From Archangium lipolyticum (GTDB lineage Bacteria > Myxococcota > Myxococcia > Myxococcales > Myxococcaceae): 64,000 bases of DNA. The translations under genes and the position numbers were made by a program. Below the pieces are notes generated by a model that was not told where the DNA came from, made no database searches, and saw only the letters and a list, made by a program, of their open reading frames with translations. Shown in pieces: positions 1 to 64,000 of the stretch (position 1 is the first letter of the stretch; every line of letters starts with the position of its first letter). The DNA lies in contig NZ_JANKBZ010000005.1 of NCBI RefSeq assembly GCF_024623785.1, forward strand, positions 186,001 through 250,000. The letters are read 5' to 3'.

Positions 1-138
1 CGGAGTCCCACCGGAGGGGGCCGCGGCCTGCGAGGGGGCGGGCGGGGGAGTGGTGGGCGCGGGCTGCGTCTTCTTCTCACAGGCGGCCACCAGCACGGTG
101 AGCGCGGCGAGCAACAACGGGACGGCGTGACGGCGCAT
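1..138 (-). CDS. Lipoprotein, N-terminal part only
   Basis: The first 46 codons of a leftward gene enter the window; the remainder lies beyond base 1. The ATG (138-136) has a good ribosome site, GGAGGAA, about six bases upstream. Residues 1-20 form a lipoprotein signal: positive MRRH, a hydrophobic run, then the lipobox LVAAC with Cys20 as the predicted lipidated residue. After it come a charged EKK and a Pro/Ala/Ser-rich linker, as is usual for outer-membrane-tethered lipoproteins. No domain is visible in what is present, so no function is given. Confidence 0.75.
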   Translation of the reverse strand, partial: MRRHAVPLLLAALTVLVAACEKKTQPAPTTPPPAPSQAAAPSGGTP

Positions 139-775
139 GCGGATTTCCTCCAGGGACGGCAAGGGGGGCGCCCGCCTTCTAGCGCACTCCGGAGGCTCTG
201 GCGCTCCGCGTCTCACGGCGTGGTGAAGGGTTTCTCACCTCACGTGAAAAGACCAGGGCGTCCGCATCCGGGTGCATCTGCCGCTCCTGCCTGCTTCATG
301 TGCCGTGACGGCAATCGCTGTCCGTGGTCACGGTTGGTTTTCACGTCTCGTGACGGCAATTGCTGTCAGCCGTCACGGCTGGTTTTCACGTCTCGTGACA
401 GCAATTGCTGTCTGCCGTCACGAGTGTTTTTCATGCGTCGTGACGGTCGACGGCAATGACTGTCACGGCTGGGAGGGTCGATTTTCGCTAAGTCTGCTCA
501 AAAATGGAGGATTCTCTTAAAGTGAAAAGATTGGTTTTGAGTTGCGCGTCCACCACTGATTGTGCGATTAGTGCGTGCCTGAGAGCGACGCGCTCTCTTC
601 GAGGGGGAAGTCCAAAGACAAGAGCATCGAGGTTGGATATCGGGATGCGTGCTGGCGCCTGACCGGGTGGCTCGCGCGGCTCCCGAGCGGTGTTCTCTTG
701 TCCGCCGGATGTATGTGCTGGGCCGGCCAATTCCCGCTCGACATCAAAAACGCAAGTCGTTGAGGGAGCACTATT
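139..775. other. Gene-free region between divergent lipoprotein genes
   Basis: About 640 bases separate the leftward lipoprotein start and the rightward Hint lipoprotein. Open frames here are short and proline/arginine-rich in the way of shadow frames, and none has a convincing start. The region is visibly less GC-rich than its neighbours between about 300 and 570. The distinctive content is the 45-bp tandem array described separately. Both flanking genes read away from it, so it must hold promoters for both, but I cannot point to convincing -35/-10 hexamers. Confidence 0.5.
305..484. repeat. Four 45-bp tandem units with internal palindromes
   Basis: Units start at 305, 350, 395 and 440, exactly 45 bases apart; the fourth is the most degenerate. 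Each starts GTGACRGCAATYGCTGTC (diverged in unit 4). The third copy contains GACAGCAATTGCTGTC, a perfect 16-base palindrome. Each unit then has a GCCGTCAC-like block complementary to its own GTGACGGC start, so a unit can fold as a hairpin, followed by GGTTTTCACGTCTC. One frame is open through the array, giving a 15-residue repeat, but no good start supports translation. The layout suits an operator or structural array between divergent genes. Confidence 0.85.
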
Positions 776-1714
776 ATGACGCGTAGTGGCTTTGTGGCTG
801 CTATTTGGTTGGGAGTCTCTCTATCCGCCGTGGGTTGTGGGGGGACGGAGGTCTCCAGCGAGACGGAGGCGCTCGCGAGCGCCGAGCAGGCGATGGATTG
901 CCGCGATTGCGGCGGCCCTGGGAATGAGCCCGAGGATCCCGTGGATCCGCCGCCCCCGCCCCCTCCTTGCCCGAGCGTCCTCCCGGAGCCGGCCGACCGG
1001 TGGTCCATCGAGTGCAAGTACAAGGGGGGCTCGCTGCCGCGTTGTGCCTATGCCATTCCGGCGGAGGTCTGCACTTCCTGGCAGAACAACGCCAGGTTTC
1101 ACAACCTGGTGACCGACGATGGGCTCGCGTACCTCCGCGAGGCCCACCTCTGCCCGTCCGTGATGGACTACGGGCGTTGGGCCAATGACTGGCACATCGC
1201 CTCCGTCTGCCCGGAGGGGTGCTTCGAGGCCAGCACGCGCATCATGAGCATCGGCTCCGAGGGCCAGCTGCTCTGGATGGCCGCCGAGGCGCTCTCCGTC
1301 GAGAGCGTGCTCGCCAGCCTCAGCTCGGAGGCGTCCCTGGATGCTCCCCTCTTCAACCCCCGGTCGATCGAGAACATGACCAAGGGGCCCGAGGAGCAGT
1401 CGCTCTACGTCTTCGTCCTCGACCAGGGACAGACGCTCAAAGTCACCCAGAACCACGGCATGCTCCTGGCCGACGGCCGCATGGTCAAGGCGAGCGACGT
1501 CACGAAGAAGGACTCCTTCGTGGGGGTCGACGGCTCCCATCTGAAGGTGAAGGACATCCTGCGCGAGACGACCAGCAAGGACGTCTACAACTTCCGCGTG
1601 GATTCCTCCGAGGTGAGTGAGCACATCATCGCCGCGGAAGGTGTCCTGGTGGGCGACCTCGCCTGGCAGGGCGAGCTCTCGCACGAGCTCGGTTCCATCA
1701 ACCTGCGCAAGTAA
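776..1714 (+). CDS. Hint-domain lipoprotein
   Basis: A 312-residue exported lipoprotein. Residues 1-21 carry a signal ending in the lipobox SAVGC (Cys21), followed by an acidic and poly-proline linker (about 51-66). The middle region (70-148) is Cys-containing and unrecognised. From Cys149 the sequence fits a Hint (hedgehog/intein) fold: CFEASTRI in the block A position, VTQNHGML (223-230) in the block B position, DVYNFRVD, and EHIIAAEGVLVGD near the end. The His-Asn that ends splicing inteins is absent, so autocleavage or no activity is likelier than protein splicing. Start: ATG with GAGGGAG about nine bases upstream. It heads a run of exported-protein genes on the same strand. The Hint call is pattern-based. 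Confidence 0.7.
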   Translation: MTRSGFVAAIWLGVSLSAVGCGGTEVSSETEALASAEQAMDCRDCGGPGNEPEDPVDPPPPPPPCPSVLPEPADRWSIECKYKGGSLPRCAYAIPAEVCTSWQNNARFHNLVTDDGLAYLREAHLCPSVMDYGRWANDWHIASVCPEGCFEASTRIMSIGSEGQLLWMAAEALSVESVLASLSSEASLDAPLFNPRSIENMTKGPEEQSLYVFVLDQGQTLKVTQNHGMLLADGRMVKASDVTKKDSFVGVDGSHLKVKDILRETTSKDVYNFRVDSSEVSEHIIAAEGVLVGDLAWQGELSHELGSINLRK

Positions 1715-1830
1715 TGTCTGTCGTCTAGCGGAGCAGTGGGGGAGGGCGCCGTCCTCGAGGGATGGCATCTCCCCCGCCTCCCGTTCCCTGACGCGCTCCG
1801 CGAGCCCTCGCGGCTTCCCTGGAGCGTGTC

Positions 1831-2691
1831 ATGAGGTCAATGATGAGGAATCCACGCACAGTCGCGGGCGCGGCGGTTCTCGCGCTCCTGGTCGCTGTCT
1901 CACTCGTGCTGCTCGGGCGTGAAGGCGCGCACGAGGAGGCCCCGGCGGTTGCCGGGCCGGCACCATCCGTTCCGGCTCCCAGGGCCGTATCCGCGGTTGC
2001 CACCGCGTCCCAGGACGCCTCACCGACCCTCCCGGCCACGGGTGCACCCCAGCAGGTGCTCCAGGACATGGAGGAGAACGTCCGCGTGATGGCCCAGGAG
2101 CGGCTCTCCTCCATGGAGCCCGCACGGCCCGCGGAGAACGTGGGACGGTTCAAGAGGGAAAACGTCGAGCAGGTGCGCGATGCCTTCCGCGAGATGCTCG
2201 CCTACCAGGGGCTCTTCAACAGCAGACGCGAGCGCAAGCGGCTCGCGGCGGAGGTGCTCGACAACCCGGAGGGGCGCGACATCGCCGCCCAGACCCTGTC
2301 GGACCCTGCCTTCGCCAAACAGGCCTTCGGAGAGTTCCAGGCGGAGGCCCGCTATTTCGCCGTCGAGGTCGTCCGCGAGGCGACGCGGCGCGGCGACGAT
2401 GCACTTGCCTTGTCCGTCGTGAGCGGTCTGACGTCGGAGCTCGCGGCCGCCCGGGGCGAGCTCGATCGCGGCCGCACCCAGGATCTCCAGGACCTTCTCA
2501 GGACATTCGCCGAGGTGAAGGGCCCGGGGGCCTTCCAATCCAGGCAGCAACTGGCGGAGCAGCTCGGCTACAGCCGGAATCTCCCCTTCGAGATTCGCAA
2601 AATCTATATCGACTCACTCGTTTCGGGCTTCTGGGTGACGACGGACATCGAGGAAGCCAAACGCGTGGCCATGCTGGCCGTCGGAGGATGA
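1831..2691 (+). CDS. Membrane-anchored helical protein, unknown function
   Basis: A 286-residue protein with one N-terminal membrane segment (about residues 11-29) followed by an Ala/Pro/Val-rich linker to about residue 75. The rest is predicted to be almost wholly alpha-helical and highly charged, with many Glu/Arg pairs. There is no lipobox and no family I recognise. The most probable topology is inner-membrane anchor with a periplasmic helical domain. Its stop (2689-2691) is one base from the ATG of the subtilase-like gene, so the two are almost certainly cotranscribed. Alternative ATG codons lie at residues 4 and 5 and would not change the topology. Confidence 0.65.
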   Translation: MRSMMRNPRTVAGAAVLALLVAVSLVLLGREGAHEEAPAVAGPAPSVPAPRAVSAVATASQDASPTLPATGAPQQVLQDMEENVRVMAQERLSSMEPARPAENVGRFKRENVEQVRDAFREMLAYQGLFNSRRERKRLAAEVLDNPEGRDIAAQTLSDPAFAKQAFGEFQAEARYFAVEVVREATRRGDDALALSVVSGLTSELAAARGELDRGRTQDLQDLLRTFAEVKGPGAFQSRQQLAEQLGYSRNLPFEIRKIYIDSLVSGFWVTTDIEEAKRVAMLAVGG

Positions 2692-2692
2692 C

Positions 2693-4084
2693 ATGTGGGA
2701 ATGCAAGACGCGTTTCATGAAGGGGACTGCCTGTGGGGTCCTTCTCTTGTCCGTCGTGGGTTGTGAGCTGGCTCCCCCAGGGGGGGTGGAGGACGGAGGA
2801 AGTATCCTTGCCCAGCCCGCCGCGCTGAGCGAGCAGGTCTCCGAGGCGAAGCAGGCCATCGAGCAGGACCGGTGCTTCCTGGAATCGGCGGATGACAGCG
2901 CCTGTGATTGGGCGTCCTACGTCTACTCCCCGGGGGACTTCGCCATGACGCGGGATACGGGTGAAGCCATCCTGGTCATCGACCAGTTCCCCTACCTCCA
3001 CACGGGTCTGCTCCGTTACCGCAACCGTCTGAAGGGCTTCTTCCGGGCCCGGCCAGGAGGGCACATCGAGCCCGCTTCGCACACCTGGAGGGTTCCCAGG
3101 GTGCTGGGCGAGGTCCTCACCCGGTTCGCCTCCCCGGACTTCATCCCCGCCGCGAGCCTGGGTGAGCTCGTGACCCCCATCCTCACGACCTATCGCGGTC
3201 ATGTCGACATGTTCGGCCACGGGCTGACGGTCTTCGCCGCGCTCGTCGATCGGGTTCCCCACCACGCCATCGTCCTGTTGGACGTGGACTCACTCTTCCT
3301 TTCGACCCTCGCGCCGGAGTCCTTCTGCGCGCCTGGCACGGACCCTGGAGCCCAGCAGCGGCTCGAGGCGGTGGCCCGGACCACGGCGGACGGGCTGCGC
3401 GGGGTGATGCACGAAAAGGGGGTCCGCTACATCAACGCGAGCTTTGGCTTCAGCATGAAGGTCATCCGTGAGGAGTGGCAACGTGTCTGTCGGAGCCCTC
3501 TCCCCGGTGACGACGTGTTGCGCGCGAAGCTGTTGGCCTACGCGCCCATCATGGACGCGCTGTTCAACACGGAGGGCGTCTTCGCGGTGCACGCCTCGGA
3601 CCAGGTTCAGGCTCCGGAAGACTCCCCCTTCGACCTCGCCTCCAGTGCCTATCCCAACCGGCTGCGCATCGGTGTCTTCGGCGCGCTCGAGTCCGGCGTC
3701 GACACGCGGGGGCGGGGGGCGACACGGCTTCCCGACTTCGCGTTCCCCAAGCCTGGTGACGCGGACCTGTACATCAATCACGGGTGCGACCTGTACTCGA
3801 ACTGCAACGCGACGCCGCTCAGGGTCGCGGGCCTGAGCGGGGTTGGTTCGGGCACCCTCCTGTATCTCAGCACCTCGTGGGCGGCTCCCGTGGCCCTGGC
3901 GCGCTTCATCTCGTTGCGTCAGGAGACCTCCTGCTCCGCTCCCCTGTCGAACCCGCTCATCCAGCAGCTCGCGCAAGAGCTCACTCCCTCCGAGTGCCCG
4001 GCGCTTCCGGAGGGAAAATGCATCTTCCAGGATCCCCTGAAACACAAGCAGTTCGAGGTCTACCGGCTCGGATACACGAATTGA
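2693..4084 (+). CDS. Subtilase-like (S8 fold) lipoprotein
   Basis: A 463-residue lipoprotein with lipobox SVVGC (Cys24); an internal ATG at residue 9 could be the real start. The order and spacing of motifs match subtilisin-family serine proteases: Asp97 in AILVIDQ, His176 in DMFGHGLTVFA, an oxyanion-type Asn248 in YINASFG, and Ser395 in LSTSWAAPVALARF, equivalent to the GTSMAAP block. The region between His and Ser is unusually long and Cys-containing. All triad residues are present, so it may be active although overall divergence is high. It lies one base after the helical protein and 24 bases before the next exported protein. A plausible role is processing of the co-encoded exported proteins, which is inference. 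Confidence 0.7.
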   Translation: MWECKTRFMKGTACGVLLLSVVGCELAPPGGVEDGGSILAQPAALSEQVSEAKQAIEQDRCFLESADDSACDWASYVYSPGDFAMTRDTGEAILVIDQFPYLHTGLLRYRNRLKGFFRARPGGHIEPASHTWRVPRVLGEVLTRFASPDFIPAASLGELVTPILTTYRGHVDMFGHGLTVFAALVDRVPHHAIVLLDVDSLFLSTLAPESFCAPGTDPGAQQRLEAVARTTADGLRGVMHEKGVRYINASFGFSMKVIREEWQRVCRSPLPGDDVLRAKLLAYAPIMDALFNTEGVFAVHASDQVQAPEDSPFDLASSAYPNRLRIGVFGALESGVDTRGRGATRLPDFAFPKPGDADLYINHGCDLYSNCNATPLRVAGLSGVGSGTLLYLSTSWAAPVALARFISLRQETSCSAPLSNPLIQQLAQELTPSECPALPEGKCIFQDPLKHKQFEVYRLGYTN

Positions 4085-4108
4085 CATCGCCAGGATGAAC
4101 AAGAACCC

Positions 4109-4753
4109 ATGAACAAATCCATCGCCCCCCTCGTTTCCCTGTTGTTCCTCTGCGCCTCGACGGCCATGGCGCAGCAGTCTCCCGTCGACGTCACGACCTA
4201 TGGAACGGGAGGAATCCGGTACACCGTCAACAGTTCCGGGTTCGAGACGCCCTTCCCCTATGGCCAGAAGACGGACGCGGCCTATACCCTGCCGTACGAT
4301 AGCGCCTACCGGCCCGGCTGCTTGGCGCTGTCGCCGCAGCTGCCCATCGGTCACGCCGCCGGGTACGCACAGTACATCCCCGTCATGACCGTGACCTGGA
4401 GTGGCCCGCTCAACGACCAGAACCAGTACCAGGTCAACCTGGGTCAGGTGATGGCGGTGGTCACCAAGGTCGACGGCACGCAGGAGACGTATTCCGCGCT
4501 CTTCGGGACTCAACACATGCCGAACCGCTTCCTGCTCTACGAGGATCCGATCCTGGGGCGCATCTTCTGGGGCCAGATCGAGAACTCGCTCACCGCCAAG
4601 ACCGTTCCGGTGATGCTCCAGTTCGAGGTCGAAGAGCAGGACTTCGTCCAGATCTCCGTCTGCAACCTCATGCCGAACACCGGCCTGACGCTTCGCAAGC
4701 TCGTTCTTCAGTCGTGGCCCTACGAGGGGGCCTGGTTCGGGAGCAATCCGTGA
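4109..4753 (+). CDS. Secreted protein, unknown
   Basis: A 214-residue protein with a clear Sec signal peptide (MNKSIAPLVSLLFLCASTAMA, cleavage after about residue 22, before QSPVD). The mature part looks beta-rich, with many Tyr, Thr, Gly and Pro residues and two cysteines (in RPGCLALSP and ISVCNLMP). I recognise no family. The next gene starts inside its stop codon (GTGA, 4750-4753), so the two are translationally coupled and their products may act together. The following protein shares short features with it, including an RPGC motif, so they could be distant relatives. Confidence 0.65.
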   Translation: MNKSIAPLVSLLFLCASTAMAQQSPVDVTTYGTGGIRYTVNSSGFETPFPYGQKTDAAYTLPYDSAYRPGCLALSPQLPIGHAAGYAQYIPVMTVTWSGPLNDQNQYQVNLGQVMAVVTKVDGTQETYSALFGTQHMPNRFLLYEDPILGRIFWGQIENSLTAKTVPVMLQFEVEEQDFVQISVCNLMPNTGLTLRKLVLQSWPYEGAWFGSNP

Positions 4754-5565
4754 AAAATCTCATCTCATCATTGGTGGTGGCCGGTGTGGCGTTCCTGGGC
4801 GCGGAGGCCTCCGCGCAGGAGAACCTGCTCGTCTGCCAGAACAGCGGGTTCAGTCTCTACCGCTGCTCGCTGACGAAGAAGCTGCTGGCCGCGCCCATCC
4901 TCGAGGACGGGACGATCTACGAGACGGACTACACCATCTCCTACAGCTTCCCGTGCAGTGGCCACGCCATCAACGTCGGCGTCGCGACGGACCAGGAGTA
5001 CGTGCCTTTCGTCATGGGCGCCACGAATGGACTGCTCACCGGGGTCGTCGGCAATGGGACGTTGCAGACCTACGACCCGGACCCGGTCACCACCCAGCGG
5101 TTGAGCTTCCGGCCCGGCTGCTCGCTGACCGTGTCCAGCGCCAAGGTGTTCCCCTCCACCAACACCCTGGTGTTGTGGACGTCGCAGGCACAGTCGCAGG
5201 CGAAGATCATCAATCTCTCCGCGCAGCTCTACCTGCTGGCCAAGGACTACCACGCGCTGTCGACCTGGGATGACGCGAAGCTGAACCTCTTGAAGGAGAG
5301 GCTCGAGGCGCTCGTCACCGCCTTCCCCGCGAACATCCATTATAAGACGATGCTCGCCACGGTGAACAACGCACTGCTCAACCAGCCTCCGCCGGTTTCG
5401 CAGCCGGAGCTCGACGAAGCGGGGACGGAAGTCATCGCCGCCATTCGCGCCGAGCTCGACGCGGAGGTCGAGGCCGGGACGAATCTCGTCAATCGCTTCA
5501 TTCGCTGGCAGGCGCAGGCGGAGCAGTCGCTCGTGGACGCACTCGATAACGTCCCGGCGGTGTAG
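4750..5565 (+). CDS. Secreted protein, unknown, coupled to upstream gene
   Basis: A 271-residue protein starting at GTG 4750, overlapping the previous stop by four bases; this start gives a clean signal peptide (VKNLISSLVVAGVAFLGAEASA, cleavage before QENLL), whereas the upstream ATG at 4714 adds a non-signal extension. The mature N-terminal part (about 25-150) looks beta-rich with several Cys and the motif FRPGCSL, also seen in the preceding protein. The C-terminal part (about 155-271) is predicted helical, with VIAAIRAELDAEVEAG-type heptads. No family is recognised. A strong inverted repeat follows 14 bases after the stop and probably ends the transcript. Confidence 0.65.
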   Translation: MKNLISSLVVAGVAFLGAEASAQENLLVCQNSGFSLYRCSLTKKLLAAPILEDGTIYETDYTISYSFPCSGHAINVGVATDQEYVPFVMGATNGLLTGVVGNGTLQTYDPDPVTTQRLSFRPGCSLTVSSAKVFPSTNTLVLWTSQAQSQAKIINLSAQLYLLAKDYHALSTWDDAKLNLLKERLEALVTAFPANIHYKTMLATVNNALLNQPPPVSQPELDEAGTEVIAAIRAELDAEVEAGTNLVNRFIRWQAQAEQSLVDALDNVPAV

Positions 5566-5579
5566 TACCCCGATTCCAC

Positions 5580-5644
5580 GCACACGAGGGCTCTTCCCGC
5601 GGACTCCGGTATGGCCGGAGGCACCCGTGAGGGCCCTCGTGTGC
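5580..5644. terminator. Long inverted repeat, probable terminator
   Basis: GCACACGAGGGC (5580-5591) is matched exactly by its complement GCCCTCGTGTGC (5633-5644), enclosing an inner hairpin CTCCGG-TATGG-CCGGAG. It lies just after the stop of the coupled secreted-protein pair. There is no run of T after the stem, so termination is inferred from strength and position. Confidence 0.55.
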
Positions 5645-5758
5645 CTTCGCAATACCCCGGCCGTCTAGTTCAACCAGGGCCTGGCCTTCCCGGCCGGCCC
5701 GGCATGGAAGTGATCCGGGCCGGGCGGTGGATCGCTCCATGCTCAGTGGGAGAGTACC

Positions 5759-6889
5759 ATGAGACGTTGGGTGGGTTGTTTGTTATTGGCAGGCGCTCTC
5801 ACGTCCCCAGGTGGGGCCGTCGCGAGCGACGACATGGCGGAGCGTGAGGCGAAGGCGGTGAGGGCATACACCGCGGCCAACGCCGCCTCGCAGCGTCACG
5901 GGCACTATCGGCAGGCCCGCGACCTCTTCCTGAGCGGGGAGCGCAGTATCAGCGCCCGGACCGAGGCGTGGGAGCAGTCCGCCCAGGAATGGGTGGTGGG
6001 CTGGTTCAAGGTGATGGCGCTCGCGGACCTGCAGAAGGACATCCCGTACGCGGAGTTCGAGGCGGAGCTCCAGGGGCTGTTGCGCGAGCAGAGCGACGGC
6101 CTCCTCCAGCTCACGAACGAGGCAAAGGCCGTGAAGGCCTCGGCGGACATGGCCCTGGACCTGCTCGGCCCGGCGAACACCGAGCCGGTTCCTCCGGAGC
6201 TCTCCGAGTACGCCACCGTGCTGCAGAGCCTCTCGCAGCGGGAGAACGAGCTGCGCCTGGCGCTCTCGCAGGTGGGGCAGATCGCCACCAGCAGGCTGCC
6301 GCGGCTGGAGACCATCGCCAATGACTCGCGTCTGGGGGTGCTCGCCCGCGTCCGGATCGCACTGCTGGAGCGGGCCCGCTACCCGCTGGAGCAGACCCTG
6401 GCCTCGGTGCAGGCGCTGCTGACCGCGGAGAAGGTCGTGGATCCGATCCTGGCGAAGCTCACCCAGGCGGAGAACGACATGAACCGCTACGCGCTGAACC
6501 TGCAGATCTTCCACGTGGAGGAGTCGCTCACCCAGGCGCGGGCGCTGTGCATGAGCAGCCAGGCCACGCTCGCCACGCTCACGTCGCCAGCCAGCTACGT
6601 GGCCGCGGCGAAGGCGCGGGCCACCCAGCTCTGCACGGCCATCGAGGGGCACGCCACCGGGCTGCTCTCCTATGGCATTCCCAAGGCCGACCTCGTGTAT
6701 GAGTTCATCAACGTCGAGAAGGCCTCGCTCGGAGCGATCTGCAAGATCGCCAACCCGCCAGTGGCCTGCGAGAAGCTCGCGCTCCTGGCGGCACTGAAGC
6801 TGACGGATCTTCAGGCCATGTCCGACGCGAAGCTCCGGTTCGTCGAGTACGGGTGGACCGAGCAGTTCGAGGCCGCGCAGCGGAACTGA
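5759..6889 (+). CDS. Exported helical protein, unknown
   Basis: A 376-residue protein with an N-terminal signal sequence (MRRWVGCLLLAGALTSPGGAVA, cleavage near residue 22; Cys7 lies too early to be a lipobox). The mature protein is almost entirely alpha-helical, Ala/Leu/Glu-rich, and looks like a helical bundle or coiled coil. No repeats or motifs were recognised. The ATG follows GGGAGAG at a good distance. It begins a second segment after the inverted repeat, with the next gene starting only 12 bases after its stop. Confidence 0.6.
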   Translation: MRRWVGCLLLAGALTSPGGAVASDDMAEREAKAVRAYTAANAASQRHGHYRQARDLFLSGERSISARTEAWEQSAQEWVVGWFKVMALADLQKDIPYAEFEAELQGLLREQSDGLLQLTNEAKAVKASADMALDLLGPANTEPVPPELSEYATVLQSLSQRENELRLALSQVGQIATSRLPRLETIANDSRLGVLARVRIALLERARYPLEQTLASVQALLTAEKVVDPILAKLTQAENDMNRYALNLQIFHVEESLTQARALCMSSQATLATLTSPASYVAAAKARATQLCTAIEGHATGLLSYGIPKADLVYEFINVEKASLGAICKIANPPVACEKLALLAALKLTDLQAMSDAKLRFVEYGWTEQFEAAQRN

Positions 6890-6901
6890 GAGAGGACGAC
6901 C

Positions 6902-8488
6902 ATGAATACACGAATGATTGCAGTGGCCGTGTCGTCGCTCCTGGCCGTGGCGATGGTGGGATACGCTGGCGAGGCCTCCGCGGTGACGTGCGAGGAGCTC
7001 CAGCTCAACAAGAAGCCGCCCATCGCCTTCAACCCCATCCCGATGAAGAATCCCCAGACGGGCGAGCCGTACCTGCCCAACGAGGAGATCGAGGTCCAGC
7101 CCGGGGTGAAGATGCTCGCGAGCGACTTCTTCAACCAGGTCAATGATCTCGAGTACGACCTCAACCAGTGGGGCTACTCGCTGCGCGACACGGACATCTC
7201 GACGCTGTCCGAGCTCAAGACCTGCATCGAGCTGCTCGCGGCGCAGCGCAACCTCATCTCCGAGGACATCCGCCAGAACGGCCCCGGCCCCTGGTCCGTC
7301 GAAGACCGGCTCAAGAAGGTCGAGGCCGCGTGGAAGCGGTACACGGATCAGATCCCCTCGTGGGACGAGCTCTACCAGAAGGCCGATGACGAGAGCGTGA
7401 GGGTGTACCTCCCCGAAGTGCCACCCTTCAGCGCCCCGGTGCCGGAGATCAAGCGCGCCGAGCTCAAGCCGATGTTCAAGGAGCGCGCCTGGTCCTTCGA
7501 GGTGGGTGAGAAGTCGAAGCTGTGGTTGAACGCGCAGGCGAGCCTGTCGCTGCGCGCCAGCAAGGTGGATGCGGTGGGCGACGCGCGTGGCGCCCTCAAC
7601 GCGGCGCTGCTGGGCTTGTGGGAGGGCGAGGTGCTCTCGGCGCAGGCCCATGCCCAGGCTCCCGCCACCGACACGGGCCAGCTCCTGGTCGAGGTGCGCG
7701 GTGTGGGCAAGGTGCTCTGGAGCAAGAACTGGCAGCAGCAGGGCATCCGCTATGACGACAAGGTGGAGTGGCCGGTGCACTACGAAGTGAGCTACCGCTT
7801 CCAGATCGGCCCCATTCCCGCGAAAGCCATGTTCGGCTTCCAAGCCACGGCAGGCTCGAACTATGGCTATGACGTCCTTCCCCTCCAGGTTGGAGCCCAC
7901 GCCGTGCCCTTCGCCTCGGCGCGGGCCTATGCGCAGGTGGGGATCGATCTCGGCCTTGCTAGCGCGGGAGTGGGCGGCACGCTCATCCTCGCCGAGGACT
8001 TCGTCACCCTGCAGGGCGCCGCGCGGGTGGAGTTCGACGAGGAGCCCACCCTCATCGTGGAGCTCTCTGGCACCAACAGCCTGAACGCGCTCAGCGGCAG
8101 TCTCTACGCCTACGCCCGGGTGAATTACTTCTTCGGCAAGTGGGAGGGGCGCTGGGACTTCTTCAGGTGGGAGGGGTTCAAGCGCGACGGAAACCTCTTC
8201 AACTACAAGTGGGTGTGGAGCCCGAGTGGCGTGAAGGCCACGGGAGACCTCAAGGCCGAGGACGTGATGGAGGTGAACCAGGCCAACGCGGAGCTGCGGC
8301 TGCTGGAGATCGAGAACACCTCGCAGAGCCATCTCTGGGCGACGATGAAGGCGATCTCCGAGGACGTGAACAGCCCCGCGGTGGCGAAGGTGCTCACCGA
8401 GCACTCGCGTGTGAGCTCCATCGCGAGCGGACTGGATGAGCTGCTGCTGCAGTACGAGAACCAACTGAGGGAGTGGACGAAGTCATGA
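6902..8488 (+). CDS. Secreted beta-rich protein, unknown, paired with LLT-like gene
   Basis: A 528-residue secreted protein with a signal peptide ending ASA (residue 27). Residues about 30-180 look helical; about 195-430 alternate strand and Gly-rich turns, with repeated aromatic and alanine patterns such as AYAQVGIDLGLASAG, ARVEF and LYAYARVNYFFG; the last hundred residues are helical again. The middle is reminiscent of an amphipathic beta-sheet that could bind lipid or an outer-membrane surface, but I cannot assign a family. Its stop overlaps the start of the next gene by ATGA (8485-8488), so it is coupled to the lipid-transfer-like protein. It begins 12 bases after the helical exported protein, with GAGAGGA as ribosome site. 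Confidence 0.62.
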   Translation: MNTRMIAVAVSSLLAVAMVGYAGEASAVTCEELQLNKKPPIAFNPIPMKNPQTGEPYLPNEEIEVQPGVKMLASDFFNQVNDLEYDLNQWGYSLRDTDISTLSELKTCIELLAAQRNLISEDIRQNGPGPWSVEDRLKKVEAAWKRYTDQIPSWDELYQKADDESVRVYLPEVPPFSAPVPEIKRAELKPMFKERAWSFEVGEKSKLWLNAQASLSLRASKVDAVGDARGALNAALLGLWEGEVLSAQAHAQAPATDTGQLLVEVRGVGKVLWSKNWQQQGIRYDDKVEWPVHYEVSYRFQIGPIPAKAMFGFQATAGSNYGYDVLPLQVGAHAVPFASARAYAQVGIDLGLASAGVGGTLILAEDFVTLQGAARVEFDEEPTLIVELSGTNSLNALSGSLYAYARVNYFFGKWEGRWDFFRWEGFKRDGNLFNYKWVWSPSGVKATGDLKAEDVMEVNQANAELRLLEIENTSQSHLWATMKAISEDVNSPAVAKVLTEHSRVSSIASGLDELLLQYENQLREWTKS

Positions 8489-10383
8489 AGAAGCTAGGCG
8501 TGGGGCTGCTCCTGGCGCTCGTCGGGGGCGGATCGCTGGCATGGTGGAAGTGGGGCCGTGGGGATGCGGCGGGCTTGTCGCTCACGTGTGTCCCGGGGCA
8601 GTCCCGCGCCTATGCCTTGTCTTATGAGTCTCGCGGGCAGATGTCCGACCCGGCCTTCGGCTTCTCCCTGGGTGCTTCGCCGGAGGGGCAGTCCGCCGAG
8701 ACGGTGGTGACGGGCCGCTGGCGGGAGACGTGTGTGCGCACGGATGCCACGAGTCACGTCCTCGAGGTGTCCGTCGAGGACGCCAAGGGCCACTTCCGCT
8801 CGGGTGGTGGGATCGGGGGCGGTGGCGCTCCGATGGGAGCGCGGGAGCTGGTGGAGGGCAAGAGCTTCGTGGTGATGGGCTCCGATGGGAGCGTGCGGTC
8901 CATCCACTTCGATCCCAGCTTCTCTCCCCTGGGAGAGAACATCCTGAGGGACATGCTGTCGATGCGCTCGGTGAGCCTGAAGGGCCCCCTGCGCGACGGC
9001 GGGAGCTGGACCTCGGAGGAGGAGGATGTCAACGGCCGGTACAACGCCTCCTATGCCCTCGCGTTGCCCGGGCCGGACCTCGCCCGGGTCACCAAGGTTC
9101 GTCAGGAGTACCTGGCCACCGGCTCCGGGCAGGATATGAAGACGGTAAAGCCCCTGGTTCGTGCCCTGCCCGGCAGTGAGAGCACGCTGGAGCTCGAGCT
9201 CGACACGTACCAGCTCCGGAGCCTGCGCTCCCGCGTGGAGGTCTCGCTCACGTTCGGCGGCCGGACCTTCGGTCAGACCACCGGCAGCCTGGCGCTGACT
9301 CCAGACACGGGCGCGGCCCCGCCGACGGTGGACCCCCAGGCGCTGCAGCGGGCCTTCTCGGCCCAGGTCTCCCGGGGAGTGCGGGCAGGTGATCTCGCGG
9401 CGCGCGACGCCGATGCCCGTATCGAGGAGCGCATCCAGCGGGAGGAACTCGGGGACGAGACCTGGCAGTCCCTGCTGGAGAAGGTGGGCGCGGCCTCGCC
9501 GGACCGGGCGAAGCTCTTCCTCAAGTTCAGGGCGCTCTTCCTGCTGCATCCGGAGACCTGCCAGGACGCCAGCAAGCTGCTCGCGCTCTCCAAGGGTCCC
9601 CACGAGCTGGATTTCCAGCTCGTGGCCGGAGCGCTCGTCTCCGCGGGGACTCCGGAAGCCCAGCAGGCGCTGGTGGCCGCCATCGAGGCCACCGGGGACC
9701 GGCTCCCCCATCAACGGACACTGACCCCGTTGCTCGGCATGGTCGCCAAACCCACCGAGGCCACGGAGTCGGCGCTCCATGCGCTCGTGCGCGACCATGC
9801 CCTGGGCGAGGTGCGTGACACGGCGCGCCTGGCGCTCGGGAACATGGCCCGTACGCTCCAGGAGCAGGAGCCGGGGCGCGCGGAGCGGCTCGTGCAGGAG
9901 GGCGTCGAGTTCGCGCGCTCCGCGCGGAACCTGGAGGAGCGGGTGGTGGCCATCCAGACGCTCGGCAATACGGGCTCGCCCCAGGGCTTCGAGTACCTCT
10001 CCCAATCCGTCAAGGACCCGAATGCCGCGGTCCGCCAGAAGGGCGTCTCGGCCCTGCGCTTCATCGAGACCGAGGCCGCGGAGCGCCTGCTGCTCGAGGT
10101 GGCATCGCGGGACGAGGCCGCCAGCGTGCGGGGCGAGGCGGTGGTCTCCCTCTCGTTCCGGCGGCTCTCGGCTGCCACGGTGGGGGAGCTCCTCCGGCGG
10201 GTCCGCCAGGATCCCTCCGAGAGCGTGCGGCAGTTGATCGTCAAGGTGTTGGCGGATGAGGCGCCCCGCTACCTGGAGATCCGGGAGACGCTGGAGCAGG
10301 TGAGCCGGGAGGATGCCTCGTCCTCCGTGCGCAAGGTGGCCACGCTCGTCCTGCTGCGGCTCGATTCGTCCGAAGGCTCGTGA
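8485..10383 (+). CDS. HEAT-repeat protein resembling the vitellogenin/MTP lipid-transfer module
   Basis: A 632-residue protein; I chose ATG 8485, which overlaps the previous stop (ATGA) and gives a clean N-terminal membrane anchor (MKKLGVGLLLALVGGG), over an ATG 12 bases upstream. Residues about 35-270 are beta-rich, with AYALSYESRGQ and, near 140-165, a strand plus NILRDMLSM that recalls the conserved N-terminal barrel of vitellogenin-like proteins. Residues about 285-632 are a helical solenoid of HEAT-type repeats. LVSAGTPEAQQAL followed by KPTEATESALHAL resembles the GT and PT motifs of the vitellogenin/MTP helical domain. If right, it would be an envelope lipid-binding or lipid-transfer protein. 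A plain HEAT-repeat protein is the conservative alternative. Confidence 0.65.
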   Translation: MKKLGVGLLLALVGGGSLAWWKWGRGDAAGLSLTCVPGQSRAYALSYESRGQMSDPAFGFSLGASPEGQSAETVVTGRWRETCVRTDATSHVLEVSVEDAKGHFRSGGGIGGGGAPMGARELVEGKSFVVMGSDGSVRSIHFDPSFSPLGENILRDMLSMRSVSLKGPLRDGGSWTSEEEDVNGRYNASYALALPGPDLARVTKVRQEYLATGSGQDMKTVKPLVRALPGSESTLELELDTYQLRSLRSRVEVSLTFGGRTFGQTTGSLALTPDTGAAPPTVDPQALQRAFSAQVSRGVRAGDLAARDADARIEERIQREELGDETWQSLLEKVGAASPDRAKLFLKFRALFLLHPETCQDASKLLALSKGPHELDFQLVAGALVSAGTPEAQQALVAAIEATGDRLPHQRTLTPLLGMVAKPTEATESALHALVRDHALGEVRDTARLALGNMARTLQEQEPGRAERLVQEGVEFARSARNLEERVVAIQTLGNTGSPQGFEYLSQSVKDPNAAVRQKGVSALRFIETEAAERLLLEVASRDEAASVRGEAVVSLSFRRLSAATVGELLRRVRQDPSESVRQLIVKVLADEAPRYLEIRETLEQVSREDASSSVRKVATLVLLRLDSSEGS

Positions 10384-10386
10384 AGC

Positions 10387-10427
10387 TCGCGGGCCATGGC
10401 GCCACGTCCCGGTGCCATGGCCTCGCG
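10387..10427 (+). terminator. GC hairpin after the exported-protein run
   Basis: GGCCATGGCGCC and GGTGCCATGGCC face each other across a seven-base loop with one mismatch, and outer CGCG bases extend the stem. It begins four bases after the stop. No T-tract follows, so it is a probable rather than certain terminator. Confidence 0.45.
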
Positions 10428-10562
10428 GCCCGCCTTCTCCCTGGTTTCTCCTCCACGTTCGATGACGCCCCTCTCCTGGCGGCAGGGGGGGTGAAAAGCG
10501 CTCGCACTCCAGGTCTTGGAGCGTCCAGGGCGCCGAGCGTGTGTTGGCACGATTTTTAATGC

Positions 10563-10577
10563 GGACCAACCTGGTCC
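10563..10577 (+). promoter_or_regulatory. Inverted repeat, likely Rrf2 operator of the suf operon
   Basis: GGACCA-ACC-TGGTCC is a perfect six-base inverted repeat about 70 bases before the start of the Rrf2-family regulator. It is flanked by TTTAAT on the left and TTTAAA on the right, so the symmetry extends outward imperfectly. Rrf2 regulators of Fe-S assembly bind A/T-flanked dyads and repress their own operon; assigning this dyad to the adjacent regulator is inference from position. No convincing -35/-10 pair could be fixed around it. Confidence 0.55.
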
Positions 10578-10644
10578 TGTTTAAAGAGCCAACACGCCCA
10601 GGTCCCCCGGAATCCGGTGGGCAGGATGGCTGGAGAGACCCCGA

Positions 10645-11153
10645 ATGCTCCGGATGAGCAAGATGACCGACTACGGCATCGTGCTGCTGACCGAGCTGGC
10701 GCGCGCTGGGAGCGAGACGCGCACGGCGAGGGAGTTGGCGGCCGGTACCGGTGTGCCCCTGCCCTCGGTGAGCAAGGTGCTCAAGGGGCTGCAGGGCGCT
10801 GGCCTGCTGGTGTCCCACCGGGGGGCGAGCGGCGGCTACGGCCTGGCCCGGCCCGCTGATGGCATTCCCCTCACGGAGATCATCACCGCGCTCGAGGGGC
10901 CCGTGTCCCTCACCGAGTGTGGCGCGCATGGCGCCCATCCGCCCGCGGGGACCTGCGAGCTGGAGACGGTGTGCCGGGTACGTGGCCACTGGCGCATCAT
11001 CAACCGCACCATCCAGGACGCGCTCGGGCGGTTGACCCTGGCGGACCTGTGCGCGCCGGTGCCGCGCCTCGTCGGCCTCGGGGTGCCCTCGCGCCCGGCG
11101 GCTCCGGCCCAGAACCCCAATTCCACCTCCGCTACCGCGGGAGGAGTTCCCTC

Positions 11154-11157
<4 letters not shown>
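10645..11157 (+). CDS. Rrf2-family regulator of Fe-S cluster assembly
   Basis: A 170-residue Rrf2/IscR-type transcription factor. [18 protein letters not shown] is the usual N-terminus of the SUF-associated group; the winged helix follows, with [21 protein letters not shown] as recognition region and the wing [14 protein letters not shown]. Residues about 90-115 hold the three-cysteine cluster ([16 protein letters not shown]) that ligates an Fe-S cluster in this family. After about residue 140 comes an Ala/Pro/Ser-rich tail. Its stop overlaps the sufB start (ATGA), so it is the first gene of the suf operon, and feedback repression is expected when clusters are plentiful. Confidence 0.9.
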
Positions 11158-13362
<2,205 letters not shown>

Positions 13363-13366
<4 letters not shown>

Positions 13367-14694
13367 CGGAAGCGGGGCTGCAGCACTACCTCGACCTGGC
13401 CGAGCGCTTCCAGGCGGAGAGGGCCGCGGGCGCTCCCGCGTGGCTGCGCACCTTGCGGCAGGAGGGCATCGCGCAGCTGGCGCGCCAGGGTTTCCCCACC
13501 TCGAGGAACGAGGATTGGAAGTACACGAACGTGGCGCCCATCACCGGCCATGCCTTCTGCCCCGTGCGCACCGTGCACGAGGCGGGGGTGGAGGCGGCGG
13601 TGGCGCGGCTCGCCCTGCCGGGCACGGGGCCACTGGCGGTGTTCGTGGATGGCTGGTTCGTCCGGGAGCTGTCCCGGCTGGAGGGCGCACCCGAGGGACT
13701 CTCGGTGCGCAGCCTGCGCGAGGCGCTCACGAAGGACGGAGAGGGGTTGGAGGCGGTGGTGGGCCAGCGGGCGCGCGCGGAGTCGAACGGCTTCACCGCG
13801 CTCAACGCGGCGCTGCTGGAGGAGGGCGCGGTGGTGCGGGTTGCTCCTGGGACGGTGTGCCCCGAGCCCGTGCAACTGCTGTTCCTTACGCGCGGTGACA
13901 ACACCGTGGCGCTGGCGAGCCCCCGGGTGGTGGTGGTGGCCGGGGAGAACAGCGAGCTCACGCTGGTGGAGAGCTACGTGGGCGCGGCGCCGGGTGTCTC
14001 CTTCACCAACGCGGTGACGGAGGTGGTGCTGGGCGCGGGGGCGCGGGTCACGCACCTCAAGCTTCAGGCCGAGTCGGAGACGGCCTTCCACATCGGCGCC
14101 CTGCACGTGTCGCAGGGCCGGGACAGCCGCTTCGCCTCGCACGTCATCTCGCTGGGTGGGGCGCTGGCCCGCAACGAGGTGCACGCCCATTTCGCGGCCG
14201 AGGGCGGCGAGTGCACCCTCAACGGGCTGTACGTGGGCCACGGCTCGCAGCACCTGGACAACTGGACGAACCTGGACCACGCGCACCCGCGCTGCACCAG
14301 CCGGGAGCTGTACAAGGGCGTGCTGGACGACAAGGCACGCGGCACCTTCCACGGCAAGGTGCTGGTGCGGCCGGACGCGCAGCGGACGGATGCGCGCCAG
14401 AGCAACCGCAACCTCCTGCTGTCGGAGGCGGCGATGGCGGACGCACGGCCGCAGTTGGAGATTCTGGCGGATGACGTGAAGTGCGCGCACGGCGCGACGG
14501 TGGGCCGCCTGGACGAGCAGGCGCTCTTCTACCTGCGCTCGCGCGGCATTCCCCGGGCGGACGCGGAGTGGCTGCTGACGCATGCCTTCGCGACCGAGGT
14601 GGTGGGCGCGGTGCCGCTGGCGCCGCTGAGGGAGCAGGTGGAGCTATTGCTGGCGCGCAAGCTGCCAGGGTCGTCGAAGGAGGGACGGGCATGA
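13363..14694 (+). CDS. sufD: Fe-S cluster assembly protein SufD
   Basis: A 443-residue SufD, paralogue of SufB and partner in the SufBC2D scaffold. The start is GTG 13363, overlapping the sufC stop; this puts the N-terminus at VTEAGLQHYLDLAERF. NEDWKYTNVAPI is the conserved N-terminal SufD motif, and the C-terminal beta-helix carries NWTNLDHAHPRCTSRELYKG, DARQSNRNLLLS, ADDVKCAHGATVGRLDEQALFYLRSRGI. These are the usual core-complex motifs, including the His used in cluster assembly. The downstream sufS ATG overlaps its stop. Confidence 0.96.
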
Positions 14695-15920
14695 GCGGAG
14701 CACCTCTGGACGTGGCGCGCATCCGCGCGGACTTCCCCATCCTCCACCAGGAGGTGCGGGGCCGGCCGCTGGTGTACCTGGACAGCGCGGCGACGACGCA
14801 GAAGCCCCAGGCCGTCATCGACGCGCTGGTGCGCTACTACACGCACGACAACGCCAACGTGCACCGCGGCGTGCACGCGCTCTCCGAGCGGGCCACCCAG
14901 GCCTACGAGGGTGCTCGCGAGCGGGTGCGCCGGTTCATCAACGCGCGCGACGCGAAGGAGATCATCTTCGTGCGCGGCTGCACCGAGGCCGTCAACCTGC
15001 TGGCGCAGACGTTCGGGCGCAGCAAGGTGGGCCCCGGTGACGAGGTGCTCATCACCGCCATGGAGCACCACTCCAACATCGTTCCCTGGCAGATGCTCTG
15101 CCAGCAGGTGGGCGCCACGCTGAAGGTGGTGCCGGTGGACGAGCGGGGTGACCTGCGCATGGAGCAGCTCGACGCGCTGCTGACGGAGCGCACGCGGCTG
15201 CTCGCGGTGACGCACGTGTCCAACGCGCTGGGCACGGTGAACCCGGTGCGGGAGATCGTGAAGCGGGCCCATGGGAAGGGCGTACCCGTGCTGGTGGACG
15301 GGGCGCAGGCGCTACAGCACTTCCGCGTGGACGTGCAGGAGCTGGACTGCGACTTCTACGCGTTCTCCGGACACAAGGTGTTCGGGCCCACGGGCATCGG
15401 CGTGCTGTACGGGAAGAGCGCGATGTTGGAGCCGCTGCCTCCCTGGCAGGGTGGTGGGGACATGATCCTCACCGTCACCATGGAGAAGACGGTCTACAAC
15501 CGGCTGCCGTACCGCCTCGAGGCGGGGACGCCGGACATCTCGGGGGCGGTGGGACTGGCGGCGGCGCTCGACTACGTGGAGTCGGTGGGGCTGGAGGCCA
15601 TCGCGGCGCACGACCGGGAGCTGCTGGAGTACGGGGCGCGGGCGCTGGAGGGCGTGCCGGGCGTGAAGCTGATGAGCCGGGCGCGCGAGCGCTCGGGGGT
15701 GCTGTCCTTCATCATGGAGGACGTGCACGCGCACGACGTGGGCACCATCCTGGACCGGGAGGGCGTCGCCATCCGGGCGGGCCACCACTGCGCGCAGCCG
15801 CTGCTGTCGTGCTTCGGGGTGGCGGCCACGGTGCGCGCGTCGCTGGCGATGTACAACACGCGCGAGGACATCGACGCGCTCGTGCGCGGGCTGCACAAGG
15901 TTCGGGAGGTGTTCGCATGA
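14691..15920 (+). CDS. sufS: Cysteine desulfurase SufS
   Basis: A 409-residue group II PLP-dependent cysteine desulfurase that takes sulfur from cysteine and forms a persulfide for cluster assembly. Visible: YLDSAATTQKP at the N-terminus, MEHHSNIVPWQ (cofactor stacking His), VDGAQALQHF, the PLP lysine in FSGHKVFGPTGIG, GGGDMI, and the catalytic cysteine in RAGHHCAQPLL. Length and motif order are standard. The ATG overlaps the sufD stop and the stop overlaps the sufU start. Confidence 0.97.
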   Translation: MSGAPLDVARIRADFPILHQEVRGRPLVYLDSAATTQKPQAVIDALVRYYTHDNANVHRGVHALSERATQAYEGARERVRRFINARDAKEIIFVRGCTEAVNLLAQTFGRSKVGPGDEVLITAMEHHSNIVPWQMLCQQVGATLKVVPVDERGDLRMEQLDALLTERTRLLAVTHVSNALGTVNPVREIVKRAHGKGVPVLVDGAQALQHFRVDVQELDCDFYAFSGHKVFGPTGIGVLYGKSAMLEPLPPWQGGGDMILTVTMEKTVYNRLPYRLEAGTPDISGAVGLAAALDYVESVGLEAIAAHDRELLEYGARALEGVPGVKLMSRARERSGVLSFIMEDVHAHDVGTILDREGVAIRAGHHCAQPLLSCFGVAATVRASLAMYNTREDIDALVRGLHKVREVFA

Positions 15921-16369
15921 GCTCGGATCTGCAGGACCTCTATCAAGAGGTGGTGCTGGAGCACGGCAAGCGTCCGCGCAATTTCCGCGAGGTGGAGGGC
16001 GCCAACCGGCGGGCCGACGGTTACAACCCGCTGTGTGGCGACCAGCTCACGGTGACGCTGCGGATGGAGGGCGATGTCATCAAGGACGTGGGCTTCGTGG
16101 GGCAGGGATGCGCCATCTCACGGGCCTCGGCGTCGCTGATGACGGGGGCGGTGAAGGAGCTGACGCGGGCCCAGGCCGAGGAGCTCTTCGATCTGGTGCA
16201 CAAGCTGGTGATGGAGGGCCCCGAGGGATTGGACACGGAGGCGCTGGGGAAGCTGGCGGTGCTGTCCGGGGTGAACGAGTTCCCGTCCCGGGTGAAGTGC
16301 GCGAGCCTGGCATGGCATGCGCTGCGAGCGGCGCTCGAGGGCAAGGCGTCCTCGGTCTCGACGGAGTAG
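15917..16369 (+). CDS. sufU: Sulfur-transfer protein SufU
   Basis: A 150-residue IscU-like protein of the SufU type. The three conserved cysteines are in YNPLCGDQL, GQGCAISRAS and RVKCASLAWHAL; together with Asp in CGD they bind zinc in SufU, which accepts persulfide sulfur from SufS. The extra segment between the second and third cysteines is the SufU hallmark that separates it from IscU. It is coupled to sufS, as expected for a SufSU pair. A short Ser/Thr tail follows the domain. Confidence 0.95.
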   Translation: MSSDLQDLYQEVVLEHGKRPRNFREVEGANRRADGYNPLCGDQLTVTLRMEGDVIKDVGFVGQGCAISRASASLMTGAVKELTRAQAEELFDLVHKLVMEGPEGLDTEALGKLAVLSGVNEFPSRVKCASLAWHALRAALEGKASSVSTE

Positions 16370-16382
16370 GGAGGAGGTCCGG

Positions 16383-16943
16383 ATGAGGGGTTTACTGACA
16401 CCGCTCGCACGTGACTGCGAGGTGACGATGATTCCCAGCGGCGAGCGGGTGATGGTGCCCGCGGGCACCGAGGTGCGGGTGCTCCAGACGCTCGGCGGGA
16501 ACGTGACCGTGCAGGGGGACTACGGGCAGCTCATGCGCGTCGACGAGAAGGACGCGGATGCGCTGGGCGCCGACTATGTCGCGCAGAACCCGAAGCCCGC
16601 CGAGTCCGCGTCACAGGCCGTGGAGGGCGAGTTCGACGAGGAGCGCGTCTGGGAGCAGCTCCGCACGGTGTACGACCCGGAGATTCCGGTGAACATCGTG
16701 GAGCTGGGGCTGGTGTACCAGTGCAAGGCCACGCCGCTGCCGGAGGGAGGGCAGCGGGTGGAGATCCAGATGACGGTGACGGCTCCGGGATGTGGCATGG
16801 GGCCGGTGCTGGTGGACGACGTGCGGCGCAAGGTGCAGGACGTGCCCGGGGTGAAGGAGGCGAACGTCGAGCTGGTGTGGGATCCGCCCTGGGATCAGAG
16901 CCGCATGTCGGACGTGGCGCGGCTGCAGCTCGGGTGGATGTAG
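16383..16943 (+). CDS. sufT: SufT, MIP18/DUF59-family Fe-S maturation factor
   Basis: A 186-residue protein starting at ATG 16383 after GGGAGGAGG. Residues 1-75 are the N-terminal beta domain of SufT (TMIPSGERVMVPAGTEVRVL). From about 80 the MIP18/DUF59 domain follows, with VYDPEIPVNIVELGLVY, the conserved cysteine in TAPGCGMGPVL and the ending VWDPPWDQSRMSDVARLQLG. SufT assists transfer or maturation of Fe-S clusters. It is the last gene of the suf operon, 13 bases after sufU. A REP-like palindrome begins 27 bases downstream. Confidence 0.93.
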   Translation: MRGLLTPLARDCEVTMIPSGERVMVPAGTEVRVLQTLGGNVTVQGDYGQLMRVDEKDADALGADYVAQNPKPAESASQAVEGEFDEERVWEQLRTVYDPEIPVNIVELGLVYQCKATPLPEGGQRVEIQMTVTAPGCGMGPVLVDDVRRKVQDVPGVKEANVELVWDPPWDQSRMSDVARLQLGWM

Positions 16944-16969
16944 ACCCCGGATTCCCTCCTGTGTGGGTT

Positions 16970-17002
16970 CCCTCTCCCTCTGGGAGAGGGCTAGGGTGAG
17001 GG
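16970..17002 (+). repeat. REP-like 33-bp palindrome, copy 1
   Basis: CCCTCTCCC-TCT-GGGAGAGGG is a nine-base hairpin followed by CTAGGGTGAGGG. It lies between sufT and the next lipoprotein gene and is inverted relative to copies at 17608, 33718 and 34206. The stem could also act as a terminator for the suf operon. Confidence 0.85.
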
Positions 17003-17064
17003 TCATTCCCGAATCCTCCGTGTCCCGGATGAATCCAGGCCCGGAGAGTCCCGTCAGGAGAGCC

Positions 17065-17601
17065 ATGCGAAAGCCAATCTGGAGCGGTCTCGTTCTCTGT
17101 TCCCTGCTCGGCTGTGCGGGGGCTTCGACTTCCACCAGCGGTGACTCCTCTCGTCCGGCGCCTCAGGCCGAGACGCCCGCGGAAACGCCCGTGGAGGCGC
17201 CTCCGGGCGAGCAGCAGTCACCGGCCGCTGTCGCCTCCACGCCCAAGGCACTGCGGGTGACGGCGTCTCCGTCTCCCAAGGACGACATCATCATCAAGGG
17301 CCTCGAGCTCCAGGGCGACACGCTGGTGGCGAGCGTGATGCACTCGGGTGGCTGCAAGGAGCACACGTACGACCTGCTCTGGAAGGGCGACTTCCAGAAG
17401 ACGGCGGCGGGAGCGGCCCAGGCGGAGCTCGTGCTGGCCCACGATGCGAACGGCGATGCCTGTGAGGCGCTGCTGAACCGGACCGCGAGCTTCGACCTGG
17501 GCCCGCTGAAGCAGCGTTGGCGCGAGCAGAACAAGAGCGAGCACGGCGCCGTCGAGCTGCGCTTCACCGGCTCGCAGGCCACCGTGCGTTACGCGTTCTG
17601 A
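17065..17601 (+). CDS. Lipoprotein, unknown
   Basis: A 178-residue lipoprotein. I chose ATG 17065, which follows CAGGAGAG and gives MRKPIWSGLVLCSLLGC with the lipobox LLGC at Cys17; longer in-frame starts would run through the REP repeat. A Ser/Thr/Pro/Ala-rich linker reaches about residue 65. The C-terminal domain is beta-like, with VASVMHSGGCKEHTYDLLWKG and LAHDANGDACEALL, a paired-Cys pattern seen in small myxobacterial exported proteins whose role I do not know. The gene is bracketed by two REP-like copies in opposite orientation. Confidence 0.7.
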   Translation: MRKPIWSGLVLCSLLGCAGASTSTSGDSSRPAPQAETPAETPVEAPPGEQQSPAAVASTPKALRVTASPSPKDDIIIKGLELQGDTLVASVMHSGGCKEHTYDLLWKGDFQKTAAGAAQAELVLAHDANGDACEALLNRTASFDLGPLKQRWREQNKSEHGAVELRFTGSQATVRYAF

Positions 17602-17607
17602 GCAAGA

Positions 17608-17640
17608 CCCTCACCCCAGCCCTCTCCCAGAGGGAGAGGG
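17608..17640 (-). repeat. REP-like 33-bp palindrome, copy 2
   Basis: The reverse complement of the copy at 16970 with one substitution in the tail. It sits in the 50-base gap between convergent genes, where its hairpin could stop transcription from both sides. Confidence 0.85.
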
Positions 17641-17651
17641 GGCATACACGG

Positions 17652-20600
17652 CTACTTCTTCTCCAGGACCAGGTCCCTCGACTGGATGAGGTCCACCTGG
17701 CCCGCGAAGTGGGCGAAGTCCTCGTACTTCTTCACCGGCACCCGCGCCCGCTCCACCCGCAGCGTCTCCTCGATGGTGAGCGCACGGCCTTCCTGCTTCT
17801 CCGTGCGCGACAGCCTCCCGAATGGGCTCTCCACCTTCAGCTGCGCCTGTGGGTCCGTCAGCCGGTAGCCCTGCGGCATCGTCAGCGTCACCTGCACCCG
17901 GCTCGCATCCGTGCTCTCCAGGTACAGCGGCGTGCCGCGCGTGCTGAGCTGCACGTACTGCCTCCCCAGCATCGACGGCATGGTGATCGGCGGTAGCACC
18001 ACCCTGTCCCTGTCCACCCGCGCGAAGTTCGACGCCTTGAACGCGTAGCGCACCGTGAAGGGCGCTCCTACCTCCTCCGTGCGCTCCAGCTTCAGGTCCG
18101 TCAGCTCCGCCCCTCCGAAGTAGCGGCCCACCGCGCCCTGCAGCGCCTGTCGCCGCCGGTCCCCGGAGATGGCCTCGAAGGCCTCCGCCAGTTGCGCCGC
18201 CTGGAAGCCGCTGTACACCTCCTCGCCCTTGCCCACCAGCTGCCCGTCCGTCCCCAGCTCCAGCGCCAGCTTCACCTGCTTGCCGGCCTGTTGCGTCAGC
18301 GCCGGCGTCTTCACCTTCTCCAGCGCGCGTCCCGGCTCGGGCAGCAGGTACGCGTCCCGCTCGCCCAGCGCCGTCTCGGGCAGCTCGCCAAAGGGCGCGT
18401 ACCGTGTGGCGGTGTCCAGCCACACCGGCCCCGTCCCCGGCACCTCCGCCCTCAACGCCACGTACGGCAGCAGCGACTCCTCGGGGAACAGGTACTCCGC
18501 TGGATCCGCCGAGAAGGTGCGCACCACCACCACGCGCGTCGGAATCCCCAGCGCCTCCAGTCCCGCCTTCATCATCCACAGCCGGCTGCCCCGGTCCTGC
18601 GCCACCGACGCCGCCGCCGACTGCGTCAGCCCCGCGTCCCGGCCGCTGAAGCGCTTCATCACCGCCGCGTACAGCGCCTTCGCCGCCTCCAGCCCCTTCT
18701 TGTCTCCGGCCGCCTCCTTCGCGAACGCCTCCACCTCCCAGTTGATCGCTCCCCGGTCCAGGAAGGCGTCCGAGTACACCGCCACCAACCGGTCATTCCC
18801 CGTGGTGCCCGCGCCCACCGCCACGAACGGCAGGTACTCCTTGCTCGATGGCGGGCTGTCCGGCTCGGGGATGAAGGGCGGGACCCTCCTCACCTCGTAG
18901 GTGAAGATCTCCTCGTCCCCCTTCACCACCGGCGGCGGCACCTTCATGTTGTGCGCGTCCACCTTCATGCCCGTCCCCTTGGGCGCCACCACCGTGTAGG
19001 TGGCCCGGTGGTCCGGCATGTTGGCGATCTGGAAGTAGAAGTCGGACGCCTTGAAGCCCGGCTGTGCTGGCCCTCGCGACGACTCCGCCAGCAGGTACTC
19101 CACCTCCACGTAGTCCCCCACCTGCACACCCGGCAGGCTGACCGTTTCCTTGCCCTCGATGCTCTCCGGTTCCAGCACCGTCCCGTCCGCCTTGATCGTC
19201 CGCAGCGCCAGCACCTGCGCGCCCGCGGGCAGGTTCACCTCGGCGATCTCCTGCACGCCGCTCTGCTCCAGCGCTTTCTGGATGCTGTGGATGCGGGTGA
19301 CCTGCGAGCCGTCCGCGTAGACCTGCGTGGCCGCCGCGTCCAGCACGTAGGCGGCGGCGCTCTCCTCGGGGCCGGGACTGGCCTCGTAGTCCTTGATGGC
19401 CTGACGGCCGTCGATGGCGTGCGCCTGCAACAGCTCCTGTCCCGTCTTCGCGCGCACCACGGTGCGGCGCAGCGACAGGTTGCTCCCGTCCAGTGCCAGG
19501 GCCTGCTCACGCAGCGCCAGCGCCCCGGCCGCGTCGCCCGCCAGCTCGCGCGTGTCCGCCAGCTTCTCCAGCGGCCTCGGGTTGCGCGGCCAGAGCGCAC
19601 TGAGCGCCCGCAGCGTGGCCGCCGCCTCGTCGAAGCGGCGCAGCGCCACGTACGCGTTCGCCAGCGCCACGCCCGTGCTCACGTCTCCCGGGTTGCGCGT
19701 GAGCTGCTCCTGGTACAGCTCGGCGGTGCGGGCCATGTCTCCCCGCATCCGCGCGTGCTCGGCGGCTCGGGCGATCGCTCCCGGGCAGCCCGCCAGCGCA
19801 CCCACCAACTCGTCCGCGCGGGACACCGCGTCACGGCGCCGCGCCAGCCCGTAGCGCAGCGTCTGCGCCTCGCACAGGCCGGGCTGCTGCTTCAACGCCG
19901 CCGCCAGGCTCTCCTCCACCTGGTTGTCCACTCCCAGCGCCAGCGCCGCGCGCGCCTCCAGCAGCTCCACCGGCCAGCCGGGCGTCTTCGCCGCGGCACG
20001 CGCCGTCTTGAGGGTCTCCAGCGCCGAGGCCGCCTGCCCATCGTTGAGGGTCAGCTCGGCTCGCAGCAGCAGCGCGGCCACGTCGCCCGCGTCCTTCGCC
20101 AGCGCCGTCTCCAGGTCCCTCGTCGCGCGGCCACGCGCCACCTTGGAGGGGATGGAGCGGTCCTGCGCGGCCAGCTCGGCGCGCAGCGAGAGCACGGCGG
20201 CCGTCTGCGCGGCCTTCTGCAGGCGCGTCATCAGCCGCCAGGCCCCGTCCGGATCCCTCCCCATCCCGTCACGCACCGCGATGAAGTCCCCCAGCAGCGG
20301 GCCGGCCTCGTCCGCGAGCGCGGCGGCCAGGTCCTCCGCGTCGGGGTAGACGAGCTCCGCCTCGGTCTCCCGGGGCGCCGAGCCCCACGAGGTGGGCGCC
20401 GGGCCGGTGGCCGGGGTGTAGCGGATGGCCGACGGGCGCCCGTCCACTCGGGCCAGGGCGAAGGAGACGTTGGCCGGGCGCTCGTCCTTCAGCAGCTTGA
20501 TGAGGATGCGGTGCCGGCCCGCCGCGAGCTGGATGGCGCGCGCGGTCACCGTGGAGCTGGCTCGCGCGAAGGCGCGGCGCTCCACCAGGGGCGCGCCATC

Positions 20601-21437
20601 CACCATCACCTTGTGCGAGGAGGCGGTGACGGCGCGGACCACGTAGGCGCCCGCCTCGGCCACCTCCGCGTCCACGACCATCAGGTACACATCGCCCGTG
20701 GACGGCTCGCCCGCCACGTCCAGCCGGCTGTCCGGCGCGCGCAGGGTGCGCGGCACGAGCGGGCCGAAGGGGCCGGTGAAGGGACCCGCCAGCGAGCCGT
20801 CCTTCTCCGGCGGGGTGGGCTCGTCGAAGGCGAGCATGTGCCAGGGCGAGAAGGGCCCCAGCAGCGTGGCCGTGTCCGCCGCGCCCATGTCCTTGAGCGC
20901 GCTGGCCTGGGCGGCCCGGTCGTCCCGGATGCCGAGCACGGCCACCCGGCAGGCGCGCAACAACTGGGCGGCCTCGCCCGTGGCACCGGCCTCGAGCGCC
21001 GTCTGCGTACCCGTGAGGATGACGTCATCCAGCGCGGGAGAGATGCCCACCATGTCCAGCAGGTAGCGCGCGGAGGGCACCGCGAGCGGGTGGCGTGGCG
21101 CGCGGGTCGTCACGGCCAGCGCGGCGTCGAGCGCGCGGCGGGGCTGCGCGGCGCGGCGCGCGAGCAGGTACTGGCCATAGAGGCCGTAGGGGTCGGCCGG
21201 GTCCTTGGCCAGCGCCTCGTCGAAGCGGCCCTGGGCCGCGGCCGGGTCTCCCGTCACCAGCCACGCATGGAAGCCGGCGAGCGCCAACGTCCGCGCTTCG
21301 CCGCCACCATTGCGCGCCGCCGTGGCGGCTCTTTCGAGGACCTCGGTGGGAGAGGAGGTGTGGGCACAGCCGGCCAGGAGGCCGGCGACGAGCAGGAGCG
21401 CGGTGAGTCCGCGGGTGAGCGTGCGCATGGAGCGCAC
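17652..21437 (-). CDS. TPR lipoprotein with DUF3857 and degenerate transglutaminase domain
   Basis: A 1261-residue lipoprotein (lipobox LLAGC, Cys24). Residues about 30-640 contain several tetratricopeptide-like helical pairs (for example DPADPYGLYGQYLLARR and DVSTGVALANAYVALRRF) around a central beta-type insert. About residue 680 onward is a DUF3857 domain (VYADGSQVTRIHSIQKAL, AGAQVLALRTIKADGTVLEP). A transglutaminase-like domain follows, but the position expected for the catalytic Cys reads DRGSRLWMMKAGLEALGIP, with Ser instead, and the expected His is Tyr (LLPYVALRAEV); only the Asp in VWLDTATRY remains. It is therefore probably a non-catalytic binding protein at the outer membrane. The C-terminus is a beta domain ending near the convergent REP copy. 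Confidence 0.88.
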   Translation of the reverse strand: MRSMRTLTRGLTALLLVAGLLAGCAHTSSPTEVLERAATAARNGGGEARTLALAGFHAWLVTGDPAAAQGRFDEALAKDPADPYGLYGQYLLARRAAQPRRALDAALAVTTRAPRHPLAVPSARYLLDMVGISPALDDVILTGTQTALEAGATGEAAQLLRACRVAVLGIRDDRAAQASALKDMGAADTATLLGPFSPWHMLAFDEPTPPEKDGSLAGPFTGPFGPLVPRTLRAPDSRLDVAGEPSTGDVYLMVVDAEVAEAGAYVVRAVTASSHKVMVDGAPLVERRAFARASSTVTARAIQLAAGRHRILIKLLKDERPANVSFALARVDGRPSAIRYTPATGPAPTSWGSAPRETEAELVYPDAEDLAAALADEAGPLLGDFIAVRDGMGRDPDGAWRLMTRLQKAAQTAAVLSLRAELAAQDRSIPSKVARGRATRDLETALAKDAGDVAALLLRAELTLNDGQAASALETLKTARAAAKTPGWPVELLEARAALALGVDNQVEESLAAALKQQPGLCEAQTLRYGLARRRDAVSRADELVGALAGCPGAIARAAEHARMRGDMARTAELYQEQLTRNPGDVSTGVALANAYVALRRFDEAAATLRALSALWPRNPRPLEKLADTRELAGDAAGALALREQALALDGSNLSLRRTVVRAKTGQELLQAHAIDGRQAIKDYEASPGPEESAAAYVLDAAATQVYADGSQVTRIHSIQKALEQSGVQEIAEVNLPAGAQVLALRTIKADGTVLEPESIEGKETVSLPGVQVGDYVEVEYLLAESSRGPAQPGFKASDFYFQIANMPDHRATYTVVAPKGTGMKVDAHNMKVPPPVVKGDEEIFTYEVRRVPPFIPEPDSPPSSKEYLPFVAVGAGTTGNDRLVAVYSDAFLDRGAINWEVEAFAKEAAGDKKGLEAAKALYAAVMKRFSGRDAGLTQSAAASVAQDRGSRLWMMKAGLEALGIPTRVVVVRTFSADPAEYLFPEESLLPYVALRAEVPGTGPVWLDTATRYAPFGELPETALGERDAYLLPEPGRALEKVKTPALTQQAGKQVKLALELGTDGQLVGKGEEVYSGFQAAQLAEAFEAISGDRRRQALQGAVGRYFGGAELTDLKLERTEEVGAPFTVRYAFKASNFARVDRDRVVLPPITMPSMLGRQYVQLSTRGTPLYLESTDASRVQVTLTMPQGYRLTDPQAQLKVESPFGRLSRTEKQEGRALTIEETLRVERARVPVKKYEDFAHFAGQVDLIQSRDLVLEKK

Positions 21438-21495
21438 AGGGATAATTCAAAGCACCCGCTTGGGCCACATCCCTCTTCGAGGAGATGTGTCCTGG

Positions 21496-23304
21496 TTACT
21501 TCGAGCGCTTACCCTTGGACGGTGGGGCCGCCTTCGTGGCCGGCCGCTTGGCGGGCGCCGGGGCCACCTTCGCGGGCGCCGGGGCGGGCCTGGGGGCGGC
21601 GGCGACGGCCTCGGGCTCCACTTCCTTGCGCGAGACCTGGAAGGAGAAGTTCTCGGCGCGGCAGGTGCCCTCGATGCAGCCGAAGGAGGGCTTGGGGACG
21701 ATGTCTCCGAACTCCGCCACCCACTCGGGCCCGAGGTGGAGCGGCTCGGCGATCAACCGCTTCTCGTTCTTCCTGGAGCCCGCGAAGGCCTTCAGGACGC
21801 CCTCTTCATCCACCTCCAGCCAGAGCTCCGCGGGGCTCGGAGGGGAGTCGAAGCCCAGCATGGAGCCCCGGCGCTCGCCCAGGCTCCAGTCGAGCCGGAG
21901 GGGTCCTCCCTCCCCGTTGTAGACGAGGGCCACGTAGCGGCCCGTGCTGCCCACCAGCAGCAGCGCGGCCTCCGGCTCCGGAGGCGGGCCGAAGAGCGTG
22001 GCGCGCAGGCGCGTCACGAACGTGGACTCCGGGCTCTCCGCGCTCACCCGGGCGGAGAGGCGGGCGTCATTGCCCTCGAGCCCGACCACGTCGAGCTTCG
22101 CGATGCCCACGCGCGACTGGCTGTCCTCCAGGGGTGGGAAGATGAGCGCCCGGCTCTTCGTGTCGAGCAACCGGCCGGACACCAGGAGCGAGGGCAGGTC
22201 CGACCCTTCGCCCAGGCTCGCGCTGCGCTCGTCACCCCGGGTGTCCACCTTTCCGGCCATCTGCTGCGCGGAGGGGGGGCCCAGATCCGCGGTGAGCGCG
22301 GCGCCCGGTACCATGGGCACACGCTTGTCCTGGTTGATCAGATAGAACCAGGTCAGCACCCCCATCGCCGTCAGCACCAACAGCGTGGCCACCACCTGGA
22401 GGCAGACGCGCACCGCGCGCCGCACCGCCAGCTTCAGGCGCTGCATCTTGCCGAGCTTCCCCGGCCTCACGGTGGTGTACTGGGGCGCCAGCGGCTGCAG
22501 GTCCGCGAGCAGCTCCGAGACGCTCGCGTAGCGGTCCGACGGGCTCTGCTTGATGCAGCGCGCGATGATGCCGTCCAGCCTCGGGTCCACCCCGGCCTTG
22601 CGGTGCGAGGGCGGATCGAAGCTGCCCGCGGGCAGCTCGCCCACGAGCATCTCGTAGAAGATGAGACCCAGCGCGAAGATGTCCGCGCGCTCGTCGGCGT
22701 TCTTGGCGTCCACCTTCTGCTCGGGCGCCATATAGGACAGCGTCCCCATGGCCACGTGCGTGCTGGTGAGGGCGAAGCGCGTGCTGGTGTCCTCGAGGAA
22801 GGAGGCCAGGCCGAAGTCCGTCACCTTGGGGATGCCGCCGGCCTGATCGTCGAAGAGGATGTTCTCCGGCTTGAGGTCGCGGTGGATGACGCCCCGGCCG
22901 TGCGCGTACTCGATGGCCCGGCAGATCTGCACCATCGTCCGCACCGTCTCAAGCGGATCCTCCTGGGGCGCGCGCATCCGCTCGCGCAGGGAGGCCCCGT
23001 CCACGAACTCCATCACCAGGTAGTACGTCGACGGGGTGCTGCCCTTGTCGACGATGGAGACGATGTTGGGGTGGTGGAGCGTGGCGAGCGCCGCGGCCTC
23101 CTTCTGGAAGCGGGCGACGAAGCTCTCGTCCTGGGCGAGCTGCTGGCTGAGCAGCTTGATGGCCACGGTGCGGTTGAGGGACAGCTGGATGGCCTTGTGG
23201 ACCTCTCCCATCCCTCCGCTACCGACGAGTTTCTCCAGGCGATAGCCGGGGATGAGATCCGGCGCGTGCGTCCGGCTGATGGCGGTCGAGTCGAGCGATG
23301 ACAA
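21496..23304 (-). CDS. Transmembrane Hanks-type serine/threonine kinase
   Basis: A 602-residue receptor-like kinase. The catalytic domain spans about 20-280: GSGGMGEV (28-35), ATP-binding Lys50 in VAIKLL, HRDLKPEN (141-148), DFG (163-165), and APE (193-195), all intact. A single membrane segment lies at about 302-323. The outer region (about 325-560) is beta-rich, and a Lys/Ala/Pro-rich tail (PAPAKVAPAPAKRPATK) ends the protein, possibly a cell-wall or nucleic-acid contacting tail. The ATG region overlaps no other gene. Target unknown. Myxobacteria carry many such kinases. Confidence 0.93.
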   Translation of the reverse strand: MSSLDSTAISRTHAPDLIPGYRLEKLVGSGGMGEVHKAIQLSLNRTVAIKLLSQQLAQDESFVARFQKEAAALATLHHPNIVSIVDKGSTPSTYYLVMEFVDGASLRERMRAPQEDPLETVRTMVQICRAIEYAHGRGVIHRDLKPENILFDDQAGGIPKVTDFGLASFLEDTSTRFALTSTHVAMGTLSYMAPEQKVDAKNADERADIFALGLIFYEMLVGELPAGSFDPPSHRKAGVDPRLDGIIARCIKQSPSDRYASVSELLADLQPLAPQYTTVRPGKLGKMQRLKLAVRRAVRVCLQVVATLLVLTAMGVLTWFYLINQDKRVPMVPGAALTADLGPPSAQQMAGKVDTRGDERSASLGEGSDLPSLLVSGRLLDTKSRALIFPPLEDSQSRVGIAKLDVVGLEGNDARLSARVSAESPESTFVTRLRATLFGPPPEPEAALLLVGSTGRYVALVYNGEGGPLRLDWSLGERRGSMLGFDSPPSPAELWLEVDEEGVLKAFAGSRKNEKRLIAEPLHLGPEWVAEFGDIVPKPSFGCIEGTCRAENFSFQVSRKEVEPEAVAAAPRPAPAPAKVAPAPAKRPATKAAPPSKGKRSK

Positions 23305-23401
23305 AGCGGCGTCAGGGTAGCAGAACCCTCCGCTTCCGGGCGTACAGCCTGAGCCATATCGCTACAGGCCTGGCGAGTGCCTCTGGGGTGTTGTTTTCCA
23401 C

Positions 23402-24979
23402 CTATACCGGACCGTTGGGGGCCGCCGCGGGGGCGGGCGGGGTGGCGATGCGTGTGGGGCTGGCTGCGTCGAAGTGCCCCTCGGCCCGTTCACGGCAGTT
23501 GTCACAGTGCTGACACCCGGCGTGCTCCGGCTCGCCGAAGTACCCGCTGATGAAGCCCCAGCGGCACCCGGTGGTCTGTCCGTAGCGCATCATCTGTTGG
23601 AGGCGCTCCCGGTCGCTCTGGTGGCGCTTCTCGTAGGCGGTGAGGTACTCGCCCAGCTCCTCGGGGCTCTCGAAGTCGCGCAGCTGCTTCAGCCCGCGTG
23701 AGCCGCGCTCGATGATGCCCGCTCCGGCCAGCTGTGCCACCAGCACCTTCACCCGGTTGGCCGGCAGGCCCGAGGCCTCCGTCAGCACCTTCAAGGACAC
23801 GGGCTTGCCCCGCCGGTGGGCCCACAGCTCGCGCAGCACCGAGTAGAGCGCCTGGGACTCCTCGCGCCGGGGGTACTTGCCCCCGAGGAAGTAGACCTGG
23901 ATGCGCCGGTCCTCCAACCGGTAGAGGAGCACGCCCCGCGCCGGCTCGCCGTCCCGGCCCGCGCGTCCCGCCTCCTGGTAGTAGCTCTCCAGCGAGTCCG
24001 GGAACTGCCAGTGCACCACGAAGCGGATGTCCGGCTTGTCGATGCCCAGGCCGAACGCCTTGGTGGCCACGATGAGCCGGTAGCCGTTCTCCATGAAGCG
24101 CCGCTGCACCTCCTCGCGCTCGGAGGCCTTCATCTTCCCGTGGTAGCGGCCCGCCTCGATGCCGGCGTCCTCGAGCCACTTGAACACCTCCTCGGCCTTC
24201 TTCACCGTGGCGGTGTAGATGATGCCGGTGCCCCGCTCCTCCTGGAGCAGCTTCATCACCCGCGCCCTTTTGGCCTCGGGGTTCACCGTGCGGGCCACCT
24301 CGAGGAAGAGGTTGTCGCGCCGGATGCCGGTGTCGAAGACCCGGGCGTCCTTCATCCCCAGCTGCTCGAGCACGTCCTCGCGCACCTGGGGGGTGGCCGT
24401 GGCCGTCAGCGCGAGGATGGGCGGGCGGCCGAGCTGCCGCACGGCATCGCGAATCGTGAGGAACGCCGGCCGGAAGTCGTGCCCCCACTGGGAGACGCAG
24501 TGGGCCTCGTCCACCACGAAGAGGGAGACGCCCGCCTTGCGCAGTGCCTCCAGCCGCTCCGGCTTCTCCAACTGCTCGGGCGTCACGTAGATGATCTCAT
24601 GCTCGCCGCGGCGGACCTCCCGGGCCACCGCATCCGCCTCGCGCGCGGTGAGCGTGGAGTCCAGCTTCACCACGTCCACCGCCGCCTCCGAGAGCTTCTC
24701 GTGCTGGTCCTGCATCAGCGCCAGCAGCGGCGAGACGACGACGGTGGCCTTCGGCAGGAAGAGGGCGGGGAGCTGGAAGCACAGCGACTTGCCCGCGCCG
24801 GTGGGCATCACCCCCAGCACGTCCCTGCCCTCCAGCAGCGCCTCGATGATCTCCCGCTGGCCGGGCCGGAACTCCTCCACGCCGAAGCGGGACCGGGCCT
24901 CGGCCGCGAACTCCTTCCAGCGAGGCCGCTGGAACCCCTGCTCCGCGTCTGTCTCGTTCCGTTCGCCGGGAGTGCTCAT
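23402..24979 (-). CDS. recQ: RecQ-family ATP-dependent DNA helicase
   Basis: A 525-residue superfamily 2 DNA helicase for repair and recombination intermediates. FGVEEFRPGQREII is the motif 0 region, PTGAGKS Walker A, DEAHCVSQWGHDFRP Walker B with the RecQ aromatic loop, ALTATATPQVREDV motif III, and KAFGLGIDKPDIRFVVHW plus QEAGRAGRDG are motifs V and VI. The C-terminal RQC zinc-binding part has CRWGFISGYFGEPEHAGC and QHCDNC. There is no HRDC domain, so it is a short RecQ form. An Ala/Pro tail follows. It may be one of several RecQ paralogues in the genome, so the symbol is by family. Confidence 0.93.
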   Translation of the reverse strand: MSTPGERNETDAEQGFQRPRWKEFAAEARSRFGVEEFRPGQREIIEALLEGRDVLGVMPTGAGKSLCFQLPALFLPKATVVVSPLLALMQDQHEKLSEAAVDVVKLDSTLTAREADAVAREVRRGEHEIIYVTPEQLEKPERLEALRKAGVSLFVVDEAHCVSQWGHDFRPAFLTIRDAVRQLGRPPILALTATATPQVREDVLEQLGMKDARVFDTGIRRDNLFLEVARTVNPEAKRARVMKLLQEERGTGIIYTATVKKAEEVFKWLEDAGIEAGRYHGKMKASEREEVQRRFMENGYRLIVATKAFGLGIDKPDIRFVVHWQFPDSLESYYQEAGRAGRDGEPARGVLLYRLEDRRIQVYFLGGKYPRREESQALYSVLRELWAHRRGKPVSLKVLTEASGLPANRVKVLVAQLAGAGIIERGSRGLKQLRDFESPEELGEYLTAYEKRHQSDRERLQQMMRYGQTTGCRWGFISGYFGEPEHAGCQHCDNCRERAEGHFDAASPTRIATPPAPAAAPNGPV

Positions 24980-25120
24980 GGTGAGTACATCAAGCTAGGG
25001 GACCGCCTCCTCCCCCGGGAGCCGGATTGGACTCCAGAACGGGTCAGGCTGTCAGGTGAGCAGCCGGGCGTCGGGACAGGATGCCGCGCCAGCACCAACG
25101 TACTCCCAGGAGGGCGTCCC

Positions 25121-25570
25121 ATGTTCAGCGTCGCGGATTTGATGGAGGCCCACCACGCGCGGCTCTTCCAGCGTTGGTTGGAGCAGGTCCGGCTGCATCA
25201 TGCCCCCGGTCCCCTGTCCGAGCCGGAGCTGGCGAATCACATCCCGGACTTCCTGCGGGAGGTGATCGCCGCCCTCCATCGGGAGGAAGAGGGCGAGGCG
25301 CCCAAGACGCATCGGGTGGCCCCCCTGGGGTGGGAGCACGGCGAGCAGCGCTTCCGCACGGGGTTCGATCTCTCCGCCGTCGTGCGCGAATACGGTTCCC
25401 TGCAGGACTGCATCCTCGACCTCGTGGAAGAGGCGGGGCACGGACTGATTCGCGTGGAGGAGGTCCGGATCCTCGAGCAGTGCTTCAACCGGGCCCTCGC
25501 CGATGCGGTCGCCCACTTCCTTCGTATGCACGAGCGCGAGCACCAGCTCAGCGGATCTCCAGGCCCTTGA
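25121..25570 (+). CDS. RsbRD N-terminal-type sensor domain protein
   Basis: A 149-residue helical protein starting at ATG 25121 after CCAGGAGGG. LMEAHHARLFQRWLEQVR, LSEPELANHIPDFLREVIAAL, HGEQRFRTGFDLSAVVREYGSLQDCIL match the RsbRD N-terminal (globin-like helical) domain found in stress-response and two-component sensors. Here the domain stands alone, with no kinase attached. The last 23 bases overlap the end of the convergent FGE-like gene. A long open frame running in from 23816 is read-through across recQ and not coding. Partner unknown. Confidence 0.75.
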   Translation: MFSVADLMEAHHARLFQRWLEQVRLHHAPGPLSEPELANHIPDFLREVIAALHREEEGEAPKTHRVAPLGWEHGEQRFRTGFDLSAVVREYGSLQDCILDLVEEAGHGLIRVEEVRILEQCFNRALADAVAHFLRMHEREHQLSGSPGP

Positions 25571-26360
25571 GCTGGACCTCGCTGGCGCAGCGGAAGCCCA
25601 GCCCCGGGAAGCGGTCCGTGGGCCTGTGCGGCGTGCGCACGGTGGCGCGCAGCGTCTCCGGAGTGCCCCGGTAGAAGTCGTTGCGCACCGTCCGGTCGAG
25701 TGTCCCCACGTCCTGCGCCGCCGAGCCCGGGTAGGGCTGGAAGCGGTCCTCCACCCACTCGGCCACGTTGCCGGACATGTGCAGCACGCCAAAGGGGCTG
25801 CGGCCCTCGGCCAGGTCTTCCACCGGCACGGTGTCCGGGCGCGGGCGGCCACCATGGGCGCACCGGGTCGGGTCGAACTCGTTGCCCCACGGGTAGAGCC
25901 GTCCGTCCGTGCCTCGCGCGGCGAACTCCCACTCCGCCTCGGTGGGCAGCCGCAGGCTCCTGAAGGCGCAGTACGCATGGGCCTCGTACCAGCTCACGCC
26001 GTGCACCGGGTGCAGCTCCTTGCCCGCGGGCGGCTTCCCGTCCCTCCAGGTGAGCGGCCCGGGCCGGCCCGTCTGGTCCACGAAGCCCTGGCGCGCGCGG
26101 GCACCCTCCAGATCCTTCTCCTCCAGCAGCGTCTTCCAATACATGTCCTGCTGGTACCCGCCGGCCTCGACGAAGGCGGCGAACTCCGCGTTCGTCACGG
26201 GGGCGCGGGCGATGCGGAACGGGGGGACCGTCACCTCGTGGGCGGGCTTCTCCAGGTGGAAGGGGAAGGCGCTGCGCCTCCCTCCAAGCGAGCGGAGCGA
26301 GGACTCCTGCTCCGGCTCGAGGCCCATGCGGAAACGGCCTCCCGGAATGTCGATCAGCAC
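25548..26360 (-). CDS. Formylglycine-generating-enzyme-like (SUMF1/FGE fold) protein
   Basis: A 270-residue FGE-sulfatase domain protein. Landmarks: IPGGRFRMG at the N-terminus, APVTNAEFAAFVEAGGY, PVHGVSWYEAHAYCAF, RLPTEAEWEFAARG, YPWGNEFD, and HMSGNVAEWVEDRF. The C-terminal GLGFRCASEV has the second catalytic-type Cys, but the first Cys of true FGE is absent (LRATVRTPHRPT), so sulfatase activation is unlikely. It may instead be one of the many FGE-fold proteins of other function, such as EgtB/PvdO relatives. There is no signal peptide. Its 3' end overlaps the convergent RsbRD-like gene. Confidence 0.9.
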   Translation of the reverse strand: MLIDIPGGRFRMGLEPEQESSLRSLGGRRSAFPFHLEKPAHEVTVPPFRIARAPVTNAEFAAFVEAGGYQQDMYWKTLLEEKDLEGARARQGFVDQTGRPGPLTWRDGKPPAGKELHPVHGVSWYEAHAYCAFRSLRLPTEAEWEFAARGTDGRLYPWGNEFDPTRCAHGGRPRPDTVPVEDLAEGRSPFGVLHMSGNVAEWVEDRFQPYPGSAAQDVGTLDRTVRNDFYRGTPETLRATVRTPHRPTDRFPGLGFRCASEVQLKGLEIR

Positions 26361-26460
26361 GTGTGTCGGCCTCCGCGTCTACTCAATTCGGGAGATAGCA
26401 CCGACGGACATGACGTTTGAAGTCCTCGGTGCTCTGGAGCGGAATGACGCGCTGCTCCCG

Positions 26461-27426
26461 CTAGGAGAACAGGCTCTTGTCCGTGCCCGTGCTGGGGTCG
26501 GTGGCGCAGTGCCTCGCGGCCGCCTCGAAGAGGCGCTCGGAGGAGCTGCGCTGGGTGGCGGAGTGGAAGGGGATGCTGTCGGGCTCGCGGCTCAGGGTGT
26601 CCCCGTTGCGCAGCCGAACCTGCCCGGAGGGAGCGGTGAGGCCCCGCATGATGCGGACGTACTCGGCCGGGTTGCGTTGGCAGAGCGCGTCATGCGCGGC
26701 GAGCTGCCCCGGGCTGGCGGCCTCCCGCATGACGGAGCAGAGCAGGTCCTCGCGGTGGATGCCGTGGGCGGCCAGCGAGGGCTCCAACTGCCCGGTGGCC
26801 ATGCCATGCAGGTTGGACAGGAGCGAGTGGCCGTCCTCGTCTGTGTCCAGCAGGGCGGTGCGGCCGTTGAGGGAGCGGTGGCTCAGGTCCACCAGGTGCT
26901 TGCGTCCGTCGACGGAGGTCTGGCGGAAGACGTCCAGCGCCTGGGCCTTGCCGGCCGGGGAGAGCGACTGGAAGCCGGCACCGCCGAGCAGCGCGGTGAG
27001 GTGGCCGGTGGAGGTGGGGGAGGAGGGCGGCGCGGTCAGGAAGGTGTGCAGCGCCAGGGCCTGCTGCTCGGCGTCAAGGTGCTGGAAGCCGGACGCGTCC
27101 ACCACCTTGCCGAGGTTCGTCTGGGCGTCAGGGCCCAGGTTGCCCCGGGCCAGCTCGTGGAGCCGTGCCTTGTCCGCGTCACCGAGCCTGTCGAGCGCGG
27201 CCTGGGGCAGGGCGGGGCCCGTGCCGCCGGTGGCCGCCGTCCCACCCACCACCGCCACTCCGCTGGCCGAGGGGCGCGAGGGGGTGGTGGTGCTGGAGCG
27301 GGCCGAGCCGTTGTCGAAGCCATCCTGGAGGGGAATGGGCTTGCGGGCCTCGGCCGGAGCCGTGGGGGAGGTGGGCTTGGGCGCGGGGGTGGGCACTCGG
27401 GGCTTGTTGCCCGGCTCGATCTTCAT
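26461..27426 (-). CDS. Pro/Ser/Thr-rich protein with helical repeat domain, unknown
   Basis: A 321-residue protein. I prefer ATG 27426 (MKIEPGNKPRVPTP) to longer in-frame starts because upstream codons look non-coding. Residues 1-75 are rich in Pro, Ser and Thr with no signal peptide. The remainder is helical with two related segments, DASGFQHLDAEQQALALHTF and GGAGFQSLSPAGKAQALDVF, a repeat seen in several myxobacterial proteins with disordered N-termini. One Cys pair lies near the C-terminus. I cannot say whether it is exported; the lack of a signal suggests a cytoplasmic or non-Sec-exported protein. Confidence 0.6.
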   Translation of the reverse strand: MKIEPGNKPRVPTPAPKPTSPTAPAEARKPIPLQDGFDNGSARSSTTTPSRPSASGVAVVGGTAATGGTGPALPQAALDRLGDADKARLHELARGNLGPDAQTNLGKVVDASGFQHLDAEQQALALHTFLTAPPSSPTSTGHLTALLGGAGFQSLSPAGKAQALDVFRQTSVDGRKHLVDLSHRSLNGRTALLDTDEDGHSLLSNLHGMATGQLEPSLAAHGIHREDLLCSVMREAASPGQLAAHDALCQRNPAEYVRIMRGLTAPSGQVRLRNGDTLSREPDSIPFHSATQRSSSERLFEAAARHCATDPSTGTDKSLFS

Positions 27427-27651
27427 GGGGGGGCACCTGGGGGTGATGACCAGTCTACTGGGTCCTCCGACTTTTCGTGATGGCTCCCGGGTGCTCGCGC
27501 CCACACACCCGGGGTGCATCTCCCTCCCAATGGTCCGTGTGTTCGGCGCTGATACAGCCGGGCGAATTCCTGGAACGCCTTCGTGGGTTGCGCCTAGCAT
27601 GTTCCCCTTGCCTTTCGCGGCGACGTGGCGGGGGGAACTACCCGGAGCTCC

Positions 27652-29832
27652 ATGCCGAAAGCGTCCAGGAAGAGCCCCCACGGGAGGCGAGGCAAGGACT
27701 CCGGGGAGGAGCGGACCCGGCTGCTGCGCCGCATCGCGGAGCTCGAGGAGCGCGAGGCGCACGCCCGCCACATCATCCAGGCGGTGGGGGTCTCCATCTG
27801 GGAGGAGGACTTCTCGCGGGTGCTGGAGGCGCTACGGAGCCAGGGCATCCGGGACGTGCGCGCGCACTGCGCCGCGCATCCGGACTTCATCCACCAGGCG
27901 TTGGAGCGGGTCCGGGTGGTGAGCGTCAACGACGCCACGCTGCGGATGTTCCGTGCCTCCAGTCAGGAGGAGCTGTTCGGCTCGCTGCACCGTGTCTTCC
28001 TGCCGGAGACCCTGTCGGTGTTCACCGAAGAGCTGGCCGCGCTGCTCGAGGGCCGCCCCTTCTTGCAGGCCGAATCCGTCGTGCGGACGCTGGATGGTCA
28101 GCGCCTCGAGGTGCTCTTCAGCTTCGCCTGGGACGCGGTTGCGGGGCGGGCGGACCGGGTGCTGGTGACGCTCATGGATCTGGGCGAGCGCAAGGCCGCC
28201 GAGCGGGCCCTCCAGGAGAGCGAGGCGCGCTTCCGCAACATGGCGGACCACGCGCCGGTGATGATGTGGGTGACGGATACGCAGGGCATGTGCACCTACC
28301 TCAACCGGCAATGGTACGACTTCACCGGTCAGACGGAGGAGATGGGGCTGGGCTTCGGGTGGTTGAACGCCGTCCACCCCGAGGACGCCGGGCCCGCGCA
28401 GGCCATCTTCCTCGACGCCCATGCACGGCGCGAGCCCTTCCGGCTGGACTACCGGCTGCGTCGAGCGGACGGCGAGTACCGTTGGGCCATCGACGCGGCG
28501 GCTCCCCGCTTCGGGCCGGGCGGGGAGTTCCTCGGCTACATCGGCTCGGTCATCGACATCACCGAGCGGCGCCGGCGCGAGGAGCTGTTGAGCTTCCTGG
28601 CGGAGACGGGCACGACGCTGGCCTCCTCCCTGGACTACACGACGACGCTCTCCACCCTGGCGCGGCTCGCCGTCCCCACGCTGGCCGACTGGTGCATGGT
28701 GGACGTGGTGGAGGAGGACGGCTCGGTGCGCCGGGTGGAGGTGTCGGTGGCGGATGCCTCCGATGCCCCCCTGGCCGAGCAGGCCCGTGGCTTCCCGGCC
28801 CGGCCGGATGGTAACCCCCACCACCCCCCGACGACGGCGCTGCTCGAGGGGCGGTCGGTGTTGCTGCCGGAAATGCCCCCCGAGAGTCTCCCCTCGCATG
28901 CGCACGGCGAGGCGCATGCCCGGATGATGGCCGCCGTCCGCCCCGTGTCCCTGATGGCCGTCCCCCTGGTGGCCCGTGGGCGCACCCTGGGCGTCCTCAC
29001 CTTCATCTTCACCGTGCGCTCCGGGCGGCGCTACGGCGCGGTGGAGCTCGCGACCGCGGAGGATCTCGCCCGGCGTGCCGCGCTCTCGCTGGACAACGCA
29101 CGGCTCTACCGGGATGCACAGCGCGCGGTGCGGCTGCGCGACGAGTTCCTCTCCGTCGCCAGCCACGAGCTGAAGACGCCCCTCACGCCCCTGGCGCTCA
29201 AGCTGCAACTGCTCGTGCGCGAGGTCAGGGCGCAGCGCGACTCACCCATCTTCCAGCGCATGCTCGGGCACCTGGAGGTGAGCCTCCGTCAGGTGCGCAA
29301 GCTGGCGGAGTTGGTGGAGGGCCTGCTGGATGTGACGCGCATCAGCTCGGGCCAGCTTCGCATCGAGGCAGAGGTGGTGGACCTGGCCGCGCTGGTGCGC
29401 GAGGTCGTCTCCCGCTTCCAGTCACAGGCGGAGCGCGCGGGCTGCTCCGTCACATTGGAGGTGGATGGGTCGGTGGTGGGCCAGTGGGATCGGCTGCGGC
29501 TGGAGCAGGTGGTCTCCAACCTGCTCTCCAACGCCATCAAATATGGAGCGGGCCGCCCCGTGTCCCTCCGCGTCCAGACCGCTGGGACCCAGGCCCGCCT
29601 GGTGGTGCGGGACCACGGCATCGGCATCGAGCCGCACATGCTGCCCCGCATCTTCCACAAGTTCGAGCGGGGCGTGTCGGAGCGGCACTATGGCGGGCTG
29701 GGGCTGGGGCTCTTCGTGACGCAGCAGATCCTCCAGGCCCTGGAGGGGACGATCTCCGCCGAGAGCACTCCCGGCCAGGGCGCGACCTTCACCGTGGAAC
29801 TGCCCCTGCCGCGGACGCCCGGCGCGCCCTGA
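27652..29832 (+). CDS. PAS/GAF sensor histidine kinase
   Basis: A 726-residue soluble kinase. After a basic start and short coiled coil come a PAS-like region (about 70-190), a second PAS/PAC (about 190-310; DTQGMCTYLNRQWYDFTG), a GAF domain (about 325-480; FLAETGTTLASSLDYTTTL), then HisKA with the phospho-acceptor in SVASHELKTPLTPLAL and a HATPase domain (LLSNAIKYGAG, RDHGIGIEPHML, YGGLGLGLFV). No membrane segment, so it senses inside the cell. I chose ATG 27652 over GTG 27625. It lacks a linked response regulator. The GAF-kinase half closely resembles the kinase at 58745, suggesting paralogues. Confidence 0.9.
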   Translation: MPKASRKSPHGRRGKDSGEERTRLLRRIAELEEREAHARHIIQAVGVSIWEEDFSRVLEALRSQGIRDVRAHCAAHPDFIHQALERVRVVSVNDATLRMFRASSQEELFGSLHRVFLPETLSVFTEELAALLEGRPFLQAESVVRTLDGQRLEVLFSFAWDAVAGRADRVLVTLMDLGERKAAERALQESEARFRNMADHAPVMMWVTDTQGMCTYLNRQWYDFTGQTEEMGLGFGWLNAVHPEDAGPAQAIFLDAHARREPFRLDYRLRRADGEYRWAIDAAAPRFGPGGEFLGYIGSVIDITERRRREELLSFLAETGTTLASSLDYTTTLSTLARLAVPTLADWCMVDVVEEDGSVRRVEVSVADASDAPLAEQARGFPARPDGNPHHPPTTALLEGRSVLLPEMPPESLPSHAHGEAHARMMAAVRPVSLMAVPLVARGRTLGVLTFIFTVRSGRRYGAVELATAEDLARRAALSLDNARLYRDAQRAVRLRDEFLSVASHELKTPLTPLALKLQLLVREVRAQRDSPIFQRMLGHLEVSLRQVRKLAELVEGLLDVTRISSGQLRIEAEVVDLAALVREVVSRFQSQAERAGCSVTLEVDGSVVGQWDRLRLEQVVSNLLSNAIKYGAGRPVSLRVQTAGTQARLVVRDHGIGIEPHMLPRIFHKFERGVSERHYGGLGLGLFVTQQILQALEGTISAESTPGQGATFTVELPLPRTPGAP

Positions 29833-29886
29833 ACGCTCGCCCGCTCGCCCAGGGGACGGCCAGCCGCTGGCGGCACACCGGACCTT

Positions 29887-29926
29887 CGAAAACGACGAGG
29901 GCGCCCCCTTCGCGGGGAGCGCCCTC
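29887..29926 (-). terminator. Rho-independent terminator of the small Lys/Ala-rich gene
   Basis: GAGGGCGCCCCC-TTCGC-GGGGAGCGCCCTC (29897-29926) forms a stem with one mismatch. Read leftward it is followed by GTCGTTTTC, a T-rich run, and it lies 28 bases after the stop of the gene at 29955. Confidence 0.8.
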
Positions 29927-29954
29927 ACCGAAGCTTCGAGACGAAGCGGAAGGA

Positions 29955-30218
29955 CTACTTGGTCTCGGCGGCGGTCTCGGCCTTCTTCTCGGCCTTCTTG
30001 GAGGCCTTCTTCTCGGCCTTCTTGGCCTCCGGCTTCGCCTCGGCCTTGGCGGCCTCCGGCTTCGCCTCGGCCTTCATCTCGGCGGCAGGGGCAGCTGCGG
30101 GAGCGGCGGCGGGGGCAGCGGCGGGAGCGGCGGCCGGGGCGGCCTCGGCCTTGGCGGGCTCGGAGGCAAACGCGGTGACGGAGGCGGACAGGACGATGGC
30201 GGCGAAGAGGTTCTTCAT
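29955..30218 (-). CDS. Small secreted Ala/Lys/Pro-rich repeat protein
   Basis: An 87-residue protein with a signal peptide (MKNLFAAIVLSASVTAFA, cleavage before SEPAK). The mature part is low-complexity: an APAA repeat block (APAAAPAAAPAA) followed by alternating AEAKPEAKKAEKK-type segments, giving a highly charged, disordered Lys/Glu/Ala tail. It resembles histone H1-like tails in composition, yet it is exported. The ATG is preceded by CGGAGAATTCC. A good terminator follows. An open frame on the other strand is only its mirror. Function unknown; a cell-surface or periplasmic spacer is possible. Confidence 0.75.
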   Translation of the reverse strand: MKNLFAAIVLSASVTAFASEPAKAEAAPAAAPAAAPAAAPAAAPAAEMKAEAKPEAAKAEAKPEAKKAEKKASKKAEKKAETAAETK

Positions 30219-30501
30219 GGTGGAATTCTCCGGGCAGCAACGAAACGTCGCGTCATTGCGGCGTTGCGATTCCGATACGGAGCACTCGCCGTGCCACCGT
30301 TCGTTCAGAGGGAAGCACTCACCGGACTGCGGAGATTCTCCCCATGGCGCCTGCCCGGCCTGGGGGCACCCTCCCCAGAAACCTTCGCCGGTCTTTGACG
30401 ACACGCCGCGTCTTGAGGATGCTCCCATGTCAGCCGGTGACGGTAGAGCCCGGTCTGGCCCGGACGTGCATGGCGCGCGTGCGGAGGACGGGAGCGAAGG
30501 T

Positions 30502-30966
30502 ATGCGGTACCTCTTCATCGCGGTGTGGATGGGTGGGTTGTGGGTAGGGTGCGCGACCCCTCAGGTACGCTCCCAGCCTCTGCTGTCGGTGGAGGTGGAG
30601 CGATGGCAGGCACGGTATCAGGAGGAGCGAGCGCGCGCGGAGGAGCTGGCGATGCGGCTCGCCCGGGTGGAGAGCGCACTGGAGGTGGTCGCTCAGGAGC
30701 GGGCCGAGGCCGCGCAGCTCAACCGCCTGTTGGAGGAGGAGCTGGGCCGCGCGACGGCGGAGCGGCACTCGCTGGCGGAGCACAACGCGCAGCTGGTGAC
30801 GCGGCAGCGCGAGCTGACGGCGCTCCAGGAGGAGCTGGAGGACGTGTGGTACCAGGCGGCGCTCTCGCGGGCGAAGCGGCGCAGTCAGCCGCAGCAGGGC
30901 GCGCCGGCTCCTCCCGCGCAGCCACCGCCACAGCCGCAGCAGTCAGCCGCTGACGCCACCCCGTGA
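30502..30966 (+). CDS. Coiled-coil lipoprotein in two-component operon
   Basis: A 154-residue lipoprotein; ATG 30502 follows GGAGCGAAGG and gives MRYLFIAVWMGGLWVGC with lipobox WVGC (Cys17). Residues about 30-125 are a continuous heptad-rich coiled coil (ARAEELAMRLARVESALEVV), then a Gln/Pro/Ala tail. Its stop overlaps the GTG start of the histidine kinase, so lipoprotein, kinase and regulator are coupled. A role as envelope sensor or accessory for the kinase is likely but inferred. Confidence 0.8.
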   Translation: MRYLFIAVWMGGLWVGCATPQVRSQPLLSVEVERWQARYQEERARAEELAMRLARVESALEVVAQERAEAAQLNRLLEEELGRATAERHSLAEHNAQLVTRQRELTALQEELEDVWYQAALSRAKRRSQPQQGAPAPPAQPPPQPQQSAADATP

Positions 30967-32357
30967 GTACCCGCGCATCCATTCGCGGCTACCGTGTCGG
31001 CTTCCTGTTCGCGGTGATGCTGCTGTCGGGGGTGGCCGCCTTCACGCTGTGGACGGAGGTGCGCACCAGCCATCAGGTGGCCGAGCGCGTCCAGGAGGCG
31101 ATGGACCGGGCCGGTCTCATCGGCCGCATCCGGGTGGATGCCCTGTCGCTGGAGTCCGCCATCGAGGCCCACATCCGCGCCACGGATGACCAGCAGCGCC
31201 GGGACGCGGACGAGGTGATGGAGGACATCCTCGAGGACATCCGCGAGGCCACCAAGGCCTACACGCGCAACCTGCCCAGGGACGACACGCTCGTGGTGTG
31301 GCAGCGCTTCAACATGGCCTGTACGCGGCTGGCCGAGCAGGTGCGGGCCGCGGCGGGTTTCTCCCATCGCCAGGAGTCCGAGCAGGCCCGGCACCATCTG
31401 GTGGAGCAGGTGCGTCCGCTGGCCGAGGAGATCGACGGCCTGGCGGGGCAGCTCGCGCGGGAGAACGCGGACGAGGCGCGGCTGCTGCTGGCGCACCTGG
31501 CCTCGCTGCGCGTGCGCAACCTCGCGTACGGCGGGCTGGTGACGCTGCTGGCGGTGCTCGTGTCGCTGGCGGTGGGCTGGCAGATCACCTCCGTGCTCAG
31601 GCGCCAGGAGCGCACCATCCAGGAGCAGATGGAGGAGCTGGACCGGCGCAACCAGGAGTTGGATGCCTTCACCCGGCGCGTGGCGCACGACCTGATGGGG
31701 CCGCTGTCGCCGCTCAAGGGTTACCTGACGCTGCTGCGCCGCTCGGGGGCGGTGAAGGAGCCGCAGGCGCTGGAGCTCATCTCGCTGTGCGAGTCCAGCG
31801 CGGTGCGCATGGGCGAGCTCATCGAGGCGCTGCTGCGCTTCTGCCGCGCCGGCACCCGGGGCGAGCCGACGGTAGGCGAGCTGGATACCGCCGTCACCAC
31901 ACTGCTGTTGGAGGTGAGCCAGACGGCCGCCGCGCAGGGCGTGGCGCTGGAGCGCGAGCTGGAGTCCGGTGTGAAGGTGTCGTGCCCCTCGCAGCTGTTG
32001 CAGCTCATCGCGCAGAACCTGCTGTCCAACGCGGTGAAGTACACGGCGGGCCAGCCCGATGCGCGCGTCCGCGTGAAGGTGGCACGCGAGGGCGGCGAGG
32101 CGGTGCTGGAGGTGGTCGACAACGGCATCGGCATGAGCGCGGAGACGCAGGCGAAGCTCTTCCAGCCCTTCTTCCGGGCCCCGGAGGCCCGCGGCCGTCC
32201 CGGGCACGGGCTCGGTCTGGCCACCACCAAACGGCTGGTGGATGCCCATGGCGGCACGCTGTTGGTGCGTTCGGAGCCGGGCTCGGGTACACGCGTCATG
32301 GTCCGCTTCCCCCTCGCGGACGCGGTCGCGCCCCCTGTTCGCGGAGTCGGTACATGA
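30963..32357 (+). CDS. Membrane sensor histidine kinase
   Basis: A 464-residue kinase starting at GTG 30963, overlapping the lipoprotein stop. Two membrane segments (about 12-30 and 184-204) bound a helical periplasmic sensor of about 150 residues. A coiled linker leads to HisKA, with acceptor His in RRVAHDLMGPLSPLKGY, then HATPase motifs QNLLSNAVKYTAG, VDNGIGMSAE and GHGLGLATTKRLV. No HAMP is obvious. The cognate regulator begins within its stop codon (ATGA). Confidence 0.92.
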   Translation: MSTRASIRGYRVGFLFAVMLLSGVAAFTLWTEVRTSHQVAERVQEAMDRAGLIGRIRVDALSLESAIEAHIRATDDQQRRDADEVMEDILEDIREATKAYTRNLPRDDTLVVWQRFNMACTRLAEQVRAAAGFSHRQESEQARHHLVEQVRPLAEEIDGLAGQLARENADEARLLLAHLASLRVRNLAYGGLVTLLAVLVSLAVGWQITSVLRRQERTIQEQMEELDRRNQELDAFTRRVAHDLMGPLSPLKGYLTLLRRSGAVKEPQALELISLCESSAVRMGELIEALLRFCRAGTRGEPTVGELDTAVTTLLLEVSQTAAAQGVALERELESGVKVSCPSQLLQLIAQNLLSNAVKYTAGQPDARVRVKVAREGGEAVLEVVDNGIGMSAETQAKLFQPFFRAPEARGRPGHGLGLATTKRLVDAHGGTLLVRSEPGSGTRVMVRFPLADAVAPPVRGVGT

Positions 32358-33691
32358 GCCCTGCCCGCATCCTCGTCGTCGATGATGATCCCCACGCACG
32401 GGACTTGTTGAAGCGCCTGCTCGGCATGCTGGGCGAGGTGAACCAGGCCGCGGATCCGAAGGAGGCCACCGCGCGCCTCGCGGAGGATGGGCCGTTCGAC
32501 CTCGTCCTCACCGACATGGCCATGCCCAACGCGGGCGATGGGCTCACCGTACTGCACGAGGTCCGCGCGCAGCTGCCGGACACGCCCGTCATCGTCGTGA
32601 CGGCCTTTGGCAACATCGAGGGCGCGCTGGACAGCATCCAGCAGGGCGCCTTCGACTACCTGTCCAAGCCCTTCGACGTCGACGCCATCGTGCGCGTCGC
32701 CCGGCGGGCCCTGGAGCAGAAGCGGCTGGTGGAGGAGAACCGCTCGCTGCGCAAGCAGGTGGAGCGCGGCGCCATGGTGGGCCGCAGCCCGGCCCTGCTC
32801 GAGGTGTACAAGCAGGTGGCCCGCGCGGCCGCCACCTCGGTGCCGGTGCTCATCACCGGAGAGACGGGCACGGGCAAGGAGATGGTGGCCCGCGCGCTGC
32901 ACCGGCGCTCGCCCCGCTCCCAGGGCGCGTTCATCCCCGTGGACTGTGGCGCCATCGCCGAGTCCCTCATGGAGAGCGAGCTGTTCGGCCATGCCCGCGG
33001 CTCGTTCACCGGGGCCGCTGGCGCCCGCCGCGGTCTCTTCGAGGAGGCCCATGGTGGCACGCTGTTCCTCGATGAGATTGGTGATGTCGGGCCCAAGGTG
33101 CAGGCGCAGTTGCTGCGCGCGCTCCAGGAGGGGGAGATCCGCCGCGTCGGCGAGAGCGCCCCGGTGAAGGTGGACGTCCGCGTCGTGGCCGCGACCAACA
33201 AGGACTTGAAGGAGCGTGTCGCCGAGGGACTGTTTCGCGAGGATCTGCTCTACCGGTTGGACGTGGTGCACCTGCACCTGCCTCCCCTGCGCGAGCGCCG
33301 CGAGGACATCCCGGCCCTGGTCGAGCACTTCGCCTCGTTGCACGCACGGGGGGGCGTGGCTCCCGTGGTGACGAGTGACGTCATGACGCGGCTCACCGCG
33401 TACGACTGGCCCGGCAATGTCCGGCAGTTGGAGAACGTGGTGGCCCGGGCGCTCGCGCTGAATGTGACCGGCGTGCTGGGGCCGCAGGATTTCCCCGAGC
33501 CCATCGGCGACGGGCCGAAGAAGCTGAGCGGGCTTGCCGGGGACATGCCGAGCCTCGCCGAGCTGTCACGGCGTTATGCGGCCCATGTGCTCCAGCATGT
33601 GGGCGGCAACAAGAGCGAGGCCGCGCGACTGCTCGATGTGGACAGGAAGACGCTCTACAAGTTGCTCGAGGCCCACGAGCCGGCGGAGTAG
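32354..33691 (+). CDS. NtrC-family sigma-54 response regulator
   Basis: A 445-residue regulator. Receiver domain 1-120 with phospho-Asp in FDLVLTDMAMPN and Lys in DYLSKPFD. AAA+ domain about 135-370: Walker A GETGTGKE, HARGSFTGA in place of the canonical GAFTGA sigma-54 contact loop, Walker B GGTLFLDEIGD, and the R-finger region LLYRLDVV. A Fis-type helix-turn-helix ends the protein (NKSEAARLLDVDRKTLYKLL). ATG 32354 overlaps the kinase stop. It should activate sigma-54 promoters in response to the coupled kinase; the Ala-to-Ser change in the loop is tolerated in some family members. Confidence 0.94.
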   Translation: MSPARILVVDDDPHARDLLKRLLGMLGEVNQAADPKEATARLAEDGPFDLVLTDMAMPNAGDGLTVLHEVRAQLPDTPVIVVTAFGNIEGALDSIQQGAFDYLSKPFDVDAIVRVARRALEQKRLVEENRSLRKQVERGAMVGRSPALLEVYKQVARAAATSVPVLITGETGTGKEMVARALHRRSPRSQGAFIPVDCGAIAESLMESELFGHARGSFTGAAGARRGLFEEAHGGTLFLDEIGDVGPKVQAQLLRALQEGEIRRVGESAPVKVDVRVVAATNKDLKERVAEGLFREDLLYRLDVVHLHLPPLRERREDIPALVEHFASLHARGGVAPVVTSDVMTRLTAYDWPGNVRQLENVVARALALNVTGVLGPQDFPEPIGDGPKKLSGLAGDMPSLAELSRRYAAHVLQHVGGNKSEAARLLDVDRKTLYKLLEAHEPAE

Positions 33692-33717
33692 GGCTCGGGT
33701 TGGAGCACGGACGGGTA

Positions 33718-33750
33718 CCCTCACCCCGTCCCTCTCCCGGAGGGAGAGGG
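33718..33750 (-). repeat. REP-like 33-bp palindrome, copy 3
   Basis: CCCTCACCCC-GT-CCCTCTCCC-GG-AGGGAGAGGG, same orientation as copies 2 and 4. It lies between convergent genes 27 bases after the NtrC stop and 15 bases before the YjbQ stop. Confidence 0.85.
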
Positions 33751-33764
33751 GTGGTGGGTGGGAC

Positions 33765-34178
33765 TCAGCTCAATACGGAGATGGTGACCCGGCGGTGGTG
33801 CGGGGCCGTCCGGTGCTCCCACACGTAGATTCCCTGCCATGTCCCCAGGCTCGCGTGTCCTCCCTGGATGGGCACGCTCAGCGAGTTCTGCGTCAGCACC
33901 GTCCGGATGTGCGCCGGCATGTCGTCCGGTCCCTCCGCGTCGTGACGGAAGAGCGGGTCTCCGTCCTTCACCAGCCTCGAGAAGAAGGCCTCCAGGTCCT
34001 TTCGCACGTCCGGATCCGCGTTCTCGCACAGCAGCAGTGACGCGCTCGTGTGGTGCAGGAAGACCGTGCACAGGCCTTCCGTCGCTCCACTCTCCGCCAC
34101 CGCCCGCTGCACCTCGTCCGTGATGTCGTGGAAGCCCCGGCCCCACGTCGCCACCGTCAGTTGTTTCGCGTGGTACAT
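33765..34178 (-). CDS. YjbQ/UPF0047 family protein
   Basis: A 137-residue protein of the UPF0047 family, a small trimeric beta fold with a metal-binding centre; some members show weak thiamine-phosphate synthase activity. Conserved parts are visible: GRGFHDITDEVQ, CTVFLHHTSASLLLCENADPDV, and the C-terminal GGHASLGTWQGIYVWEHR with the metal His residues. Length is normal. REP-like copies lie on both sides. The true cellular role of the family is unclear. Confidence 0.92.
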   Translation of the reverse strand: MYHAKQLTVATWGRGFHDITDEVQRAVAESGATEGLCTVFLHHTSASLLLCENADPDVRKDLEAFFSRLVKDGDPLFRHDAEGPDDMPAHIRTVLTQNSLSVPIQGGHASLGTWQGIYVWEHRTAPHHRRVTISVLS

Positions 34179-34205
34179 GGCTCGACTCCTCGGGTCCGGG
34201 GTTGA

Positions 34206-34238
34206 CCCTCACCCTGGCCCTCTCCCAGAGGGAGAGGG
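34206..34238 (-). repeat. REP-like 33-bp palindrome, copy 4
   Basis: CCCTCACCCTGG-CCCTCTCCC-AGAGGGAGAGGG, same orientation as copies 2 and 3. It lies between the stop of the esterase gene and the start of the YjbQ gene, both leftward. Confidence 0.85.
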
Positions 34239-34249
34239 GATTGCTTCGC

Positions 34250-34975
34250 TCACAGACGGTCGTGCAGGAACTCCGCCATCCGCTCCAGCACTTCCGGCGC
34301 GATGGTGTGCGGCCCGTTGAAGGGCACGAGCTCCACCGACAGCCCCGCGTCCGTCAGCAGCTTGTTCAGCCGCTCCGCCTGGTGGAACGCCAGGATGTCG
34401 TCGTAGCGCCCGTGGCTCTGCAGCACCGGCAGCCCCTTGCGCTTCTCCGCCCGCTGCTTCCACTCCGCCTGGCAGATCAGCGTCCCCGACAGGATGCACA
34501 ACCCCGCCGGTGCCTCCTCCAGCCGCAGCGCCACGTCCGTCGTCACCATCCCGCCCTGGCTGAAGCCCCCCAGGACGATCCGCCCGTAGGGCAGCTTCGT
34601 CGCCGCTGACAGCGCCGACAGCAGGCTCATCAGCCCTCGCCTCGCCTGCGCCAGCCCCTCGGGCGTCGAGACCGCGAACAGGTCCCAGTCCCGCTCCCGC
34701 CCCATCAGCACCTCCTGGGGCAGGTGGAACCACGCCCGAGCGAATGGCATCCCCATCACCCCGAGCGACAGCGGCGCCGCCGGAAACACGAACCGCACCT
34801 TCGGCGCCAGCTCCGGCTTCAGCTCCACCAGCTCCTGGGCCAGCGGCACCAGGTCCGTCGCCGGCGCCCCGAAGCCGTGGCACAGCACCACCGCCAGCTC
34901 CGGGGCCGCTCCCTCGGGAATCGCGTCGAGCACCTGGCAGTCCAGCTCGCCCAGGCGCGTGCTCACCCTTCGCAT
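34250..34975 (-). CDS. Phospholipase/carboxylesterase (alpha/beta hydrolase)
   Basis: A 241-residue serine hydrolase of the carboxylesterase/phospholipase (YpfH/LYPLA-like) family. VVLCHGFGAPATDL is the oxyanion region, GGFSQGGMVTTDVAL holds the nucleophile Ser, QSHGRYDDILAF carries the acid Asp, and NGPHTIAPEVLERM the catalytic His. No signal peptide, so it is cytoplasmic. I chose ATG 34975 because the longer open frame runs into the cyclophilin gene. The start is 11 bases after the cyclophilin stop, so the two form an operon. Confidence 0.88.
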   Translation of the reverse strand: MRRVSTRLGELDCQVLDAIPEGAAPELAVVLCHGFGAPATDLVPLAQELVELKPELAPKVRFVFPAAPLSLGVMGMPFARAWFHLPQEVLMGRERDWDLFAVSTPEGLAQARRGLMSLLSALSAATKLPYGRIVLGGFSQGGMVTTDVALRLEEAPAGLCILSGTLICQAEWKQRAEKRKGLPVLQSHGRYDDILAFHQAERLNKLLTDAGLSVELVPFNGPHTIAPEVLERMAEFLHDRL

Positions 34976-34986
34976 CGTTGGCTCCA

Positions 34987-35757
34987 CTACTGCGGCTGCT
35001 CGTCGCTGAGCGACACCTTCTTGAGCACCACTTCCTTCACCGGCCGGTTCGCCTGGGCCGTCGGCACCGTGGAGATCTTCTCCACCACGTCGTAGCCCTT
35101 CACCACCTCTCCGAAGATGGTGTGCCGGTTGTTCAGGTGCTGCGGCGTCGACACCGTGATGAAGAACTGGCTCCCATTCGTCTCCGGACCCCGGTTCGCC
35201 ATCGCCAGCAGGCCCGGCTTGTCGAACGACCGGCCACTCTGGAACTCGTCCTCGAAGTTGTAGCCCGGCGTGCCCGAGCCCATGCCCAGCGGATCTCCGC
35301 CTTGGATCATGAAGCCCGGGATGACCCGGTGGAAGATGACGTTCTGGTACAGCGGCGTGCCCTGCTTCACCTCGCCCGACTTCGGGTCCTTCCACGTCTG
35401 CTCACCGGTCGCCAGTCCCACGAAGTTCGCCACCGTGAGCGGTGCGTCCTTCGAGAAGAGCTTCACCACGATGTTGCCCTCGCTCGTCTCGAAGGTGGCG
35501 AACATCTCCTGACCCGCCAGCGCCTTCTTCTGCCAGGGCCCGGGGTTCTCCGCCGGAGGCCGGCTGCGGGGCGCGGCGCTGGCGCCGTGGGGCGCCTTCT
35601 GCTCGGCGGCCTGGGTGCCCGTGTTGCTCGGAGCGGTCTGCGTCGCCTGGGGCGTCGTGCCCGTGGTGGCCTTGCCCTCGGCCTGCTTGTCCTTGTCCTT
35701 GGAGCAGGCGGCCAGGGAGAGAACGAGGAGTCCAATCTTCAGCATTCGGGTGCGCAT
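34987..35757 (-). CDS. Cyclophilin-type peptidyl-prolyl isomerase lipoprotein
   Basis: A 256-residue lipoprotein with lipobox SLAAC (Cys18) and a Thr/Gln/Ala/Pro-rich linker to about residue 80. The cyclophilin domain follows: NFVGLATGE, the catalytic FHRVIPGFMIQGGDP, GYNFEDEF, LLAMANRGPETNGSQFFIT and HTIFGEVVKGYDVV. It should catalyse proline isomerisation in the periplasm, assisting folding of exported proteins. A second ATG at residue 5 is an alternative start. The next gene downstream is the esterase. Confidence 0.93.
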   Translation of the reverse strand: MRTRMLKIGLLVLSLAACSKDKDKQAEGKATTGTTPQATQTAPSNTGTQAAEQKAPHGASAAPRSRPPAENPGPWQKKALAGQEMFATFETSEGNIVVKLFSKDAPLTVANFVGLATGEQTWKDPKSGEVKQGTPLYQNVIFHRVIPGFMIQGGDPLGMGSGTPGYNFEDEFQSGRSFDKPGLLAMANRGPETNGSQFFITVSTPQHLNNRHTIFGEVVKGYDVVEKISTVPTAQANRPVKEVVLKKVSLSDEQPQ

Positions 35758-35981
35758 GGGGCGGGCATCCTACAGAGCGAATGAAGGCTCGCAACCCGAG
35801 CGAGCGGAGAATGATGCGGGCTGAACTGCTGTTCAGAAGCTCGCACGCCTGCCCGGAGCGTTCAGTCCCGCACCTTCGGTGCCTCACGGGAGGTCGGAAG
35901 GGAACCGTAGAATCCTGGGAATCGTCAGCTCTCCAGGCCCTCGCGCGACGAGAGCCGGGGGTGCTCCTTCTGGAGGAAGCA

Positions 35982-38900
35982 ATGGCCACCGTCATCAAGG
36001 ATGTCGTCGTTCTGCTGCCGGGTCTTCTCGGCAGCGTGCTGGAGCGGGGCGGGAAGGAGATCTGGGGCCTGTCGGGTGGAGCGTTCCTTCGCGCGCTGGT
36101 GAGCCGCGGTGGCAGCGTGGAGTCGCTCGAGCTGAAGTCCGACAGTGGCGGCGAGTTCGCCGATGACGGCGTGAGGGCGACGAAGCTCATCCCCGATGTG
36201 CAGCTGCTGCCCGGCTTCTGGAAGATCGACGGCTACACCCAGGTGGCCCGCACGCTGGAGAGCCGGCTCAACCTCATCCCCGGCGCCAACTTCTTCACGT
36301 TCCCCTATGACTGGCGGCGCGACATCCGCATCACCGCGAAGCGGCTCGCCCACGAGGCCCAGGGCTGGCTCTACCAGTGGCGCAAGTCCCGCGGCGGTTC
36401 CCCCGACGCGCGCCTCATCCTCGTGGGGCACTCCATGGGAGGCCTCGTCGCGCGCTACTTCCTCGAGTGCCTCGGTGGCTGGGAGGACACCCGCGCCCTC
36501 ATCACCTTCGGCACGCCCCACCGCGGCTCGCTCATGGCCCTGCAGGCGCTCTCGCTGGGGTTCCGCAAGGACTTCGGGCCGTTCAAGCTCCTGGACCTGT
36601 CCGCGATGGTGCGCTCGCTGCCCTCGGCGTACCAGTTGCTGCCCATCTACCCGTGCGTGCAGATGCCGGATGGGAGCCTCGCCCGGCCGGGTGAGGCGAA
36701 GGGCATCCCCAACCTCGACCCGGTCCGGGCCGCGGCGGGGCTCGCCTTCCAGCGGGAGATCCTCGCCGCCGTGGAGTCCAACTCCAAGAGTTCCAAGTAC
36801 CTCGAGCGCGGCTACTCCCTGCACCCCGTGGTGGGCACCTTCCAGCCCACGCTGCAGGGCGCGAAGCTGGGACCCAAGGGGCTGGAGATGCTCTACACCC
36901 TGCCGGGTGGCCAGGACCTGGGCGGAGACAGCACCGTGCCGCACGTGTCCGCCATGCCGGTGGAGGAGCGCGCCCACGCGAGCGCCATGTTCAACTCCAC
37001 GTCTCACGCCTCGCTGCAGAATGCCTTCGAGGTGCTCGCCCATGTGGAGGGTGTGCTCAAGGGCCAGCGGATCGACCTGAACGCGTTCCGCTCGTCCTCG
37101 GGTATGTCGCTGACACCCCGGAGCCTCTCGTTGTTCATCGAGGACGCGTACGCGCACGACGAGCCCGTGACGGTGCGTGTGCGGCCCTCGGAGGAGCCGG
37201 TCTCGCTCAAGGCCTTCGTGACGAACGCGGACACGCAGCAGTCGTTCCAGGTGGAGCTGAAGCCCGGGAAGGATGGCCTGCACGAGGGGACGCTGCCTGC
37301 ACTGCCGCCGGGCATGTACCGCGTCATCGTGAAGGGCGGACCCGAGGTCATTCCCGTGGCCAACGTCTTCGCCGTCTTCCCGGGTGAGAGTGAGCTGTCC
37401 AAGCCTGGGACGGGCGGGGGCGACGAGCGCTCTCCCCGGCGTTCCTGGCCGCCCGTGACGAGCGCGCAGCCGTTGATGTCCGATCCTTCCCTGGACGAGT
37501 TCCTGCCAGACCTGAAGTCCTGGGTCGTTCCAGTGGCCGGGGAGCGTGATCGCTCGGACGACACCCCCTGGACTCCCATGTCCTTGTCCGCGCCACGAGA
37601 CGAGGGACAGACCATCGTCCGCCATCCCGCGGTGAAGCCGCTGGATCCCGCGCGTCCGGGGCAGCTCCTTCGGTTGTCGGTGGACCTGCTGCTGGGCCCG
37701 TTGGATCCGGACACGGAGTCCGCGGGCCTCACCGTCTCCAATCTCCCCGCGGACTGGAGGGAGCTGCCCATCAAGGTCCGCCTGCTGTGCTCGGAGCTGA
37801 CGTTCGAGCCGGGGAGTGACACGGGCGTGGTGATGGTGCAGCGCAACAAGAAGTCGATCGCCACCACGCTGTCCGGCACCGTGAATCCGAACGCGGACGG
37901 AGAGCTCACCGTCGTGGCCACCTTCGAGTACGGGGGACGCTTCTGCGGCGCGGCCCGCCGGGTCATCCCGATCGAGCCCGGTGGAGCCGGTCTGCCGGGA
38001 CCGTCCACCTCCACGTCCTCCTCGGGAGCGGCCTCGCGCGGTGGGGAGCAGGACCTCAAGGGACGAAGCTCGTTCGCCATCGAAGTGGATGCCGAGAAGC
38101 CCCACCTGACGGTGCAGATCCACCGTCTGGACAAGAGCAACCCGCGGCGCTTGTACTGGATGCTCCAGGTCCCGGTGGACTGCGAGGAGCTGCCGTCCCG
38201 GCTCTCGGGCGAGGTGGATCTGGGCTCGGATCCGGCGGCCCTCTTCCAGAGCGTGGCCAACGCCGCCCGCGAGCAGCGGCCCGGCGAGCACTACGATTGG
38301 TTCCTCGGGCTCGGGAAGCTGCTCTATGAGCGGACGCCGGCCGCCTTCCAGGAGACGTTTCGCGCGCTGCGCCGGCAGTACGGCAAGGGTTTCCCCATCC
38401 AGTTCATCACCGATGACCCGTATGTTCCCTGGGAGCTGATGGCGCCCTCGGACGTGCCGGAGGCGGGGTTGCTGTGCGTGCAGCACCCGGTGGCGCGCTG
38501 GTTCCTCGACTACCAGACGTCGCTGACGGCGCGCCTGCCAAAGGGGGAGATCCTCACCATCGCTCCGGATTACCAGTACCACTCGCATCTGGCTCCGTTG
38601 CCCGGGGCGCAGGAGGAGTCACGGCAGCTCATGGAGGACTTCAATGCGATCCGTGTACCTGGTAGCCGCAAGCGGGTGCTGAGCGTGCTGAAGGAAGGCC
38701 AGTTCAACGCCGTGGGACTGCTGCACTTCGCCGGGCACGGCAAGTACAGCGGGAACGCGGTGACGCCCTCCTGTATCTACCTGGAGGACGGCAAGCTGGA
38801 GACGCTCGAGATCCGCAATCCCCAGGTGGTGCTCGGGCGCAAGTTCCGGCCGCTCGTCCTCTTCAATGCCTGTGAGGTGGGAGCGGCCACGGACATGCTG

Positions 38901-39179
38901 GGCGGTGTGGGCGGGTGGGCCGAGGCCTTCGTGAGTGAGCGCTTCTCCGGCTTCATCGCGCCGCTCTGGCCCGTGCAGGACGCGCACGCGCGAGCCGTGG
39001 CGGCGAAACTGGTGAAGCATTGGAAGAACGGGATGACCATGGGCGAGGCGCTCCGGAGCCTGCGTGAGGAGGAGGCGCACGAGTCCCCCACGTATCTCTC
39101 CTACGTCTTCGTGGGGGACGTGATGGCGCGGCTGCCGCAGGTGGCCGTGGCGGGTGCCGCGGGTGTGGCCGCGGCGTGA
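35982..39179 (+). CDS. Lipase-like (LCAT/PGAP1-type) hydrolase fused to a CHAT protease
   Basis: A 1065-residue protein starting at ATG 35982 (TGGAGGAAGC upstream); the frame open from 35442 is read-through. Residues 1-350 are an alpha/beta hydrolase: DVVVLLPGLLGSVL, then FPYDWRRDIR, nucleophile Ser151 in LVGHSMGGLVARYFL, and FGTPHRGS, as in LCAT/lipase proteins. The middle (about 360-800) is beta-rich with Pro/Ser/Gly linkers and no recognised fold. The C-terminal 250 residues are a CHAT domain, a caspase-like cysteine protease: LLHFAGHGKYSG with His919 and LFNACEVGAATDM with Cys964, both intact, then APLWPVQDAHA. No signal peptide. Its stop overlaps the GTG of the toxin lipoprotein gene. 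CHAT proteases often act as effectors of conflict systems. Confidence 0.88.
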   Translation: MATVIKDVVVLLPGLLGSVLERGGKEIWGLSGGAFLRALVSRGGSVESLELKSDSGGEFADDGVRATKLIPDVQLLPGFWKIDGYTQVARTLESRLNLIPGANFFTFPYDWRRDIRITAKRLAHEAQGWLYQWRKSRGGSPDARLILVGHSMGGLVARYFLECLGGWEDTRALITFGTPHRGSLMALQALSLGFRKDFGPFKLLDLSAMVRSLPSAYQLLPIYPCVQMPDGSLARPGEAKGIPNLDPVRAAAGLAFQREILAAVESNSKSSKYLERGYSLHPVVGTFQPTLQGAKLGPKGLEMLYTLPGGQDLGGDSTVPHVSAMPVEERAHASAMFNSTSHASLQNAFEVLAHVEGVLKGQRIDLNAFRSSSGMSLTPRSLSLFIEDAYAHDEPVTVRVRPSEEPVSLKAFVTNADTQQSFQVELKPGKDGLHEGTLPALPPGMYRVIVKGGPEVIPVANVFAVFPGESELSKPGTGGGDERSPRRSWPPVTSAQPLMSDPSLDEFLPDLKSWVVPVAGERDRSDDTPWTPMSLSAPRDEGQTIVRHPAVKPLDPARPGQLLRLSVDLLLGPLDPDTESAGLTVSNLPADWRELPIKVRLLCSELTFEPGSDTGVVMVQRNKKSIATTLSGTVNPNADGELTVVATFEYGGRFCGAARRVIPIEPGGAGLPGPSTSTSSSGAASRGGEQDLKGRSSFAIEVDAEKPHLTVQIHRLDKSNPRRLYWMLQVPVDCEELPSRLSGEVDLGSDPAALFQSVANAAREQRPGEHYDWFLGLGKLLYERTPAAFQETFRALRRQYGKGFPIQFITDDPYVPWELMAPSDVPEAGLLCVQHPVARWFLDYQTSLTARLPKGEILTIAPDYQYHSHLAPLPGAQEESRQLMEDFNAIRVPGSRKRVLSVLKEGQFNAVGLLHFAGHGKYSGNAVTPSCIYLEDGKLETLEIRNPQVVLGRKFRPLVLFNACEVGAATDMLGGVGGWAEAFVSERFSGFIAPLWPVQDAHARAVAAKLVKHWKNGMTMGEALRSLREEEAHESPTYLSYVFVGDVMARLPQVAVAGAAGVAAA

Positions 39180-40621
39180 GGCGCGGCCGTGCTCACGCGA
39201 GACTGACCTTGACGGCCGTGGTGCTGGTGCTGCTCTCGGGTTGTGGCACCACCACTCACGCCGTGCATCTGGACTCGGGACACGGCAGGCCGTTCGTCCA
39301 TGTTTCACGAGGTGGCCAGGAATCCGTGAGGCTTCGAGAGGGCGAGCTCGAGGCCGCGCTGGCGGAGCTGGTCCGGGACGTGCGGCCTGAGGCGCGCCCA
39401 CTGCGACACGCCCGGGAGTTGATGTTCGAGTCCTGGCGGCAGGATGTGTATCTGGAGTGGATGGGGCGGAGCCTGGTTCCCGGTTTCCCGGAAGCGCGCG
39501 GGCCCTCACTGGACTCGACCGGGGCGGATGCGCTGACGAGTGGTTACGGACGCTGGTGCCGTCAGCGTGGGCATCACCGGGGGGACTGCCTTTCGCTGCT
39601 GAAGGATAACCCCACGTTCGATGTGGATGGGCGGTACACGCTGGCGATGGCCATCGCCACGGACGTGGTGTGGAACGAGGCGAAGGCCGCGCTGGCGGAA
39701 CTGGCGGACCCGGAGGCGGTGCGCGCGACGATCGTTTCCGCCATGACCATGTACATGATGCTCTGGGTACTGCCGGAGCCAGTTTCGAAGACCCTCGCGG
39801 CTACGTTGACGGCCGGGCTCATCGCCTACCTGGGCATCGACACGGTGCGGGGTCTCATTGGGGGCTGGGTAAGGCTCGTGGGGGATGTGGACCGGGCCAC
39901 GACCTTCGAGGAACTGCGGGATGCAGGCGAGCGGTACGGCAAGGTGATGGGGCGGCACGCGGCACGGGCCTTCGTGCTGCTGGCGACGGCGGCCATTGGA
40001 AACACGACGGGACTGGCGACGAAGGGACCGGGGTTGCCCGGCTACTCTCAGGCCGCGGTGCTGGCGGAGACACAGGCGGGCTTCCGGATGGCGGCGCTGG
40101 GCGAGGTGCGTTCCGTCGCCGTGTCCGCCGAGGGCTCCTTCACCATCGCGTTCGCGCCACATGCGGTTGCCATGACAGCCCAGGGACCGGGCTCGCGTGC
40201 GGGCTCGAGCTCCCAGGGCAGCTTGACGGGGCGACCTACCCGGCCCGAGCCCAATGATGACGATCCGGTCAACATCAAGGCGATTGAACGGAAGAATGAA
40301 TCGGCACGGATTCTCGCGGACAACGGCTACCATGTGGAGCAGAATCCCGTGCCCAAGCCCAACGGCAAGAAGCCAGATTACAAGGTGGACGGGGAGTATT
40401 ATGACTGCTACGCGCCGACTTCTTCACGTGCTCGTAATATCGCCGACCACATCTGGAAGTTCAAAGTCGAACCCGGACAAGCAGAGCGCATCATCCTCAA
40501 CCTCGATGACAGTGGCGTCGCGCTTGGCCTCATGAGGAAACAACTCGAGGACTGGCCGATTCCTGGATTGAAGGCGGTGCTCGTTATCAGGGGCGGGAAA
40601 GTCATACGGCTTTTCCCGTGA
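39176..40621 (+). CDS. SitA-type toxin lipoprotein with CdiA-like nuclease domain
   Basis: A 481-residue polymorphic toxin. GTG 39176 overlaps the preceding stop by four bases and yields a lipoprotein signal with lipobox LLSGC (Cys23). Residues 24-330 match the conserved body of the SitA lipoproteins that myxobacteria pass between kin by TraA/B outer-membrane exchange: DCLSLLKDNPTF, a hydrophobic stretch MTMYMMLWVLPEPVSKTLAA, and DRATTFEELRDAGERYGKVMGR. After a Gly/Ser/Pro linker, residues 370-481 are a variable toxin tip, ESARILADNGYHVEQNP, KKPDYKVDGEYYDCYAP, resembling the CdiA C-terminal nuclease fold. Base composition falls in the tip, as usual for swapped toxin modules. The immunity gene follows 25 bases later. 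Confidence 0.82.
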   Translation: MRRGRAHARLTLTAVVLVLLSGCGTTTHAVHLDSGHGRPFVHVSRGGQESVRLREGELEAALAELVRDVRPEARPLRHARELMFESWRQDVYLEWMGRSLVPGFPEARGPSLDSTGADALTSGYGRWCRQRGHHRGDCLSLLKDNPTFDVDGRYTLAMAIATDVVWNEAKAALAELADPEAVRATIVSAMTMYMMLWVLPEPVSKTLAATLTAGLIAYLGIDTVRGLIGGWVRLVGDVDRATTFEELRDAGERYGKVMGRHAARAFVLLATAAIGNTTGLATKGPGLPGYSQAAVLAETQAGFRMAALGEVRSVAVSAEGSFTIAFAPHAVAMTAQGPGSRAGSSSQGSLTGRPTRPEPNDDDPVNIKAIERKNESARILADNGYHVEQNPVPKPNGKKPDYKVDGEYYDCYAPTSSRARNIADHIWKFKVEPGQAERIILNLDDSGVALGLMRKQLEDWPIPGLKAVLVIRGGKVIRLFP

Positions 40622-40646
40622 TGCCATTACAGCGGAAGGGCTCGTC

Positions 40647-41102
40647 ATGGGGTTGGAGTATGGTCTTGAGCTATCCACGGATTTGGGGCCCACCCAGGCG
40701 CTGCGACTGCTCGCGGAACGACTCGGTCTGCCATGGGGTAACGAAAGGTCATTGCGAGGTTCCGCTCTTTGGATTGATTTATCGGAACCCTCGAATACCG
40801 GGCGTGAGATCATCGAGGAAGGGTTTCACTTCAGGCCCGATGTGCTCGTGATCTTCCGGCTCGACTCCAATAGCGACCAGTACGAAGAAGGTCACCGGGT
40901 CATGCTGCGTGCGACGATGCTCCTGCTGGAGCACGGCCGGGACGGGGTCCTGCTCTTCAACGGAGAGCGCATCATCCTTCAACGACTCGCGGGCGAGTTG
41001 GTGTTGAACGCGGACTATGGGAACTGGACGAAGGGACTCCAATTGGAGAACGAAATCCAGCTCCCTCATGAGAAGCGCCCCCTGCCCTCACCCCTGCTGT
41101 AG
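40647..41102 (+). CDS. SitI3-like immunity protein
   Basis: A 151-residue cytoplasmic protein just after the SitA-like toxin, where an immunity protein is expected. MGLEYGLELSTDLGPTQALRLLAERLGL, FHFRPDVLVIFRLDS, MLRATMLLLEHGRDGVLLFNGERIILQRL and the ending EKRPLPSPLL agree with my recollection of the SitI3 family. There is no signal peptide, consistent with neutralising a nuclease that reaches the cytoplasm. The gene is less GC-rich than its neighbours. Ribosome site GCGGAAGGG. Its last 15 bases overlap the convergent hydrolase gene. Confidence 0.78.
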   Translation: MGLEYGLELSTDLGPTQALRLLAERLGLPWGNERSLRGSALWIDLSEPSNTGREIIEEGFHFRPDVLVIFRLDSNSDQYEEGHRVMLRATMLLLEHGRDGVLLFNGERIILQRLAGELVLNADYGNWTKGLQLENEIQLPHEKRPLPSPLL

Positions 41103-42119
41103 CCCTCGCGGCGGCGACTCCAGCGCGAGGGCCACCATCGTCTCGGTGATGTCGCCCGGGTAGTAGTTGGAGAAGCCGGGCAGGCCCGTGAGGGCGGCCT
41201 CGGCGTGGTCCATGTCGTCCAGCCGCACCACGCGCGAGCCCGGCACCTCCGCGTCCACCGCGTTCACCAGCCCGTCGCACGCCCAGCCGTAGCGCTCGTT
41301 CACGTAGGCGCACAGCGGCCTCATCAACGAGCGCCGCGACAGCCTCGATGTCGCCAGCGCCACCGTGGGCACGTCCGCCGGGTAGGGGTGGCGCCGCACG
41401 AACTCCATCCGCTTCGCGTACGACAGGTCCTCCACCGAGGCCGCGTCCCCTTGGAAGATCGAGGGAAACGTCACGTCCAGCAGCCGCCGCAGCGACGGTG
41501 CCGCCACCAGGTCGTTGGCGATGACCGAGCCACCGAAGGGCGCTTGCAACGCCACCATCGCGCGGACGTGCCGGCGCAGCTCCGGGTAGAGCGCCAGCGT
41601 GCTCATCGCCTCCACACCCCCCTTGCTGTGCCCCACCAGTACCACCGTGCGGCCGAAGTGGATGGCGTCCAGCAGCGCGTCGCGCACCACCTCCACGTTG
41701 TCCGTGAGCCGCCCCTCGGTGTCCACCGCCACCTCGCGCGTCTCCAGGCCCCGCTTCTCCAGGCGCCGCTGGTTGTCCTCCAGGTAGCCGGGCACCTCGT
41801 CCCCCAGCATCCCCTTCACCAGCAGGTACAGGTGGCGCCTGGCCTCGTCCGGCAGCACCGGCTCGCCCTCGCGCACGCGCCGGTGCACCTCGCGGAAGCG
41901 GGCCGTCACGTCCGTGGGCGGCGCCGTCTCCGCCTTGAACCAGCCGGCCATTCCCGCGCAGCCCGGGCCGTACTCGCGCCGGGCCTCGGGCAGTCCTCGC
42001 AGCGAGCGCAGCAGCCGGGCCACCGCGCCCGTCTCGGGCGTCCGGAGGGTGTTGGGGGCGGGGTTCTCCCCCTCGGGTGGGGGAGGGGGGGCGACGGGAA
42101 TGAAGTCCTTCCGAGCCAT
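41088..42119 (-). CDS. Alpha/beta hydrolase, lipase-like
   Basis: A 343-residue hydrolase. LYLLVKGMLGDEVPGYL begins the core, TVVLVGHSKGGVEAMSTLAL contains the nucleophile elbow GHSKGG, and DDMDHAEAALTGLP near the C-terminus supplies a candidate catalytic His. The first 20 residues are Pro-rich with no signal peptide. Closest in pattern to bacterial triacylglycerol-lipase-like proteins of unknown substrate. It converges on the immunity gene with a 15-base overlap and diverges from the polyamine cluster. Confidence 0.82.
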   Translation of the reverse strand: MARKDFIPVAPPPPPEGENPAPNTLRTPETGAVARLLRSLRGLPEARREYGPGCAGMAGWFKAETAPPTDVTARFREVHRRVREGEPVLPDEARRHLYLLVKGMLGDEVPGYLEDNQRRLEKRGLETREVAVDTEGRLTDNVEVVRDALLDAIHFGRTVVLVGHSKGGVEAMSTLALYPELRRHVRAMVALQAPFGGSVIANDLVAAPSLRRLLDVTFPSIFQGDAASVEDLSYAKRMEFVRRHPYPADVPTVALATSRLSRRSLMRPLCAYVNERYGWACDGLVNAVDAEVPGSRVVRLDDMDHAEAALTGLPGFSNYYPGDITETMVALALESPPRGLQQG

Positions 42120-42191
42120 ACGGCCCCGAGCCTACCAGGGCCCGGCCCTTCCTTTCCCCCGGGTGGCTCGGAGGGGAGGTCGTGGTAGAAG

Positions 42192-42569
42192 GTGGGTGTT
42201 CCACGCGGAGGAAGGACGCTGACGACCGGACAGGAGTGGCTGGTGGATGCGAGCGGGTGCCTGGCGGAGCGCCTGAAGGATGCGCGTGCGCTCGCGGCCC
42301 TTTTCGAGGAGCTCATCGTGCTGCTGGAGCTGAAGGTGGTGGGCCAGCCGCAGTGGCACGTCTTCCCGGAGCCGGGTGGCGTCACCGGGCTCGCGCTGCT
42401 CGCGGAGAGCCACCTGGCCGTCCACACCTTCCCGGAGCATGGCTTCGCCGCGCTCAACGTCTACTGCTGCCGCCCCCGCTCGCGCCCGGACTTCGAGGCG
42501 CTGCTGGCGCGGCACCTGGGCGCGGCCTCCTGCCGCGTCCGTGAGCTGCCTCGGGGGGTGGAGGCGTGA
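42192..42569 (+). CDS. speD: S-adenosylmethionine decarboxylase-like SpeD
   Basis: A 125-residue bacterial class SpeD, a pyruvoyl enzyme that decarboxylates SAM to supply aminopropyl groups. LLAESHLAVHTFPEHGFAALNVYCC contains the self-cleavage Glu-Ser site, the acid-base His residues and the catalytic Cys. The start is uncertain: GTG 42192 is annotated, but CTG 42219 has a better GGAGGAAGG upstream, and family members usually begin near there. The stop overlaps the start of the DUF4178 gene. Its partner SpeE-like enzyme is four genes downstream in the same run. Confidence 0.88.
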   Translation: MGVPRGGRTLTTGQEWLVDASGCLAERLKDARALAALFEELIVLLELKVVGQPQWHVFPEPGGVTGLALLAESHLAVHTFPEHGFAALNVYCCRPRSRPDFEALLARHLGAASCRVRELPRGVEA

Positions 42570-44464
42570 CGCAGGGCAACTGCCCCTCCTGTGGGGCTCC
42601 CATCGAGTTCACCGCTGGCACCGCGCTGGTGGTGGTGTGTGGCCACTGCCAGACGGTGGTGGCGAAGAAGGGCATCCGGCTCGAGGCGCACGGGAAGATT
42701 GGCGCCATCGTCGACACCGACTCGCCCCTGCAGCTCAACGTGGAGGGCCGCATCGGCCGTGACGGCTACCGGCTGGTGGGCCACCTCCAGAAGGACCACG
42801 GCGCGGGCCCCTGGGACGAGTGGTACGTGGAGTTCGACGACGGGCGCACCGGCTGGCTCTCCGAGTCCGAGGGCGCCTTCCACCTCCTGACGTCCGTCGG
42901 CACCGAGGCGGGCCTGTCACTCGAGGACTTCACGCCCGGCCACCGCTTCAGCCTGCGAGGCAAGCGGCTCGTGGTGGAGGAGCGGGGGCACGGCCGAGTG
43001 GTGGCCGCCGCGGGGCAGCTCCCCAACGACGTGGACCCGAGCGCGGACAGCCACTACGTGGACGCCACGGGAGGGAGCGGCGTCTTCGCCACGCTGGACT
43101 TCGGCACCGGGGCGAGCGACCCCGAGGTCTTCATCGGCAGGAAGCTGAAGCTGGAGGAGTTGGGCATCCCGCCGGACCAGCTCCGGCCCCGGGTGCGGAA
43201 GGTGGCGCTGCAGCAGGCGCGCTGCACCAACTGCAACGGCCCGCTGGAGCTGCGCGCTCCGGACCAGACGAAGCGCGTGGCCTGTCCCTTCTGCGGCGCG
43301 CTACTGGACGCGAGCCAGGGCCGGCTGGCCTTCCTCCAACTGCTGGAGAAGCCGGACCACGCGCCCCTGATTCCCCTGGGCGCCAGGGGCAAGCTGAAGG
43401 GTGCCGAGTGGGTGTGCATCGGCTTCCTGGTGCGCTCGTGCACGGTGGAGGGTGTGCGCTACCCGTGGGAGGAGTACCTCCTCTTCAACCGGGGGCGCGG
43501 CTTCACCTGGCTGATGAACTCCAACGGGCATTGGGTGTTCCTCGAGCCGCTGGACGCGGGCGACGTGGCGGTGGCCCAGGGCACCGCCGCGCACCTGGAG
43601 GGCCGGCGCTACCGGGCCTTCCAGTCCGTGACGGCCGTCACCGAGACCGTGCTGGGCGAGTTCTACTGGGAGGTCCAGGCGGGCGAGTCCGCGGAGGCCG
43701 AGGAGTACGTGGCGCCGCCGTACTCGGTGAACGTGGACCACACCGAGAACGAGGTGACGTACACGCGCGGCGAGTACCTGCCGCCCGACACGGTGCGGGA
43801 CGCCTTCCAGCTGAAGGAGCCCCTGCCGGCGCCCCACGGCATCGCCCCCAGCCAGCCCAACCCGCACTCGAGCGCGTCCCTGTGGACGTGGACGGGCGTC
43901 TGGGGCGTGGCGCTGCTCGCCATCTTCCTCCTGGTCAATGTGCTGGCCGCCAGGGAGACGGTGCTGGTGCAGGAGGTGAGGCTGGATCCGGACGCACAAT
44001 CCGGCACGCCCTCGGCCGTGCACTTCAGCAAGCCCTTCGACATCCACAAGCGGGGTAACGTGCGCGCCGAGCTGTTCTCCCCGGTGGGCAACTCCTGGCT
44101 CGGCGTCCAGGGCGACCTGGTGAACGAGGAGAGTGGCGAGGTCATCTCCTTCTACGACGAGGTGGGCTACTACTACGGGTCGGACTCGGACGGCACGTGG
44201 TCCGATGGCAGCAAGGAGGAGGACGAGTACCTGTCCGCGGTGAAGCCGGGGCGCTACACGCTGCGCACCACGGCGTTCTTCGACGGAATGGCGAGGGGGC
44301 AGAGCTACCGGGTGACGCTCGTCAGTGACGCCCCGCGCGCCTCCTGGTTCTGCGTCTCGCTGGTGTTGTTGCTCCTGGGGCCCCTGTTCGCGTTCTTCCG
44401 CTCCTCCAGCTTCGAGTCCGCGCGCTGGGCGGAGAGCAACCTGGGCTCCGGCTCGGATGATTGA
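42566..44464 (+). CDS. DUF4178 membrane protein with two zinc-ribbon motifs
   Basis: A 632-residue protein beginning at GTG 42566 within the speD stop. A zinc ribbon (NCPSCGAPIEF and VCGHCQTVV) opens a first DUF4178-type beta domain (RLVGHLQKDHGAGPWDEWYVEF); a second ribbon (CTNCNGPLEL and CPFCGALLD, about residues 215-247) opens a second copy (GFLVRSCTVEGVRYPWEEYLLF). Two membrane segments (about 440-460 and 595-620) flank an outer domain of about 130 residues. No catalytic motif is visible. DUF4178 genes recur beside speD/speE-like and DUF350 genes, which is exactly the context here, but function is unknown. Confidence 0.85.
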   Translation: MTQGNCPSCGAPIEFTAGTALVVVCGHCQTVVAKKGIRLEAHGKIGAIVDTDSPLQLNVEGRIGRDGYRLVGHLQKDHGAGPWDEWYVEFDDGRTGWLSESEGAFHLLTSVGTEAGLSLEDFTPGHRFSLRGKRLVVEERGHGRVVAAAGQLPNDVDPSADSHYVDATGGSGVFATLDFGTGASDPEVFIGRKLKLEELGIPPDQLRPRVRKVALQQARCTNCNGPLELRAPDQTKRVACPFCGALLDASQGRLAFLQLLEKPDHAPLIPLGARGKLKGAEWVCIGFLVRSCTVEGVRYPWEEYLLFNRGRGFTWLMNSNGHWVFLEPLDAGDVAVAQGTAAHLEGRRYRAFQSVTAVTETVLGEFYWEVQAGESAEAEEYVAPPYSVNVDHTENEVTYTRGEYLPPDTVRDAFQLKEPLPAPHGIAPSQPNPHSSASLWTWTGVWGVALLAIFLLVNVLAARETVLVQEVRLDPDAQSGTPSAVHFSKPFDIHKRGNVRAELFSPVGNSWLGVQGDLVNEESGEVISFYDEVGYYYGSDSDGTWSDGSKEEDEYLSAVKPGRYTLRTTAFFDGMARGQSYRVTLVSDAPRASWFCVSLVLLLLGPLFAFFRSSSFESARWAESNLGSGSDD

Positions 44465-44476
44465 GGGAGGCAGTCC

Positions 44477-44626
44477 ATGAAGTACTTCGGTGGAATCATC
44501 GTCGTGCTCTACGCCCTGGTGGCGTTCTCGGGCTGGGAGCCTTTCACCCGCGCGCAGCGTGGCCAGGTGGCCACGCGTGGCGGCGGAACCCGTTACTGGA
44601 CCGGCGGTTTCATGGGAGGGAAGTGA
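44477..44626 (+). CDS. Small membrane protein, 49 residues
   Basis: MKYFGGIIVVLYALVAFSGW forms a single N-terminal membrane segment, followed by a basic Gly/Arg-rich tail ending GGFMGGK. The ATG has TGAGGGAGG nine bases upstream, and the stop overlaps the ATG of the DUF350 gene (TGATG), so it fits tightly into the operon. The Gly/Arg tail may lie at the membrane face. Too short for family assignment, but the context makes it a likely real gene. Confidence 0.7.
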   Translation: MKYFGGIIVVLYALVAFSGWEPFTRAQRGQVATRGGGTRYWTGGFMGGK

Positions 44627-44859
44627 TGTCGCTCGGCGTGCTGGCAGTGGTGGTGAGCCTGGACAACCTGGTGGCGAGCCTCGTGTACTCGCTGGTGGGG
44701 CTGGCCGTGTTCGTGGCGGGCCTGTTCATCTTCCGGCTCATCATGCCCTTCGACGTGCACAAGGAGATCGAGGTCGACCAGAACACCGCGCTCGGCATCG
44801 TCATGGGTTCCTTCATCCTCGGCCTGGCCATCATCGTGGCCGCGGCCATCTCGGGCTGA
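44626..44859 (+). CDS. DUF350-like small membrane protein
   Basis: A 77-residue protein with two membrane segments: about 5-37 (LVASLVYSLVGLAVFVAGLFIF) and about 55-75 (ALGIVMGSFILGLAIIVAAAI). Between them is a charged loop DVHKEIEVDQNTA. This matches one repeat unit of DUF350 (YjfL-like) proteins, where the loop and following GxxxG helix are conserved. It starts in the stop of the 49-residue protein and ends 24 bases before the SpeE-like gene. Confidence 0.82.
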   Translation: MSLGVLAVVVSLDNLVASLVYSLVGLAVFVAGLFIFRLIMPFDVHKEIEVDQNTALGIVMGSFILGLAIIVAAAISG

Positions 44860-44883
44860 CGTCCCGCGGCAGGCAGTCCCCGC

Positions 44884-46380
44884 TTGAACAAGACGCTCCT
44901 CTTCGTCACCGTCCTCGTCATCGCGACGTGCGGGCTCATCTACGAGCTCATCGTCGGCACGCTCGCCAGCTACCTCCTCGGCGACTCCATCACCCAGTTC
45001 TCCACGGTGATTGGTGGCTACCTCTTCGCCATGGGGATTGGCAGCTGGCTGTCGCGCTTCATCGACCGGGGCCTGCCCCAGCGCTTCGTCGAGGTGGAGC
45101 TGGGGGTGGCGCTGGTGGGCGGCCTGTGCGCGCCGCTGCTCTTCCTCACCTTCGCCCTCACGGACGTCTTCCGGGTGGCGTTGTACGGGAGCGTGCTGAC
45201 CATCGGCACGCTGGTGGGGTTGGAGATTCCCCTGCTGCTGCGCATCCTCAAGGACCAGGTGCGTTTCAAGGACCTGGTCAGCCAGGTGCTGACGTTCGAC
45301 TACCTGGGCGCGCTGGCGGCGAGCATCTCCTTCCCGCTGCTGTTCGTGCCGAAGCTGGGGTTGGTGCGCACCTCGCTGCTCTTCGGGTTGCTCAACGCGC
45401 TGGTGGGCCTGTGGAGCACGTGGCTGCTGGCGCCGGTGCTGGCCCATCCGCTGCGGCTGCGGGTGAAGGCGGTGCTGCTCAGCCTGTTGCTCGTGGTGGG
45501 CTTCGTGCTGGGTGACCGGCTCACCGACTTCTCCGAGGAGCACCTCTACGCGGACGAGGTGGTGCACGCGACGAGCTCGCCCTACCAGAAGATCGTCCTG
45601 ACGCGCGGCAAGCGGGGCTTCTCGCTGTACCTCAATGGCAACCTGCAGTTCTCCAGCGTGGACGAGTACCGCTACCACGAGGCGCTGGTGCACCCGGCCA
45701 TGGTGCGCGCGGGCCGGGTGGAGCGGGTGCTGGTGCTCGGTGGCGGGGACGGGCTCGCGGCGCGCGAAATCCTCAAGTACCCCGAGGTGAAGAACCTCAC
45801 CCTGGTGGACCTGGACCCCGCCATCACCGGGCTCGCCGCGCAGTACGGCGAGCTGGCCGAGCTCAACGCGCACGCGATGAAGGACCCGCGGCTGCACGTC
45901 ATCAACACGGACGCGATGAAGTTCCTCGGGGACGAGGGCGACTCCTGGGACGTCATCGTGGTGGACTTCCCGGACCCCAACAACTTCGCGCTGGGCAAGC
46001 TGTACACCACGGGCTTCTACAAGCTGCTGAAGAGGCGGCTCGCGCCGGACGGGGTGGCCGTCGTCCAGAGCACCTCGCCCCTCTATGCCCGGCGCTCCTT
46101 CTGGTGCGTGAACACCACGCTGGCGGCCGCGGGCTTCTGGACGCAGCCGTACCACGCGCTGGTGCCCTCCTTCGGCGAGTGGGGTTACGTGCTCGTGGCC
46201 CACGAGGGCACGCTGCCGCGCCGTCCGCTGCCGCAGGGGCTGCGCTTCCTCTCCGAGGACACGCACCCCACGCTCTTCCAGTTCCCCATGGACATGGGGC
46301 CGCTGCCGGCGGAGGTGAACCGGCTCAACAACCAGGTGCTCGTCCACTACTACGAGGAGGAGTGGCGGCGGTGGAACTGA
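44884..46380 (+). CDS. speE: Membrane-anchored polyamine aminopropyltransferase (SpeE-like)
   Basis: A 498-residue protein starting at TTG 44884. Residues 1-210 form about six or seven membrane segments; the C-terminal half is a spermidine-synthase fold: SSPYQKIVLTRG, YHEALVHPAM, the SAM-binding VLVLGGGDGLAAREIL, VDLDPAIT, INTDAMKFL and the active-site VVDFPDPNN. It should transfer aminopropyl groups from decarboxylated SAM, made by the SpeD in the same run, to an amine acceptor near the membrane. The replacement of the usual DSTDP by DFPDP could change acceptor choice. The FAD oxidase gene overlaps its end. Confidence 0.9.
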   Translation: MNKTLLFVTVLVIATCGLIYELIVGTLASYLLGDSITQFSTVIGGYLFAMGIGSWLSRFIDRGLPQRFVEVELGVALVGGLCAPLLFLTFALTDVFRVALYGSVLTIGTLVGLEIPLLLRILKDQVRFKDLVSQVLTFDYLGALAASISFPLLFVPKLGLVRTSLLFGLLNALVGLWSTWLLAPVLAHPLRLRVKAVLLSLLLVVGFVLGDRLTDFSEEHLYADEVVHATSSPYQKIVLTRGKRGFSLYLNGNLQFSSVDEYRYHEALVHPAMVRAGRVERVLVLGGGDGLAAREILKYPEVKNLTLVDLDPAITGLAAQYGELAELNAHAMKDPRLHVINTDAMKFLGDEGDSWDVIVVDFPDPNNFALGKLYTTGFYKLLKRRLAPDGVAVVQSTSPLYARRSFWCVNTTLAAAGFWTQPYHALVPSFGEWGYVLVAHEGTLPRRPLPQGLRFLSEDTHPTLFQFPMDMGPLPAEVNRLNNQVLVHYYEEEWRRWN

Positions 46381-48005
46381 CGCGGCGGGAGCTCGTCGCC
46401 GCGTTCCTCGGCTCGGCGGTGGCGGCCAGTGCCTGCCGGAGGGCGCGCCCACGCGAGCCGGTGCCCGGGGCCATCGTGGACCGGGCGGTGGACGTGGGGC
46501 ACAAGCTGCGTGGAGGCCCGCTGCCTCGCGCGGCGGAGGCCCAGGCGGTGGATGTGCTGGTGGTGGGCGCGGGTGTGGCGGGCCTGAGCGCGGCATGGCG
46601 GCTGGCGGCCGCGGGCGTGAAGGACGTGCGGGTGGTGGAGCTGGAGGCGGAGGTGGGCGGCACGTCGCGCTCGGGGCGCAACGAGGTGTCCGCGTACCCC
46701 TGGGGCGCGCACTACCTGCCGGCGCCGCTGGTGGACGCCGGGCCGGTGGTGCGGCTGCTGCGCGAGATGGGCGCGGTGACGGGCGTGGACGCGCAGGGCT
46801 ACCCCGCCTTCTCCGAGGAGCTGCTCATCCGCGAGCCCGAGGAGCGCCTCTTCTACAAGGGCGAGTGGTACGAGGGCCTGTACCTGCGCGCGGGCGCGAG
46901 CCCGGAGGATCTGGCGGAGCTGGAGCGCTTCGAGGCGCGGATGAATGCCTTCGCGGCGGCGAGGGACGCCAAGGGGCGCAAGGCCTTCGCGGTGCCCACC
47001 GCGCTCAGCAGCGACGACGCCGAGTGGACGGCGCTCGACAAGCTGACGATGGCGCGGTGGATGGAGGCGGAGGGCTTCCGCTCGCCCCGGCTGCGCTGGC
47101 TGGTGGACTACGCGTGCCGGGACGACTACGGCACCACGGCCGAGGGCGTCTCCGCGTGGGCCGGCATCTGGTACTTCGCCGCGCGGCAGGACGGGAAGGG
47201 GGAGCGCAGCGAGGGCTTCCTGAGCTGGCCCGAGGGCAACGGGCGGCTGGTGGCACAACTGCTGTCCTCGTTGCAGCCGGGGCAGGTGGAGCGGGACGTG
47301 CTGGTGCACACGGTGGAGCCCGTGGAGGGCGGCTGCCGGGTGGACGCGGTGGAGGCGGCAACGGGACGGCCTCGGGCGTACCGGGCCCGGCAGGTGGTGC
47401 TGGCCTGCCCGCGCTTCGTGGCGGCGCACGTGGTGGCGCCGTGGCGGCAGCAGCGTCCTGAGTGGCTGGGCGCCTTCCAGTACGGGCCCTGGGTGGTGGC
47501 GAACCTGACGCTCTCGGAGGCGCCCCTCTCACAGGGCTTCCCGCAGGCGTGGGACAACGTCTTCTACGAGAGCCGCAGCCTGGGCTACGTGGTGGCCACG
47601 CACCAGCAGCTGCGCATGGACGAGCGCGGGCCCACGGTGCTCACCTGGTACCTGCCCATGGCCGGGTTGGACGTGAAGGCCGAGCGCCAGAAGGTGCTCT
47701 CCGCGGGCTATGCCGAGTGGGAGGGCCTGGTGATGGCGGACCTCCTGGCCGCGCACCCGGGCATCGCCGAGCAGGCCCGGCGTCTGGAGGTGATGCGCTG
47801 GGGGCACGCCATGGTGCGGCCCTCACCGGGTTTCATGTGGGGCCCGGCGCGCCTCGCGGCCCAGGAGAGTCTGGGAGACGCGCTGCACTTCGCCCACTCG
47901 GACCTGGGCGGCATGGCCCTCTTCGAGGAGGCCAACTGGTTCGGGGTGAGGGCGGCGGAGCGGGTGCTGAAGGGCTTCGGCCGGGCCGGGCCGAGCTGGC
48001 TCTGA
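46371..48005 (+). CDS. Tat-exported FAD amine-oxidase-like lipoprotein
   Basis: A 544-residue flavoprotein. GTG 46371 lies inside the 3' end of the SpeE-like gene, with GAGGAGG at suitable distance. The N-terminus has a twin-arginine pattern TRRELVAAFLGSAVA and a lipobox AASAC, so a folded, FAD-loaded lipoprotein exported by Tat is predicted. VDVLVVGAGVAGLSAAWRL is the Rossmann dinucleotide motif, followed by VVELEAEVGGTSRSGRN; the amine oxidase type C-terminal segment is FAHSDLGGMALFEEANWFG. In this context a polyamine or polyamine-derived compound is the probable substrate, which is inference. Confidence 0.85.
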   Translation: MELTRRELVAAFLGSAVAASACRRARPREPVPGAIVDRAVDVGHKLRGGPLPRAAEAQAVDVLVVGAGVAGLSAAWRLAAAGVKDVRVVELEAEVGGTSRSGRNEVSAYPWGAHYLPAPLVDAGPVVRLLREMGAVTGVDAQGYPAFSEELLIREPEERLFYKGEWYEGLYLRAGASPEDLAELERFEARMNAFAAARDAKGRKAFAVPTALSSDDAEWTALDKLTMARWMEAEGFRSPRLRWLVDYACRDDYGTTAEGVSAWAGIWYFAARQDGKGERSEGFLSWPEGNGRLVAQLLSSLQPGQVERDVLVHTVEPVEGGCRVDAVEAATGRPRAYRARQVVLACPRFVAAHVVAPWRQQRPEWLGAFQYGPWVVANLTLSEAPLSQGFPQAWDNVFYESRSLGYVVATHQQLRMDERGPTVLTWYLPMAGLDVKAERQKVLSAGYAEWEGLVMADLLAAHPGIAEQARRLEVMRWGHAMVRPSPGFMWGPARLAAQESLGDALHFAHSDLGGMALFEEANWFGVRAAERVLKGFGRAGPSWL

Positions 48006-48010
48006 GTGCC

Positions 48011-49984
48011 TCACGGCATCCACGATTCGGGGATCCGGCCTTCCAGGAGCTCGAGTCTGTCGCGGTAGAGCTCCACTTGAGGATCTCCCGGATGGGAGGT
48101 CTCCAGGATGTGGAGCCACACCCAGGCGTCTTCCGCGTCTTCCTCCGCGATCAGCAGCTCCATCTGGGCCGCGCACAGCGCGGAGATCTCCGACACATGC
48201 AGGCTGCGCTGGGACAGGAGCGGCTCGAGCAACTGGCGGGCCTCCTCCAGGCGACCAGCCTGGATGCGCAGGCGGGCCACCGCGCAGCGGCCGAAGAAAT
48301 AGTCTGGCCAGCGTTGATGAATCTCCTCGCTCATGCGCTCCGCCTCCTCTGCATGCCCCTGCAGCTGACGGGCAACGGCCAGGTTGTTCATCAGATCGGG
48401 TGAGTCCGGTTCGAGGGCGAGCGCCTCCCGGAGGAACTGCTCCGCCTTCCTTCCCTGCCGCCCTTGGAGCAGCTCCACGGAGCGCTCCAGCAGCCGCTCC
48501 ACTCTGGGGGCGTGTTGCTGCCTCAGGGGCGTGTTGGACACCTCGATGTCGAGCCAGCGGTAGGGCTGCCGGCGCTTCCCCGTCCAGAGCATCAGCTCGT
48601 CCTCGCGGGCCGCTCCCGCGGACAGGGCGACACGCGCGGCACGGAACCGATCACCCAGGGCGCCCCGCTCGCCGAGGGCGAAGTGCTTCAGCGCCTCGAC
48701 GAAGGGGATCTCCTCCATCAGGTCGCACAAGCCGAGGATCAATCGCACCCCCTCCGGACTCCCGCGGTCCAGCAGCAGGGGAACGAGGGGAAGCACCTCG
48801 GGAAACTCCGCCAGCAGGACGGTTCCCAGGGGCCGCTTCTCCGCCTTGTTTTCACTCAAGGCCTCCAGGCGCTGGCCCAGCGCGTTCATCCGGGCCGGTG
48901 GCAGCCAGCCCGCCAGGTCGAAGGCCCACGGCGCGGGACGCAGGGCCACGGGCAGGTCGAGCGCCTCGAGGTTGCGCAGGGCGGGTTCCAGGTCGGGCAT
49001 CAGCTCCAAGGCCTCCGCCCACCAGCGGCTGGCCCGGCTGGAGTCACCCTGGCGGAGCGCCGCGACAGCCGCCATGTGCCGCATCTGGGCTTCCGATGAG
49101 GGCAGCTGGGGTTTCTGCTCCCGCTCCATCTTCTCGAAGGACTCGAGCACCCCCACGTCATCACCCAGGTAGGTGAGGGCCTCGAGGGTCTTCAGCCAGC
49201 GGTCATCGGCCGGTGCGGTGGAGGCCGTGAGCCGTCCGGCGGACGCGTGGGCTTCCTCCGTGCGGCCGGAGAGCAGCAGCACGCGAGTCAGGTTGGCGAG
49301 TGCATGGACGTTGTGCGGATGGGACTCGAGCACCTGCCGGAAGGCGGCCTCCGCCCGGGCACAATCCCCCTCCGCCCAGGCCGCCTGCCCGAGGTTGTTG
49401 AGGATCGCGGGCATCCGCGGCCAGACCGCGTACAGGGCCTCCGCGGCCTCGCGTGCCTCATGCGTCCGCCCCGAGGCGAGCAGGTGCTGGATGCGCTCGT
49501 GCTCCAGGGCGATCCGCTCGCCCTGCTCCCCCGCCTCAGCGAGCCCAAGCGTGGAGAGCACTTCTGGCACGGCCTTCTCCAGTTGCTCCAACGTCTGCCG
49601 GGTCTCGGCGGCGTTCGGGTGCGAGGGCCATCGCGCCAGGAAGCGCCGGAAGGACTGGAGGGCGATGACGGGGTAGAGGTTGACCAGCGCCGCCGCCCCC
49701 GCGGCCAGCGCCAGATCCGGATCATCGGGACGCAATGCGCTCAGCCGCTCCACGGCGGTTTGATAGCGCTGCATGTCACCGACCTCGTAGGTCAGGTCGG
49801 CGAGTGTCTCCAGGACCCGCGGGTCGTCCGGGAAGCGCGACTCGAGCCGGGTGAGCACGGCTCGGGCCTCCGCTGTACGGCCTTCCTCGAGGAGCGCCTC
49901 GACCGAAACCCGCGCCGCGCGCAGACGCTCCGCGACGAGTCCTCCTCCTCCCGTCTTCTGCCGCCGCTTGCTCCGCTTGCTCAT
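48011..49984 (-). CDS. TPR-repeat protein, cytoplasmic
   Basis: A 657-residue helical repeat protein. I chose ATG 49984 (MSKRSKRRQK) because AAGGAGAGG lies just upstream; a start seven codons earlier is possible. The basic N-terminus has no signal. Tetratricopeptide-like pairs occur at about 30-140 and 170-270 (ILNNLGQAAWAEGDCARAEAAF) and again near 520-620 (LMNNLAVARQLQGHAEEAERM), separated by a less regular helical region. Such scaffolds mediate protein-protein contacts. No partner is obvious; it lies convergent to the oxidase gene with only five bases between. Confidence 0.8.
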   Translation of the reverse strand: MSKRSKRRQKTGGGGLVAERLRAARVSVEALLEEGRTAEARAVLTRLESRFPDDPRVLETLADLTYEVGDMQRYQTAVERLSALRPDDPDLALAAGAAALVNLYPVIALQSFRRFLARWPSHPNAAETRQTLEQLEKAVPEVLSTLGLAEAGEQGERIALEHERIQHLLASGRTHEAREAAEALYAVWPRMPAILNNLGQAAWAEGDCARAEAAFRQVLESHPHNVHALANLTRVLLLSGRTEEAHASAGRLTASTAPADDRWLKTLEALTYLGDDVGVLESFEKMEREQKPQLPSSEAQMRHMAAVAALRQGDSSRASRWWAEALELMPDLEPALRNLEALDLPVALRPAPWAFDLAGWLPPARMNALGQRLEALSENKAEKRPLGTVLLAEFPEVLPLVPLLLDRGSPEGVRLILGLCDLMEEIPFVEALKHFALGERGALGDRFRAARVALSAGAAREDELMLWTGKRRQPYRWLDIEVSNTPLRQQHAPRVERLLERSVELLQGRQGRKAEQFLREALALEPDSPDLMNNLAVARQLQGHAEEAERMSEEIHQRWPDYFFGRCAVARLRIQAGRLEEARQLLEPLLSQRSLHVSEISALCAAQMELLIAEEDAEDAWVWLHILETSHPGDPQVELYRDRLELLEGRIPESWMP

Positions 49985-50096
49985 GGATCCTCTCCTTTCC
50001 CGCACGGGCAGCCCACCCCGTCAGGGTTACCGGAAAGGTGGTATTCGCGAGGTGACCGGAGAAGTCAAGCGGAGAGGAGGGCGCCGACCGGGCGCA

Positions 50097-50717
50097 TCAC
50101 TCCCAGGACAGGTCCAGCTCGATGCTGAGCTCTCCCGTGGGCCGTGCGCGCGCCCGCACGTTCTTCAAGCCGAGACGCCCGGCGATCGCCAGTGCTCCCC
50201 CCTCGTGGTACGGGAGCGGGGTGAAGGCGCATTGGATGGCGAGGATGCTCCTCCTCGGTCCCCTCCAGTGCACCGTCGGCTCCCCGTAGGGCATCACGAC
50301 CTTGTAGATCGTCTGAAGGGCGCCCACCCAATGCTTCGGATCCGTCGCGGTCATCAGTTGCGCCGACCGGCCCACCGCGGAGTCCATGTAGCTCTCTCCG
50401 GACATCCGGCCGATCTGCCGCAGGGACTCCTCGACGCTCCCATACCTGGAGCTCAGCCCCCGTCCCGCGGCCGCGAGCAACCGGAGGAGGGCGCTGGTGG
50501 GGTAGCTGAAGAAGTCCAGCAGCTCCTTCTCCCCACTCGCTTCCACGCACTGCCGCACGACGTCCTCGGTTCCGCCGAGGTCTCGCACGGCCTTCAACGT
50601 GGCCTTGAACAGGATGCCGCGAGTCGTGTGCTGCGGGGTCGCCAACCGCAACCGCTGCTCCAGATCCCGCTCCACGTCGTACGAGGCGCCGCTGTCCGCC
50701 TCCCATTCATCGTGCAT
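50097..50717 (-). CDS. DUF2378 (TIGR02265) family protein
   Basis: A 206-residue protein of a family expanded as paralogues in myxobacteria. Family features: TPQHTTRGILFKATLKAV, FFSYPTSALLRLLAAAG, SVEESLRQIGRMSGESYMDSAVGR, and the beta-rich C-terminus CAFTPLPYHEGG, ELSIELDLSW. No catalytic motif or signal peptide is seen. Function of the family is unknown. It is a useful taxonomic hint. The gap to the next gene downstream (50096-49985) shows nothing notable. Confidence 0.88.
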   Translation of the reverse strand: MHDEWEADSGASYDVERDLEQRLRLATPQHTTRGILFKATLKAVRDLGGTEDVVRQCVEASGEKELLDFFSYPTSALLRLLAAAGRGLSSRYGSVEESLRQIGRMSGESYMDSAVGRSAQLMTATDPKHWVGALQTIYKVVMPYGEPTVHWRGPRRSILAIQCAFTPLPYHEGGALAIAGRLGLKNVRARARPTGELSIELDLSWE

Positions 50718-50865
50718 GCATCACTTCCAGCGGGAGCAGGAGTTCCATGCCGCCAGCCCGCGCACGGATGGTACTCCCGTCCCCAGGTGCCAGACACCGG
50801 GCGGACACCCGATGGACACGTGCCCGCCCGGCCGTCCGAGGAGCGAGTCCCTGTTGCCGGGTAGG

Positions 50866-51459
50866 CTACAGGGACTGGACGGTGCAGCGTCCCTCCGCCC
50901 CGCGCGTCAGGTCCTCCGCCACGGTGCGCAGCAGGCCCCGTGTCAGCGACGAGCGCTCCGCCTCCGTCTTCTCCGCCTGCGTGAGCCACCGCGCCACCTT
51001 CCCCAGGCTCGCCGCCGTCACCACTTGTAGCCGCACCCCCACCTCCACCACGAACGTCTTCTCCGCTTCCGGCTCCTCCTCCAGCACCCACGCCACCCGC
51101 TCCAACTCCAGCGGCTCGGGCTTCACCCCCAATGGCCTGCCGTCCAGCACCCAGCCGCCTTCCTTGGAGGACCAGGCCAGCACCTGTGTCAGCCGCGTGG
51201 CGTCCACCTGCTCGGAGAACCACAGCGCCCGGCGGCGCAGCAGCGTCAGCTCCACCTCCAGCCGCCCCGCCAGCCCCAGCCGCATCAATCGCTCCAGCTC
51301 CGGAGCCACCAGGGCGAAGGCCTCGGGCCGCACCACCACGCGCCGCCCCACCCGTGTCGCCGAGCACGTCACCCGGGGTGGGTCCTCCGCCCGGGCCGGG
51401 GGCGCGAGGAGGCCCACCGTGGCCACCAGGGCCGCGCCGAGCCACCTCCTCGCCCTCAT
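50866..51459 (-). CDS. Exported protein, possibly DUF4390-like
   Basis: A 197-residue protein beginning MRARRWLGAALVATVGLLAPPARA with a signal peptide cleaved before EDPPR; a start five codons earlier exists. The mature part has two beta-type halves, including LGLAGRLEVELTLLRRRALWF and LERVAWVLEEEPEAEKTFVVEV, a pattern reminiscent of DUF4390, but I hold that loosely. It starts seven bases after the stop of the Omp85-like gene, so it belongs to the same transcription unit and may be a periplasmic partner of that outer-membrane protein. Confidence 0.7.
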   Translation of the reverse strand: MRARRWLGAALVATVGLLAPPARAEDPPRVTCSATRVGRRVVVRPEAFALVAPELERLMRLGLAGRLEVELTLLRRRALWFSEQVDATRLTQVLAWSSKEGGWVLDGRPLGVKPEPLELERVAWVLEEEPEAEKTFVVEVGVRLQVVTAASLGKVARWLTQAEKTEAERSSLTRGLLRTVAEDLTRGAEGRCTVQSL

Positions 51460-51480
51460 GTCGAGTGCCCCCATGGCGCC

Positions 51481-53823
51481 TCAGAAGGTCCGCGCGAAGA
51501 GCAGCCGTGCCTCGGGCACCAGCGCCGCCCGCTCGTCCGTGCGCCATGCCGCCGTGAAGCGCACCGAGTCCCCGAAGTACAGCTGCGCGCCCACGCCCAG
51601 CCTCGGGTCCATCCAGCCCGCCTCGTCCCGGTGCACCGTCCCCACGTCCGCGAAGGCCCCGAGGAAGCCCCACCGGTACTCCGCGCTCACCAGCACCGAG
51701 GCGTCTCCCCGGAACTCCTTGAAGGCGAAGCCGCGCAGCGCGTCCCACCCGCCCAGGGCCTCCCGCTTCTGCAGCGGCAGATCCTCGCCTCCTGCCGCGC
51801 GCAGCCGCAGCCGCAGCCCCGAGTCGTGTCCGGTGTTCACGTACAGCACCGAGTCGCTCACCGCCTTCCAGAAGCGGAACCGGTCGTCTCCCCCCAGCTC
51901 GGGGCTGCCCACCTCCACCGTCAGCAGGCTGCGCACCGCCGAGCGCTCCGGCCACTCCCAGTCGTGTTGCAGCAGCGACAGCTCGGGGCTGCGGAAGAGC
52001 GAGCCCACGCCCTCCGCCCGGACCGCGTCGCTCGCGTACTCGAGGTGGCCCACCACCGACGTCATCCTCCCCTCGTCCACCGCCGGGTTGGAGAAGGGCG
52101 CCGAGTCACGCCGGAAGAGGGAGAAGGGCGGCGAGAAGCTCACCAGCGACTCGTACGTGTCCCGCCGGTACTCGGCCCCGAGGAGCCACTGCGTCCCGAG
52201 CCGCCAGGTGGCGAAGCCCGTGAAGCCGCTGCGCCGGAAGTACTCCGCGTCCGGACGGTTGAGGAGCGCCGAGTAGATGAACGAGTCGATGGCTCCCAGC
52301 CGCCACCGGTCGAAGGTGTCCGTGAAGTCATGGAGCTGGACGCCGATCTCGGCGAGCCGCAACACCGGCACCCGGGCCTTCGCCCCCACCAGCCAGTTGA
52401 GCCGCCGCTGGAGCCTCGTCTGCTCCGGATCCTCCGGAATCCGCTGGCCGCCCCACCGCAGCGGAATGGTCAGCGCCGCGTCCAGCTTCACGTGCGCCCG
52501 GTTGCGCACGTCCCACAGGTCGACCGAGCCCGACAGGCCGGGCGCGAAGCCCGTCACCTGCGTGTGCATGGGGATGAGGTCCACGTCGAAGGAGGGACCC
52601 CGTGGCTTCACGTGCACCACCACGCGCCGGCCCACGGTGGTGATGGCGTCCTCGGACGCGCGCTCCCACTTCTTCGTCAGCTCGCTCCAGGACAGCTCCA
52701 CCTCCTCCTCTTCCTGGTGCTTCTTCCGCTCGCGCCGCTCCTCCGGCACCAGCTGGTAGCGCCGCACGCCGCCCTCCACGCGCTCCTCCTGGAAGCGCGT
52801 GTCCTCCGAGGGGAGCGTCTCCACGTCCCTCAGCGACAGGAAGGGCATCTCCGCCTCCAGCCGGCTCGCCGCGCGGCGCAGATCGCTGCGCAGCAGCACG
52901 TTGCCGGGCTTGATGCCCAGCACCTCGCGCACCTGCTCCGCCACGTCCTCGTCCACGCCCGTCACCTCCACCGCTTCCACCCGCCCCTCGTCCACCCGCA
53001 CCGTCAGCGAGCCGTCCGGGCTCAGCGCGGCGTCGAGCGTCGCGAGCGGATAGCCCTCGTCGTGGAGCTCATCCAACCCGCGCTCCAGCGCCGCGGGCAG
53101 GCCCCGCCACACGAAGCCAGGGTGGAGTTCGCCCTTCTTGAAGGAGGCCAGCAGCTCCCGGGGAGGGTACGGCGCCGGGCAGGTCTTCTTCCGGGCGGAG
53201 ATCTGCACCCGGCCGTCCTCCGTCTCGATGCGCACGCTGATGTCACCGTCGTCGTCGCCGTCCTCCTCGTCGTCGCCGTCATCGGTGGAGTACGGCGGGA
53301 GCCGGAACAGCTCGTCCCGCACGTCCCGGAGCTCGTCCTCGCTCAGGCCCTCGAAGTCCACGCGCGTGACGTAGGGCTGCTCCTCCAGCACCACCACCAG
53401 CACCGGGGTCGAGCCCTCCACGAGCCGCACCGTGGGCGTCACCCGCGTGAACAGCCCCGTGCGCGCCAGCCGGCGGAGGACGATCGCCGCCTGCTCGGGC
53501 GAGAGCGGCCCCCTGGCGGGAATGCGGGCCAGGTTGCGCACCTGCGTCTCCGAGAGCCGCTCCAGGCCCTGGAGCTCCACTCCCGCCAGCGCGCGGTTCT
53601 CCCCGTTGATGCTCAACCGCAGCGCGTCGAGCACGTCGGAGCCGCCCTCGTCGTCATCCTCGGAGAGGCAGGGATCGTCCTCTCGCGCGGGCGGCGGCGC
53701 GGGCGGCGGCGCGGGCTCCTGGGGGGCCTCGGGCGTGGGGGGCGGCGGGGTGCCGGCGTCGGCGGTCCCCTGGGCATTGGCCGTGAGAGAGAGGATGCAG
53801 AGAAGGAGTGCGAAGCGGTTCAT
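51481..53823 (-). CDS. Omp85 (BamA/TamA-like) outer-membrane protein with POTRA domains
   Basis: A 780-residue outer-membrane protein. Signal peptide MNRFALLLCILSLTANAQG, then a Pro/acidic linker. POTRA-like units follow: VELQGLERLSETQVRNL and VTRVDFEGLSEDELRDV, with an acidic DDGDDEEDGDDDGD insert at about 205, then LHPGFVWRGLPAALERGLDELHDEGYPLA and VEVTGVDEDVAEQVREVLGI. The C-terminal half is a 16-strand-type barrel with GGWDALRGFAFKEFRGD (Omp85 VRGY/F-like motif) and a terminal Phe (LLFARTF) as assembly signal. It probably inserts or translocates surface proteins. The start was set at the second Met for a clean signal. Confidence 0.88.
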   Translation of the reverse strand: MNRFALLLCILSLTANAQGTADAGTPPPPTPEAPQEPAPPPAPPPAREDDPCLSEDDDEGGSDVLDALRLSINGENRALAGVELQGLERLSETQVRNLARIPARGPLSPEQAAIVLRRLARTGLFTRVTPTVRLVEGSTPVLVVVLEEQPYVTRVDFEGLSEDELRDVRDELFRLPPYSTDDGDDEEDGDDDGDISVRIETEDGRVQISARKKTCPAPYPPRELLASFKKGELHPGFVWRGLPAALERGLDELHDEGYPLATLDAALSPDGSLTVRVDEGRVEAVEVTGVDEDVAEQVREVLGIKPGNVLLRSDLRRAASRLEAEMPFLSLRDVETLPSEDTRFQEERVEGGVRRYQLVPEERRERKKHQEEEEVELSWSELTKKWERASEDAITTVGRRVVVHVKPRGPSFDVDLIPMHTQVTGFAPGLSGSVDLWDVRNRAHVKLDAALTIPLRWGGQRIPEDPEQTRLQRRLNWLVGAKARVPVLRLAEIGVQLHDFTDTFDRWRLGAIDSFIYSALLNRPDAEYFRRSGFTGFATWRLGTQWLLGAEYRRDTYESLVSFSPPFSLFRRDSAPFSNPAVDEGRMTSVVGHLEYASDAVRAEGVGSLFRSPELSLLQHDWEWPERSAVRSLLTVEVGSPELGGDDRFRFWKAVSDSVLYVNTGHDSGLRLRLRAAGGEDLPLQKREALGGWDALRGFAFKEFRGDASVLVSAEYRWGFLGAFADVGTVHRDEAGWMDPRLGVGAQLYFGDSVRFTAAWRTDERAALVPEARLLFARTF

Positions 53824-53904
53824 GCGGGACGGGAGGAGCACGTGGCGTTCCAGGTCACCTGGCGCGGCAAGTACGCGAAAACACGGTGCCCGAATCCTGG
53901 GGCA

Positions 53905-53954
53905 GATGTCATCTCCACATCCTGATGTCGCGGGGGTGATGTCCTAATGACATC
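53905..53954. promoter_or_regulatory. GATGTC repeat cluster with dyad
   Basis: GATGTC occurs at 53905, 53924 and 53938, and its complement GACATC at 53949; the last two form GATGTC-CTAAT-GACATC. The cluster lies in the 140 bases between the kinase stop and the Omp85 start. It could be an operator for the Omp85 operon or a weak terminator for the kinase gene. Confidence 0.4.
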
Positions 53955-53963
53955 GGAGCCCGT

Positions 53964-56858
53964 TCAGGTGGGCAGCTCACGCTCGGTGGGGGGCCGCGAG
54001 AGCGGGAGGGAGAAGTAGAACCGGCTCCCCCGTCCCACCTCGCTCTCCACCCACGTCCTCCCACCGTGGGCCTCGATGATGCCCTTCACGATGTACAGCC
54101 CCAGGCCCGTCCCGGACTGGGAGGCGCCCCGGACACGCCAATACCGGTCGAAGACGTGCGGGAGGTCCCCGGCGGCGATTCCGGGGCCGGTGTCCTGGAC
54201 GCAGACGACGAGCTCCTCTTGCATGCGCCGCGCGGAGACCTGGATGGTGCCATGGTTGCCCGTGTACTTGATGGCGTTGCCCACGAGGTTCGACACCACC
54301 TGCCTCATCCGCGGCAGGTCGTACGTCATCCGGGGGAGCCCGGGATCGAGGTGGACCTCGAGGTGCTGCTCCTTCTCCTGGGCCACCGGCCGGAACATCT
54401 CCACGCTCTCGCGCAGACAGTCCGTGATTTCGTGCGGCATCCGGTGGAGGGACAGGCGTCCGGCCTCGATGGCCCCCGCGTTGATCAGATCCTCGATGAG
54501 CAGGCTCATCTGGTCCACGGTGCCGCGGATGACTCCCACGTTCCGGGTGAAGAGCTCCTCGTTGTCACGGGCCCGGGACAGCAGCCGCGTCGCGAGCGTG
54601 ATGGCGTTGAGCGGGTTGCGGAGATCATGCGAGACGACCGCGAGCACCTCCTCCCGGCTCCTCAGCGCCTGTTGTGCCTCCCGGTAGAGCCTGGCGTGGT
54701 CGAGCGAGATGGCCGCGCGGAGCGCCAGATCGCGAGCGAGCGCCAGATCCTCGTCGGTGTAGCGGCCGGCCCGCACCGAGGCCACCGTGAGCGCTCCGAG
54801 CGTCTGCTCCCCCACGTTGAGGGGGATGATCATCGCCTCGCGGGCGAGGGGCGGCTCCGCGCCGTCATCACCATCCGGAGGCGAGAGCCCGAGCATGACC
54901 TCCTCCTTGAGGACCAGCGGCTCACGCGAGTGGATGACGCGCAGGACGGGATGGCGCGAGCCGGGCTCGAAACGGATGCGCTGGGACCCGCCCCGCCGCG
55001 GGGGCCTGCCCACGGTGGACTCCGCGGCCCGGACCACCCACCGGCCCTCCGCGTCCCTCACGAGGAGATCCACGCTGGCCACCTCCGCGAGCTCGGGGAC
55101 GAGCAGCTCCACGATGAGCCGCACGAGCTCCTCGTCATCCAGTGAACGCGCCAGGCGCTCGCTGGCCTGGGACAGGAAGCGGAGCCGGTTGCGCTCCGTC
55201 TCCAGTCCCCGGTGGAGTCTGCTGTTCTCGATGATGACTCCCGCGTAGGCGGCGAGCAGCTCGATGATGCGTTGATCCTCCTCCGTGAAGGCGGTCCCCC
55301 CCACCTTGTTCGCCAGGTAGAGGTTGCCCACGCTCTTCCCCTCGTAGCGGATGGGAATGCCGAGGAAGGGGCCCAGCTCCGGATGCCCGCCCGGCAGCTG
55401 CTGGAAGAGGGGGCTCTCCCGCACGTCCTCCACGCGCATGGATTGTCCCTGCCGCGCCACCCATCCGAGGACCCCCACGGGCCGAGGGGCGCGTCCGAGC
55501 CTCCTGGCCACGTCGGGGTCGACGCCGCTGAACACCCAGGAGTGGAAGGGCTTGCTGGAGTCGGTGCCGATCCCCAGGGCCGCGTAGTCGGCGCCGGTGA
55601 GCTTCCGGGCCCATTCGGTGATGCACTGGTGCAACTGGGAGGTGCCGCCGGGCTTCCAAATCTCGTCTCCGATGACGATCGACGCATGGACGATCGCCTC
55701 CAGGCGGCGCACGAGCCGCCGTGAGCCCTCCAGGAGCCGCTCCCGTTCGCGCTCGAACTCCTTGCGCTGGGTGATGTCCTCGATGATAGCGAGCAGCCCG
55801 GTGGCGCCGTTCCCGAGCACCAGCCCGGAGGTGATGATTCGTGCCTCCACCCGCGAGCCATCCCGCCGCGTGCATTCCATCTCGACGGCCCGGCGCGAGT
55901 CCGGCCCCTCGAGCGGGCATCCCAGGGGAATGGGAGGCGCGGAGCCGAGCACCTCGGTGGGGGACCACCCGAAGAGGTGGGTGGCCGCGGGGTTCCACGT
56001 CGTCACCTGGCCCGTTCCGTCCAGACCGATGACGGCGAGCGGCATGGCCGAGATGATGGAGTCGAGCAGCCCGCTCGTCTGCTTGAGCTCCGCCTCGACG
56101 GAGTGGCGCGTCTCGGCCATCTGGTTCAGGGCCGCCGCGATTCGTCCGAGCTCGTCGCCAGGTGGCAGGGGAATCCGGAAGCCGAGCGCACCCGCCGAGA
56201 ACTGCCCCACCCCCTCGAGCAGGAGCTCGACGGGGCGGTTGATCGTCCGGGCGAGGACCTGCTTGCTGAGGAAGACGAGCAGGAGTGTCGCCACGATGCC
56301 CGTGGAGATGGCGGCGATGGTGAACCGGGCGGTCGTCCGGGCCCGTTCGTTGCGCAGCGCGAGGAGCCTGTTCTCCTCGGCGCTCATGGCCTGGATGGTC
56401 CGGGAGATCTCATCCATGGTGGAGTGCCCCTCCAGCAGGATGGGGGAGAGGACGCCATTCGGGTGCCCTTGCCGCTCGCGTGTCTCCACGGCGCTTTCGA
56501 GCAGTCGCAGGCGCCGGGTGACGAGGCTCCTCAGGTAGGTCACCTGCCCCTGCTGGACCGGGTTGTCCGCCGTCAGGCGGGCCACGGAGTCGAGCTGCGG
56601 GGGAACCCTCCGCGCGAGGTCGGACAGTCTGTGCTGGAATTCATCGGAGCCGGTGATGATGAACCCGCGAGCCATCGACTCCGACTGGCTCACATCGACC
56701 CGCACCTCCTGCAGCGCTCCCAGGACCTCGTGCGTATGGCGGACCCACCGCTCGCCGTCGATCCACTGTCGGGCACTGTGAAGTGAGATCACCCCCACGA
56801 TGACGTAGATTGCCGAGGAAGCCAGCAGAAGGGCCCTCGTGCGCGCTCGGAGCGTCAT
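53964..56858 (-). CDS. CHASE3/HAMP/PAS/GAF sensor histidine kinase
   Basis: A 964-residue membrane kinase. I prefer ATG 56858 (MTLRARTRALLLAS). Two membrane segments (about 5-27 and 180-202) enclose a CHASE3-like helical sensor (SQSESMARGFIITGSDEF, LESAVETRERQGHPNG). HAMP, a PAS domain (VIGLDGTGQVTTWNPAATHLFGW) and two GAF domains (about 390-550 and 560-720) follow, then HisKA with LAVVSHDLRNPLNAI and HATPase with NLVGNAIKYTG, GPGIAAGDLP and GTGLGLYIVKGI. It is downstream of, and on the same strand as, the NtrC-type regulator at 56976, the likely partner. Confidence 0.92.
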   Translation of the reverse strand: MTLRARTRALLLASSAIYVIVGVISLHSARQWIDGERWVRHTHEVLGALQEVRVDVSQSESMARGFIITGSDEFQHRLSDLARRVPPQLDSVARLTADNPVQQGQVTYLRSLVTRRLRLLESAVETRERQGHPNGVLSPILLEGHSTMDEISRTIQAMSAEENRLLALRNERARTTARFTIAAISTGIVATLLLVFLSKQVLARTINRPVELLLEGVGQFSAGALGFRIPLPPGDELGRIAAALNQMAETRHSVEAELKQTSGLLDSIISAMPLAVIGLDGTGQVTTWNPAATHLFGWSPTEVLGSAPPIPLGCPLEGPDSRRAVEMECTRRDGSRVEARIITSGLVLGNGATGLLAIIEDITQRKEFERERERLLEGSRRLVRRLEAIVHASIVIGDEIWKPGGTSQLHQCITEWARKLTGADYAALGIGTDSSKPFHSWVFSGVDPDVARRLGRAPRPVGVLGWVARQGQSMRVEDVRESPLFQQLPGGHPELGPFLGIPIRYEGKSVGNLYLANKVGGTAFTEEDQRIIELLAAYAGVIIENSRLHRGLETERNRLRFLSQASERLARSLDDEELVRLIVELLVPELAEVASVDLLVRDAEGRWVVRAAESTVGRPPRRGGSQRIRFEPGSRHPVLRVIHSREPLVLKEEVMLGLSPPDGDDGAEPPLAREAMIIPLNVGEQTLGALTVASVRAGRYTDEDLALARDLALRAAISLDHARLYREAQQALRSREEVLAVVSHDLRNPLNAITLATRLLSRARDNEELFTRNVGVIRGTVDQMSLLIEDLINAGAIEAGRLSLHRMPHEITDCLRESVEMFRPVAQEKEQHLEVHLDPGLPRMTYDLPRMRQVVSNLVGNAIKYTGNHGTIQVSARRMQEELVVCVQDTGPGIAAGDLPHVFDRYWRVRGASQSGTGLGLYIVKGIIEAHGGRTWVESEVGRGSRFYFSLPLSRPPTERELPT

Positions 56859-56975
56859 GCCTGGCCTCAGCACACATTGAGGACGGGCCCACCCGGATGG
56901 CAATGGCCGGGTTGGCTCAAGCGTGCCTTCTCCTGCTTCTCCCTCCTCCCCGCGGGACGGGTTGCGCCTGGCGCT

Positions 56976-58364
<1,389 letters not shown>

Positions 58365-58744
58365 GGGCCCAGCGTAGCGCACCGGCGCCGGGAGGGCCGC
58401 CGAGGGGAGTAGGAGCACGCCCACCTCCTGTTGATGGAAGGTACAAACGAGCTGGGTGCAGGGGGCACGGCGGGCCTTACCGTACGTTCCGCGTCCTGGG
58501 AGGTCATTCCGTGAAAAGGCAGGCGGGCATCCGTGGTGCTTTCGGTGTACTCGCTCACGCCTCCATCCCCATCCAGCAACGCGAGGGCGGAGGAGCGGGC
58601 AGGCCCCTGGTTGGTGCTTCCTCGCTCCCCGGCAGGGGCCCTCTTCCCGAGGCGTCTTCGTCCGAGGTGCCGTCCTGCCGGGGGTGGGGGCGCTCTGGAG
58701 GCCACGGCCCCGGGGGCGCTCCTCACGGCGGACTGCTCGGGCGG
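58365..58744. other. Divergent control region, start of the kinase uncertain
   Basis: About 380 bases between the regulator and the kinase if the latter starts at ATG 58745. The kinase frame is open back to GTG 58511, but those 78 codons read as low-complexity Gly/Pro/Arg without PAS or GAF character. A second frame (58533-58748) is open and ends exactly in an ATGA overlap with ATG 58745; it too lacks recognisable features. I see no clear promoter elements. Confidence 0.4.
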
Positions 58745-60835
58745 ATGAGCCTGGCGTTGGTCGCGTGTACTGGGCGCTCCGACGTGTTCCGCTGCCTCGG
58801 CCGCGTCGCGCTGCCGGAGCTGGGGGACTGGTGTGACCTCGACCTGCTCCAGGAGGGCGTGCTCCAGCGGGCCGCCGCCTTCCGCTCGCCCCATGGCGAG
58901 GTGCATGGGCCCCCATGTGGTCCGCCCTCGCCGCTGGCCCGGGAGGTGGCCCGCACGGGCAGGCCGGAGTTGCTCCGTGGCCCCTCCGAGGAGGTGCTCC
59001 TGGCCCTGTCCCCGGAGGATGGGGCGCACCCCCTCCGTCAGGACGCCGGGCTCCTGGATTGCCTGGCGGTTCCCCTGCGGCTGGGGGACCAGCTCGTGGG
59101 GGTCCTCTCCTTCGCCACGAGGACGCAGGCGCTGCGCCTGGACGAGGACGCGCTGGCGCTCGCCGAGGAACTGGCCGGGTGCGTCGCGTTCGCGCTGGAG
59201 ACGTACCGGCTGCGCGAGGAGCTGCGGCGCCAGGTGGCCGACTTCCAGACGCTGTTGGACGTCATCCCCGTGGGCATCGGCATCGCCCAGGACAGGGAGT
59301 GCCGGTGCATCCGGCAGAACACCTGGTTCTCGCGGCTGCACGGGCTTCCGCTGGACAGCAACATCTCACTCAGCGCACCGGACGGAGAGCGCCAGCCGAT
59401 CCGCTACCTCGACGAGGGCCGCGCGCTCACGCCCGAGGAGCTGCCGATGCAGCGGGCGGCCACGACGGGCCAGGAGGTGCTCGACGTCGAGCTGGAGTTG
59501 GAGGTCCAGGGGCAGCGGCGCGGCACCGTCGTCATCTCCGCCGTGCCGCTCTTCGACGAGGCGCACCGCCCGCGTGGCTCCATCGGCACCATCCAGGACG
59601 TCACCGCGCGCAAGCGGGCCACGGAGGCGCAGCGCTTCCTGGCCGAGTCCAGCGCGGTGCTCTCCTCGTCGCTGGACCCGGAGCAGACCTCCCGGACACT
59701 GGCCCGGCTGTGCGTCCCCGCGCTCGCCAACGCGGCGGCGCTGTTCGGGTGGCGGCCCGATGGGAAGCTCGGACTCGTGTCCGTGACCCATGAGAGTCCC
59801 GCGGCCGAGTCCCTCATCGCCAGCGCGGACCTGCCCGCGCTCTCCGAGGAGACCCCCATCCACGAGGCCATGGTGTCGGGACGGCCCCGGCTCCTGGCGA
59901 TGGTGGATCTCCCGGACGGCGGGCACGGAGAGCGGGCCGATGCGTGGCGGGAGCTGCGCTGGCGGCTCGGCCTCCACTCGCTGATGCTCATCCCGCTGGC
60001 CACCCCCCACGGCGTGGCGGGAGTGCTGGTGCTCGGCTCCTCGGAGCGGACGTTCACCGAGGACGACCTCACCTTCGCCAGGGAGTACGCCGCGCATGCG
60101 TCGTACGCCATCGACAACGCCCGGCTGTACCGGGAGGCTCGGGAGGCCGTCGCCCTGCGGGAGGAGTTCCTCGGCATCGCCGGCCACGAGCTGCGCACGC
60201 CCCTGACAGCCCTGCAACTCGGGTTGCAGAGTCTGGTCCGCCACGCGGCCACCTCGGGTGACTGCGTCGGGGTGGTGAAGTGGGTCGCCACGTGTCAGCG
60301 GCAGGGGGAACGGTTGAACAGACTGGTGGGAGATCTGCTGGACGTGAGCCGCATCACCTCCGGCCGACTGCCCCTGGTGCTCGAGGAGATGGACCTGGCG
60401 GTGCTCGTGGAGGAGGTGGCGGCGCGCATGCGGCCGGAGCTGGAGACGGCGGGCTGTGCCCTGTCGCTGACGCTGGAGTCCTCGCTGGCCGGGAGCTGGG
60501 ATCGCTCGCGCCTGGATCAGGTGGTGACGAACCTCCTGGCCAACGCGGTGAAGTACGGGCAGGGCCGGCCCATCGAGGTGTCCGCGGTGGCCACGGCCGA
60601 TGGCGTGAGCCTTCGCGTGCGGGACGAGGGCATCGGTATCTCCGGGGTGGATCAGGCGCGCATCTTCGAGCGCTTCGAGCGGGCCGTGCCGGATCGTCAC
60701 TATGGAGGACTGGGGCTCGGGCTGTGGATCACGAAGCAGATCGTCTCCCTGCTCGGGGGGCACATCCGCGTGGAGAGCGAGCAGGGCCGGGGCTCGGCCT
60801 TCACGGTGGCGCTCCCCCGGCGGGTGGAGGGCTGA
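58745..60835 (+). CDS. GAF/PAS sensor histidine kinase
   Basis: A 696-residue soluble kinase if begun at ATG 58745 (MSLALVACTGRSDVFRCLG). Order: GAF (about 1-155; PLRLGDQLVGVLSFATRT), PAS (about 165-295), second GAF (about 300-460; LAESSAVLSSSLDPEQ), HisKA with GIAGHELRTPLTALQLGLQ, HATPase with NLLANAVKYGQG, RDEGIGISGVDQA, YGGLGLGLWITKQI, ending FTVALPRRVEG. It lies divergent from the NtrC regulator. Its final 36 bases are the left copy of the 41-bp direct repeat bracketing the toxin-immunity pair. Paralogous to the kinase at 27652. Confidence 0.88.
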   Translation: MSLALVACTGRSDVFRCLGRVALPELGDWCDLDLLQEGVLQRAAAFRSPHGEVHGPPCGPPSPLAREVARTGRPELLRGPSEEVLLALSPEDGAHPLRQDAGLLDCLAVPLRLGDQLVGVLSFATRTQALRLDEDALALAEELAGCVAFALETYRLREELRRQVADFQTLLDVIPVGIGIAQDRECRCIRQNTWFSRLHGLPLDSNISLSAPDGERQPIRYLDEGRALTPEELPMQRAATTGQEVLDVELELEVQGQRRGTVVISAVPLFDEAHRPRGSIGTIQDVTARKRATEAQRFLAESSAVLSSSLDPEQTSRTLARLCVPALANAAALFGWRPDGKLGLVSVTHESPAAESLIASADLPALSEETPIHEAMVSGRPRLLAMVDLPDGGHGERADAWRELRWRLGLHSLMLIPLATPHGVAGVLVLGSSERTFTEDDLTFAREYAAHASYAIDNARLYREAREAVALREEFLGIAGHELRTPLTALQLGLQSLVRHAATSGDCVGVVKWVATCQRQGERLNRLVGDLLDVSRITSGRLPLVLEEMDLAVLVEEVAARMRPELETAGCALSLTLESSLAGSWDRSRLDQVVTNLLANAVKYGQGRPIEVSAVATADGVSLRVRDEGIGISGVDQARIFERFERAVPDRHYGGLGLGLWITKQIVSLLGGHIRVESEQGRGSAFTVALPRRVEG

Positions 60836-60840
60836 GGGGC
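60800..60840 (+). repeat. 41-bp direct repeat, left copy (kinase 3' end)
   Basis: Begins TTCACGGTGG and ends GGTGGAGGGCTGAGGGGC, coding FTVALPRRVEG and stop. It matches 62406-62446 at 35 of 41 positions by eye. The toxin-immunity pair lies between the copies. Confidence 0.85.
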
Positions 60841-60870
60841 ACGGTTCTCGCGCCCTATCGCAGCCAGCGC

Positions 60871-61242
60871 TCACCCTCCACTTGCATGGAATGCTTCGAG
60901 TATTTCCGCTGCTGTCATCACCGGTGTCACCTTCACCTCGCCGTTCATGCTTTCGTCGCAGAAAATGACTGGCAGGTGAGAGGGAACGAGGGTGCGGCAC
61001 CATTGGACGAACCCAGCTATCTCTCGAAGAGAGGCACCTTCGAGTGTGATGGAGCTACCTGCTCTATCCAGCAAACCCTCCAATGCTGAATCCGTCATGG
61101 GAATGCTGAACTCCAGCGCGTAGCTTCTCTGGGGATTGGAGATTGGCTTCACCGTGGCACCGGGCCATCGCGCGCTCAGGCTGGAAATGAAATCAGAGGC
61201 AGACGGCAATCCGCCATCTTCCGACATGATGAAGAACTTCAT
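60871..61242 (-). CDS. Probable immunity protein for the nuclease toxin
   Basis: A 123-residue acidic-to-neutral soluble protein starting at ATG 61242 (MKFFIMSEDGGLPSASDF) with AGGGAGAAGG upstream; a longer start is possible but runs into the toxin end. It has no signal peptide and no family I recognise; SSLSARWPGATVKPISNPQ and LEFSIPMTDSALEGLLD suggest a compact alpha/beta fold. It lies 16 bases after the toxin stop in the same direction, the classic place for immunity genes, and shares the toxin's lower GC content. The immunity role is inferred from position and size. Confidence 0.7.
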   Translation of the reverse strand: MKFFIMSEDGGLPSASDFISSLSARWPGATVKPISNPQRSYALEFSIPMTDSALEGLLDRAGSSITLEGASLREIAGFVQWCRTLVPSHLPVIFCDESMNGEVKVTPVMTAAEILEAFHASGG

Positions 61243-61258
61243 CCACCTTCTCCCTGCT

Positions 61259-62371
61259 TCAAGGACGAACGACGACCTCACCTGGAATGCCAAAATTCTT
61301 CAGGAGTTGCTCGAAGAGGGGAACGGCCCTGCTGTCGTTGACAATCACCTCGAGCTCCACGACAGGCGTGTTGGGGTCCTTGATGACCGCGGCGTAACGT
61401 GCGAACTCGTCCATGAGTGCGTTCAGGATCATGGTTCGGGCCTTCTCGGCACACTTCGAGCCAGCAATGAACGGGCTTCTCTCGGCATCGCCAATGTGCT
61501 TGACCTCGATCAGCCTCGCCTTGTCCAAGCGGGCACCGTCCGCCCAGACTTCCTCTCCACCGCCAGAGACCTGCATCTCCTCCGGCCCCGCATGTTTCCT
61601 CTGGTACTTGTAGGACTCCGAGTCCTCGCGGGCGGGCCGCCGTTTCACCTTTTCAATCCACTTCTTGAAGGCTTCGAGGTCCACCTTCTTGGGGGTCCCG
61701 CCTTCGGCCTGTGCCGGCCCTCCTGCTGGGCGTCCACCCGCAGTGGCCAACGCGGGCGCTACCCCAACCCCCGTGACGACGCCCGGTGAGGCTCCCACTG
61801 AGTTACCCAAACGCCCGCCCCTGGTTACCGGTACGGGCTCAGGCAGTGAGGAGGGGGGCTCGCGTGGCCCTGGGTGCTTCTGCACCTTGTTGGATACCTT
61901 CTTCATCAGGATGAACGTCACGACGCTCACCCCCACCGTGGCCATGGCTCGAGCGAGGTGAGCTGCCGCCGTGTCGAGTCCCGCCTCATCGCTCGCGTTG
62001 GTCGCGGAGTTGACGTAGTGCCACAGCGAGTCCTTCACGGCAGCCGTTTGCGCCGCGGCCATTACGACGCCTAGCGCCAGCAGCGCCACGTCCACGGCCT
62101 GTCCGAGCACGGGAATGCCCTGGCTGCCGATCCATGCCGTGGTCATCGTCCCCATCAGCGCCAGGCTCTCGGGAGACAACATCGCCTGCACTTCCCGCAT
62201 TGCCTCGTCTGGCATACGCCCCAGGGCACGAATGAAGGCGCGGCAGAGTTTCTCAGACTTCTCCATCGTCTCGATTGGCTGGGGCCGCGCATGGCACAGC
62301 CCGTCCTCCACCGAGTTGGCGAACGCGGGCGCAGCGAACAGAAGACACAGGCAACAGAGGATGATTCTCAT
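61259..62371 (-). CDS. Secreted polymorphic toxin with restriction-endonuclease-fold domain
   Basis: A 370-residue toxin. ATG 62371 gives a Sec signal peptide MRIILCCLCLLFAAPAFA. The middle has hydrophobic helices (about 70-180; LGQAVDVALLALGVVMAAAQ and MATVGVSVVTFILM) then a Pro/Gly linker. From about residue 250 comes a toxin domain resembling Tox-REase-type (PD-(D/E)XK) folds: KYQRKHAGPEEMQVSGG, VWADGARLDKARLIEVKHIG with Asp278, Glu289 and Lys291 as the likely metal/catalytic set, and LEVIVNDSRAVPLFEQLL. Composition is less GC-rich than the flanks. It is followed by the immunity gene, and both are bracketed by repeats of the kinase end. Confidence 0.8.
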   Translation of the reverse strand: MRIILCCLCLLFAAPAFANSVEDGLCHARPQPIETMEKSEKLCRAFIRALGRMPDEAMREVQAMLSPESLALMGTMTTAWIGSQGIPVLGQAVDVALLALGVVMAAAQTAAVKDSLWHYVNSATNASDEAGLDTAAAHLARAMATVGVSVVTFILMKKVSNKVQKHPGPREPPSSLPEPVPVTRGGRLGNSVGASPGVVTGVGVAPALATAGGRPAGGPAQAEGGTPKKVDLEAFKKWIEKVKRRPAREDSESYKYQRKHAGPEEMQVSGGGEEVWADGARLDKARLIEVKHIGDAERSPFIAGSKCAEKARTMILNALMDEFARYAAVIKDPNTPVVELEVIVNDSRAVPLFEQLLKNFGIPGEVVVRP

Positions 62372-62405
62372 GGATGTAGTCACTGACCGGGTGCGGCGCC
62401 GCGAC

Positions 62406-62446
62406 TTCACGGTGGAACTGTCCCGGCGGGTGGAGGGTTGAAGGGC
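62406..62446 (+). pseudogene. 41-bp direct repeat, right copy: remnant of a kinase 3' end
   Basis: Encodes FTVELSRRVEG and stop on the plus strand, with no gene attached upstream: preceding codons (VRRRD) do not continue the kinase. It is 85 percent identical by eye to the end of the kinase at 60800-60840, 1606 bases away. It also forms the antisense of the last residues of the leftward kinase at 62407, whose C-terminal tail PPPAGTVPP is read from this block. Confidence 0.75.
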
Positions 62447-63615
62447 AGGTCCACGCGCGCGAGCGTGCCTCCCCCGGGCGCGGGCTCCAGGCGCAGGGTG
62501 CCTCCGTGCTCGTGGACGATCTTCTGGGCGATGGGGAGCCCCAGGCCGCTGCCGCCGGGCTTGGTGCTGAAGAGTCCCCGGGTGAGGGCGGGGCCCTCGA
62601 GCACCTGCGGAATCCCGCCGCCGTGGTCGCGGATGGAGACACGCACGCAGGAGGGGAGCGCCTCGAGGGAGAGGTGCACGGGCGCGGCGCCGGAGGGTGA
62701 GGCCTCGGTGGCGTTCTTGAGGAGGTTGCCGAAGAGGCGGCGCAGGCCGTCCGGATCCGCGGAGAGGGTGGGCTCCGGGCCGGGTTGGAGCTCCACGGGG
62801 ACGGGAGAGGTCTCCTGGTAGAGGGCACACAGCTCGGCGAGCAGGGGACGCAGGGCGACGGGCTGGAAGCGCGGCGCGGGGAGACGGGCGAAATCCGAGA
62901 AGCTCCGGGTCATCCGCATGAGCAGCTCCACCTCCTCCTGCAGGAGGGAGACGGACTCGGCGATGCGGGTGGCGTCCGGCGGCCCGTCCGCGCGGGAGAG
63001 CCGCGCCAGCGCGAGCTTCATGGCGGTGAGGGGATTGCGCAGCTCATGGGCCAGCGCACGGGCCACGTCCTGCCAGGCCGCTATCTGCTCGGCGGACTTG
63101 AGGCGCTCGCGCTGGGCGGCCAGCTCGCGGCCCATGCGGTTGAACTGGACGAGGAGGAACTGGAGCTCGTCCCGGGGCGAGTCGGGGGCGGGCAGTTGGA
63201 CGGAGAGGTCTCCGCGTGCGTAGGCCCACATGCCCCGGGTGAGGGTGGAGACGGGGCGGGTGAGGGCTCGGCCGAGCAGCACGGCGGCGGCGGTGAGCAC
63301 CGCGGCCGAGACGAGCAGCAGGGCCGCGATGAGCATGGGGGTGCGGCGGACGAGGGCGCGGCGGGCGAGCTCCGCCTGGGCGAGGTTGAGGCGGGCCTCG
63401 TCGAGCGCGGCCTGGGAGTGGCCCTCCCGGGCGAGCCCGGCGGAGAGCTCGTCGAGCACCTGCTCCACGGGCGCCAGGGACACGGAGAGCAGCTCCTGGA
63501 GCGCCTGCCGGGCGAGGAAGCCGAGCAGCACGAGCGGCACCAGCCCCGTGACGAGCATCACGGCGAGGAGCCGGCGGCGGAAGCGGGTGGGGGGCGGGGG
63601 CAGGTCGGGAGGCAT
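62407..63615 (-). CDS. NtrY-like membrane sensor histidine kinase
   Basis: A 402-residue kinase; ATG 63615 (MPPDLPPPPTRFRRRLLAV) is preferred to a longer start crossing the divergent gene. Two membrane segments (about 13-35 and 92-116) surround a short helical periplasmic region. HAMP is near 118-170 (LTRPVSTLTRGMWAYARGDL), HisKA with DVARALAHELRNPLTAMKLAL, HATPase with NLLKNATEASPSG, RDHGGGIPQVL and GSGLGLPIAQKIV. The arrangement matches NtrY-type kinases that act on NtrC-like regulators. Its last ten residues derive from the direct-repeat remnant rather than the domain itself. Confidence 0.9.
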   Translation of the reverse strand: MPPDLPPPPTRFRRRLLAVMLVTGLVPLVLLGFLARQALQELLSVSLAPVEQVLDELSAGLAREGHSQAALDEARLNLAQAELARRALVRRTPMLIAALLLVSAAVLTAAAVLLGRALTRPVSTLTRGMWAYARGDLSVQLPAPDSPRDELQFLLVQFNRMGRELAAQRERLKSAEQIAAWQDVARALAHELRNPLTAMKLALARLSRADGPPDATRIAESVSLLQEEVELLMRMTRSFSDFARLPAPRFQPVALRPLLAELCALYQETSPVPVELQPGPEPTLSADPDGLRRLFGNLLKNATEASPSGAAPVHLSLEALPSCVRVSIRDHGGGIPQVLEGPALTRGLFSTKPGGSGLGLPIAQKIVHEHGGTLRLEPAPGGGTLARVDLPFNPPPAGTVPP

Positions 63616-63695
63616 CGGCGGGGCGATGTTGGGGCCGCGCGCCGTCTCCTTCCAGCTTTGGAACGGGATCCAATGGGCTGATACCCTCCGGGGAG

Positions 63696-64000
63696 ATGTC
63701 CCGTCTTCTCGCTCCCTCCCAGGCATGGCTCTTCGGCCGAGGCGTGGACCTCGCCGTCTTCGCGGGCAGCGCGCTCGTCTCGGTGGCGCTCCTGCTCGCC
63801 GCGCCCGCGCTGGGCGCCGTGGGGGAGACGCCTCTCTGGGCCTGGGTGCTGCTCGTCGTCGGCGTCGACGTGGCCCACGTGTGGTCCACCCTGTTCCGCA
63901 CCTACCTCGATGGGGACGAGCTGCGGCTCCGGCCCGGCCTCTACGTCGCGGCCCCGCTCGTGGCGTACCTGCTGGGTGTCCTCGCGTACTCCATCTCCCC
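63696..64000 (+). CDS. Membrane protein, N-terminal part only
   Basis: Starts at ATG 63696 after CCGGGGAG and runs off the window after 101 codons. It has hydrophobic segments at about 18-42 (VDLAVFAGSALVSVALLLAA), 48-62 (WAWVLLVVGVDVAHV) and 84-100, separated by short polar loops, so it is a multi-pass inner-membrane protein. The intramembrane HVWS and FRTYLDGDE loop are notable but I cannot assign a family. It is divergent from the NtrY-like kinase, 80 bases away. Confidence 0.75.
   Translation, partial: MSRLLAPSQAWLFGRGVDLAVFAGSALVSVALLLAAPALGAVGETPLWAWVLLVVGVDVAHVWSTLFRTYLDGDELRLRPGLYVAAPLVAYLLGVLAYSIS

Follow-up and report, generated by a model that had tools for sequence, protein, structure and literature searches.

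Large lipid transfer proteins, among them the MTP large subunit, vitellogenin/lipovitellin and apoB, are treated as animal proteins in the literature that we found. Exported bacterial Hint domains were noted in 2008, when Burglin described a bacterial Hint-like group that includes MXAN_6253 and STIAU_1829 and has myxobacterial members (accessible text of PMC2362128). Our literature search, mostly outside subscription journals, returned nothing on bacterial vitellogenin-type proteins or on neighbourhoods that combine Hint and lipid-transfer genes. Here, a relative of the animal lipid-transfer proteins of yolk and fat particles adjoins a secreted, Hedgehog-like Hint protein, and the combination recurs in related bacteria. 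A bacterial family that shares their architecture of beta domain plus arch, and in which a second gene is coupled to the first, would inform the origin of large lipid transfer proteins and would offer a small, testable lipid-transfer machine. The repeated occurrence of a Hint protein, a membrane partner and a lipid-transfer pair in one neighbourhood also opens the question of what role the exported Hint domains noted in 2008 serve.

The window, the whole 64,000-nucleotide stretch of Archangium lipolyticum DNA that was analysed, contains the following features at this locus:

304..467, no strand: about three to four palindrome-containing, operator-like 45-base repeats upstream of P0001 (period 45, 3.2 copies, 85% match)
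776-5565, + strand: module 1, with P0001 to P0005 (Hint lipoprotein, helical partner anchored in the membrane, divergent lipoprotein resembling subtilases, two proteins specific to the lineage)
776..1714, + strand: P0001, lipoprotein with a Cys-rich N-domain and a C-terminal Hint domain (lipobox by eye, PT-HINT, family profile, alignment)
1220..1654, + strand: Hint domain of P0001, beginning at Cys149 and running to the conserved GVLVG tail, with Thr224 and His227 inside
1831..2691, + strand: P0002, helical partner of the Hint protein, anchored in the inner membrane (a single N-terminal membrane segment, judged by eye; alignment)
2693..4084, + strand: P0003, divergent subtilase-like lipoprotein, by motif (Asp97, His176, Asn248 and Ser395 in 20/20 aligned sequences)
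4109..4753, + strand: P0004, secreted, lineage-specific protein (no Pfam family over cut-off)
4750..5565, + strand: P0005, secreted, lineage-specific protein coupled to P0004
5580..5644, + strand: long hairpin between two probable transcription units (in stretch 5566-5700; 0/200 shuffles equally stable)
5759-10383, + strand: module 2, with P0006, P0007 and P0008
5759..6889, + strand: P0006, secreted, probably helical, lineage-specific protein (no family found)
6902..8488, + strand: P0007, beta-rich partner, beta region at about residues 196-448 (neighbourhood with P0008-type genes; low-confidence model)
8485..10383, + strand: P0008, lipid-transfer module of vitellogenin/MTP type with a membrane anchor, made up of a beta domain and a HEAT arch (Pfam, structure model, fold matches)

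Eight same-strand open reading frames were confirmed across 776-10383, and all eight products look exported when their N-termini are read by eye: P0001 and P0003 carry lipoboxes (AVGC and VVGC, respectively), P0004, P0005, P0006 and P0007 carry type I signal peptides, and P0002 and P0008 have a single N-terminal membrane anchor. The earlier note had described such a same-direction run of exported proteins, and its count of at least three junctions of 1-4 bases likewise held. P0002 and P0003 are 1 base apart, while P0004/P0005 (GTGA) and P0007/P0008 each overlap by 4 bases, with P0005 starting at GTG 4750 rather than 4714 and P0008 at ATG 8485 rather than 8473. The P0006/P0007 and P0003/P0004 junctions measure 12 and 24 bases. 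Two gaps are wide, 116 bases for P0001/P0002 and 193 bases for P0005/P0006, and both contain strong hairpins (z -3.34 and -3.84, respectively; z -1.48 for the stretch 3' of P0008). In a consensus scan, promoters and terminators were not overrepresented (1 vs 0.6 and 7 vs 4.4), and no RNA family exceeded threshold in positions 1-12000. In the single ortholog locus, the P0001/P0002 gap is 30 bases and the P0005/P0006 gap is 211 bases; since only the latter break is conserved as wide, two transcription units (P0001-P0005 and P0006-P0008) are likelier than one. The eight-gene run is real as a run but consists of two neighbouring modules; a single fixed operon was rejected because P0004, P0005 and P0006 are each limited to 2/96 genomes.

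P0008 matched Pfam Vitellogenin_N at 64.7 bits against a cut-off of 24, with the best stretch in its helical part, and its profile found lipovitellin (3.1e-10) and MTP (3.2e-6) in the PDB. The structure model consists of a beta domain with a central helix, then a helical arch, as in the large lipid transfer proteins. In a Foldseek comparison of this model with the PDB, each of rows 1-8 was an MTP, lipovitellin, apoB or vitellogenin structure (best 6.9e-16). VIA aligned it with lipovitellin at Z 18.8 over 534 residues (38..622), with rmsd values of 17-21 A for the two-domain matches and with generic repeat proteins matching the arch as well as lipovitellin does. The lipid-transfer call for P0008 is strong. 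Unlike the large lipid transfer proteins, P0008 is bacterial and membrane-anchored, and its chain ends after the arch, having matched MTP residues 24..614 (VIA); the C-terminal beta sheets that close the cavity are absent from it or, as we propose, are supplied by the separate P0007. Pfam identified neither a VWD nor any further C-terminal domain family in P0008, and no relatives of P0008 were found on plasmids.

The coupling of a lipid-transfer protein to a beta-rich partner, which the earlier note had proposed, was upheld by the Vitellogenin_N match, by the P0007/P0008 overlap and by relatives, in which 56/62 beta genes have a P0008-type gene no more than 5 kb away. The P0007 model is of low confidence (pLDDT 47), and its best Foldseek match is to the C-terminal sheets of MTP (E 4.7e-4, probability 1.00). 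VIA places P0007 residues 283..446 on MTP 722..882, past the part matched by P0008. These model comparisons suggest that P0007 and P0008 are a two-gene split lipid-transfer protein. It is also conceivable, though unlikely, that P0007 forms an outer-membrane barrel, or is some other kind of beta protein, instead of the missing lipid-transfer half; P0008 would then work with it in the periplasm as a scaffold or delivery partner. The modelled strands of 20-28 residues favour a barrel, as does the finding that no sequence profile ties P0007 to lipid-transfer proteins, and VIA scored OmpT, NalP and other barrels (6.5 and 6.2) level with or above MTP/lipovitellin (5.8-6.1). However, among the 50 Foldseek matches listed, only MTP chains reached a probability of 1.00 while barrels stayed at or below 0.35, and the matched part of MTP is the part that P0008 lacks, although one MTP row (8eoj) starts as early as residue 497. 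The split lipid-transfer protein is the reading that we carry forward. No ORF fusing the lipid-transfer and beta parts was found in the 7 loci with called genes (nine were examined; L148 and L150 are without gene calls).

For P0001, the Hint family profile matches inteins and a BIL domain, which backs the earlier note's claim of an exported protein with a self-cleaving-type domain. Cys149, Thr224, His227, Asn272 and Gly293 are invariant in 26/26 aligned family members, as are Cys90 and Cys145 upstream of the Hint domain. P0001 has both the Cys1 and the block B TxxH of Hint domains; across the family, TxxH occurs in 79/83 members and CxxxC in 77/83. The C-terminal His-Asn of inteins and type A BIL domains, for which one pattern was searched, is absent (0/83), and the position expected for it reads G-D or G-S in the alignment. 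The Hint domain of P0001 is therefore predicted from its sequence to cleave in Hedgehog fashion, and should do so instead of splicing. An exported N-domain followed by a C-terminal Hint domain with Cys1 and TxxH and without the terminal His-Asn is the arrangement of Hedgehog/Hog proteins and type B BIL domains. By description, P0001 is also like the Burglin group, for which the accessible text of PMC2362128 gives a signal peptide, a weakly conserved N-part, two conserved Cys (here Cys90 and Cys145) and a C-terminal Hint-like domain; in contrast with the loci here, that text describes no membrane partner, protease slot or lipid-transfer neighbours.

Hint-less paralogs end at Cys1 or no more than 2 residues from it in six loci, close to the predicted cut, an indirect sign in favour of autocleavage at Cys1, and one such paralog is present in this genome; N-domain-only paralogs are likewise described for Hedgehog-related nematode genes (accessible text of PMC2362128). 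A disulfide lock is known in some inteins (PMC4031507, in the part accessible), and we considered a redox gate through Cys145, four residues before Cys149. This candidate was rejected because the Hint-less paralogs retain the upstream Cys while lacking Cys1, so Cys145 more likely belongs to the N-domain. These paralogs also bear on whether P0001 could be a polymorphic toxin or a SitA-like toxin with a pretoxin Hint, which we regard as very improbable. SitA toxins are myxobacterial lipoproteins (accessible text of PMC5562445), and the best Pfam match of P0001 is indeed PT-HINT, but at 22.3 bits it falls under the cut-off of 27.7. Moreover, Pfam found no toxin family, the ~20-30 residues past the last Hint motif are conserved rather than variable, and the Hint-less paralogs keep the N-domain.

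The P0002 family lies directly downstream of Hint in 26/36 cases, a count biased by the picking of loci for Hint, lipid-transfer or P0003 genes. Among six small-genome loci chosen for Hint alone, three had a partner match, one had a P0003-like gene and two had neither. P0002 proved to be weakly related at best to the other partner families, c5 and c11 (hhalign probabilities of 22-68 among the three; 3.5e-6 for P0002 with the merged profile), and c5 had no convincing PDB relative (best E 0.046, over the anchor and linker). P0002 has what we take to be a resemblance to the lipase-specific foldases (Lif), being anchored and helical, with a Pro/Ala-rich linker and a gene just downstream of that for an exported protein. 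The PDB profile search gave no Lif match.

Of the serine-protease fold claimed for P0003 in the earlier note, the motifs stood and the profiles did not follow. The Asp97, His176 and Ser395 triad sits in subtilase-like motifs in 20/20 aligned sequences, but neither Pfam nor the PDB gave a match to E 10, hhalign gave none to two S8 families of the loci, and no conserved Asn occupies the place expected for the oxyanion hole (alignment by eye). A standard subtilase was accordingly rejected for lack of profile support, and the assignment is one of motifs. Of the P0003-type genes, only 2/26 have a lipid-transfer gene inside 20 kb and 10/26 lack a Hint gene inside 6 kb, which counts against a process shared by the two modules. 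For P0004 and P0005, which had been described as coupled secreted proteins sharing an RPGC motif, the 4-base overlap was confirmed, but RPGC as a sign of kinship was rejected: the match is 4-of-6 at E 0.19, and the ortholog locus has RNGC and KPGC in its place.

The exact eight-gene set was found in 1/95 other family genomes searched (G031), so the eight genes do not make up a single conserved unit, whereas the linkage of the Hint protein and the lipid-transfer pair across myxobacteria is upheld. Among relatives, 34/57 lipid-transfer/beta pairs have a Hint gene inside 15 kb compared with 0.46 expected by chance, a figure that assumes 10 Mb genomes and random placement; the genomes counted share ancestry, and the events are not independent. 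The counts draw on 98 lipid-transfer rows (to E 1.1e-8, weaker rows omitted), every one of the 62 beta rows, 115 Hint rows (weaker intein-like ones omitted) and 26/30 P0003 rows. By P0007 alone, 41 lipid-transfer genes were scored as having no beta neighbour, and profiles recovered one for some of them; the 41 genes examined in 38 loci are a slightly different set, which gained some neighbouring genes and an additional locus and lacks two loci.

Given that the modules lie near each other far more often than by chance yet also occur apart or reordered, we weighed whether they are independent envelope modules, one for Hint secretion and one a lipid-transfer pair, made neighbours by shared regulation or a genomic hot spot and having no common task. 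This is a possible reading, if a somewhat doubtful one. It gains from the 23/57 pairs with no Hint gene inside 15 kb, from Hint modules that have no lipid-transfer gene nearby, and from the conserved 193-211-base break between the modules. The excess of linked pairs argues against it, as does the persistence of linkage through several gene orders, different Hint subfamilies and different proteases. We tentatively prefer, at somewhat less than even confidence, that the two side-by-side exported modules serve one envelope process, combining a Hint-processed lipoprotein with a two-chain lipid-transfer protein.

In this shared process, P0001 would be exported as a lipoprotein and its Hint domain would form a thioester at Cys149 and then be shed, leaving the Cys-rich N-domain as the mature form, which would either be released by hydrolysis or carry an attached nucleophile, for example an amine or a lipid. 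P0002, as an inner-membrane partner, would handle the P0001 precursor in the periplasm, and P0003 might trim that precursor or be delivered along with it. P0008, contributing the anchored beta domain and arch, and P0007, contributing the sheets of the lipid cavity, would together make a two-chain large lipid transfer protein that binds lipid and moves it through the periplasm, with P0006 as a putative accessory. Together, the modules would lipidate, load or export Hint-processed surface proteins. Envelope lipid transfer serving such proteins is the likely putative role, and maturation of a secreted lipoprotein particle is a possible one. An improbable extension is a system like that of Hedgehog and lipoproteins, in which the Hint domain would modify the C-terminal end of a small exported signal or effector domain with a lipid or other nucleophile, and a split vitellogenin/MTP homolog would lipid-load this domain and carry it via the periplasm or a particle. 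In one model, among several for Hedgehog in the accessible text of a review, the protein resides on lipophorin particles, and these are made by a large lipid transfer protein (PMC5875562, PMC1783640); the parallel is an analogy.

Upstream of P0001, the core motif of the 45-base array, allowing at most 1 mismatch, occurs 3 times in the 12.6 Mb genome, each time within the array at 304..467.

The eight ORFs of the run in the window, their strands and their junctions agree with the sequence as the earlier note had them, apart from two starts, which we corrected to 4750 and 8485; two wide intergenic gaps lie within the run, and signal peptides and lipoboxes were assigned by eye. The second module of the run (P0006-P0008) holds a predicted lipid-transfer pair. 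The proposal of a probable lipid-transfer protein coupled to a beta-rich partner was borne out, with P0008 scoring 64.7 bits against Pfam Vitellogenin_N (cut-off 24) and its gene sharing a four-base overlap with that of P0007. Against PDB sequences, the P0008 family profile matched lipovitellin (3.1e-10) and MTP (3.2e-6), with many generic HEAT-repeat designs ranking above both. In the predicted P0008 structure (pLDDT 80.4, pTM 0.52), a beta domain containing a central helix leads into a helical arch, and the first eight Foldseek rows were MTP, lipovitellin, apoB and bee vitellogenin, with E down to 6.9e-16. In the second aligner, VIA, P0008 superposed on lipovitellin with Z 18.8 (534 residues, 38..622), while for the arch alone generic repeat proteins scored about equal to lipovitellin; coverage of the beta domain as well as the arch sets the animal proteins apart from these generic repeat matches. 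Two-domain superpositions on the animal proteins had an rmsd of 17-21 Å, so that the relative placement of the domains is only tentative.

The P0007 model has long antiparallel strands at about residues 283-440. Among the 50 Foldseek rows listed, probability 1.00 was given to two MTP chains only (E 4.7e-4 and 7.2e-4), with lipovitellin at row 40 (0.63). VIA placed P0007 residues 283..446 on MTP 722..882, the MTP part matched by P0008 being 24..614; in a second MTP entry the P0007 match begins already at residue 497. Alternating hydrophobicity marks residues 196-448 (z 5.2), is absent from the remainder of P0007, and ranges from z 0.8 to 4.2 in eight other family members. These models suggest that P0007 and P0008 are one large lipid-transfer protein split over two genes, a reading graded only as suggested because the P0007 model is poor (pLDDT 46.7), outer-membrane barrels equal or slightly exceed the MTP scores in VIA, and no sequence profile links P0007 to lipid-transfer proteins.

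The lipid-transfer/beta pair is conserved in the family: P0008 matched in 60 of 96 family genomes and P0007 in 41, 56/62 beta genes had a lipid-transfer gene within 5 kb, and 57/98 lipid-transfer genes had a beta neighbour when neighbours were sought with the P0007 query alone. Nine further loci were examined, eight of them in other families of the phylum, the ninth (genome G093) in the same family. At five of these the lipid-transfer gene adjoins the gene of a larger beta-type protein of 674-1438 residues, and in one case the two genes overlap by four bases; of the other four, one lacked a beta-type gene, another had beta-type genes without a called lipid-transfer gene, and at the last two gene calling yielded no genes. 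Vitellogenin_N exceeded its cut-off in 53/195 phylum genomes versus 0/14 control genomes.

When 41 lipid-transfer genes (38 loci) were re-checked with profiles, 14 proved to have a beta neighbour. Among the 27 without one, 21 have a DnaA-like gene immediately upstream (Pfam-confirmed DnaA in two), and the remaining six lie next to other genes or at the end of a contig. In many Myxococcaceae, a vitellogenin-module paralog that lacks a beta neighbour follows dnaA directly, so that a lipid-transfer-type gene sits at the replication origin; this arrangement was seen at loci of the re-checked set and also at L082 and L086.

Hint genes lay within 15 kb of 34/57 lipid-transfer/beta pairs, versus about 0.46 expected by chance for random placement in 10 Mb genomes (the genomes are kin, and lipid-transfer rows down to E 1.1e-8 were counted), and of 0/41 lipid-transfer genes without a P0007-detected neighbour, a set not quite identical to the re-checked one. 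The order varies: the Hint cluster followed by lipid-transfer and beta genes; beta, lipid-transfer, Hint, partner, subtilase; lipid-transfer, beta, Hint, partner, subtilase; or divergent beta and lipid-transfer genes. Because gene order differs between lineages, the Hint/lipid-transfer link has outlasted rearrangement. The 23/57 pairs without a nearby Hint gene, and the Hint modules that occur without lipid-transfer genes, count against a strict link. The window's combination of lipid-transfer genes with a P0003-type triad recurs in one other genome only, G031.

The first module of the run is a Hint module, in which profile matches of the P0001 family were inteins and one bacterial intein-like domain. 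Cys149, Thr224, His227, Asn272 and Gly293 are invariant in 26/26 aligned members; among 83 non-identical family proteins, TxxH occurs in 79, CxxxC in 77 and the tail GxLxG[DST] in 75, the exceptions including Hint-less and degenerate copies; none has a C-terminal His-Asn. By the Hint classes published in PMC4031507, P0001 is predicted to form a thioester and undergo N-terminal cleavage, not splicing. A second copy in the same genome (locus L088, 7750-8205, minus strand; 109/169 residues identical to P0001) retains the lipoprotein signal and N-domain, and its stop codon falls exactly at the position of Cys149; this copy could be a recent pseudogene. Another copy (L130) has the same end point, and those of L198, L128, L202 and L201 stop no more than two residues away; in others still, a short or Cys-rich tail takes the position of Hint. 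Hint-less paralogs across loci argue for the N-domain as a unit in its own right, and lend independent support to the predicted cleavage.

No companion of the Hint gene is more constant than the membrane-anchored partner (the P0002, c5 and c11 families). Across the retrieved loci, a biased sample, 36/36 partner genes lay within three genes of a Hint gene and 26/36 followed it directly, three of them overlapping it by four bases. On a Bdellovibrio plasmid (L192 6934-10388), a 911-residue Hint lipoprotein is followed, again with a four-base overlap, by a 240-residue anchored protein whose profile score as a partner was marginal. The Hint family is also kept in another family of the phylum, in small genomes of 1.3-1.8 Mb (L195-L200), where three of six Hint loci had a partner match and one a P0003-like gene. 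The slot after the partner varies, holding P0003-type genes, ordinary S8 subtilases, M1/M4 metalloproteases, a beta-propeller or other secreted proteins. For the serine-protease fold proposed for P0003, the motif residues Asp97, His176, Asn248 and Ser395 are kept in 20/20, but no profile match was found in Pfam or PDB sequences. P0003-type genes occur in 21/96 family genomes, and 16/26 of them have a Hint gene at a distance of 6 kb or less. Large exported-looking proteins (702-708 residues) are repeated between Hint genes at L120 and L121; for two of these, no Pfam family scored above its cut-off.

The lipid-transfer pair would putatively supply or move lipid for Hint-processed exported proteins. 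In one of several models (PMC5875562, PMC1783640), a large lipid transfer protein makes the particles on which Hint-processed, lipid-modified insect Hedgehog would travel; the likeness is by analogy only. We consider it improbable that myxobacteria have a Hedgehog-and-lipoprotein-like system in which Hint would add lipid or another nucleophile to an exported domain and a split vitellogenin/MTP homolog would lipid-load and carry that domain. As a domain the lipid-transfer module is already known, and the bacterial Hint group was noted in 2008 (PMC2362128); our search of largely open-access literature found no published account of the lipid-transfer/beta pair, of the Hint partner or of the neighbourhood they form.

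A 45-base repeat array with inner palindromes occupies 304-467, upstream of P0001 by about 310-470 bases. It was not found in the corresponding stretch of the ortholog locus L087. Because its core motif has no other site in the 12.6 Mb host genome at up to one mismatch, the array may be a dedicated operator. Beyond the run, the ORFs at 10645-14000 resemble a regulator of the Rrf2 type and a suf operon for iron-sulfur assembly, which we take to be ordinary.
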